DNA of 64,000 bases from Sphaerolaimus hirsutus (taxonomy: Eukaryota > Nematoda > Chromadorea > Monhysterida > Sphaerolaimidae), in assembly GCA_964036195.1 (NCBI GenBank), contig OZ038450.1, positions 12,216,701-12,280,700 on the forward strand, in the 5' to 3' direction. Both the position numbers and the translations under genes were made by a program. The notes beneath the pieces were generated by a model. The model searched no databases. It saw only the letters and a program-made list of their open reading frames with translations, and was not told the origin of the DNA. Positions within the stretch are counted from its first letter, which is position 1, and each line of letters begins with the position of its first letter. Below, one piece after another: positions 1 to 64,000 of this stretch.

Positions 1-63
1 ATGAAGTCTATGAACAAGTACAAGGTTGGTTAAGTCAGACCTTTTCAAAAGTTTGTTAGGCAT

Positions 64-310
64 ACTCGGCGGACCGCAAAGTATGCGCCCAAAATTACTT
101 ATGTCTTGGTCGATAACGCGCGAGTTGGATACTTATGTATGCACTCTCACAAAAATGAAAATATTTAAAAAAGAAAAGGCACGTACAAACGAGGAATTTT
201 TCCCCGAAATATTTTTTCTTTTATTGCTGGAATCATTTTTGTTTTATTAATGATGACGTCATGATGGAGTGTTTCCTTCAGAAAAATGCACAGCATGCGG
301 TCCGCCGAGT
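64..310. mobile_element. TA-flanked MITE, CTCGGCGGACCGCA termini
   Basis: Perfect 15-bp inverted ends (64-78 and 296-310) reading ACTCGGCGGACCGCA. Taking the outer TA as target leaves the ends flanked by TA, as for Tc1/mariner-type insertions. A relative lies at 44936-45113, and a more decayed one ends near 50579. No coding sequence is seen. Confidence 0.6.
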
Positions 311-952
311 AATATATTAAATTTATTTCCATTAATGTTCCAAAAAAACTTTAAAGGACAGCCTTTGGCTTTTTGGAGCTTTTTGAAGTTTTTGGAACTT
401 TTTAGTTATTAACAAAGTGCTTTGCAATAATTGTGTGCATGGAAGCATAGTTGGATAGAACAAACATCCCGACAACCCGCGACAACAAAAAACGTGATCG
501 AGTGTGTGATAACGTATTTTATCTGAACCCCAGCAGAAGTCCAAATCTATAAGACCGCCAGCCAAACCACACGTGACTCACATCGATCGAACGTTTTTTG
601 TGTGTTATGCTCGTAGAGCACCCTGATTTATTGTACTGTACAATTGCGGTCATATATTTACACTATCACCATTTGGTGTGAAACGAAATGGAAACGAAAC
701 CTACCCGATATGAGACGAGACGAAGACTCACGAAAATAAACGTGTAAAAAATTGATAATACATAGCACCAGATACCAATCCCGCGCCCTGTTATAGTTTT
801 ATCAAGTCGAAGCTTCAAGTCACGCAAGTTTCAAATGCCCAGTAAAGTCGGCACAAAACATATTTTTCTCGAAAATATGCAGCGTCGTTTGAAATCTGTC
901 ACTTAACACGTCGCAAGATTGGGCCCCCCTAGAGCAACCATCACACTCGCTT
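311..952. other. Region downstream of the acid phosphatase stop
   Basis: AT-rich, with no gene recognised. It probably holds the phosphatase 3' UTR. A candidate AATAAA poly(A) signal on the minus strand lies at 627-632, about 320 bases past the stop. The short open frames here resemble nothing known. Confidence 0.35.
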
Positions 953-3900
953 TCAAGCCAACAGCGACTGCTGTCCATCAGCCGACTCCACGCGCCGCTG
1001 CTCGAGCCCGTCGTCGCTATCGTCGTCCATGTTCTCCAGTTGTTGGCGCAGCTGCAAGTCGGCGCGGTGCCGCCGCGTGTAGCGCCAGTGCGCCACCGAC
1101 ACGGCTACTAGCAGCACGGCCAGGATCAAGACCAGTAGACAGAGGAGTCCTGGGGGTGGGGGTAGATGTGGGAGGATGTGGTATGAACGACAGGTAGGGG
1201 TATTCTAGACTTGGACTCTCCGGGGGTTAGATAGATGGAAAATCGCTAAAAATAGGCAATAAGGCACATGAACAAGTGATTTTGGAGGTGAAATTCGTGA
1301 AACGGTATGAAAATTAGCGATTTTTAGCACAAATTGGGGTAAAACTTCGAGAAAATCCCCAGCTAAGGTTGGAAAAAAACACGTTTATCAGGTTTATCAG
1401 ACAAGTGGCAATACTCTGTGATGTTATATATGACCATTACTGGCTGTGGAGCCATTGGATAGCATTATAAGTGGTGATTTGTGTCAAAAATGTCCATTTT
1501 TTGTCAAATGTTCATATATCGCCTTATAGTCGAATGTTCGTGACTTCAACTGAAGTTTGGCACGGAATAGTGATCAAACAAGGTTATAAAAGGAGGTTGT
1601 TACTTTGGGAGTGATGTTACACACTGTGGAGGTACATGGAAGCACATTACCTGAATATTAAATACTGCAGCAACATATGACGGCTTATTAACCCATGGTA
1701 GCACATAGAAATGGATGCTTTGGTACTAAAAATGCCACAAAACCAATGAAAACAACCACCAATGTCAATTTGTGTAAATGGCGTGCTTGCGCACAAAAAT
1801 TTTGCAAAATACTTACTGCTTAGTACTAAAAATTTCGGCCAATGTTTTTTAAATAAAAAAACATCGGCCAACCCTATCCCCAGCCGAAGAATTTTTGCAT
1901 TCAATTTTGGGAAATGAATCCCTAACTCTTTACACACGTAGTAGCACTCGATTACAGCCGAAAGCTCCTAAACTGATAAATCTGATTTTAACACATTACT
2001 GGAAAGATACCTTTTGGCTCCTGGATATCGGTCAACACTAGTTGATGATTACATATTTCGGTGAACAGAAACGCGTTCAAAGCTGATTTATATGTGTTTT
2101 GAAAATTTCAGCTGTAAACCAGTTGTTGTGTGGGCCTTATTCAAAAAGTTTTTCAACATTTTCCCACAAAATGACCTCTTCTATCGATCAAATTCGCCCC
2201 CCTTCAGTGGGCCTTCGTTACAAATCCCCCCAAAAACCCACCCTGTATGAGCGAAGCATAAGCGAGGTAAAAGGGCCTTAGTCCACACTCGGCGTGCCAG
2301 TCCTTGGGGAACAGGTGCGCCTTCGCCTCCGCCAGCTTGTTCAGCGAGCACGGCGAGGGACAGCCCGATATCTCCAACTTGTACGGCTCGCTGCTACTCG
2401 TATTGCGGTAGAACAACTGGGTGATGTGGGGGGGGGGGAAGATTGGCATGAGTGTGACGGGGCGCAGCTTGTGGTTAAGTATAGGGTTCAAACCATATGA
2501 CTTTTCGATATCGATAGATTGTTCTCAAACTACATATTCGATACAAAAAATGGTCGATATTCGAAATGCTATATCGTGTGAACCCTCAAGTACCCTAGTT
2601 AAATAAGTACCGTTTTCTCGGGCATGTAAGAACATACCTATCAGGGCCGTTTCCAGGGGGGAGCGGGGGGAGCGGGGGGGGGGGATTGCAGCCCAACCCC
2701 CCTCCCGGGCGAGAGATGAAAATGTGCAGGAAAATGCGATTTTCAGTATCAATTTTTTTAGGTGTTTGCAAAAGCAAGCGCGCATTTTCTTATGTCGCAT
2801 GAGCTACTGTCTGCACATCGGTCCCTGTATCCCAAATACACATTACATGTACACAAAAATATGTTTCTCGCTCTATATGTATGCATATTTACATACATAT
2901 ACAGCGGTTCTCGGCGCCAGCGCCGACACCAATGGCGCCATAGCGTGGCGCCTAGGAATGGCGCCAGTGCCATGACACCATTCAATCACCATTAAGGTAA
3001 AATTTTAGGGGGGGGGGGGTCAGCCGTCGCCGGGTCCCGTAAACAAGCAGCCCCCCCCCCCCCCGCTCAAAAATCCTGGATACGTCCCTGATACCTATCA
3101 ACACTACAATCAACTCCGGAACATACCCAAAACAATGCGAAGTAACACTCACCTCTACATGAAACTGGCCATCAACTTCATGCAGCTCTATTAGCACCAG
3201 TGAAGCGTATGTAGGCGGGCTGCTATATGCACCCAGGGTCATCAGTAACGCCGCTGTGATCGTGTCATGCTGCGAAGTTTTGGGATGGGTCGCATCATTT
3301 GTGGAATTTGTTCTGGCACTGGGTTTAATAAGAGAGTTCAAACGGGATCTCAAATCCCTCATCATATCACGAATTCAGAATCCCATCAAAATTCAATATC
3401 ACAGGACACCGATTCAAAATGTGTTTTCAGCCTGTCATCCTCCATGATAAAGATTAACCCCAAGCTCTAAGATCCAACCAAATTTGAACAATTTGTCATC
3501 ATGAACACCTAGGGTTGGCCGATGTTTTTTAAAACGTTTTATTTTCAAAAAACGTTGTTTTTAAAAAAACACGAGGTCCGAAACGTTTTTTTTTAAACAT
3601 CGGCCAAAAATTTCTGTACTAAGCACTAGGTATTTTGCAAAAAATTTTGCGCGCAATTTCACATTGGTGGTTGTTTTCATTGGTTTTGTGGCATTTTTAG
3701 TATCAAAGCATCCATTTCTATGTGCTACACTGGGTAAATAAGCAGTCATATGTTGCTGTAGTATATAGTATTCAGGTAATGTGCTTCCATGTACCTCCAC
3801 AGTGTGTAACATCACTCCCAAAGTAACAACCTCCTTTTATAAACTTGATTGATCACCATTCCGCGCCAAACTTCACTGGAAGTCACGAACATTTGACTAT

Positions 3901-6900
3901 AAGGCGATATATGAAAATGTCGACAAAAAAAGGAAATTTTTGACACAAATCACCACTTATAATGCTATCCCATGGCTCCACAGTCATTATATGGTCATGT
4001 ATAACATCACAGAGTATTGTCACTTGTCTGATATACCTATATATGTTGACCCAGGAACATATATGGGAGCTTTAAAAAAACGTTTAAAAAAACGTTTTTA
4101 ATAAAAAAACGTTAAAACAAACAAACATGGTGTTAAAAAAAAGTTTTTTCCAACCCTATGAACACCTGGAACAAGCACACACACACACACACACAACTCA
4201 CAGCTGAATAAGCGTAATACTTCAAATTTTGGACATTCTCAGCATTTGCAGCTTTGTCCTGCATTCTGGCCACAATTTCGTCGAGTAGTGGCCCTCCCCT
4301 AAAGCGCAGAATCTGGTCTGTGGGATAATAGTGCTCCCAAGAAATCTTGTACATAGTGTCGAGCTTTTGAAACACAGTTTCATTGACCCACTCAGGCCAG
4401 GGATGGCTGCCCGGATCGCGGTCATTCCATTGTTTCTGAAAATGAAACTTTATAAATTATTTTAGAAAATTTGTAGTTCTAGCATGGGTTGAACGGGCTT
4501 TATACCAAAGTGACCTGATAGGAAAAGTGGAGTGCCTGTCGGAATTGTTGAGAAAATTTTAAGGGGTATATAGCAAATGACTGAAAGCAACAGTTGCGCA
4601 AATGAAAATCTGATTTTTGTCGATGAAAATGTAAATTACTTAAGTCAACTAAAAATGTCAACTCAAATTGAAGCACAACCTCCCGCCCTCCCAGCAAATT
4701 TGAAAAGATTATCTCACCATCAAAAGTTTTTAATATTTAAAAAATATGAAACTCTCATAAAAAACAAACGGATGAGGTTTGGAAACCCCCTCAGTGCTTA
4801 AACAACCGATGGAGAGAAGGTCATAAAAGAGAGTAGCTTTGAATGAACGAACCTCGCAAAACAACGGATCGAAAATTATCCAAACATCTTCAATGGAGTT
4901 CAACTCGACGTCAGCTTTTTCGCTGAGGAATATTATGAAATCTCTGTATTTTTCAGTGATCCGCTGTGCCGGTTCACTTTTCAGGTACTCAATGTAAAGT
5001 GCTTGTTCCGTGGGGCAGTCAGCTTCTAACCAGAGTTTCTGAAAAGGCGAAAGTAGAACTGAGGCGATTTGATATTTACAATGCGCGAGTAGAAATTTTT
5101 GTCTTCACTGGCAGCGTGCCAGATTGCGAATGCGAATAAGCTGAACTTTCGTAGCTGCTGAATGGTTCAATACATACGTTTTAAAAGCGACGCATCTTTC
5201 ACAATTTGGCACGATTTCACACGGAACAGTTGGCAGGATTTCAAGGTGAACCGCATGTCCACTGTACCAAGTAGCCAGTTTTTCTTTATACCGTATTTAC
5301 TCGATTAGTTCCCCCCTTGAATGGGGGGGGACTGTTTGAGTAAATACGGTATTCGCATTCAACAATAATTTCCCACTACCATTTTCGTAAACTTCTGACA
5401 AAATACTGCCTATCGAAGCGGAACGCTTTCGAAAAAGCACGCACACAAACCAAAAATCTAACTCAACACACATAATCCATTTCCCTCGGCACAGTGTGCA
5501 CGGGTATCGGCTGCCATGTCAAGTCGGAAAGGAATCTCTGTTCTGCATCTGGTGGATAATAGAAGCCAGCCAAATTGGCCTGGGCACTCATCAGAGTCCG
5601 GTTGTAGTCTGTGCTGCGGATGTAGATCTGCAAAATGTGGGGTTGTGGCCAGAATGGATAATTTTCGGAACGTGTAGTGTAGCAAGGACAGATCATATAC
5701 GTCAAGTGACGAATTTTGGACATATTAGTGGTCTCAAGTAAGTTCTTACAACAAAATATGGTCAAAAACTAGGCATGACACTGATGGTGATTTTATAAAC
5801 TGAATTTAAAAAAAATCTGATTTCTTTTCAAAACAAATCTTTCGTTTTTTAATCAAATGACAAATTTCTGGTAGATATACACAGTAGGTATTTCACATTT
5901 TGTTGTACGCAATTTCACTTAAAAATTGACAGCGAGGTTTTTCATTGGTTTTTGTGCTTTTAGTGGCAAATACTCCATTTCTACACGTCTACACTTGGCA
6001 CAAAAAATCGGAGCCAGCGCCGTTAGTAGACTTATCGTCCACGACCGCCGAACAAGCCTGACCCAAACCAACCTCCTTGGCGTCATATCTACTCTGCACA
6101 AACTGGGCGTATCTGTGCCGCAGCCAGACGCCCAGTTCGAACTGCTGCCGGGCGCCGATAGTGCTCAATTCCCCGAAGCCCTGCGGCCAGCTGGACTCGT
6201 TGTTGCGAGGATCGGTGGGCAATGCGCCACCGGGGGAACGGTCGCCGTGTCGCCATATCTGGTTGGGGGGGGGGGGTTGCTGGAATGGATAGACAGTAGA
6301 GGGGGGTTATTGGTGCTGCACACTAGTATATTCGGCGACAGCAAGGCAGAATCAAACCATAATTTCATGAATAAAATCTTGGGATAAATTCCATAGTAAA
6401 ACAAAATATCTTGATTAAACAACTATAAGTTTTGGTTCATTATTCAGATGGGTTATGGTAAATAAGTCTCCATACTAGGTGTGATGTGCGCCGAGCATAC
6501 AGTCGAAATTTGTGAAAATGATATCGGCATCCGAACACACTTACCAGAATGACGAGTGTCCACCTACTGTTGAGGGAGAACAAAAATCATTCATTCTTGC
6601 AAACTCAAATACCGTATTTCCTCGAAATATACCCAGGGGGTTTATTTTTTCAGAGTGGAAATTTTGAGGGGGTATTTCGAGGGGGGTTTATTAGTTCGCC
6701 AGAAATTTTCGTAAAAGGCGGTTGTAAAGAATGGGCTTTGACGTACCCAAAACAGTGATAAAGGTAAACTCAAAAAATATTTCCATACATATCAACGTAA
6801 ATATAAATCAACTGGGGTGGAACTCGACAAAACCATTGACGCAAAATCAGTGGGTAGTTCTAGCTGATCATTCATTTGTGACGCAAAACCCGGAATGAAA

Positions 6901-7278
6901 TAAATGAATATAGGTATATATACATATATACACTACAACGTATATACACTAGTCCATGTGTCGCCGCGATGCAAATTTACATCAATAAATACATCACGAC
7001 CTTATAAATATGCATGATGTACAGTTTTCCAGACGGGGGGTATTTCGAGGAGGGGGGCTATTTTTTCCCCAGCTCGAAAACACCCGGGGGTATTTAGAGG
7101 AAATACGGTATGTTGAAAACAGATTTACGAGTTGCCCAAATTCCACCTGTACACCAGTTCACCGTTTCCACACCGGGGAACTCACTGCGTGGACGAATCT
7201 CAATGTAGAACTCTGGCCATTCGCTCGGGTGCAGAGGTGCAACAAAACAACAACAACAGGCGAGTAGAGGGTGCGCAT
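953..7278 (-). CDS. ACP2: Histidine acid phosphatase, lysosomal/ACP2-like, probably membrane-anchored
   Basis: Branch-2 histidine acid phosphatase, which hydrolyses phosphomonoesters in the lysosome or outside the cell. Exons (minus): 7278-7186, 6258-6073, 5627-5472, 5038-4853, 4435-4202, 3269-3153, 2416-2287 and a last exon 1149-953. The first six join in frame. Exon 1 starts at an ATG followed by a hydrophobic signal peptide (VVVVLLHLC) and ends LRFVHA. Exon 2 opens IWRHGDRSP, the RHG catalytic motif with the nucleophile His near residue 35. Exon 3 has [18 protein letters not shown], exon 4 FDPLFCE, exon 5 FRGGPLLDE, and exon 6 begins with the HDT proton-donor motif near residue 286. Exon 7 has GCPSPC and DWHAEC. 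The last exon encodes a transmembrane helix and an acidic tail, as in ACP2. Exon 7 ends in phase 1, and joining it directly to the last exon would make TGA, so a small exon beginning GC or GT is probably missed between 1150 and 2286. Introns are full of mobile elements. Confidence 0.9.
1364..1876 (-). mobile_element. hAT-like MITE family A (TAGGGTTGG), 8-bp TSD TCCCCAGC
   Basis: Ends TAAGGTTGG and CCAACCCTA. Flanked by perfect 8-bp direct repeats TCCCCAGC at 1356-1363 and 1877-1884. The interior matches the other family A copies (3510, 7332, 48869), for example around CACAGTGTGTAAC and GGTAATGTGC. It sits in the last part of the acid phosphatase gene, within an older degraded family C copy (about 1205-1363). 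Confidence 0.85.
2477..2590. mobile_element. Short copy of the TAGGGTTCAAAC (family D) element
   Basis: Begins TAGGGTTCAAACCATATGAC and ends TCGTGTGAACCCTC, with CGATAT-rich interior, matching the complete copy at 34434-34789. No clean target duplication is visible. It lies in an acid phosphatase intron. Confidence 0.6.
2642..3090. mobile_element. hAT-like MITE family B (CAGGGACGTATCCAGG), TSD ATACCTAT
   Basis: Ends CAGGGCCGTTTCCAGG and CCTGGATACGTCCCTG are inverted repeats, flanked by perfect 8-bp direct repeats ATACCTAT at 2634-2641 and 3091-3098. The interior has G-rich runs near both ends and a GC-rich palindromic core of GGCGCCA motifs. It lies in an intron of the acid phosphatase gene. 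8-bp duplications with CAGGG ends are typical of the hAT superfamily; no transposase is present. Confidence 0.88.
3510..4158. mobile_element. hAT-like MITE family A, TSD TGAACACC
   Basis: Ends TAGGGTTGG and CCAACCCTA, flanked by perfect 8-bp repeats TGAACACC (3502-3509 and 4159-4166). Sub-terminal A/T tracts carry AACGTTTTTT runs, and the core is about 450 bp and shared by all copies. It is inserted in an acid phosphatase intron, ending 44 bp from the exon at 4202-4435. Non-coding. Confidence 0.92.
5289..5351. mobile_element. 63-bp TA-flanked hairpin MITE (CCGTATTTACTCGA)
   Basis: A miniature copy of the CCGTATTT family: TACCGTATTTACTCGATTAG on the left and its near-perfect reverse complement on the right, separated only by C and G runs. 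Flanked by TA. Larger relatives are at 6610-7110, 40686-41008 and 58569-58934. Confidence 0.7.
6610..7110. mobile_element. TA-flanked MITE, CCGTATTTCCTCGAA termini
   Basis: Inverted ends CCGTATTTCCTC(G/T)AA between TA dinucleotides; the next inward segments are CCC/GGG rich. About 500 bp, non-coding, inside the first intron of the acid phosphatase gene. TA flanks suggest Tc1/mariner-type insertion; this is inference from the ends alone. Confidence 0.7.
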
Positions 7279-7331
7279 CTGCAAACGGTTCAGCGTGCCC
7301 TTCGGGTATTTTATTTTATTTTGTGTACACC

Positions 7332-8017
7332 TAGGGTTGGCCGATGTTTTTTTTTAAACGTTTTTTTTATTAAAAAAAACGTTGTTTTTTTAAAAAAACA
7401 TGACGTCCGAAATGTTTTTTTTTAAAAAAAAAACATCGGCCGAAATTTTTAGTACTAAGCACTAGGTATTTTGCAAAATTTTTGCGCGCAAGCGCGCAAT
7501 TTCACACACAAATTGACATTGGTGGTTGTTTTCATTGGTTTTGTTGCATTTTTAGTATCAAAACATCGATTTCTATGTGCTACCATGGGTGAATAAGCCG
7601 ACATATGTTGCTGTAATACATAATATTGAGGTAATGTGCTTCCATGTACCTCCACAGTGTGTAACTTCACTCCCAAAGTAACAACCTCCTTTTATAACCT
7701 TGTTTGATCACCATTCCGTGCCAAACTTTACCTGATGTCACGAACATTCGACTATAAGGCGATATACGAACGATATGTTGACGAAAAATGGATATTTTTG
7801 ACACAAATCACCACTTATAATGCTATCCCATGGCTCCACAGCCATTATATGGTCATATTTAACATCACAGAGTATTGCCAGTGTCTGATGTACCTATATA
7901 TGTTGACACTAGGTCATATCTGGGAGCTTTTAAAAAAAAACGTTTTTTTTTTAAAAAAAAACGTTTTTTTTTTTTAAAAACATAGAGTTAAAAAAAAACG
8001 TTTTTTTTCCAACCCTA
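7332..8017. mobile_element. hAT-like MITE family A, TSD TGTACACC
   Basis: Ends TAGGGTTGG and CCAACCCTA with perfect 8-bp repeats TGTACACC (7324-7331 and 8018-8025). It is the clearest full-length copy (686 bp), and contains a GCGCGCAAGCGCGCAATTTC box near 7484. It lies just upstream of the acid phosphatase start codon. Confidence 0.93.
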
Positions 8018-8514
8018 TGTACACCAGAAGTTCGGTCCCTTCCAAAAATGGGGCATCATTCAAACCACCCCCCTACGTTGATCACTTTGTTGGGTGAACA
8101 TTGGGCCCAAAGTTTTTAAATGAGATTTTTAATTAATGACAGCTAAACAGATTTTAAATTATGACCAGAGGGGGAACAACTTCTGCGACGCACAAGTTTT
8201 TTTTGACTTCCATTGAATATTGAAGGTAACACAATTTGTTTTTCTGATCGTGCGATTTGGTATTTATCAGTGATATTCAGCGTTAATACATCGATTTGTT
8301 TTTAGATAGTTTATCGATATTCAGTGATAAGTTTGATGGACATAGAGCGGGAAATTAAATATAGGATTGAACCGTTCAGTTCCGATCAATGAACTCACAA
8401 TGGTTGTCAGATTTCTTATGTTTCGAAATCCTATTTCAAGTTCAAAATTTTGATCTTGAATATTTTCTAAGAACGCTCGAGCTCAGGCTCAACTTTTTCA
8501 ATTATCAAAATTCT

Positions 8515-8677
8515 GGGCCCCACACACACTAGTTGATATCGACACCAAATGTCAACTGGTTCTGATCCCAATTCAAAGCTTGCTGACGAGCCGACGAATG
8601 ACGTTTAAATGCAAGCTTGGAATTGGGATCGGAACCAGTTGACATTTGGTGTCGATGTCAACTAGTGTGTGTGGGGG
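8515..8677. mobile_element. Palindromic MITE, family H (CACACACTAGTTGACA)
   Basis: Nearly perfect palindrome. Each arm of about 70 bp runs from GGGCCCCACACACACTAGTT to an AAGCTT-containing centre, with only a short loop. A close second copy lies at 10057-10221; relatives with the same ends but different interiors lie at 20104, 37337, 39660 and 40149. No open frame. Confidence 0.8.
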
Positions 8678-8887
8678 CATACCAACAACGATGGCAAAAA
8701 CACACATATTAAATACAGAAACACGGAAACTCAAAAATTTCGATAAACTCAAAACTCTAATGAGTTTTTATTGGAGAACACGGAAACTCAGAAAACACAG
8801 GAAATTTAAAAAAGAAGTTTTTCATTGGATCCCACACTATACTGTGTTGAACTGAAGAAAGTAAGATAAAATGTGCATGTGTATACT

Positions 8888-9140
8888 CTGCGTACATAAT
8901 ACTCTGCCCTCGCACTGATTTATGTCTCGTGTTGGAAGTGTGCCAATGATTATTAAATCATGCGATTTCTGTAAAAGTATGAAAAAAATTCATCGATGTG
9001 AATATGTTAATGAATGACGATATAACAACAATCAATTTTGCCATCTTTTTCTGAAACTCGGACGCGTTAACCATCGTTGGCACACTTCCAGCGGGAACCA
9101 CGCGTGCAGGGTGTAAAGTAACCGGAGTATACATGTCAAT
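8888..9140. repeat. Dispersed repeat, copy 1
   Basis: Shares order and sequence with 31242-31475: an ATACTCTGCC start, then TGTCTC(A/G)(C/T)GTTGGAAG, and ACCACGCGTGCAGGGTGTAA near the end. No inverted ends or open frame are seen; class unknown. Confidence 0.5.
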
Positions 9141-10056
9141 AGATAAATGCATGGTAAAATGCGCATGTGTACATGTCAATAGATTGATGCATATATTAAG
9201 TTTCCAATGTTTAAGTATCCAAAAAGTGCTGATGCAAATCTTTAAAAGTTTCAAGTTCTTGTGATAATTGTTGAAGCAAATAGGCTTTTGTCAATTCGCA
9301 CAATTTCACTTGAGCGTTCTAAGTGTGTCAGCAACCACTGGTGTTTATGTTTATATGTCGTCATTTACAGACCCTGTTAAATTTCATGTAAAGTGTAAAC
9401 ACTCAAGTAAAATGTCATGGAAAATACGAAGTGTAATGTAAAAAACAGTAAATTTGACATTATACAGGACTTTTCACATTTCAAAAGCATCTTACAAACT
9501 TTCAGGAAGCCCCCTGAACCTGCATAAGCCAATTCGTTTTAAGAAAACCACTGTTTCTACATCGAAACACTGCTTCTGGTTAAAAACTGGAGTTTTCACC
9601 AAAAACACAGAAACATAGAAACTCAAACACAGAAAGTGTTCATTTTAAAAGCCATCGTTGCATACCACATGATGTTCTTGATCGGCACTTTGCGGCAGAA
9701 AAGTTGACTGAATTTAATATATTTTTTTATGTACCTAACAACCTATTAGAAAGTTGTACTATAATTTACCTAGTAAACAACAATTTCGGAATGAGTGACA
9801 AAGTAATGGGTATATTAACGAAATACGTAAATTAATACTATAGATATAAACTTTTCTACGTTCAATAGAGTACCATTCCTCGATGATCCTCGTTACAAAA
9901 TATTCACATGACACAAATACAATTGTTTACCAGCATCACCACTCTGAAGCAAAACAAGGAAAAAATGATATCACAACACAGAATGATAGAGAATGATAAA
10001 TAGCAAACGACCTGTCGTAGTGCAGAGCACCGCTGCAGCTGGGCGATGGAAACAAT

Positions 10057-10221
10057 GACCCAACACACACACTAGTTGACATCGACACCAAATGTCAACT
10101 GGTTCCGATCCCAATTTCAAGCTTTCAATTGAACGTCATTCGTTGGCTCGTCAGCAAGCTTTGAATTGGAATCGGAACCAGTTGACATTTGGTGTCGATG
10201 TCAATTAGTGTGTGTGGGTCC
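10057..10221. mobile_element. Palindromic MITE, family H
   Basis: Second close copy of the 8515-8677 palindrome, with about 75-bp arms. The centre differs (AATTGAACGTC), so the loop evolves faster than the arms. Confidence 0.8.
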
Positions 10222-10348
10222 AATATACTGGAAAGCACATATATTTATCTGTTGCATACTTCGATGGACCATTTCTGCATCCTTGACAGGTGAGAAGTTA
10301 ACATGTAAATGATAATTCAAGTGGCCAATAGTTTTACTTGTCATTGAC

Positions 10349-10792
10349 CAGGGCCGTATCCAGGGGGGGGGGCGGGGGGGCTGCAGCCCCCCCCCTCCCA
10401 GGGTGAGACCTGAAAAGTCCCGGAAAATGCAATTTTTCCTATACATTTTTTATGTTTCTTAAAAATTTTTGCGCGCAAGCGCGCAATTTCTTCCCCATAC
10501 ATTGTATTTTTAGCGGATCAGTCCCTGTCAACAAATATCCTTGAAAATGAACACATTTTTGCGACTTTCGCCGCATATGTATGCATATTTAAATCTATAT
10601 AAAGCGGTTCCTGGCGCTGGCGCCAACGCCAATAGCGCCATGGCGTGGCGCCATGGTATGGCGCTAGCGCCAAAACGCCTTTCCGTCCCTATATAGGGAA
10701 AAAATTTAGGGGGGGGGGGCTGAGCCCCCCCCGCTCGCCGGCCCCCGTAAACAAGCAGCCCCCCTCGCTCAAAAATCCTGGATACGTCCCTG
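10349..10792. mobile_element. hAT-like MITE family B, TSD TCATTGAC
   Basis: Ends CAGGGCCGTATCCAGG and CCTGGATACGTCCCTG, flanked by perfect 8-bp repeats TCATTGAC (10341-10348 and 10793-10800). Interior: C/G runs, a GCGCGCAAGCGCGCAATTTC box at 10471-10490, then a cluster of GGCGCCA palindromes. 444 bp, non-coding. Confidence 0.92.
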
Positions 10793-11542
10793 TCATTGAC
10801 CCATTAACTGAAATTTTACTTATCACATTACATGACTAGGTGCTTTCAAGTATTCTATCACAAAGTATTTGAACGAACTTAGAGGAAATTTTTCAAAGCG
10901 ACAACGTTGAATATGTGAATATGTGTTCGTTAAGCCTCTCAGATAAAATATGTTCTCACGTTATCAAATCGGAGTAGTAACATCGACAATAAGTTAGAAG
11001 ACAGCACAAAAATGTAGAATTTTTTTTGAAAATGAAACACAAAACCAATATCAAAAAATGAACAAAATGCTGAACATGTGATAATGTGACCAGAATCCAC
11101 GTGCCAAAATCAATTTTAAGTGTGCGTGTACACATTTACCGAGCTTTGGTCAAATTCAAAGCAATTTAACTATGAACAGTACCACGCACGCTCACCACAA
11201 ATAAAATTGATCAAAATGGCCCAAACTGCAGTACTGCAAAGAATGGCGCGAAACTCGCAGCAAAGCCAAAGAAGCTACCTGAAAAGATGCATTGAACTAT
11301 ATAAATATTTTATTATTGTTGATTTTTCAAGATGCTGCACATGGCAAACTTGTGCACAGGCAACAAAAGCACAAGGTTTTTCAATGTGTCGACAGCAGAA
11401 ACGGGAGAAAAATCGCGTAAAATATGGAGAAATAACTGAAAATAAGCGGAGCGGAACCTGTGATAGACATTTAGCTGATGCCGTTGGGGGGTAACCCCCG
11501 CCCCCCAACCAGACCCCCTGCAGACACACCAAAACAAACCAG

Positions 11543-14500
11543 CTAGAACCACGAGCAGCAGCTGTTCATTTTGCGCGCCTGCGTGTAGAACATCTTGCTC
11601 TGGGCGCTGAGCTCCTCGGACTTGCCCACCAAGTCGTCCAGCTTCTCGCCCCTGTCCAGCACCGACGCGATGGTATTATGCAATATGACTTTAGTCTCGT
11701 CGATTTCCGTCTGCACTTTGGTCAGTGCGTCCGCCTGCGCCGGGTTTTGGTACTTTGCCAACAGGGCGTCCAGTCCGTTGTAGGGGGCCGAGTTCTCGGC
11801 CAGACTGCTCCATTGCCGTCTTTCCACTGTGATCGTAAAGTCCTCCAGGACCTGGATGGGTGATGGGGTAAGTGAGGAGTTTGGTTCCGTAACCCGTTAA
11901 GTGCAAAAGTGAAAAAAATTGAGTTAAGTGCGGATCTGACATATATATATATATTTCTTCATGATAGAACAAAAATTTTCTCAATATCTCATACCGTTCC
12001 CGAGATACAGAGATGGCGTTTTTTGAAAAAAATGCAAGTTTGCATCCAAAACCCGTTATCTGCAGCCCAAAATAGGCGAGTTTGCACTCGAAACCCGTTA
12101 TCTACAAAAAAAACTATCATTTTTTGCACCCGAAACTCGTTATCTGCAGAGAAAAAAGTTTGCATCCGAAACTCGTTAAGGATTTAGTATGGAGGTGTCA
12201 AAATCACCATACAAAAATGGAGTTTGCATCCGAAACTCGTTAAGGAAATCTGTACTGGTTTTTATGAATTTGCATCCGAAACTCGTTATCTGCAGGTGAC
12301 TTTGCACCCGAAACTCGTTATCTGCAGGTGACTTTGCACCCGAAACTCGTTATCTGCAGGTGACTTTGCACCCGAAACTCGTTATCTGCAGGTGACTTTG
12401 CACCCGAAACTCGTTATCTCCACATGACTTTTTATTTGAATAACTCCACTTGTGAACATTTTTATGGAGTGGTGCTAGGGGCACCAAAATCATGCCATTT
12501 TCATGGAATGGTGCTAGGGGCACCAAAATAATGCCATTTTTATGGAGTGGTGCTAGGGGCACCAAAATCATGCCATTTTCATGGAATGGTGCTAGGAGCA
12601 CCAAAATAGTGCCATTTTCATGGAGTGGTGCTAGGGGTGCCAAAATAGTGCCATTTTCATGGAATAGTGCTAGGGGCACCAAAATATTGCCATTTTTATG
12701 GAGTGGTGCTAGGGGCACCAAAATCACGCCATTTTCATGGAATGGTGCTAGGGGCACCAAAATAGTGCCATTTTCATGGAATGGTGCTAGGGGCACCAAA
12801 ATAGTGCCATTTTCATGGAGTGGTGCTAGGGGTGCCAAAATAGTGCCATTTTTGTTGGAGTGGTGCTAGGGTCACCAAAATCATGCCATTTTCATGGAAT
12901 GGTGCTAGGGGCACCGAAATAGTGCCATTTTCATGGAATGGTGCTAGGGGCACCAAAATAGTGCCATTTTCATGGAATGGTGCTAGGGGCACCAAAATAG
13001 TGCCATTTTCATGGAGTGGTGCTAAGGGTGCCAAAATGGTGCCATTTTTGTTGGAGTGGTGCTAGGGTCACCAAAATCATGCCATTTTCATGAAATGGTG
13101 CTAGGGGCGCCAAAATAATGCCATTTTTATGGAGTGGTGCTAGGGGCACCAAAATCATGCCATTTTCATGGAATGGTGCTAGGGGCACCAAAATAGTGCC
13201 ATTTTCATGGAATGGTGCTAGGGGCACCAAAATAGTGCCATTTTCATGGAATGGTGCTAGTGGCACCAAAATAGTGCCATTTTTATGGAGTGGTGCTAGG
13301 GGTGCCAAAATGGTGCCATTTTTGTTGGAGTGGTGCTAGGGTCACCAAAATCACACCATTTTCATGGAATGGTGCTAGGGGCACCAAAATAGTGCCATTT
13401 TCATGGAATGGTGCTAGGGGCACCAAAACAGTGCCATTTTCATGGAATGGTTCTAGGGGCACCAAAATAGTGCCATTTTCATGGAGTGGTGCTAGGGGTG
13501 CCAAAATGGTGCCATTTTTGTTGGAGTGGTGCTAGGGTCACCAAAATCATGCCATTTTTATGGAGTGGTGCTAGGGGCACCAAAATCATGCCATTTTCAT
13601 GGAATGGTGCTAGGGGCACCAAAATAGTGCCATTTTCATGGAATGGTGCTAGGGGCACCAAAATAGTGCCATTTTCATGGAGTGGTGCTAGGGGTGCCAA
13701 AATAGTGCCATTTTTGTTGGAGTGGTGCTAGCATCACCAAAATCACGCCATTTTCATGGAATGGTGCTAGGGGCACCAAAATAGTGCCATTTTCATGGAA
13801 TGGTGCTAGGGGTACCATAATAGTGCCATTTTCATGGAATGGTGCTAGGGGCACCAAAATAGTGCCATTTTCATGGAGTGGTGCTAGGGGTGCCAAAATG
13901 GTGCCATTTTTGTTGGAGTGGTGCTAGGGTCACCAAAATCACGCCATTTTCATGGAATGGTGCTAGGGGCACCAAAATAGTGCCATTTTCATGGAATGGT
14001 GCTAGGGGCACCATAATAGTGCCATTTTCATGGAATGGTGCTAGGGGCACCAAAATAGTGCCATTTTCATGGAGTGGTGCTAGGGGTGCCAAAATGGTAC
14101 CATTTTTGTTGGAGTGGTGCTAGGGTCACCAAAATCACGCCATTTTCATGGAATGGTGCTAGGGGCACCAAAATAGTGCCATTTTCATGGAATGGTGCTA
14201 GGGGCACCAAAACAGTGCCATTTTCATGGAATGGTGCTAGGGGCACCAAAATCTTGCCATTTTCATGGAATGGTGCTAGGGGAACCAAAATAGTGCCATT
14301 TTTATGGAGTGGCATTAGTTGCATGAAAATTGTGCTATTGTCATAGAATGTTGCTACAGATACCAATGTTGTGGCATTCATGTGGAATGGTGTTATTCTT
14401 ATGAAATGGTGCTATAGACTCTGTAATTGTCAATTCTCATTTGTACCACAATGTTTTTTTGTTCATTTGTATGTTCACATGTGAGTAAAATGTTAAAAGT

Positions 14501-17500
14501 TTACCAGATCCAAAATTTGCATTTTTGCATTGGGGTCACCCATTAAAAATCCCATTTCCAGACTCAGAAAAATCACTGTAAAATGACTAATTCCCTATGA
14601 AATGTCAAAAAGAAATATAAAAGATTCTGTAAAATGACAAAAATCACACAAAGAACATTAAAAATGATAAAAAAAACAGTTAAATAAAATAAAAAAGTAA
14701 AATGACCAAATCCAAGAAGGCATGTAGAAAATGGATTATAAACATTTTACCAGATCATAATAATCCATGTGTGTTGCAATGTGTAGTCATAGAAGTAGTA
14801 TATTCCATTACATTTGCATTACTCACAGTTTGTTGTTTGTTCTTCATGTTTAGACATTCTGTTTTAGGTGATTTTCAGTCATTTTTGATTTCTGTTTCAT
14901 TTATGCTTTTTTCACCCACTGTGATGCAAGCCTTACCTGACATAAAGCACTATTTAAAAAATTGAATGCATCAACATTCCACACGACCAGTACTTTTTAA
15001 GGTTTTTTTAACACAACATTTCTTGGAGAAACACACATCGAAACCATTTTTAAACCCTCAGCTAACATTTTTAGTACTCATGCACTGGGTTTTTTCTTCA
15101 TTTTTTGCACTAAGGGACACAACTTCACTTACACATTACCTTTGATATTGCTTTCATTGGTTTTGAGGAATTTTTAGTGCAAAAGCTTCCATTTGTTCAT
15201 TCTATTGTGTAAAAAAACTGCAATATGTTAGTATAATTTAATACATCCAGCCAGTGTGTGCCCACATACTTCTACAGTGTAAAACATAACTTTCAATGTA
15301 CCTATTATAACCCAAGTCTAACACCATTCCATAAAAATGGTGCAAGTATGGTGCCCCTAGCGCCACTCCATAAAATTGGTTAAGTTGGGTGCCTCTAAAG
15401 CCATTCCATAAAAATGGCACTATTTTGGCACCCCTAAAGCCACTCCATAAAAATGGCATGAGTTTGGCACTGCTAGTGCCACTCCATAAAAATGGGATGA
15501 GTTTGGTGGCCCTAGAGCCATTCCATAAAGATGGTGTGACTTTGGTGCCCCTTGCACCATTCCATAAACATTTGCACATGTTTGGCACCCTTACTGCCAC
15601 TCCTTGAAAATGGCGCGAGTTTGGCGCCCCTAGCACCACAATAAAAATGGTGTGAGTTTGGTGCTCCTAGAATCACTTCATAACAATGGCATGAGTTTGG
15701 TGCCCTTGTGCCATTCCATAAAAATGGTGGGATTTTGGAACCGCTAGTGCCATTCCATAAAAATGGTGCTATTTTGGAACCCCTAGCACCACTCCATAAA
15801 AATGGTGCTATTTTGGTGCCCCTGGCACCATTCCATTAAAATGGCACTATTTTGGTGCCCCTAATGCCACTCCATAAAAAATGTCACTATTTTGGTGCCC
15901 CTAGCACCACTCCATAGAAATGGTGCTATTTTGGCGCCCCTAGCACCATTCCATGAAAATGGCGTGATTTTGGCGCCCCTAGCACCATTCCATGAAAATG
16001 GCATGATTTTGGTACCCCTAATGCCACTCCATCAAAATGGCACTATTTTGGTGCCCCTAATGCCACTACATAAAAATGGCACTATTTTGGTGCCCCTAAT
16101 GCCACTCCATAAAAAATGTCACTATTTTCGCACCCCTAGCACCACTCCATAAAAATGGCACTATTTTGGTACCCTTAGCACCACTCCATAAAAATGGCAC
16201 TATTTTAGCGCCCCTAGCACCATTCCATGAAAATGGCGTGATCTTGGTGCCCCTAGCACCATTGCATAAAAATGGCACCGTTTTGGTGCCCCTAGCACCA
16301 CTCCATAAAAACAGCACTATTTTGGTGCCCCTAATGCCACTCCATAAAAATGGCACTTTTTTGGTGCCCCTAATGCCACTCCATAAAATGGCACTATTTT
16401 GGTGCCCCTAGCACCACTCCATAAAAATGGCACTATTTTGGCGCCCCAAGCACCATTGCATAAAAATGGCACCATTTTGGTGCCCCTAATGCCACTCCAT
16501 AAAAATGGCACTATTTCGGTGCCCCTAATGCCACTCCATAAAATGGCACTATTTTGGTGCCCCTAGCACCACTCCATAAAAATGGCAATATTTGGTGCCC
16601 CTAATGCCACTCCATAAAAATGGCACTATTTTGGTGCCCCTAATGCCACTCCATAAAAATGGCACTATTTTGGTGCCCCTAATGCCACTCCATAAAATGG
16701 CACTATTTTGGTGCCCCTAGCACCACTCCATAAAAATGGCAATATTTTGGTGCCCCTAATGCCACTCCATAAAAATGGCACTATTTTGGTGCCCCTAATG
16801 CCACTCCATAAAAATAGCAATATTTTGGTGCCCCTAATGCCACTCCATAAAAATGGCACTATTTTGGTGCCCCTAATGCCACTCCATAAAAATGGCGCTA
16901 TTTTGGTGCCCCTAATGCCACTCCATAAAAATGGCGCTATTTTGGCTCCCCTAGCACCATTCCATGAAAATGGCGTGATTTTGGCGCCCCTAGCACCATT
17001 CCATGCAAATGGCATGATTTTGGCGCCCCTATCACCATTCCATGAAAATGGCATGATTTTGGTACCCCTAATGCCACTCCATAAAAATGGCACTATTTTG
17101 GTGCCTCTAGCACCACTCCATAGAAATGGAACTATTTTGGCACCCCTAGCACCATTCCATGAAAATGGCGTGATTTTGGCGCCCCTAGCACCATTCCATG
17201 AAAATGGTGTGATTTTGGTACCCCTAATGCCACTCCATAAAAATGGCGCTATTTTGGTGCCCCTAATGCCACTCCATAAAAATGGCACTATTTTGGTGCC
17301 TCTAGCACCACTCCATAGAAATGGAACTATTTTGGCACCCCTAGCACCATTCCATGAAAATGGCGTGATTTTGGCGCCCCTAGCACCATTCCATGAAAAT
17401 GGAGTGATTTTGGTACCCCTAATGCCACTCCATAAAAATGGCACTATTTTGGTGCCTCTAGCACCACTCCATAGAAATGGAACTATTTTGGCACCCCTAG

Positions 17501-20500
17501 CACCATTCCATGAAAATGGCGTGATTTTGGCGCCCCTATCACCATTCCATGAAAATGGCATGATTTTGGTACCCCTAATGCCACTCCATAAAAATGGCAC
17601 TATTTTGGTGCCTCTAGCACCACTCCATAGAAATGGAACTATTTTGGCACCCCTAGCACCATTCCATGAAAATGTCGTGCTTTTGGCGCCCCTAGCACCA
17701 TTCCATGAAAATGGCGTGATTTTGGTACCCCTAATGCCACTCCATAAAAATGGCACTATTTTGGTGCCCCTAGCACCATTCCATGAAAATGGCGTGATTT
17801 TGGCACCCCTAGCACCATTCCATGAAAATGGCGCTATTGCGGTGCCCCTAATGCCACTCCATAAAAATGGCACTATTTTGGTGCCCCTAGCACCACTCAA
17901 TACAAATGGCACTATTTTGGTGCCCCTAGCACCACTCCCTAAAAATGGCACTATTTTGGTGCCCCCAGCACCACTCTATAAAAATGGCTCCATTTTGGTG
18001 CCCCTAGCACCACTCTATAAAAATGGCACTATTCTGGTGCCCCTAGCACCACTCCCTAAAAATGGCACTATTTTGGTGCCCCTAGCACCACTCTATACAA
18101 ATGGTGCAAGTTTGGTGCCCCTAGTGCCACTCCATAAAATTCAGTTGAAAGTTTGCCCCGGAAACTCGTTATCTACATGTGGCTATTGGCACTCAGGTGA
18201 AAGTTTGCGCCCGAAACCCGTTATCTGCATGCATTTATGCTGATGTGAGGTCAAACAAATCATCATAACTCTAGGTATATACCCCGGCCAGAGGGTTGTA
18301 AATATGGAAAATGTAGAGAAATTCATGAACTTTTCAAAAAGTTTCGGGCAAGCGTTGTCACTTGAAGCATGCCCGCGCGGGCCAATGTCAAAGTTTCAAA
18401 TGCGATTTTCAAAAAACCCAAAAACGTGCAGATAACGGGTTTCGGAATCAAACTCCTCAAGTGAGTGGTGACGTTCGAAGTAAGCTCGCACATTTTCTAT
18501 ATGCTTTTTAAACTTCTGTTGAAGCTTAGCAGGAGTTCAAAATTGCACTTGCCATAGGCGGGAATCGAACCCGCCCTTCACAATATATTCAAAAATAAAG
18601 CGCCAAAAAGTTTCAGCGCCAAAAATTACAATTAATTTTTTTCCACTCCAAAAATTAGTCACACAACTAAAGCAAACACAAGCAAACTGTAAAACAAATC
18701 GCATCGAAAAGTTTGGCACATACCTTGCCCAAAAGTGTGAACGCGACCCTGGTGGGATATTCGGTGTCGGCGATTAGCACCGCGCTGAGGCCATCCTCGC
18801 GAACGTAGCAGTGACACATGTATTCCTGCGAGACGTGGAAATAGATTTTGGTGATCGCAAAAATCTAGAAGGTGGCAAGATTTGTATCAAAGTGACGAAA
18901 ATGCCATGCTTCAATGGCGCACCGCACACTGCCTTTGCAGGTTCAGCGTTCGAACGTTTTTTGCCATCTGCTGAACTAAAAACGCGGAACCGCCAAAAGC
19001 GCTGAACTCCAAATCGTCCGGACGATTAAAATTGGGCGGTTTGTCAATTCAGCGAGTGAAAAATTCGGACGATTTGGCGCGCTGAAATGATCTCGAACGC
19101 TGAATTTCGATTTCAAATGCTGAACAATACATTAAGATAAGAGGGTGCGGGGGGGAATTGGTGGACGCCATGCGGCCCACAATAGTAAACCATAACTTCA
19201 CAAATATAGTTAGGAGTAGGGATCGCCATAAAACGTTTTTTTAACAACCCTGTTTGTTTGTTTTTAAATGTTGGTTTTTAAATTTAAAACGGGTTTTTTA
19301 AAAGCTCCCAGATATGGTTATGGGCAGGGGTCTGCAGGATTTTGGCCCTCGCGGGGGCTGGATAGATAGCAAATCGCTCCTCCCGAGGAATAGATAGCTC
19401 AAAAATTTTCTGGGGGGGCTTGAGGGGGCACAATATACAGGTTTTTTCAAGGTTAAGAAGGCAGAAATGGGAAAAAATCGCTAATAATCAGTTAAAAGTT
19501 GCAAAAAGGTATAAAATGGCCAAAAATAGGTAATTAACCATGTATATAGCCGGAAAGCACAATTTTGAAGGTGAAAACTATAAAAAGGTGCGAAAATTAG
19601 TGATTTTGAGCAAAAATTGGGGCAAAATTTCTCAAAAACCACTCCAGATAGATAGATAGCTAAGCGATTTGGGGGGGGGGTCTTTGGGGGTAGTAGCCAA
19701 AAATTTTGCCTCTGGATAAATAGATAGCTGAGCGGCCTCCGGGATAGATAGATAGCTGGCCGATTCGGTGGGGGGCAGCCCCCCCCCTAGGAGAGCCCTG
19801 GTTATGGGTTAACATATACAGGTATATCAAACAATTGCCAGTACTTTGTGATGTTATATATAACCACAGAATGGCTGTGGAGCGATGGGATAGCATTATA
19901 TGTGGTGATTTCTGTCAAAAATATCCATTTTTTGTCGACTTGTTCCGTATATTGCCTTATCATATAAGTTTTGAATGGAATAGCACTTATAAAATGTTAT
20001 ACTAGAAGGCTAATCAGTTGACAGTGATGTTACACACTGTAGAGGTATGTGGGAGCATATTGGCTGGATATTATATACTACACTGGCATATCACGGCTTA
20101 TTGGCCCTACACACACTAGTTTTCACCGTGACTTGTGTGAAAACTGAAATGGCCACATGGCGACATTCAGCCTACTCTTATTGTATGCTATATGTGTTTT
20201 AGTTTTCAAATTTTGAAACTTTAACCTTCATTAATTTAAATTCAAATTTAATTAAAATAAAATCATTCAACTGTGTTCATTAATTTGCATTTGAAAAAAT
20301 TTCAGTTTTCACATGAAGTCACGGTGAAAACTAGTGTGTGTAGGCACATTGTGCCTGCGCATTATTACATGGTAACATGGATAAATGGAAGCTTTTACAC
20401 TAAAAATGCTCCCAAACCCATGAAAACACCACCAATGGTAATGTGTATGAGAAATTGTGCACAAAAAAATTGCAAAATACCTAGTGAAACTCTACCAGAA

Positions 20501-23500
20501 ATTTTGCCTTTCGATTTTTAAAAATAAAAATCAGTTTCCACCCTTTGATTTAAAAAAAATAAGTTAAAAAATAAGTGCCAACCCTACTCTGTGATGTTAG
20601 ATAAATATGACCATATAATGGCTGTGGAGCCATGGGATAGCATTAAAAGTGGTGATTTGTGTCAAAAATGTCCATTTTTTGTCGACATGTTAGTATATCC
20701 CCTTATAGTCAAATGTCCGTGACTTCAAGTGAAGTTTGGCACGGAATAGTGATCAAACAAAATTATAAAAGGAGGTTGTTACTTCGGGAGTGATGTTACA
20801 CACTGGGGGTACATGGAAGCACATTACCTGAATATTATATACTACAGCAACATATGATGGCTTATTTACCCATGGTAGCAGATATTTCGATACTTAAAAT
20901 GCCACATAACTAGGGATGGCCAAGCATTTTTTCAAAGGTTTTTTAATAAAAAACGTTTTATTTTTAAAAAAATTCAACAATCAAAACCAATTTTTTTAAA
21001 CCTTGACCAAAATTTTTAGTACTAAGCACTAGGTATTTTGCAATTTTTTTCCGCGCAAGCGCGCAATTTCACATGCACACTACTATTTGTGGTGGTTTTC
21101 ATTGGTTTTGCGGCATTTTTAGCGTAAAAGCTTCCATTTGATTGTGCTATTGTGTCATAATAAGCCACAATATGTTAGTATAGTATATAATATACACCCA
21201 ATGTGCCCCAACATACTTGTACAGTGTGAAACACTACTGTCAATATGTTAGCCTGCTCTTATAACCTTATTTAAGCACTTTTCCATGACCAACTTCACTT
21301 GAAATCATGAACGTTCTACAAAAGGCGATATACATAATAAGCTGACGTAAAATGGATATTTTTGACAGAAATCTTGGGTCAGGGTAGTCGTAGAAGGATG
21401 CCATAGATTTTCACGTTAACCCCAACATAAAATTACATCATATTAAAATATGAACAATTTTCGCTCAGCAGTTGAGGAGTGACGTGCACACGTACACAGT
21501 AAACACAGCACACGCAAATGCCTACTATTTACTACGATCCTTACGAAAATTTCTGACAAAATAATAAAAAAAACCCTCGAATAAACCCCCCCTCTAATTA
21601 ACCCTCCCTCTAATTTTGCTGGCGAAATAATAAACCCCCATGGGGGTATTTCGAGGTAATACGGTATGTAAAATTCAAAAATTCAAAAACTATTTTCAGA
21701 AAAAATTCAAAATTCATTTAGTAGTTTCAGTAAAAACATTCAAAAATTTTAATATTTTTTTCAGAGAGTTTGCCATCGTTACTCGTCCCGATAAAAATTT
21801 TCAGTCCGTCCTGATGAAAAATTTCCGATCCCGGTCTCAGCCTGAAAAACAGGTCCTGCTTGAACCCTAATCCCGATCCCCCAATCTCAATACAATTGAT
21901 AAATACCCTACTTATGCTTGTTGCTGAATTCATACCGTCCGGACGGTTTTTAACAGGGATTCCAGTTGTTTCGAGATTCATGAGATTCAAACACGGAACT
22001 GAAAATTCATGGGTTTGTGAAAATTTACAGAAACTAAAAAATAAACGATTTTTGAAAAAACTTTTCTCTCTTCATCTTTGAAGCTTAAATGCTAGCCGAG
22101 TACAGATTCAAATTTCATGAATGTATCTCACATCGTTAATGAGATACATATCATTAAGCAACAGTAGCACGGGCGCTGAACTCAGCTCGCACGCTGAACC
22201 TGGACACTGAACTGCGACGCTGAACCACAGGAAAAAAGTGTTCGGACGCTTTCATTTTGAAAGATGCTGAAATGTCAAATTCAGTAAATGACCAAAAAAG
22301 GTCAAAAATGCATCCAAAACTGTCCGAATTCGTTCGGACGTTTTGAAAAACCAATATGGCGGCTGTTAAATCGCTGAACTGAAAGCATCCGAACCGCGGA
22401 TTCCGAGTTCAGATTCAGCGGATTTCAAACGTTCGAACGCTGAACGTCCAAAATCAGTGTGCGGTGCGCCATTGGATTAATCCTTCTCACGATACTGGAA
22501 AACTGTGAACCACATGCACATCGGGGATTTGGACCCCTGTGGTGGTTCATATAGACAGTAAATCGCTCCACCCGAGAGATAGATAAATAGCTGAAAAAAG
22601 GTGTTTCGGGAGTGGGGGGGCGTTGTGTCAAGTTTCCCTTGACTTTTGCAGGCGGAATATCACTTTATTTGACATTTACCTTTTGGTTTACCTTTAAAAG
22701 TAGAGATTCACGTAACAAAACTTTTCAATCTGTTTGGGGGGGTCACAGGGACAGGGTTCAATATTCTTCAAGGTGTAGCAGGGAAGAAGTAAGAAAAACG
22801 GGTAAAGACCGGTGTGAAATAGCTAACTTTTTGTGGAAAATAGGTATAAAGGCACATAGTCGGAAATAGCTTTTAAAAAATCAAGTCACGCGAACCAGTG
22901 ATTTTGAAGGTGAAAATGTGTAAAATAACATGGAAATTAGCGATATTGAGCGAAAAAAATTTGTATTTCTTGAAAATCACAAAATAGATAGCGAGATTTT
23001 GGGAGGGGGGCTCAGGGTAGGGTTGGGGAACCGAACCGGACCGAACCGAACCGAACCGAGAACCGAGCACAATTTTGGAACCGAGAACCGGAACCGAAAA
23101 AAATACCCGAACCGGAACCGAGAACCGGCACTTAGACCCGGAACCGAACTAAAGAACCGAAAAAACCGAAATTTTATACAATAATTGGCGGCCACCCCCC
23201 CCCCTTTCCGGGTGAGAGTAGGAAGATGCATGGAAATGTAACTTCCGGCATCAATTTTTAGGCTGATTTGTAAAAATTTTGCGCGCAAGCGCGCAATTCT
23301 TGCTTCACGCGACCGGTGATTTCATCTCACCGGTCGCGCAGCCTCATGTGTTCACGATCCCGCCTAAAATGTGTATATGTATGTAAAAGACATATACACA
23401 TTCCTAGGGTGAGACCAGAAAAGTCCAGGAAAATGACACTTTCACTACAATATTCCTACGTTTTGTAAAAATTTTGCGCGCAATTTCCCACCACCCACAA

Positions 23501-24544
23501 GGCATTTTCTCTAGATACTTCCCGTAAATGCAAATCTATGTCAAAACCTCAATTTTTTGCCTGTCGCTGTGTATGGTATGTTTATTTACCTACAAATATG
23601 TCAGTTTTTGGCGCTAGCGCCAACGCCAATGGTGCCATGGCGTGGCGCCTACAAATGGCGCTAGCGCCTAGCGCCATTTCTTCACTCAGTATGGAAACAT
23701 TTTAGGGGGGGGGGGCTGAGCCCCCCCGTTCGCGAGGCTCCGTAAACAAACAGCCCCCCGCTCCAAAACCCTGGATACGTCCCTGCCCTCCAGTACACCG
23801 GGCTCAGTAAACAAACAGACACCATGCTCAAAAATCCTGGATATGTACCTGGCCCCCGAAACAAAGGGGTCTACATGCACACTGAGTTTTGGCCGTCTGG
23901 GGCACCTACACCAATGCCAATGGTGCCATGACGTGGCGCCTAAGAATGGCGCGAGCGCCATGACACCATTCCGCCACTACAGGGGCAAAATTTGAGGGGG
24001 GGGGGTTGTTTTATGTTGTTTTTTCTTTGTTCAGCTTATTATTTTCTTATTCCCGATTTTTTCATTACCCGATACCCTACTTTTTCATTACCCAGAACCG
24101 AAATTTTTGACAATTTGGGACCGAAAGAACCGAACCGGAACCGAACTTAAGAACCGAACCGAGAACCGGAACCGAAAATTTTGAGGAACCGAGAACCGAA
24201 CCGAAATTTTTTAGAACCGAGAACCGGAACCGAAAATTTTGAAATTCCCAACCCTAGCTCAGGGGATAGCAAAAATTGCGTCAGGAAAAAATAGATACAC
24301 GAGCAGCGTGAGGGAGGGATAGATAGCCGGAGCCTCGGAATTATAAGCTAACCTGCTCCTTCACGGAACTCCGACTAGGTGCGGCATTCCGCTCCACAAG
24401 TATTTTGCCGGTGAAACGCATGAACTCAGTGATGGAGTTGCGTTGGAAGAAAGAGAACGACTGCACGTCGTAGGCGCCGCGCAGCAAGTTCACGTCGCCG
24501 CTCGGCAACTGCTTGTTGAACACTATCAAGCCGTACAGCTTCAT
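11543..24544 (-). CDS. YKT6: YKT6, longin-type R-SNARE
   Basis: Prenylated R-SNARE acting in ER-Golgi, endosomal and autophagosome fusion. Three exons, all in frame: 24544-24353, 18825-18724 and 11851-11543, giving 200 residues against about 198 in mammals. Exon 1 is the start of the longin domain (MKLYGLIVFNKQL, then AYDVQSFSFFQRNS). The ATG at 24544 is chosen because it gives the conserved MKLY start. Exon 2 has the family block AVLIADTEYPTRVAFTLL. Exon 3 carries the SNARE helix with the zero-layer Arg in VLDRGEKLDDLVGKSEEL and ends NSCCSWF: the first Cys of the pair is the palmitoylated one, the second the CAAX Cys. The last residue is Phe, where mammals have Met, which could shift prenyl choice (inference). 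The gene is stretched to 13 kb by two introns of 5.5 and 6.9 kb filled with repeats, including the 39-bp minisatellite. Confidence 0.96.
12030..12420. repeat. Tandem repeats with GAAACTCGTTATCTGCAG core, left of minisatellite
   Basis: At least ten copies of a unit built on CCGAAACTCGTTATCTGCAG. The rightmost four (12290-12420) are almost identical, with a 32-bp period including GTGACTTTGCAC. The same core recurs on the far side of the minisatellite (18155-18235, and inverted at about 18425), so it frames the whole array. Not coding. Confidence 0.85.
12462..14345. repeat. 39-bp minisatellite, array 1 (forward)
   Basis: About 48 copies of a 39-bp unit beginning GTGCTAGGGGCACCAAAATA and continuing through GCCATTTTCATGG. 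A higher-order period of 196 bp (five units plus one base) is visible: the variant containing TTTTTGTTGGAGTGG recurs near 12849, 13045, 13319, 13515, 13711, 13907 and 14103. Because 39 is 13 codons, both strands give long open frames (GARGTKIVPFSWN on plus, LAPFHENGTILVP on minus), which the extra base of the 196-bp unit keeps breaking. Located in YKT6 intron 2. Confidence 0.95.
14346..15321. other. Spacer between the two minisatellite arrays
   Basis: About 1 kb of AT-rich unique-looking DNA. The right part (about 15060-15320) is a diverged relative of the family A hAT-like element core (TTTCATTGGTTTTG, then GTACCT-like blocks), so one may have been present when the arrays formed. No exon seen. 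Confidence 0.5.
15322..18138. repeat. 39-bp minisatellite, array 2 (inverted)
   Basis: About 70 copies of the same 39-bp unit as array 1 in the opposite orientation (CACCACTCCATAAAAATGGC, then TTTTGGTGCCCCTAG). Here unit length is kept so strictly that uninterrupted frames of 511 codons (plus, 16708-18243) and 428 codons (minus, 16665-17951) exist. Higher-order blocks of 156 and 195 bp (four and five units) recur around 17107-17640. Units at the outer ends are more diverged. The open frames are a by-product of a unit divisible by three rather than a gene: both strands are open, there is no start context, and the array is intronic. Confidence 0.95.
18139..18245. repeat. GAAACTCGTTATCTGCA-type repeats, right of minisatellite
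   Basis: Two units, CCCCGGAAACTCGTTATCTA and CGCCCGAAACCCGTTATCTG, matching the left flank at 12030-12420, in the same orientation. An inverted remnant lies at about 18425-18450. The inner arrays are therefore bounded by one common outer repeat, suggesting a single composite element about 6.5 kb long. Confidence 0.7.
19325..19800. mobile_element. hAT-like MITE family C (CAGGGGTCT), TSD GTTATGGG
   Basis: Begins CAGGGGTCTGCAGGATTTTG and ends CCCCCCTAGGAGAGCCCTG, flanked by perfect 8-bp repeats GTTATGGG (19317-19324 and 19801-19808). The interior carries the family hallmark GATAGATAGCTGAGCG near both ends and G/C runs. It is inserted into a family A element, so family C moved later than that copy. 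Confidence 0.92.
20104..20345. mobile_element. Palindromic MITE related to family H (CACACACTAGTTTTCACC)
   Basis: Ends CCCTACACACACTAGTTTTC and its reverse complement, with arms of about 40 bp and an AT-rich centre. Shares the CACACACTAGTT tip with the family H palindromes but has its own arms. Inserted into a family A element. Confidence 0.75.
21540..21665. mobile_element. Partial CCGTATTT-family MITE
   Basis: The right end reads GGGGGTATTTCGAGGTAATA followed by CGGTA, as in 58569-58934. The matching left end is not found, so this is a truncated copy. Lies in YKT6 intron 1. Confidence 0.55.
23018..24256. mobile_element. hAT-like element family F (TAGGGTTGGGGAACCGAA), TSD GCTCAGGG
   Basis: Ends TAGGGTTGGGGAACC and ATTCCCAACCCTA, flanked by perfect 8-bp repeats GCTCAGGG (23010-23017 and 24257-24264). 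Both sub-terminal parts are made of irregular GAACCG repeats. The middle (about 23195-24003) is one or more family B pieces, identified by GGCGCCA clusters, a GCGCGCAAGCGCGCAATT box at 23281 and CTGGATACGTCCCTG. The host sequence on both sides looks like a decayed family C element, so three layers of insertion are stacked in YKT6 intron 1. Confidence 0.88.
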
Positions 24545-24953
24545 GGCCAACGTGTTGGATTAAAAACTGTTAATTACAAGATGCGACCATCTCAGCCTTT
24601 GAAAACCATAAGTGTGAGAATAGACACCCTGACATTTAATTGGTGTAGGAATCTCTACATTTAGTGCACCTGGAAACGCGAAAATTAGGGGTGCGCGGTT
24701 AGAGTCGATGTGGTAACCGGGGAACGGAAAACGTGCAGAGGCACGCCCAGAAGCAAACTAGCTGATAATGGTGCAGTACACACGAGTAAAAAGCCTTCCC
24801 AATCCAAAAATGCAAGAATTTGGACATGCAAACAAAGCTACATATGCACTTTTGGATTCTCAACTATAGATTTGGTTTCCGGGAAATGAAATTTATCAGC
24901 GTGAGCGGCACCATTCTAGTATCGATATGTATCAGAACAGCTGACTCAACAAC

Positions 24954-24959
24954 TTTATT
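24954..24959 (-). promoter_or_regulatory. Poly(A) signal AATAAA of RPL37A
   Basis: AATAAA on the minus strand, 74 bases past the RPL37A stop: the right place for the cleavage signal of this short mRNA. Confidence 0.6.
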
Positions 24960-25032
24960 GGATCAATTCAAATCAACTAAAATTCAACAGACCACAAACA
25001 AAATGATCACACAACGATATCTGATTTTTCAT

Positions 25033-25565
25033 CTAATCCAGGGCCTTGGCTTCACGCAGACGCCTGATCGTGCTGCGCACCGTCGCAGCCGTGGTCGTGC
25101 TGAAATTTTCGTAATTATATTTATCGGTTAATTGGCGCGACAGCTTTACTGAATTACTACGTTATTCACCATTTAAGCACACCGCGAGCAACCTAAAACT
25201 ATTTCTCATGAAAAAAAACACAAATAAAGTTTTCGATTCAAAAAAATTCGCCCCAAAAAGAGCCGCAAAAAAAACGACACCAACCAGTAAGCGTAAGCTC
25301 CACCAGCGACAGTTTTCCTGCAGCCGCGGCAACGCCAGATGCCGACCGAAAGGCGTTTCATCGTCTGCTTGCCGCAGAACACGCACGTGTACTTCGAGTG
25401 CTGCGTGATTTCCATTTTCTTGACAGTTTTACGCAGCGAGGCGCCATAGCGAGTGGCGTATTTGCCAGTGATGCCGACTTTCTTGGTGCGTTTCGCCTGA
25501 GAGTCGGATCATAGTTATAGCGAAAATTGTGGACGAATGTTGGCTCATAAGCGACTGCTCACCAT
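25033..25565 (-). CDS. RPL37A: 60S ribosomal protein L37a (eL43)
   Basis: Large-subunit ribosomal protein with a zinc ribbon. Three exons in frame: 25565-25563 (only the ATG, as in many ribosomal protein genes), 25496-25285 and 25099-25033, giving 93 residues (family about 92). Exon 2 begins [20 protein letters not shown]. The zinc-binding cysteines are CVFC (39, 42) and CRGC (57, 60), separated by a conserved KRLSVGIW stretch, then [10 protein letters not shown]. Exon 3 encodes [20 protein letters not shown] and stop. The junction TG plus C gives a Cys where vertebrates have Asn. A minus-strand AATAAA lies 74 bases past the stop (24954-24959). The start codon is 283 bp from the MLX start on the other strand, so the two probably share a promoter region. 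Confidence 0.97.
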
Positions 25566-25848
25566 TGCAGGAGGTTGACAGGCCCGTAGAAAAAACAACC
25601 AGACAGAAAAATCTTTACGGCGACCGAACAGCTTTTCTTTTTTGTAAAGCGGAAGTGCAGGTTGGATACCGTTACACATTCGGATACTAAATGCGCACAA
25701 TACCATTTACAAACTGAATTATATTTCTCAAGAAGGCGGAGTATCGCTGCCGAGTTCCTTAAAAAAAGACGAGATCCTTTGGCATTGAGCCAAATAATAA
25801 TGTGACCCGTCCAATAGTCAGGAGCCAAATGACCGCGCCAGCGGAGGA
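25566..25848. promoter_or_regulatory. Divergent promoter region of RPL37A and MLX
   Basis: Only 283 bp separate the two start codons, on opposite strands. Both 5' UTRs and promoters must lie here unless distant leader exons exist. No TATA box was convincing. Confidence 0.55.
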
Positions 25849-28515
25849 ATGGGTCGCAAGCGCAAGGAAAACAGTAGTGCACCTGGACCGGTGACCACAG
25901 TCGCAGAGCCCTGTACTTCGAAACGGACGCGCACCTCCAGATTGGGTGTGAACTCTCGTGAATCCACACCAGTGCCGTTGAAATACGGCCCTGGCACGGG
26001 CGGAAAAAATGAACCCATCGCTGAAATCTCGTGCGATGACAGCGTCGCTGTGAGTGCTTCCGCATTTGTATTAGGCGTGTCCAGTTTCTTAGTTTTGGGC
26101 CACTAAGTGATGTTATTATTGTTTGGGCGAATGTGAGCAATTATATGCATGTGGTCTATTATTCCGATTGAGAGGGACATTATATTACATACTGAATAAT
26201 TGGGTTTTGCATGTGGGAATTGCATTGTTAACCACAAATTTAGCATGCACGTATTTTATTAGATGTATCTTCGTTGAGTCAACGAAAGCCGTACCCAACA
26301 CTGATCATGCGTCGGTTGGCATCTGTTCAGATGGGGGGATGAAAAACTATTTGTAAGGCGGCGTTTACACGGTTTTTCTGTGACGACAAAAAATGTGATT
26401 TTTCAATCGTTCTTGTGGAATGGGTGTGAAACATTTTACATGTGCAATACCTCGATCGATCATGATTGTGCCAGCTTCACTACCTGAGGCAAACATCAGA
26501 TCCTAAAGATTCTGTAATCACGCACACTAAATCACACTTTTTTCATGTTGTCGGTGGTTGTCGGAGGATTTACTCTACGCAGCCTCGCTAGCGAGGCCGC
26601 ACAGAACAAACCCTCCGACAACCTCCGACAACAAGAAAATTACGTTATTTGGTGTGCGTGATTACGTAATGTAGAAAAAGTTAAGTATTGTTCCATGCAG
26701 TGAGGTTGATCAAATCATGATCAATTGAGGCGTCCCATCTATCTACTAATTGATTTTCATCCCAAAATAAGGTTGACAAAATCGAAATTTTTGTCGTCAT
26801 AAAATAATCGTGTAAACGGCGCTTAAAATTTTCAGCTGCCTGCATTCTCAACTGCACCGATTTGTACTTTTGTAAAATGACATTTATTCGACCCATTCAG
26901 TCGTCGCCGCAAAGCACATTGGACCAAGACAACGACTCGCCCATTTCTCCCGGCTCAAGCGGCGATCGGAAAAAGTCTGTGCACATCCGCTGCGAACGGC
27001 AGCGCCGCGAGGCAATCAACTCTGGCTACTCTGAATTGCGTGACTTGCTGCCGAGCACGCCGACAGTTTTCGGTGCGAAGGTTACGAATGCTAGTGTCTT
27101 GTTCAGAGCTGCCGATTACATCACGTTGGTTTTTAATTTGCTCATTGTGTGAGTAATTTAACATTAATTCAATTGTTTTAATTATTGAATTTTTTAAGTT
27201 GGAGTATAATAGAAATGGAACAGTCTACAAAAATGTATCAAAAGTGATGAAAGCATGTGTATTATGTGTTTCCTATGTCTCAAGTCTTGTGTTTACGGCA
27301 AAATTGCTTTCGGCAAAATTTTTTGCAAAATAGAAAACCCATCCAATCCGTGCTAAAAATTTTCAATGACGTAGGCTTCCTAGTCATGTAGACCCGGTAG
27401 TCATGTAATTCTACCCGCTAGTTATGTATACCCGCTAGTCATGTATGCCCGTACTTAGGGGGCATAATTTACATGACTGGCTGGCTGGGGATTAGCGGGG
27501 GGTGTATTTACATCACTGGTGGTTGGAGGATTAGCAATTAGCAGGGTTGGCAAAATGTCAAAAATAACGTGCAAAATTGAAAATAAAGTATAGAAATCTT
27601 ATTGTTGTAAATGAGAAGTGTAAAAAAATTCATACTTTATGTTAAAATGTAAAAAAATTCATTTTATGTAAAATTGTAAATGCTGTATTTGCTTGAATAA
27701 TTCCCCCGTGTGCATGGGGTGATGAAAATTAATTCCCCATTGAGGCATATGATAAATTTTTGTTGTGTTCAGTTATTTTTCACCCGTAAGGTTGATTTTA
27801 CGATATTTGTTGGAATACTTCCCCTGGGGAATTATTAGTTTGTCAGACATTTTTGTGAGGGATCTATCCAATGGGGGTTAATGAAAGGGGGAAATTTTCA
27901 ACATGGGCACTCACTCAGGAAGTTACGACACGAAGCGGCCGAACAAGAGAAAAGTGTCAAGAAATTAGCAGCTGAAGCTGCAGCTTTGAAAGTGATCGCG
28001 GGTCAGTATGAAGAGATGCAACGGGCCACGGGGCAGGCGGATCTAGACGTACCGCCTCGAGGTAATGAATTCTGAACTGTGTCTACTAGTTGACTTTCGA
28101 AATTGTTAAAGTTTAGTTAACTCATCGATCAAATTTGAATGCGATTGAGTTCACCGGAACGATATATCTCCAATTGCCGTCAGTTGTTTTACGAACGCCC
28201 AATTGATCCGGAGAACTCAAATGCTGTTTATGAGTTTATTGAATTGTTATTCTACCGGTTGTTGGGCAATATCCCTATTATAGGACTATGTTTCAAACAC
28301 AATTGTAAGAAAAAACCTTCCTTTTCTTCACAGATGGCCCCAGCGCTGCGCTGGCAGTTAGCCGGGCGGCATTCGACTCGTTGTTTGACAGCTTCGACAG
28401 GTCGGTGGACTTGTCGTCGTACGACACGTTGGCCAGATCGATGCTCACCTGGCTGGAACAGGCCGATTTCAGACAGGCGTTTGCACAGGCCGCCGCAACT
28501 ATTAGTCATACCTGA
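25849..28515 (+). CDS. MLX: MLX / bigmax, bHLH-zip partner of Mondo/ChREBP
   Basis: Max-like bHLH-zip transcription factor that pairs with Mondo-type proteins to sense glucose and lipids. Exons 25849-26049, 26901-27128, 27923-28061 and 28334-28515 join in frame to 249 residues, close to the 244 of a human isoform. Exon 2 has the basic region RKKSVHIRCERQRREAINSG, with the His-Glu-Arg E-box triad at about 95, 99 and 103, then the loop and helix 2 (DYITL). Exon 3 continues the zipper without a gap against human MLX (LLRHEAAEQEKSVKKL, ALKVIAGQYEEM) when the acceptor AG at 27921-27922 is used; the AG four bases earlier breaks the frame. Exon 4 is the C-terminal cytoplasmic-retention domain (FDSLFDSFDRSVDLSSYDTL). 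The exon 1 assignment rests on phase, donor quality (GCT then GTGAGT) and acidic SCDDSVA composition, not on similarity. Confidence 0.9.
26357..26826. mobile_element. MITE with CGTTTACACG inverted ends
   Basis: Ends GGCGGCGTTTACACG and CGTGTAAACGGCGC, about 15 bp inverted with small mismatches. The interior includes a second palindrome (about 26510-26670) built on TGTAATCACGCACAC. Fills most of MLX intron 1. No clear target duplication. Confidence 0.6.
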
Positions 28516-29032
28516 CAGTTCTCGCTTATTTTTATATTGCGACACAGAAAACTATAAAAGATTTTTTTAAAGTTTTATTGTGTATGTATTTGCGTCATGT
28601 GACAGTGCCTACGCACAGAGAATTCTATTCTAACAGCACTTGTCGCGCATTTTGGCACCGTTGATTTTTGTTCTGATATTCAGACAGTGTCTATTTTTCC
28701 AATTGCCTCATGTGCATCGCCTGTGCATATTTGTTATTTTACAGGGACATTTTATACATTACGGTGCTTGTTCTGATTATGTGTACAGTTTTGCGGGAGT
28801 AGAACGTAATCTTTTCTACTTATCTGTTTGTGATGAGAGGACCTATCTGTTGTGGCATATTGTTTGCTGGAATAATAAACTATATATTCGTGTAAATATG
28901 AAATCGCTTTTCTACCGTAAACTCCGAAATCTGTGGAAATTTGCAACGTCAACGGTCACATAACATCCCATGCCTACTGTCAGTCTCCCCGAACCTCATT
29001 TTGTGTGCAATCGACAGTGCGTGTAGGGAACG

Positions 29033-32000
29033 ATGACCAAGCGCGACGGCACCATGAAGCGGCTGGCGCAGTCGGCCAACCAGACGCTGCGCAGGTCCAT
29101 CGGCTCCCACACCCGTGAGTTTTTGGGCCTGCGTAAGCACCTCTGTGTTTGTATGTTCGGCTTTCCGTTGGACCTTGTTTTTTTCGGCGTATGCCTATTC
29201 CGCATTTTGGCCTATTCCGCATTTTGGCCCATCCCGCACATTTAGCTGCCCATCCCGCATTTTGGCCTATCCCAGGGACGTATCCAGGATTTTTGAGCGG
29301 GGGGGCTGCTTGTTTACGCAGCCCGGCGAGGGGGGGGGGCTCAGCCCCCCCCCCCTAAAATTTTCCCTACATGGTGGCGGAATAGCGTCATGGCGTTGGC
29401 GCCATTCGTAGGCGCCACGCCATGGCGCCATTGGCGTTGGCGTCAGCGCCATGGAACGCTGTATATGTATGTTAATTTACATACAAAACAGCAAAAAGCA
29501 CAATATTTTTAATGATTTGCGGCCACATGGAGCAAATCTGATGATAATACCTTATATCTGGTGAAGAATGCGCGCTTGCGCGCAAAATTTTTTACGCTGG
29601 CGTTGAAAAAGTCGCATTTTCTGGTCACTTTCTGGTCTCGCCCCGGGAGGGGGGGGGGCTGCAGCCCCCCCCCGCCCCCCCTGGATACGGCCCTGGCCTA
29701 TCCCGCATCTTGCCGGTGTAATGTGCGAGATAGGCAGTGTGCGTGATGGGTTTGTGTGCGGGATAGGTCAAAATGCGGAATATTGCACTCTTGGTATGGA
29801 ACTCCCAATGTGCGCCGCACGTGCAAATCACACGCGACGCATGTCAATTGCCCCCCCACAGTTGCCCCCCCATACTTAATTGCTTATCCGGACGGACAGC
29901 TAAATAGATAAACGGCGAAATAATTATAAAATTAGGAACGTAGATACGATGTTGATGCCGCTCAGATGCATTACAAATCAACGTTGCTAATATTGATTTA
30001 AGTTCAATTAATATTGATTTAAGACGTTGAGCTTAGGCATGCACATTGTGGCCTTGAACTCCCTGAAAAATTCAGTCATTTTGGAGTTTTTAAAATTCGA
30101 ATTTTTGATATTTTTGAAAGATGAATCGATTTTTATGCGTTTCACCTCGTGATCAAAAATTCGAAAAGGCCAAAAAAATGGAAAATTCAAAAATGTTTTC
30201 AAATCTTTGTTTTGCCTTCGTTAGTGAATACTGCAACCATTTTTATGAACATGTTTTGCACCTGCGTCAATAAATATTCAAAGTTGTAATGAGGAACTCC
30301 AAAAAGTCTTTTTGAATTTTTCAGGGAATTCAAGGCCCCAATGTGCATGCCTAAGCTCAACGTCTTTATTTAACTTAAATCAATATCAACAACATTGACT
30401 TGTAATGCATCTGAACGGCATCAACATCGTATCTATGTTCCTAATTTTATAATTATTTAGCCGTTTATCTATTAAACTGTCCGTCCGGATAACGTCTTTT
30501 ATATTGCTGCCGGAAAACAATTTGCAATACCTGAGCAATTAAGTGATTATTGTGTGGGCAGTTCACGGCTGATAATATTTTAATTGATCAGCGCCAACCG
30601 CGAACTGCCCACACAATAATCACTTAATTGCGCAACATGCAATTAAGTATGTGGGGGCAACTGTGGGGGGGGGGGGCAATTGACATGCGTCGCGTGTGAT
30701 TTGCACGTGCGGCGCACATGGGGAGTTCCATACCAACAGTGCACTATTCCGCATTTTGGCCTATCCCGCACACAAACCCATCACGCACACTGCCTATCTC
30801 GCACATTACACCGGCAAGATGCGGGATAGGCCAAAATGCGGGATGGGCAGCTAAATGTGCGGGATGGGCCAAAATGCGGAATAGGCCAAAATGCGGAATA
30901 GTGCACCGTCGTTTTTTTCAGATGACGGTATAAAGCCCTGTAAATTGTAAGTCGATTGTCCAATGTCATACAAATTTGTCGATTGTCGCACAGTGATAAT
31001 TTTTTGTATTTATTGACATTTTGCATGGAATTTCACTTTTACAGGGCTCGGGACTGCCCCTAGGTGAAAAGTGACGAGCAAATTTGTAAATACATGAAGT
31101 GTACCATCAAGTGAGCTTTGAGGCAACTAAATTTAGAACGGAGCATTTGTCACCTAAAAGCTAGTCATTTTTGTACGGTTTCGGAATTGGCATCAACCAA
31201 CTACTTGGCACCCGTGCACAGTTTGGTGGTATACTCGTCCGACACGATACTCTGCCATCGCACTCATCTATGTCTCACGTTGGAAGCGTGCCAATGAAGA
31301 TGAAGCATCTGATTTTTGTATAAAAGATGAATAAATCATTGTCGTGAATAAGTTAACGTATATCGTTATAACAGAGATGACTTTTTGAACTTTTTATGAA
31401 AATCGCATGGGTAACAAAACTGTTGGCGCGATTCCAGCGAGAACCACGCGTGCAGGGTGTAAAGTGACTGGAGTATACCTACTTCAGCCCTACATAGACT
31501 CCCTTTCTAACCCATCTCCCCAACGCAGAGTCTGCAGCGCAACTAGACCCAGGGCACTCTTCGGCGCGTTACACGGGCGCCCTGAACAAGCAATGGAGGC
31601 ACCCGCCCGACGCGCTGATCTACGGCCGCGTCGAGTACACGGTCAAGTTCTTGGGCGAGTGCGAGGTGGCCGCCGCCAAGGGAACTACTGTGGTTAAGGA
31701 GGCTGTTGAGGTGAGTCACTGGGGGGACTGGTTTGGAGGGTTTTGTGGTGGAGATTGGTGTTGTTGAGGGCGGATCGGTTTTTGATGTGAATCGAAATAA
31801 ACTCCAACCACAAAAATAATTGGATCAATAATATAAATTACATAATTGACTGGATGGCTGGGCCAGGGGTCTCCTAGGGGGGGGGCTGGGGGGGGGGGCT
31901 GCCCCCCCCCCAAATCGGCCAGCTATCTATCTATCCCGGAGGCCGCTCAGCTATCTATCTATCCCGAGGCAAAATTTTTGGCTACTACCCCCAAAGACCC

Positions 32001-35000
32001 CCCCCCCCCCCAAATCGCTCAGCTATCTATCTATCTGGAGTGGTTTTTGAGAAATTTTGCCCCAATTTTCGCTCAAAATCACCAATTTTCGCACTTTTTT
32101 ATAGTTTTTCACCTTCAAAATCGTGCTTTCCGGCTATATACATGGTTATATACCTATTTTTAGCCATTTTATACCTACTTTTGGCTACTTTTAACAGATT
32201 CTTAGCGATTTTTTCCCCTTTCTGCCTTCTTAACCTTGAAAAAGCCGATACATTGTGCCCCCGCCAGCCCCCCCCCCCAAGCCCCCCCCCAGCCCCCCCC
32301 CAGAAAATTTTTTCAGCTATCTATCCCTCCGGAGGAGCGATTTGCTATCTATCCAGCCCCCGCGAGGGCCAAAATCCTGGAGACCCCTGGGCTCGGCGTA
32401 TTCATCATCCAAAGAGTGGCCATCGAAAGTGAACTATAAAGTTACAAATACTGATAGTCATAAGTATCTGTGTGTGTATTCATGCCGCAGCGCTGACTGG
32501 GGCGGAGCCGACATAAATTTTCAATTTAGATAATTTAATGAGATGTGGTACTGTTTTTAAGCAATAGTAATATGTACCTTTCCTGTTTTTTTGCTAAAAT
32601 TAACTACGAAAATATTTAGGTGTTTATTTTTACTACTAGACTAGGTATATAATCATTTGAAATTCAGTTTTATACTATTTTTACAGAAACTCCGCTACCG
32701 GCTTCAGCTGGAAAAGACAGCCAGTGGCAAGGGCTGGACCAAGCTGAAAAAGGTCGACATTCACATCAACATCGAAGGTGTTTCTATCATAGACGGGAAA
32801 TCGAGTGTCGTCCTTTACAAATACCCGCTACACAGGATATCATTCTGTGCTGACGATAAGCAGGTTTGACAAAACTGATTTATAGCCTACCGGCTGCACA
32901 TTTCGCTGTACTGTACCGTAACCCGTTTGAGTAAAGAATCAAAAATAAAATGATTTTAACAACCATTACATTTCATTATGGGACGATTTAACACCGACTT
33001 CATCAAATTATGGTATCATTCTGTACAAAGCATGCCGTCCGGCAACTATACCATATTTGTGCTCCTATTTAGGGACGCTGACATGCTCCCCCCCCAACCA
33101 CAGGACCGTCGGGTATTCGCATTCATCGCAAAGCGGGCCGACTGCGACCGGCACGACTGCTACGTATTCTCGCACTCTGAGAAGGCTGAAGAGATCACCC
33201 TCACAGTGGGCGAGGCGTTCGACCTGGCCTACAGGTGCCAGTTCCAGACCCTGTAAAATGCCCTGTAAAATGTCAAATGTCATGCAAAGTGTAAAAAGTC
33301 ATGTAAAATGCACTGCAAAATGTAAAACGTCATGCAAAGTGTCAAAAGTCATGTAAAATGCCCTGCAAAATGGCAAACGTACGTTGGCAACAGGGAATTT
33401 TACATGACTTTTGACACTTTGCATGACATTTGACTATTTACAAAGCATTTTACAGGGTCTGGGATTGGCCTACAGGAAGTTCCTGGAGCGCAGCGGCAGG
33501 GACATGTCGTCGCACAAGCAGCTGCTCGTGCTGCAGCGGCGCATAGCCCAGCTGGAACAAGAGAATGACATGTTGAAGGCTGAGAACGCCCGGCTCAGGG
33601 CGGCCGAGAACTTTGGTGATGGGTGAGTGTGTGCGTGGCATGACTCAGCTGTATTCTTGATTTTGACCCTGCGAAGGGGTTGGATCGATAGGAAATCGCT
33701 CCTGCGGATAGATAGTTGAAAAAATGGGGTGGGGGGTTGCGGGGGTTCAATGTATAGGCTTTTTGGAAGGTGTAGAAGGAAGAAAAAAACAAAAAAATCG
33801 CTAGAAGTAGGTGAAATATAGCTAAAATGGGTATATAAGCACATATAGCACAAAAAGTTGAAAATAGGAAATAAAACACATGAACTAGTGATTTTGAAGG
33901 TGCAAATCTATTTTCAAAAAGTATGAAAATTACCGATTTTGAGTGAAAATTACGGTAAAATGTTTCAAAAATCGCGCCAGATAGGTAAATAGCTGTGCGC
34001 TTTGGAAGGGGTTCAGGGGGTAGTAGCCAAAAAAATTGCCACCGGCATTGTTATGGATAAATAGTTGAGCGGCCTGCGGGATAGATACCTAGAATGCTGG
34101 GCGTTTGGGGGGGGGGTACCCCCATAGATACCAACCCATCGCAGGCGCGCCGACCACCGGTCTACAGAGCAGTCGACTAGCGCTGCGAGATCACAGTGGA
34201 CCGGTTTCCACGAAGCGGGCGGGCAGGCGGCCGCGCTCAACAACGACTGCTACGGCATGGACGTGTCGCACAGTTATGAAACTGCAAACGGTGCCGTGGG
34301 CATGGCACCCGCGCTACCCGACACTCCGGTGCCAAAGGGCCCGCCACAGGGGTTCTCTTCAGCTGTAACCGCAGGTTTGTTGTGTTTGAGGCCCAGAAGA
34401 CAGTCCCGGACCCTGTAAAATGTCATGCAAAGTTAGGGTTCAAACGATATGACTTTTCGACATCGATATTCGATATTCGATTTTTTTTCTGAAACTCGAT
34501 ATTCGATATCGATACGATATGGAACCTCGATATCGATATTCGATATAAAAAAATGGTCGATATTCGATATTTTTGATATTCGATATTGCAATTTGCTTTT
34601 GGTATAGCAAGGCATATTTCAAGTGACATATTGTATTTTCATGTGGTTGCACGCATGGTTAATCATCTCTTTAGTTAAATGTGAATTGTACAAGTGATTT
34701 TAACAAGGTTTACATCACTCAAAAGTAGAACGTATCCGATAAGAATATCCGATATTCGATATTCGATACGATATATCGTTTGAACCCTATGCAAAGTGCC
34801 AAAAGTTATGTAAAAATGCCCTGCAAGATGGCAAACGTACGTTTGCCATTTTGCAGGGCATATTACATGAACGTTTGCGTTTGCGTTTACAGTTTGCGAA
34901 ACGGAGCTAGCGTCAGAACTGTTTTACATTCATTTGCTTGTTCAGGTATTTGCTATAGTTTACCATTGTAACAATGACATTGTTATTCTATCTACCATCT

Positions 35001-35968
35001 TAGCTACACACGCTTCCACCTTAAATATACGTTTTGTCAACTTCATCAAACTTGCACATTATCACGTCAACTCAAAATTATCACCATCAAGCAGGAAACG
35101 CGGCCAAACCAGAGCAGTTCACACCCAAGCCTGTGCCGGCGGAACGAAAATCACTCAAACATTCGAAATCGGAATCTGGCGCGCTGCCAAGCCAACATGA
35201 CATTTTTGATGATGAGTTCGATCCCAGAGGCGAGCGGCGCGCCCCACCAGTGAAACAAGACTCGTTTGGTCAGGACCCGTTCAATGATGATTTCTTCACG
35301 TCCGTGGTGCTCAGTTCTGGCACTCAGCCAGACAAAGGCCCCAGCGCTGCAGAACTGGAAGACGTAAGTTGTGTTGTGTTTATGTCTTAGGTGACTGACC
35401 GTGACTAACGGTGCTGTTTGGTTTTGTGACTGTTTCCCCGAAACTGAGTAAATTGAGCACCTGGCGGCGGTTCTCCTCAGCACCAGCTGCCAACCGTGCA
35501 GGTTGTCAAGTGACAAGGAATATGATGAGAGGCTAAACATGTGGTGGATCAAATCACGCTTGGCACATGAATTTATAACTAAAAACCCATGTCACAAAGC
35601 ACGTGTTTCTTGTAGTTTGACAAATTGCGAGACCCGGTGCCGCTTGGCGCCTAGCACTTGCGCCATACACCCCGGTGCATCATACATCACTATAATTTGT
35701 ATTCCTGCAAAATCACTCGCTCCCTACGCAGGCGATCAATGCATTCGACAGCCGATTAAATGAAATCAAACAGGGCTTTGAACGTGGACTGCAGATGGGA
35801 AGTTCTGCACGCGCAGCTAAGCCCAATACCGATGCCAATACTGGTGCCAATGGCACGGCTGGTGCCACTGGTGCCGGTGGCCAGACGCCACGTTCTGATG
35901 ATTACGGTAGTTTTGGCGCTGGCGACCTGTTGAAGGAGTTCGGCGCTGAAGATGCTAGCAGTCCGTGA
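29033..35968 (+). CDS. GULP1: CED-6 / GULP1, PTB-domain engulfment adaptor
   Basis: Adaptor that binds NPXY tails of CED-1/LRP-type receptors during engulfment of dying cells. Eight exons join in frame: 29033-29114, 31529-31710, 32687-32863, 33104-33234, 33476-33622, 34145-34374, 35095-35363 and 35732-35968, giving 484 residues. Exons 2-4 are the PTB domain: HPPDALIYGRVEYTVKFLG, KGTTVVKEAVE, then LHRISFCADDK, CYVFSHSEKAEEITLTVG and AFDLAYRKFL across the exon 4-5 join. Exon 5 is a coiled coil (LQRRIAQLEQENDMLKAEN). Exons 6-7 are low-complexity with acidic DPF-like motifs (GQDPFNDDFF), as in clathrin-adaptor-binding tails. Exon 8 has the family end NEIKQGFERGLQMG. Exon 1 (MTKRDGTMKRLAQ...) is chosen on phase and a good GTGAGT donor, and is less certain. 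Intron 4 is an entire mobile element. Confidence 0.95.
29273..29695. mobile_element. hAT-like MITE family B, TSD GCCTATCC
   Basis: Ends CAGGGACGTATCCAGG and CTGGATACGGCCCTG, flanked by perfect 8-bp repeats GCCTATCC (29265-29272 and 29696-29703). Opposite orientation to the 10349 copy: the GCGCGC(TT)GCGCGC box is at 29570-29583 on the other strand. Inserted into the left arm of the giant palindrome, whose right arm preserves the empty site. Confidence 0.92.
30492..30637. mobile_element. Small palindromic MITE inside the giant palindrome
   Basis: Inner hairpin built from CAATTAAGTGATTATTGTGT plus GGGCAGTTC and its reverse complement, with a short AT loop. It interrupts the right arm between GTCCGGATAA and GCAATTAAG, which are adjacent in the left arm (about 29876), so it is a later insertion. 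Confidence 0.6.
31242..31475. repeat. Dispersed repeat, copy 2
   Basis: Diverged second copy of 8888-9140, same orientation, in CED-6 intron 1. Class unknown. Confidence 0.5.
31864..32389. mobile_element. hAT-like MITE family C, TSD GGC(T)(G/C)GGC
   Basis: Ends CAGGGGTCTCCTAGG and CTGGAGACCCCTG, flanked by GGCTGGGC (31856-31863) and GGCTCGGC (32390-32397), 7 of 8 identical. The interior carries GATAGATAGCTGAGCG-type motifs (inverted). In CED-6 intron 2. Confidence 0.87.
33235..33475 (+). mobile_element. Intron 4 of CED-6 made of one MITE (introner-like, family G)
   Basis: The intron is 241 bp. It begins GTGCCAGTTCCAGACCCTGT and ends in ACAGGGTCTGGGATTGGCCT then ACAG, so the termini are inverted repeats (CAGACCCTGTAAAATG on each side), and sub-terminal blocks pair as well (TCAAATGTCATGCAAAGTGT). 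The last ten exon bases, TGGCCTACAG (33225-33234), recur as the last ten intron bases (33466-33475). So the 5' splice site is the first bases of the element and the 3' splice site lies in the duplicated target. Confidence 0.85.
33650..34112. mobile_element. Degraded family C element in CED-6 intron 5
   Basis: Contains the family hallmarks (GATAGATAGTTGA-type motifs near both ends, the AATCGCT(C/A) and GTATATAAGCACATATA blocks) but the terminal CAGGGGTCT is not recognisable and no target duplication is seen. The element runs to within about 35 bp of the acceptor of exon 6. Confidence 0.6.
34401..34870. mobile_element. Family G MITE (CAGTCCCGGACCCTG), split by a family D element
   Basis: Left end CAGTCCCGGACCCTGTAAAA; interior ATGCAAAGT and CAAACGTACGTTTGCCATTT hairpin. 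Interrupted by the D element at 34434-34789. The right terminus is not clear. Same family as the intron elements at 33235-33475 and 46508-46893. In CED-6 intron 6. Confidence 0.65.
34434..34789. mobile_element. hAT-like MITE family D (TAGGGTTCAAACGATAT), TSD TGCAAAGT
   Basis: Ends TAGGGTTCAAACGATAT and ATATCGTTTGAACCCTA are perfect inverted repeats, flanked by 8-bp repeats TGCAAAGT (34426-34433 and 34790-34797). Sub-terminal parts are dense in CGATATTCGATAT. 356 bp, non-coding. Confidence 0.92.
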
Positions 35969-37165
35969 TTGTCTTCCCAACAAATTTCAGCGGCTATTTG
36001 ATTTTTTTTCTGTGGAATGATATTTTGCATATTTTTGCATGTATTTTATCAGATTTTATCACTTCTCCAGTTTGGCTTTGAATGTGATCTGTAGAAAATG
36101 TGAATTATCGAGATTTTACGGAATTTTGTCGGTGAGTTTTGCAGATACTTATCATTTTGTCAGTTTTTACACAATCGTTTTATGTCATTGGGCGTCTCGA
36201 GGCCTTTTGGTGGATGGTATTTTGCAAGTGTTCTTCAACATTCTGACGTTTTCTGGTCTATTTTTGCTGCTAACTTTATCTCATTTTACTGCTATTTACA
36301 TTAATTGACTCACCATTTTACATTTTTTTTCATTGCAATATTAATATATATTTCTAGCTTCAATTTATATTATTCGTGAATTGTTTTTTATTCACTGTAA
36401 ATTGTGTATTTATACATAAAAATTCATTAAATTGAATAGTCTGCCACAGTACAGCTTGCTGTTTCACTGGACAAAATATTTCTAAACAACATCAAACACT
36501 GCGAAAAATGGTAAAGTATTCTCCCAAATCAATAGATTATAAGCGGAAATTTGACTGGAATTAAAAAAAAAATTATCTTTAGTGTGTGTGTGTGTGTAAG
36601 TCACCGGATGAGTTTTATATGTATTTGCCAGTGTAAAAAAGCTTATGGTCGGCCACATTGGTGATAATTGCCATAATATTTATTTAGCAAAATTTCTTAT
36701 TGTGGACTTGATGGCATTTTCGTTTCAAATCGCATCAATAAACCTGGATTTTTGCATCATAGCGTACTTGGTCATTCTTGGTGGAGACATCTTGACAAAC
36801 GCTGTCACTACCGCTCGGTGCATTATAATTCAATTATTCTTAATGATCGTAGTGCACAACACAAGCAGAATAAGTTTATTAGGTGCCAAACCGCAAGTGT
36901 AGAAGTATAAAAAAATCAAAGTCAAAATTTAAGAGCGACGTAAATTTGGATGTGAAAAGGGAAATATTTGGTAAAAACGAAGAAAATAGAGAATTTGAAA
37001 GAAATTCTAAAAGTTTACTCAGCTTTTAAATTTTCACTTATTAATTCACTTCTAAATTTACTTCGTTTTAACTTCTCACTTCTAAATTATAGTTTCTATA
37101 GTTCTAGTTCTAGTTTCGTTTTTTAGTTCTCAACTCGCCGAATCGACCCCAGTGCCAGTCTCGCC
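35969..37165. other. CED-6 3' UTR and intergenic DNA before XPB
   Basis: AT-rich, no exon recognised. Contains a (GT)n run at about 36580-36598 and AATAAA at 36737-36742. Open frames here have no recognisable product. The last 40 bases before 37166 are probably XPB 5' UTR. Confidence 0.5.
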
Positions 37166-44061
<6,896 letters not shown>

Positions 44062-44184
44062 TCGATCTTTTTGCTGGTGAAGATTGGTTATCAATTTGTT
44101 GTAATTGCTGTGATATTCGTGTAATTAGATCGTTCGATGGGTAAACATCGTTGCATTTTTCTGACGCCGATGAACATTGCATAA

Positions 44185-44190
44185 AATAAA
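44185..44190 (+). promoter_or_regulatory. Poly(A) signal AATAAA of XPB
   Basis: AATAAA 124 bases past the XPB stop codon, inside the 275-bp gap shared with the convergent CDK5 gene. Confidence 0.55.
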
Positions 44191-44336
44191 CACCAAACGA
44201 ATACATCCGCGGGTTTTTCACATTTTTAATGTTAAAACGGTGAGACAGCAAAAAGTTATGAATGAATAGAAATGTGGGCGGAGTCTACATTCCCCAGTAA
44301 AGATTGATATTAAAATGACAACCAGCGAGCAAACAT

Positions 44337-47499
<3,163 letters not shown>

Positions 47500-48136
47500 T
47501 GGAAACAGCACAACGGCTTGTATCCCGCACAGGGTATAGACAGCTTCAACTGCCACCGAAGTCGATCACTATTCACCAATCCATTTTTATCTCCGGCTAT
47601 TGACTATCCATCGTTGAAGTGTCGCTATCTCGAAGAGAAATGGCTTTATTCAACGGTGCATGTATTTACTGCGTGCATTTATCTACCAGCAGAATGTAAG
47701 CTACGAGCGCACATGCGCGCAAAGATAAATTAGTGCCCCCCGCTGTGCGACGCGCGAACGCACGCATGTGCACTGTGCATCTGCCCGCGTGCGATCGATC
47801 TCGCCTTGAAGATAAGGATGGTTTTGGAGCCCATCAAAGAGAAATGGTGATAAAACCAGCTAACACCAATTAATTTCAATTTTGAGCATACAAAGAAGCC
47901 TCTACTTCTATAAGTCGATAATACCAAAATGTCGATTTTGAGAAAATGCCATTTTGTTTCATTTTCAATTTTCTGCCTGTGATGCATATTCAATGGACGG
48001 TAAAGTTAAGTTAAAGTTCGACGGTAAAGTTCTAAATGCTGATTTAAGTCTACAATATTCCGCCTCTGCTCTCAACGTGTACAGGAGCAGTGACCTTTTA
48101 ACAAAATGAATTTGGACAGGAAAATAAGAAGTCCAG

Positions 48137-48581
48137 CAGGGGTCTTCTATATTTCGACCCTCCAGGGGGTTGGAAAGATAGCAAATCGCTCCGCTGGAGG
48201 GTTAGATAGCTTAAAAAATTTCTGGTGTTGGTTCGGGGGGGTTCAATACATACCTAGGCATATAAGGAAGAAAAGGTAGAAAAATCGCTAGAAGTAGGTG
48301 AAAAATTGGTATATAAGCACATATACTACTAAAAATAGGCAGTTAGACGCATGAACTGGTGATTTTGGAGGTGAAAATTTATAAAAAAGTATGAAAAAAT
48401 AGCCATTTTGATCGAAAATTGGGGTCATGTTTCTCAAAAATCGCTCAAGATAGGTTGATAACTGGCCTATTCGGATGGGGGGTTTAGGGGGTAGGAGCCC
48501 AAAATATTGCCTCCGGGATAGATAGATAGATAGCTGGGTGGTTTGGGGGGTGGGTAACCCCCCCCCCCTTTCCTACCCCTG
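48137..48581. mobile_element. hAT-like MITE family C, TSD AAGTCCAG
   Basis: Ends CAGGGGTCTTC and TACCCCTG, flanked by perfect 8-bp repeats AAGTCCAG (48129-48136 and 48582-48589). The interior has the GATAGATAGATAGCTGGGTG hallmark and C/G runs. 445 bp, non-coding. Confidence 0.9.
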
Positions 48582-48868
48582 AAGTCCAGTGAACTAGTCT
48601 GCTTATCAACTGCTTGCCCGTAACAATATTTCTGTTCACGGCTCCAATACATTTGTTTTATGGGCACTTGCATTATGCAGTTATCCACAGAAGTCGGCAC
48701 CCCACTTACACTTCAGTTCTTACTGTTTTTCCCACAAAATGAATGGATTTAACGACTTTTTGCTGGATATAGTGTGGTGTTATCGAATTCTTGCTGAAAC
48801 CTTTTCGAAAATTGTCCCTTGTTATTAGCAAGTGTCAAAATGTGACACTTTAAAAAAGTACAAGTAAC

Positions 48869-49549
48869 TAGGGTTGGAAAAAAAACGTTTTTTTAACTCG
48901 ATGTTTTTTTATAAAAAAAACGTTTTTTTTAAATTAAAAAACGTTTTTTTTTAAAAGCTCCCAGATATAACCTTGTGTCAACATATATAGGTATATCAGA
49001 CAGTGGCAATACTCTGTGATGTTATATATGACCATAGTATGTCTGTGGAGCCATGGGATAGCATTATAAGTGGTGATTTGTGTCAAAAATATCCATTTTT
49101 CGTCGACATATCGTTCGTATATCGCCTTATAGTCGAATGTTCGTGACTTCAGGTAAAGTTTGGCACGGAATAGTGATCAAACAAGGTTTTTAAACGAGGT
49201 TGTTACTTTGGGAGTGAATTTACACACTGTGGAGGTACATGGAAGCACATTACCTCAATATTATATACTACAGCAACATATGACAGCTTATTAACCCATG
49301 GTAGCATATATAAATGGATACTTCGATACTAACAATGCCACAAAACCAATGAAAACAACCACCAATGTCAATTTGTGTGTGAAATTGCGCGCTTGCGCGC
49401 AAAAATTTTGCAAAATACCTAGTGCTTAGTACTAAAAATTTCGGTCGATGTTTTTTTTAAAAAAAAACATTTCGGACGTCATGTTTTGTTGTTTTTTTAA
49501 ACGTTTTTTTTAATAAAAAACGTTTTTAAAAAAACATCGGCCAACCCTG
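48869..49549. mobile_element. hAT-like MITE family A, TSD CAAGTAAC
   Basis: Ends TAGGGTTGG and CCAACCCTG, flanked by perfect 8-bp repeats CAAGTAAC (48861-48868 and 49550-49557). Opposite orientation to 3510 and 7332. Contains the GCGCGC(TT)GCGCGC box at 49382-49400. 681 bp. Confidence 0.93.
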
Positions 49550-49846
49550 CAAGTAACGTTAAGAAAATTTCAAAACGGTGATGTGTCCGGGTCAATTCAA
49601 GAATAACTTTCCATGATCAACGAAATTTCCGAAAATTTGATGTTATCGACCTTTGGAAGTGATAGCCTCAAAAGGATTTATCGACCTGTATCACCTTTTC
49701 ATTTCAGCCAACCATCAAAATACCAGTATAAAAGCGTTTGAAAATTTATCGGTACCGGGAAAATCGAATAAGGTGCGTTCATCTTCACCACATTCGAAAC
49801 AAATATGGAACAGACACTAAGAAGATCACATCACAAGGTGCCCGTA

Positions 49847-53508
<3,662 letters not shown>

Positions 53509-53610
53509 AGCTTAAACTCGACCAAAATGATGATCACTTTCGAAATTTTCTTTTAACCTGAAATCGGAAATATATACGGTTTTCTTTACGATGGAAAATT
53601 GATCGACATG
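53509..53610. promoter_or_regulatory. PSMC3 5' flank
   Basis: About 100 bp between the PSMC3 start codon and the left end of the foldback element. It should hold the 5' UTR and core promoter unless they lie within the element. No motif is convincing. Confidence 0.3.
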
Positions 53611-55017
53611 ATGGGGCCAGTTCCGCAAGCGGTAAAGTAAAACGAAAAACTTTCCGCTTCACTCTACTTTTTAATTTCCTACTTGTTGAACGAGCACCAC
53701 GGAGAAGTCCTAAAATGTCAACTGTGTATCTAATCTCATGTCTTTCTTATCCAAATCTTATGTCGCATTATAAGATTTGGATACACAGTTGACGCTCTGG
53801 GACCCGGCCACATAGGATTTTGGGGTTAGCATTTTGATGGGGGGGGGGTCAACCTGCCGGCACGTGCTTATAACTCGGGAACCGCTTGGCGAAAAATGTT
53901 GAAATTTGGATATGATATGGTTTCAGGTTGGGGCTACGCACAATTTCGATGAAATTTTCCTACGAGTCCCCTGACCGGAGATAGGGTGGGTCTATAAAAA
54001 GACGGTAATTTTCAAAATTTTTGGGTGTCACTCAGAAAATGCAAACTTTGAACATCAATAACTCGACTATTTCTGGGCCAATTTTAGTAATTTCACTTTT
54101 AAAATGATGACAAATGCTTGGAGAGTTCATTTATGGGGTCAAATAGGCGATACAAAATTGTGTATATATCGATTTGGCCGGATTTCGAAATGCAAAATTT
54201 ACAGAAAATTTCTTTTTGAACATGCTACCTTATACTCCTGATCGAGAGAAACACCATACCGAAAGAATGAGATCGATATCTCTTTCCGATCAAATCTTAT
54301 AGCACTTCAAACTTTCGCCTCCCATCCAAGTAAATAACCACATGAAGGTCAATGCGTTCAAATTCAAAACTCCATATCTCAACCATTTTTCAGCCGATTT
54401 TTACCAATGAACACTTAAAATGATCAGAATAACCTGAAAATTCCATCTGTATGCTCAGCTTATCTGTATCCTTCCTAACTTAAATTTCCCACACAAGAAA
54501 ATAATGCAAACTCTTGTATGAAATCATCATTATGAAAAAGCATATTGACAATTTGAACATACAACTGGACTCTTCAGGTTATTCTGATCATTTTAAGTGT
54601 TCATTGGTAAAAATCGGCTGAGAAATGGTCGAGAAATGGAGTTTTGAATTTGAACGCATTGACTTTCTGTATGCTGTTATTTATGTGGATGGGAGGCAAA
54701 AGTTTGAAGTGTTATAACTTTTGATTGGAGAGAGATATCGATCTCATTTTTTTCGGTATGGTGTTTCTCTCAATCAGGAGTATAAGATAGCAGGTTCAAA
54801 AAGAGAAATTATCTGTAAATTTTGCATTTCGTAATCCAGCCAAATCGATATATACACAATTTTGTATCACCTATTTGACCTCCAAGCATTTGTCATCATT
54901 TTAAAAGTGAAAATACTAAAATCGGCCCAGAAATAGTCGAGTTATTGATGTTCAAAGTTTGCATTTTCTGAGTGACACCCAAAAATTTTGAAAATTACCG
55001 TCTTTTTATAGACCCAC

Positions 55018-55165
55018 TGTAGAATTATTCAATTCCGAGGAGTTTTGCACTTTGGTTTATTTGCAAGCTGACATTTTATCACATTAAAACAATTTTATGT
55101 ATCACAATTGGGAAAACCACAAACTCACATTTCACAGGAAAATCACTCAGATCATCATCTCAACA
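55018..55165 (-). repeat. 3' LTR
   Basis: 148 bp, starts TGTAGAATTATTCAATTCCG and ends CATCATCTCAACA on the plus strand (TGTTGAG...CTACA on minus), matching the 5' LTR at 57858-58008. Confidence 0.88.
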
Positions 55166-55196
55166 TCTTACCCCTAAAACACAACACCAACAAAAC

Positions 55197-55913
55197 TCAA
55201 TCATCCTGTCCAGGATGATCATCATCCATTTGGTCATTTTCAACTTCGGCATTTTGTTTCTTTTCAAAGGTGGACGTCATGCGGTGGAGAATGGACCGAT
55301 TTTTACCCGCCGAGCTACAGGACGGTTGCTCCCCATCTGACTCCTCAAAGTCAGTGCAAGCCTCTGCCTCACCTCCACCGGCAGACGATTTGTAAGTCAT
55401 ATAGTCCTCCAAGAATCGTGCCAGATCCCCGGGGTTGACATTTACGGAGTATTGTCCCCACTTTTTGAAAAAGTTGCCTGGGCCACGGCGCATGGCTCGG
55501 CCGTGATACATGCCGCGCGCGCAAATTCCCAGGGTTGCGGATGCCGAGGCTTGTCTCTCACCGAACAACTTAGCGGTTCCTTGGGATTGATAATTGTCCT
55601 GGCCAGTTTTGTGCATCTTTTTGAATTTCAATCCAGTGGGTTTTTCATAAAACTTGTTGACAATAGTTTTTCTGGCTCCTAAGTCCAAGACTTTGGAATT
55701 GTCAAAACCGGACAGGTCAACCATGCAGTCCTTGTTGTCATCTTGTAGGCACAAATCAGGGGAAATGATGAGCTGCTTGTTCAGGCGGCTGGCCAGCAAG
55801 TGAACGGTCCATTTCATATTTGTTCCAGGTAGAGAGATGTCCCCCTCAGTCTTTTTAATCGACATTTCCAATTTGGCAATGTATTTGTCTTTGGCAGCAA
55901 TTTGAAGGGTCAA
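55197..55913 (-). CDS. Unidentified ORF2 of the LTR element
   Basis: 238 codons ending just inside the 3' LTR. I do not recognise it. The N-terminal part is a short amphipathic helix (AAKDKYIAKLEMSIKKTEGD); the frame stays open slightly upstream of the first listed residue (RVDDL), so the true start may be earlier or by frameshift. The middle has NKQLIISPDLCLQDD, LGARKTIVNKFYEKPTGLK and a Gly/Arg segment MYHGRAMRRGPGNFFKKW. The tail is acidic, Ser-rich and low-complexity (EESDGEQPSCSS, QMDDDHPGQDD). It sits where env- or accessory-type genes lie in LTR elements, but nothing points to a signal peptide or membrane segment. It may be a captured host fragment or a second structural protein; both are guesses. 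Confidence 0.5.
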   Translation of the reverse strand: MTLQIAAKDKYIAKLEMSIKKTEGDISLPGTNMKWTVHLLASRLNKQLIISPDLCLQDDNKDCMVDLSGFDNSKVLDLGARKTIVNKFYEKPTGLKFKKMHKTGQDNYQSQGTAKLFGERQASASATLGICARGMYHGRAMRRGPGNFFKKWGQYSVNVNPGDLARFLEDYMTYKSSAGGGEAEACTDFEESDGEQPSCSSAGKNRSILHRMTSTFEKKQNAEVENDQMDDDHPGQDD

Positions 55914-56515
55914 ATCGTCGACGCGTTTCGTTAAATGCCAACTTCTGCCAACGACTGAACTTTCTCATTTTCTTGTATGAAAAGCTCTTTGCTAACTTTG
56001 TGCAGAAACGAACGGCATTGGCAACACCTGAGATGTGTTTACTTAATTGGAAATTGTTTTGAATTTCAATGAATCTCTATTTTCAATGACACTGATATGT
56101 TTTGAAATACTGAAATTGTTTTCTTGAACTTTGAAATTCACCTTGAGACATATGGATAGTGACTTTGGCACAATCATTCAATGATTTCATTTGCCCTTGG
56201 AATGTCAGGGTTCGCCATTGTTTTTGCGAAACGATTTTGTTTGTCGAGCTGTTTTTGAGGCTTTTTTAATTGATTTTAAAGTTTAAATAGTGGAAAAGAA
56301 GTTTAAATTGGTTTCAGGCGAAATAAGGTTTTTCTGCATCCGTATCCAAATCTTTTTTTTCGGAAAGAAAGGATTTTTTGTGCCATTTTGAATTTTGTGC
56401 TTGCCCTACCATACAGAGTCGTTGGCAGATAAAATGGCTAATTTATTCGCGTCGGCACAAAGTGAATTTGTTATTTGTTAACTTTTCCTTGGAAATATTC
56501 CGCAATAGATGATTG

Positions 56516-57717
56516 CTAACGTATTTTTTTCCATGATTCAGGAGGCATTGTGTCCATAACTTCATGGGGTAGTTTAGCAAGTAGTCTGGCACAAAACTGT
56601 ATGGCAGTTTCCATGGGTTTTTGTGTTAACGCATGCCACTCAACCATATTCATTCTCCAGTCGAATGGATGGTAAAGGGAATCTAATTCTTTCAATGCTA
56701 GTTCATAATCGTTTTTTGCTCTGTTGTGAATGTCTTGTAAATGTCTTTGGCTGATTTCTTTAATTTGGATTGGAAAACCAATTTCCAAATGGCAGACCAA
56801 AAATGTTCTGGGAAAAGTGTCATATTACAGACAATTGAATTTTTCCATTTGCAAAAGCTTTCATCTTTCCCTCCTTCGAATGTGACCATTTGAGTGAGGA
56901 GGAGTTGCAGAGTAGTGGCCAGTGTTGGATCTAAATCAGACAACAATGATGCAATTTTCGAATTTTTGGTAGTGGAAGAGCTTCCAGTCATCTTTCCCTT
57001 TTCAGAGGTTTTCATCGAATTTTTTAATTTTCCGTGTTCCATCATGGAATTTTCATTGACTATGTCATGGTCCGGATCGTGTGCAGTACCGTTGATTTTT
57101 GTTTGTAGATCCAGGGTTATATTTTTCAGATGGTCCACAGTTTCTGCTAGATCATGCACATTTTCTATCACTTGTTGTTGTGTTTCTGTAAATGGTGCCA
57201 CATGGCATTGAATTTTTGAGTCAATCAATTCATTTATGGATGATTTCGTTTTTTTGACTGTGTTTGCAATCACCAATTCCACAGCAGACAGGAGGCGGTT
57301 TTCAATGTGTTTGATCCCACTTGATAATTTCCAATCGATCATAATTTCCATATTGGCAAACAGATGATTGTAAGTTCCGTCATTTGCTGAGTCAATCGAT
57401 AGGGTTTTGTTTGGATCGATGCAGGCGTCACGAGAGGAATTGTTATTTATCACGCCATCATTATTTATTTGCACCAGTTGACTGAGTTGTTGAATCGGTT
57501 CAGGGTTTGGTTGATTGGTTTCAGCTGTGGTGAAGGAAATATTGTCATTTCCATTGTCGGGGGTAATGTTCTCTTTGGGTGCTCGCAGATGTTGTTCATG
57601 AGCAGCAAAGAATTGATTGTTGGTCAACCCATTTGAAACATTGGGATGCCTTGTTCTAGTATGATGGGCAGGAATGTCGATTTCCTGTTCGTCGGCGCTC
57701 TCCCCCTGAGAGGCCAT
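56516..57717 (-). pseudogene. gag-like open frame with a frame change
   Basis: The frame starting at the ATG at 57717 (MASQGESADEQEIDIPAHH) runs to a stop at 56698. An overlapping frame (56800-56516) continues the similarity. The first part is Asn/Gln-rich with helical segments; the last part looks like the core of a retrotransposon gag: FEGGKDESFCKWKNSI then, in the second frame, NDYELALKELDSLYHPF. This is the shape of a Pao/BEL- or Ty3-type gag (a short aromatic/Gly block, then a Tyr-rich helical block). Whether the change of frame is a decay indel or programmed frameshifting cannot be told here. No zinc knuckle was seen. Identification is by pattern only. Confidence 0.6.
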
Positions 57718-57857
57718 GATCACAAAAATCACCAACGATTTCACGCATAAACTCACGATACCGAAGTGCTGGCTACTATTTTTTATCATGGGGTAGTGCC
57801 CAGACTGTCGATTGACTGCTATTATTTGTAATGGGGCAGTGCCCACCAGGTCCACCA

Positions 57858-58008
57858 TGTATAATTATTCAATTCTGAGGAGTTTTGCACTTTTTCGGTT
57901 TATTCGCACGCTGACATTTTATCACATTAAAACAATTTTATGTATCACAATTGGGAAAACCACAAACTCACATTTCACAGGAATATCACTCAGATCATCA
58001 TCTCAACA
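57858..58008 (-). repeat. 5' LTR
   Basis: 151 bp, direct repeat of 55018-55165 with a few differences, including the extra TTCGG segment of CACTTTTTCGGTTTATTCGC. Confidence 0.88.
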
Positions 58009-58273
58009 CCCACCCTATCTCCGGTCAGGGGGCTCGTAGAAAAATTTCGTCGAAATTGTGCGTAGCCCCAACCTGAATTTCATATCATGTCCAAATTTCA
58101 ACATTTTTGGCCAAGCGGTTCCCGAGTTATAAGCACGTGCCGGCAGGTTGACCCCCCCTCAAAATGCTAACCCCGAAATCCCCTATGGACCCGGCGCAAC
58201 AGGTAGAGAGTAACGCGAAGAGCGAACCGGAAAGTTCTCCTTTTTACTTTACCACTTGCGGAAGCGGCCCAGG

Positions 58274-59939
58274 AACATCGGTAATCGCAAAAATAGGTAT
58301 TTAAGAATGGCAGACGAACCAAACAAGTTCTGCAGCAAGGAACACAGTCCCATGTGATAATTAATTACAGCACGCCGACTGGGCAGTTCATTTCACTGGA
58401 ATAAAATTATGTCAATGTGACAAACGAACGAGTACATAGTACGTGCACAGCACTGAATAAGAAAATATCGAGTACAACAAATATCACAATGTTTGGAGAC
58501 CAAGTTGAAAGGACCTTGCATCGATTGATAATGAAAATACACACGAAGACGACTTTTCGGAGCTAGAGTACCGTATTACCTCGAATTAACCCCCTCAAAA
58601 TGGGCTGGGGAAATAATAAACCCCCCTCGCACAGCATGCACACAACAAATACCACAATGTGTGAACTGTATTATGCAGAACACACGTTAAAACTGATGAC
58701 TGAGTGACGTTAGGGAAGGGTTTATGTGTATGTACACTTGTATATGCCTATAAACACCTATACGTCTCTGACAATGTTGTATTTTTCTATGTCTGAGTAT
58801 GGGAAATTTCGTAAAATTTCTGGCGTAATAATAGACCCCCCCCTCGAAACCCCCCCCCCCCGAATTAACCTCCCCCTCAAAATTTGCTGGCGAAATAATA
58901 AACCCCCATGGGGGTATTTCGAGGTAATACGGTATATAAAAAGAAGAAGTGTAGCTGAAGACAGGTAGGTCAATTTTATCACTTTTGTATTTCACGGAAA
59001 GTCCCATGCATTGCACGAACAGTACGGAGGGCTTATTTTATCCAATGAACCAACATATATCTATCTTACAGCCAGATTTACTAGGTAGGTGCACGTTCAA
59101 TGAGAACAATGTCACTAAATATTTACCCTCCAATATGCAACATAAAATACGAATTTTTGATCGAGGTCCCAAATTTTGATCGAGGTACTTAGTTTGGGCA
59201 TCGTTCGAAAAGTGAGAAAATGCACGATGGTGGAAATGCTAGTAAACTTGATGCAACCCAAATTTGGCATCCAGTATTTCATTTTACACTGACCGTTTTC
59301 ACCGACACTGAAACTCGAGCTATGGGGAACGATTTATGAAGAAAATTTATGAGTTATGGCACTCAGTGTCAAATTAAATACTGGGTTCCAACCAGTTTAT
59401 GAAGACTTGCAATTTTTATCTAGGTGTAATCCAGGAAAGTATCCATCAGAGGGTAGGGAACAGAGGTAGCCATTTCAGGGTGGAATGTGTAAAAATGCAA
59501 TGAATTTTCGCCGCATGAATTCTGGATACGTTACTGGCATAATCAATCAGCTAACCAGACCAAATTTTCCATTAAATAGTTGAACGTACTTTGTTACACT
59601 GCAACCCAAATTATCTTTGTACAAAATGATTAGCTTCAAAATCTCCACAAATAAAAAGTAACACTGTAAATAATAACAAATGCACTGCAGCATATGCATT
59701 GCAGTTGCCAGTGACTTTCATATGTGGACTCCAGTGATATTAAACAACATAATTTGAATTATGCAGTGTAGTGCAGCCCAAACGTGCCAGTAATAAAATA
59801 CGTGGACATAATTATTTCCAACGCAAAATGAGCAAATCAAATATCGAAATGCATCTCTAACCCAGCGACACGTATACAACACATTTCCTGCACGATAAAA
59901 ATCAAAGGAATGACATTCACATACAACTATAACAGCGAC
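58274..59939. other. Intergenic DNA between the foldback element and SETD1
   Basis: No exon recognised. Contains the TA-flanked element at 58569-58934 and AT-rich DNA; the last few hundred bases are probably SETD1 3' UTR. Confidence 0.5.
58569..58934. mobile_element. TA-flanked MITE, CCGTATTACCTCGAA termini
   Basis: Ends CCGTATTACCTCGAATTAAC and TTTCGAGGTAATACGG between TA dinucleotides. C-rich and G-rich sub-termini. 366 bp, non-coding. Confidence 0.7.
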
Positions 59940-62900
59940 CTAATTCAGCCACCGTCTACAGCCGGGCGCGCCGCAAAGGCACGGGATCTTGTCATCCTCA
60001 ATTGGGAATTTGTAATCGTAGGTGATCTCCTCGCCCTTGGAGATGTGCTTGCGGGAATAAATGACGATCCGCTTCGACCCGCCCGCGGTGATGATCTTGG
60101 CGTAGCACGACGGCTGCGCGCGAAGCAGTTCAGGTTCAGTTCACTTTTAGGTGACTAATTGGCAGAGCGGCACAGTCAGGGCGCGATACAGTCTTTCATG
60201 ACACACGATAATGATAAAGAAAATCCTACTACTTTGAAATATCAACCATCAATCGCTTTTACATTTTCCATGAAAACATATTCCATGACAAAGTACTCGC
60301 TTTTACATTAGCCTTGGAAAAGTACTCATTTTTTCCATTTCCCATAAGAAAAAAAAACAATTACTTTAATCACATGCACTCATGAGTATGAGTAAAAAGG
60401 TATTTCACATTTTCTGTACTCGGGGTAAGTAAAAAAACGTATTTTACAAATTCATTTTCTTTGAGAAAAAAAGTTCAGTAATTTTTACAACTCCGACCCA
60501 GACCAGATCCCCCACCCCGCTCGCTCGAACTCACATTGCACGAGTGGTTGATGAACCTGGCGACGGCGCCCTTCTTGGTCGCGTCGATCACCGTATCGTC
60601 GTCGATGCGGAACAAGTACGAGCTGCCCATGCCCTGACGCATGTAGCGCAGCTCGCGCGCGTCCGCCACCGTAGAGCGCAGCGTCTCGCCCACGTACCTG
60701 CGCCGTGGTGGTGTTGGGTAAATGGGAAGTTCGATTACACAATCCAAAAGGCGTAGGCCTAGCAGTCAACTAAACCGATGGCTTATCTAGACCCGATGCT
60801 CATTGTTTCTACCCGCTGTTCATCTATGCCCCTAATTGGAGGGCGTAGATGAGCAGCGGGTATGGGATTAGTGGCAGTGGGTTTAGGTGACGTATCTTTG
60901 ACAGAGTGGCGTCAAGGACAAGTATCTATTTACAAAGTATAAAAGCATAGTATTTACAATCGAAGCATGAAATTCATAAACTCACTCGATAACCATGGAA
61001 TCTGGGACAATGTCCTCGAGGGCAAACAAGCCCCAGCCGTGAATCCTGGACCGTCCGAATCTGAGCAGTTTGCGCCTGAATTTCAAATTGTTATCTTCAA
61101 TGTCTTCGCATCCGATGGCGGTGGCCAATCGTCGCTGCAGCAGTCGCGCCTCTTTCTCCCGCTGCGCCTGCTGCTTGGCAGTGAGAACGTCCTGCATCGT
61201 GATGTAAAGGAGTGTGGTTAAGATAAACCAAGGCCGAGGTAACGGCGAGAACTCGGTGCGCATGTTAACCCGGTGCACATGTAGACCCGGTGATCGGGGG
61301 GGGGGCAGGGACATATCCAGGGTTTTTGAGCGGGGGGCTGTTTGTTTACTCGATGAGAAAATCGATGATATGTATGCAAATATACATACATATAGAGCAC
61401 GCCATTCGGTGTATTTTGTAGAGAATAAACAGTAAGATGAACCGATTTATTTGTAAAATATCAGTGTGATGGAAAAATGCACAGGGTTTACATGCGCACC
61501 GGCACAGACCCGACGAAACCATTTTCACATAAAAAAGGCCAGATCCGAGATACCTGCGCACTCTGGAGCTCGGTGCGCGCAAAACTGGTGTCCGCCCGTC
61601 TCGTCAGCGAAGCCTTCAACTCGGCCGACAGCTTGTAGTACCCCTCCGAACGAGCGCAGCCAGTTCTATGCACGGGCGGCAGAATGTCGCTGCCTCCGTG
61701 TTTGCCAGCGGCCGATTTCCGACTCCGCCCACCGGGCGACTTCATGCCAGCGTCGCCGCCGCCCAGCGCCGCATCGGTCAGCTCCAAGGGCGGCATGGCG
61801 TGCGGCGCCCAGTGCGCCTGCAAAGTCCAGTGAGTTGGCGACGCGCCAAATTCGGAACGCAGCGCGAAGAACGATCGCTCCAGGTACCTGAGCCGCGTTG
61901 CTGCGGGTTGTAAAATAAATACAAAATAAATGAAATAAAATCAAAGGAGCGAGGAAGTCACTTTATATCTTCCGAATCCAGGAAATTGTTCTTCGTAAAA
62001 CCGAATACGATCCGCTTCTGCTCGTCGTCCGATCTGGGCTTAAACTCCTTATTGACAGTGACTGGAGACGCCTTCTTTTTGGGTCTTTTCTTCGGCGGAG
62101 ATTGGAGACTTTCACGATCCGCTTTTCGCTTTGAGCTGCCTGGATGAGCAATTATAGAGAAATATTGAGTACAGTAAATATGCAATTTATGTATTTATTA
62201 CAGAGGGGGGAGTCAAAGTGTTATCAGAAGTTCTGAAGAAATAAGAATTTCTGAAGTATTTCACATTTTAAAACGGTGCGCATCAGATATCCGTTCTTTT
62301 AGTCACAGCTTCGATACCATCTCAGCTACACGCGCAGCGAAAAGGCGGTAAAACAAGCTCCAGTAGTAGTAGTAGAATAACATCACTTGCGCACGCAGAA
62401 TTGACCCGACATTCGGTGGAATACACTGCAGCAGAAAATAATGCAGATCGCTGGCACCAGAAAATTAACATCTGGTGGTCAAGCCCGCGCCATGCGTGGA
62501 GAAATATTTCAGAGAATATCGCAAATTTCAGGCAAAGGAACTGAGATGTTCACCATTCAGTTGAGTTGAAGTGAAATCTGCTTGCATATCTTCATTACGG
62601 GATTTGAACATACTTAGCCCAAAATCAGACAGGGCACGACAGCACCACAAAAAAACGCGTGAATATGAACCTTCTCCGCACACACTTTCATGTATAGCGG
62701 TGGAGTACAGAGTGAGGGCGAGCCTGGCGCGCCAGTCGTCTTTCTGCTGGCCGCCGGCGTCGCTGCCGCCCGGTGCGACAAAGGCGTAGTCGTGGTCGTG
62801 CACCCACGCCTCGTAGCGCTCCATCTCCGACACGCACATCGACGGGCCCGGCTCGTGGCTGCGAGTGTCGGTCGCGTTCGGTGTGCATTCAGACTCGAGA

Positions 62901-63867
62901 ATCTCCAATGGGGCTAGGGGGTACCCCCAAAACCGCCCAGCTATCTATCCATCCCGGAGGCCGCGCAACTATCCCGGAAGCAAAATTGTTGGCTACTATT
63001 CTCTGCCCCCCAAATCACCCAGCTACTTAGCTATCTGGTTGGATTTTTGAGAAATTTTACCCAAATTTGGTTCAAAACAGCTTATCTTCATATCTTTTTT
63101 AGATTTAAAATCACTAGTTCATCTGTTTTTTTGCCCATTTTCAGCTATTTTGTACTACATGTGTTTACATACATACCTATTTTTATTTATTTCACCTACG
63201 TTTATCTAATTTTCTATCTTCCTTCTACACCTTGAAAAAGCATACAAGTTGAACCCCCGCGAACCTCCCCCCCCCCCCCCGCCAGGGGTCTCCTAGGGGG
63301 GCTGGGGGGGCTGCCCTGAGCGATTCTCTATCTACGGAACCTCCCGGATAGTCAAAATTCAAAGATACCCCTGTTCAGACTAAAACAAGGCAATTCACTA
63401 TGGGCACACCTTTCAGGAATAGACTCCCTCTCATTTTCTTTTATTTTACCCAGCAGAACGTCGACGCTCTTTGTCGCCAAGCTGCCATTAAATGCCGGGG
63501 CGGGTGTTGTTTTCGACGATTCCTCCTGAAGTATTTATTCAAGTTCGAGCATTGGTAAGCACACCGGAATAGAGCAAACCCCACAACAGAATAACGCAAA
63601 CCATTTTCACATCATCCCTTTTTTCATTTTCCGCAGCGTCAGAGCCACCATCAAAGGCAGTCTCTTCACCACTCTCATTCTCACTGTCACTCTGCTCAAC
63701 TTCATCAGAGTCGCTGCTGTCACTACTGTCGCTAGAGGCGGCCGACTGCACTTGGCTCGCGTCCAAGGCATCGTAAGCCGCATTGTCGTCGGTTACGGTC
63801 GCTTCCGCGTCGCTGTCCTCCTCCTGCGACGTGGCCGCGTCGCTATCTGCAGTGCTGCTGGCAGCGT
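59940..63867 (-). CDS. SETD1: SETD1 / Set1-type histone H3K4 methyltransferase, C-terminal part
   Basis: Catalytic subunit of the Set1/COMPASS complex, methylating H3 Lys4 at promoters. Exons, 5' to 3' on minus: 63867-63602, 63525-63450, 62913-62686, 62139-61962, 61887-61554, 61191-60986, 60697-60535 and 60113-59940. The gene continues beyond 64000 in its 5' direction (RRM and middle missing). The first exons are acidic and Ser-rich. The n-SET region begins [18 protein letters not shown] and includes [13 protein letters not shown]. The SET domain has [40 protein letters not shown], the catalytic [20 protein letters not shown], and the post-SET cysteines CLCGAPGC before the terminal RRWLN. Joins are in frame. 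At 63450/62913 I chose the only donor-acceptor pair that keeps frame; the stronger-looking donor at 63410 gives a frame break. A family C element lies in that intron. Confidence 0.95.
61306..61445. mobile_element. One end of a family B element in SETD1
   Basis: CAGGGACATATCCAGG followed by TTTTTGAGCGGGG and GTTTACTCGATGAG, as at the inner side of complete family B copies. The other terminus is not found, so it is a fragment, in the intron between exons 61554 and 61191. Confidence 0.6.
62914..63377. mobile_element. Degraded family C element abutting a SETD1 splice acceptor
   Basis: Family C hallmarks CAGCTATCTATC and GGAGGCCGC near the left, CCAGGGGTCTCCTAGG inside on the right, and GATACCCCTG at the right tip. 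The left tip CTAGGGGGTACCCCC touches the exon at 62913-62686: the AG of the acceptor reads out of CCCCTAG at the element edge. Confidence 0.6.
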
Positions 63868-64000
63868 CTGCGAATGGGATATGAGTTTCGGGATTGATAA
63901 AAGGGTGTGGAAAAGTGATTGTGTAGGTGATTGCAGGGAAAAGTGAAAATTCGCAGTGACGTTTGATGGCAGTTTCAATTAAATATTGAATAGGTTTGGA

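Follow-up and report, generated by a model that had tools for sequence, protein, structure and literature searches.

Probable origin of a CED-6/GULP1 intron from a DNA-transposon introner inserted at CAG in the nematode Sphaerolaimus hirsutus

The CED-6/GULP1 intron at 33235-33475 of the window (the whole stretch of 64,000 nucleotides analysed here) is very likely an introner, that is, a non-autonomous inverted-repeat DNA transposon inserted in a coding exon at CAG. The element has copies elsewhere in the genome, its target is CNG with a duplicated middle base, and proteins are restored when the flanks of copies are joined. Because the element is mobile, we infer that the intron was gained, and because domains are restored across the joins, the copies in coding sequence are presumably spliced out. 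In this introner family, the C(A/T)G target would itself form both the exon end and the acceptor.

Behind an exon ending ...GACCTGGCCTACAG at 33234, the CED-6 intron opens with GTGCCAGTTCCAGACCCTG (33235) and closes with CAGGGTCTGGGATTGGCCTACAG (33475), and it is an inverted-repeat element from splice site to splice site, with arms of 79 nt that are 89% complementary (Table 1). Its RNA folds into a long hairpin of -125.9 kcal/mol (z -15.3), which none of 200 shuffles equalled; this fold and the genome copies place the inverted-repeat structure far above chance. The direct repeat TGGCCTACAG(G) lies at the end of the exon and again at the end of the intron. With the intron removed, the junction is gap-free in the alignment to human GULP1 (PDB 6itu, E 2.9e-45); the intron lies in phase 2 and splits the AG^G codon for Arg in LAY-R-KFL. 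The best-scoring named relatives of this CED-6 are nematodes. A sequence-only reading of this DNA had claimed that the intron runs end to end of an inverted-repeat element, that the same ten bases close exon and intron, and that removal leaves the end of the PTB domain intact, and all of this agrees with the arm pairing, the repeat and the alignment.

Table 1. Positions in the window of the CED-6 introner, its surroundings and related elements
Feature	Position	Strand	Evidence
CED-6/GULP1 exon, ends ...DLAY(AG), PTB domain end	33104..33234	+	sequence; 6itu alignment
Target CAG, 5' copy of the presumed 3-bp target duplication	33232..33234	+	
Introner element GTGC-CAGTTCC ... GGGATTG-GCCTA, putative source of the 5' splice site	33235..33472	+	
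Left inverted-repeat arm, CED-6 introner	33237..33315	+	
Right inverted-repeat arm, CED-6 introner	33391..33469	-	
Target CAG, 3' copy, the final 3 intron bases and putative source of the 3' splice site	33473..33475	+	
Extended direct repeat TGGCCTACAGG, exon copy	33225..33235	+	
Extended direct repeat TGGCCTACAGG, intron copy, probably copied secondarily from the exon end	33466..33476	+	
Next CED-6 exon, (G)KFLERSGRD...	33476..33622	+	sequence; 6itu alignment
Second introner-derived intron, CDK5 (SSAL-R|EICLL), GTGACAATCCC ... GGGACTGCCC-CAG	46508..46893	-	
Sister element with a different interior, nested in the CDK5 introner; ends GTGC-CAGTTCC ... GGAACTG-TCCC	46574..46805	-	
Third element, nested-type interior, within the last CDK5 intron, away from splice sites	44484..44663	+	
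Degenerate family member GTGG-CAGTCCC ... GGGAATG-CCC	52594..52746	+	
Degenerate family member GTGG-CAGTTCC ... GAACTG-CCC	43000..43200	+	
Family member in a later CED-6 intron, split by a subsequent AT-rich insertion	34401..34870	+	

The assembly that was searched comprises 348 Mb in 762 contigs. The CED-6 element gave 4231 first-look candidates genome-wide, 40 of which were scored to yield 94 matches. The copy set was drawn from 30 search loci and 14 further places (44 in all); after four duplicates and three lacking one end were dropped, 37 oriented copies were left. These are asymmetric, typically with CNG and GTGC-CAGTYCC on one side and GGGACTG-CCCC and CNG on the other, and their CNG targets are mainly CAG or CTG. 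Two later samples, taken at plus-strand places blind to the flanks, consisted of 40 exact-CTG A-end copies (36 distinct) and 20 exact-CAG ones (19 distinct).

We hypothesize that the transposase inserts the element at C(A/T)G and that this target is duplicated in the process. The left end GTGC would then turn the exon into CAG^GTGC, a 5' splice site whose donor GT comes from the element, and the C-run of the right end would give CCCC followed by the duplicated CAG, that is, a pyrimidine run and a 3' splice site. An insertion at CAG would produce CAG^GTGC...CCCC-CAG^ and thereby an immediate intron that leaves the reading frame intact once removed; as it would carry both splice sites, it could be taken out of the mRNA with the protein unchanged. 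An insertion at CTG would be without AG, and genic copies of this kind would later acquire AG or remain damaging.

This proposal can be set against the copies that lie in coding sequence. The flanks of the 37 copies were joined, a long open sense frame through each join was taken blind to homology (the frame of L015 was picked separately), and the frames, with three antisense ones besides, were scanned with Pfam. A domain lies across the join in the sense frame of 10/37 copies: PID in L001, a Di19-type zinc finger in L004, actin-like in L006, PHD in L012, I-set in L015, eL40 in L023, cullin in L024, VWA in L025, WD40 in L030 and ZP-N in L041, the zinc finger and the cullin falling below Pfam's cut-off. 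The actin-like join is presumably ARP6-like. In L013 a leucine-rich repeat starts just past the join, and for L038 the Pfam scan gave no demonstrated match spanning it. In another frame, a TIL domain (L029) and an Srx receptor (L002) lie across the join, as does CTR9 on the other strand of L032, where the right end reads CAG^GTGG, bringing the original set to 13 of 37. The same right end, CCACCTG and hence CAG^GTGG on the other strand with an open frame there, was observed in L083/L084, L110 and L111 as well as in L032; the frames of the first three places gave 0 Pfam matches, and homology was confirmed for L032 only.

From the later samples, joins that looked coding were picked by eye for the scan (20 of 36 in the CTG sample, 10 of 19 in the CAG sample). 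Domains lie across the join in 4/20 of the former (BRO1 in L079, Mon2 in L093, Med8 in L112, a permease in L116) and in 2/10 of the latter (a homeodomain in L125, Piwi in L135). Since frames were chosen and the antisense was scanned only in part, these counts, like that of the original set, should be taken as lower bounds, not as rates. The introner of L125 splits a Hox-like homeodomain at KYQ|TLELEKEF. Including CDK5, a domain is restored across the join at 20 loci, 15 of which start with GT or GC and end with AG. L015, in an immunoglobulin-domain gene, is a coding introner with a GC donor (CAG^GCGC). As in GULP1 and CDK5, the junction is gap-free in the alignments of eL40 and CTR9, the latter having a gap elsewhere. 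The introns of these 20 loci, in unrelated genes, are alike out to both splice boundaries, which is a hallmark of introners, and their inverted repeats and target duplication are those expected from transposition. The earlier reading had taken the CED-6 intron for a mobile element inserted in coding DNA at CAG^G, one splice site (the donor GT) coming from the element and the other (the acceptor AG) from the duplicated target, and had suggested a genome search for like elements at intron boundaries. This interpretation is supported, and other genome copies do occupy exon junctions.

Save for its middle base, C(A/T)G reads alike on the two strands, and therefore CAG and CTG are expected to be equally frequent across the two orientations. 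Among exact A-ends, 395 carry CAG and 270 CTG (0 of each in the backwards control), an excess with a binomial p of 1.4e-6 if copies are independent, some of them being duplicates; it could come partly from a preference of the transposase. In the later samples, among copies with both ends present, the 3' end has AG in 9/30 with a 5' CTG and TG in 2/16 with a 5' CAG. The coding 5'-CTG copies L024, L079 and L093 have CAG or TAG at the 3' end, which suggests a T changed to A under selection for AG, a possible rescue; the change may instead have occurred in the exon copy. Their arm identity is 0.72-0.74, the lowest of 19 measured, with arm identity serving as a rough clock since hairpin arms can convert.

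The other five of the 20 supported coding copies end without AG (L002 in ATG, L006 in TCG, and L029, L112 and L116 in CTG). In L006, and likewise in L034, a cyclin B-like join matched on its downstream side only, an in-frame AG lies 9 nt upstream, and its use would lengthen the protein by three residues. For L002, L029, L112 and L116, the nearest stop-free in-frame AGs within 75 nt would delete 14, 22, 10 and 11 residues. With arm identities of 0.88-0.95, these four copies may be recent, damaging insertions and possibly heterozygous ones. Copies with and without AG were not distinguished by a codon score (mean sense 7.2 and 7.7, respectively).

Such copies bear on a different explanation, that removal of this family's introns is independent of their last bases and occurs through a hairpin-aided, relaxed choice of 3' splice site or through precise DNA excision. 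We consider this improbable. It would account for L002, L029, L112 and L116, which restore domains though ATG- or CTG-ended and with no domain-sparing in-frame AG near; it fits the strong hairpin predicted for the CED-6 intron, and it has a parallel in Amoebophrya, whose hairpin-forming introners, bordered by repeats of 3-5 nt, end non-canonically (PMC7789003). However, the AG at the 3' end of L024, L079 and L093 suggests selection for AG, the closely matching arms of the non-AG copies are those of insertions that may be young and harmful, and L006 and L034 have an AG within reach. The narrower proposal that hairpin-forming introners are removed from transcripts though ending in TG, the AG rule being escaped through hairpin-joined ends, also seems unlikely to us, if slightly less so. 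If it were true, a CTG insertion would be nearly as harmless as a CAG one, and essential genes of the Med8 type would have GT-TG introns.

The window holds further members of the family (Table 1). CDK5 is a minus-strand gene at 44.3-47.5 kb with seven exons by tblastn, hence six introns. Its second intron, 46893 to 46508, starts GTGACAATCCCGGACCC, ends GGGACTGCCC-CAG and lies in phase 2 in an AGG Arg codon; without it, the protein aligns gap-free to 1h4l (E 1.3e-48). The element nested within has CAG flanks when read on the minus strand, corresponding to plus-strand CTG at 46571-46573 and 46806-46808, and the third element is likewise flanked by CAG (44481-44483 and 44664-44666). In the annotated parts of CED-6 and CDK5, 2/12 introns are introner-derived end to end, and the other ten read GT/AG. 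Among the named relatives of this CDK5 are arthropods and nematodes at about 83%, followed closely by other animals; unnamed relatives reach up to 86%, and a rice entry of 56% tops the score. Taken with the CED-6 relatives and the occurrence of an Srx-type receptor, this makes an ecdysozoan host likely.

That the CED-6 element landed in an old intron, the rest of which eroded away, and that the intron position is ancient, is very unlikely. Elements do sit inside longer introns at 44484-44663 (CDK5) and 34401-34870 (CED-6), and further ones lie in window DNA without gene annotation. Against this, the CED-6 and CDK5 elements extend exactly from one splice site to the other and are bordered by CAG at each end, and the same end-to-end fit is seen at the eL40, Mon2, Piwi, BRO1 and homeodomain joins.

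Other repeats were observed in the window. The insert within the split family member of the later CED-6 intron is an AT-rich GATATTCGATAT-type sequence at 34433-34790. Just upstream of CED-6, at 29698-30829, there is a long inverted repeat of 1132 bp end to end, the outer 22 nt of whose arms are perfectly complementary and which contains more near-perfect pairs inside. The stretches 8636-10101 and 13978-15422 likewise hold long inverted-repeat structures whose ends are perfect or nearly so; in the second, there are several left copies in tandem. Repeats of the CAGCTATCTATCTATCC type, containing long runs of C or G, occur in two CED-6 introns (31870-32340 and 33680-34130) and also upstream of CDK5.

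Concerning the duplicated target, with the 3' end placed blind, base -2 is the same on both sides in 31/37 copies, as compared with 17.2 expected by pairing with other copies; at a fixed offset, it agrees in 25/37 (13.2 expected), and with the two later samples added, in 62/83 (36.0 expected). An agreement of 33/37 against 18.0 was set aside in favour of the blind count, since placing the 3' end by matching the 5' side inflates it. Bases -1 (G) and -3 (C) hardly vary and therefore have no signal of their own, and at bases -4 to -8 agreement in the 83 copies is no higher than expected. As the middle base covaries and nothing further out does, the duplication is probably of about 3 bp, and a 3-bp CNG target duplication, its full length extrapolated from the one covarying base, is the simplest reading. 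Single ATG/ATG, CCG/CCG and CGG/CGG pairs among the copies are in line with this length. A 2-bp duplication was dropped for 3 bp given the C at -3 and the ATG/ATG pair of L002, and a 5-bp CCWGG target, suggested by the copies in the window, failed in the wider copy set.

The target duplication of 10 bp that had first been read from CED-6 thus did not hold up: base -2 alone covaries, and none of bases -4 to -8 does so beyond expectation. Repeats of at least 8 bp occur in 3/83 copies (10 bp in CED-6 and L013, 8 bp in L112), where cross-pairs (21/6806) predict 0.26. A hAT-like or Mutator-like transposon with a target duplication of 8-10 bp, for which these three copies would speak, is the least probable source, since the 8-11 bp duplication typical of such elements is contradicted by a repeat shorter than 8 bp in 80/83 copies, covariation is confined to base -2, and cross-pairs also reach 8 to 10. 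The ten bases of CED-6 can be dissected into TG, the inverted-repeat end (GGGACTG in the family), CAG, the target, and GCCTA between them, which is identical to the 5' exon and occupies the place of CCCC in other copies. This extended repeat falls outside the prediction of the 3-bp rule; it looks like a later event, in which repair probably copied the exon end secondarily onto the element's right end.

Among PHIS transposons, the NuwaI group is marked by its CWG target duplication (Han et al. 2015, PMC4482050). The copies are flanked by CNG at either end, the middle base being duplicated, and a 5'-CWG-3' duplication of the presumed 3-bp length would be that of NuwaI; the element may therefore work like a NuwaI-mobilised MITE, and its membership of the group is a candidate assignment. 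NuwaI is described from animals only, with inverted repeats usually starting with GGG, compared with GGGG at the right end and GTGC at the left end here. A genome search with PF13359 (DDE transposase) gave 163 matches, 150 of 306 candidates being scored. Unlike for NuwaI, a matching transposase was not found among the PF13359 groups checked, namely an abundant family and, from a second group, two copies. Its ends, GGGGCC, rule out the abundant Harbinger family (L045-L074) as helper, and both copies checked of the second group are without introner ends. L045-L074 (for example L069, 1-3315) is a high-copy Harbinger-like transposon with DDE_Tnp_4, ending in GTGTGCGYGGGGCC beside AWT-like flanks; most copies are 97-100% identical to L069, and most matches cross four in-frame TGA, which probably lie in an intron of the transposase gene.

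In a 2022 survey, DNA-transposon introners were found in only two animal groups, copepods being among the hosts (Gozashti et al. 2022, PMC9860276), and nematodes go unmentioned in its main text. The present family is like those introners in its repeated introns, inverted repeats and target duplication, and like the type of Fig. 2C there in that the element would supply the 5' splice site and a 3' one be co-opted. The repeats given there are of 3-9 bp for earlier families and of 4 or 8 bp in the legend of Fig. 2. It differs in that here the C(A/T)G target would be both exon end and acceptor, with the CTG copies as a built-in control. Hairpin-forming inverted repeats that unite the exon ends are shared with the introners of Amoebophrya, which have boundary direct repeats of 3-5 nt (PMC7789003); that organism, however, is a protist in which more than 60% of introns are non-canonical, whereas here 15/20 supported coding copies end in AG. 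For another animal, Fritillaria borealis, introner insertion and weak splice sites have been discussed together (PMC13326754), but 95% of its introns escape GT/AG, while the other annotated introns of CED-6 and CDK5 read GT/AG. Nematode introns are the subject of other work (PMC9169325). The words intron and nematode are absent from the main text of the NuwaI paper (PMC4482050), and in the literature on introners, PHIS/NuwaI and intron gain by MITEs, no title or abstract opening among the papers found ties a CWG-target transposon to introns.

In summary, our analysis points to an introner family in an animal, and in animals introners are seldom found. Horizontal transfer of introners is reportedly the subject of a 2025 PNAS paper. 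CAG is in general the commonest exon end, which hints at the reason why transposons with a CWG target do well as introners. Since CAG insertions would carry an acceptor and CTG ones would not, the family provides a natural experiment on intron gain, made testable by one element and one near-palindromic target. Whether genic CTG copies disappear, change to AG or are removed without an AG would be a direct measure of splice-site selection.
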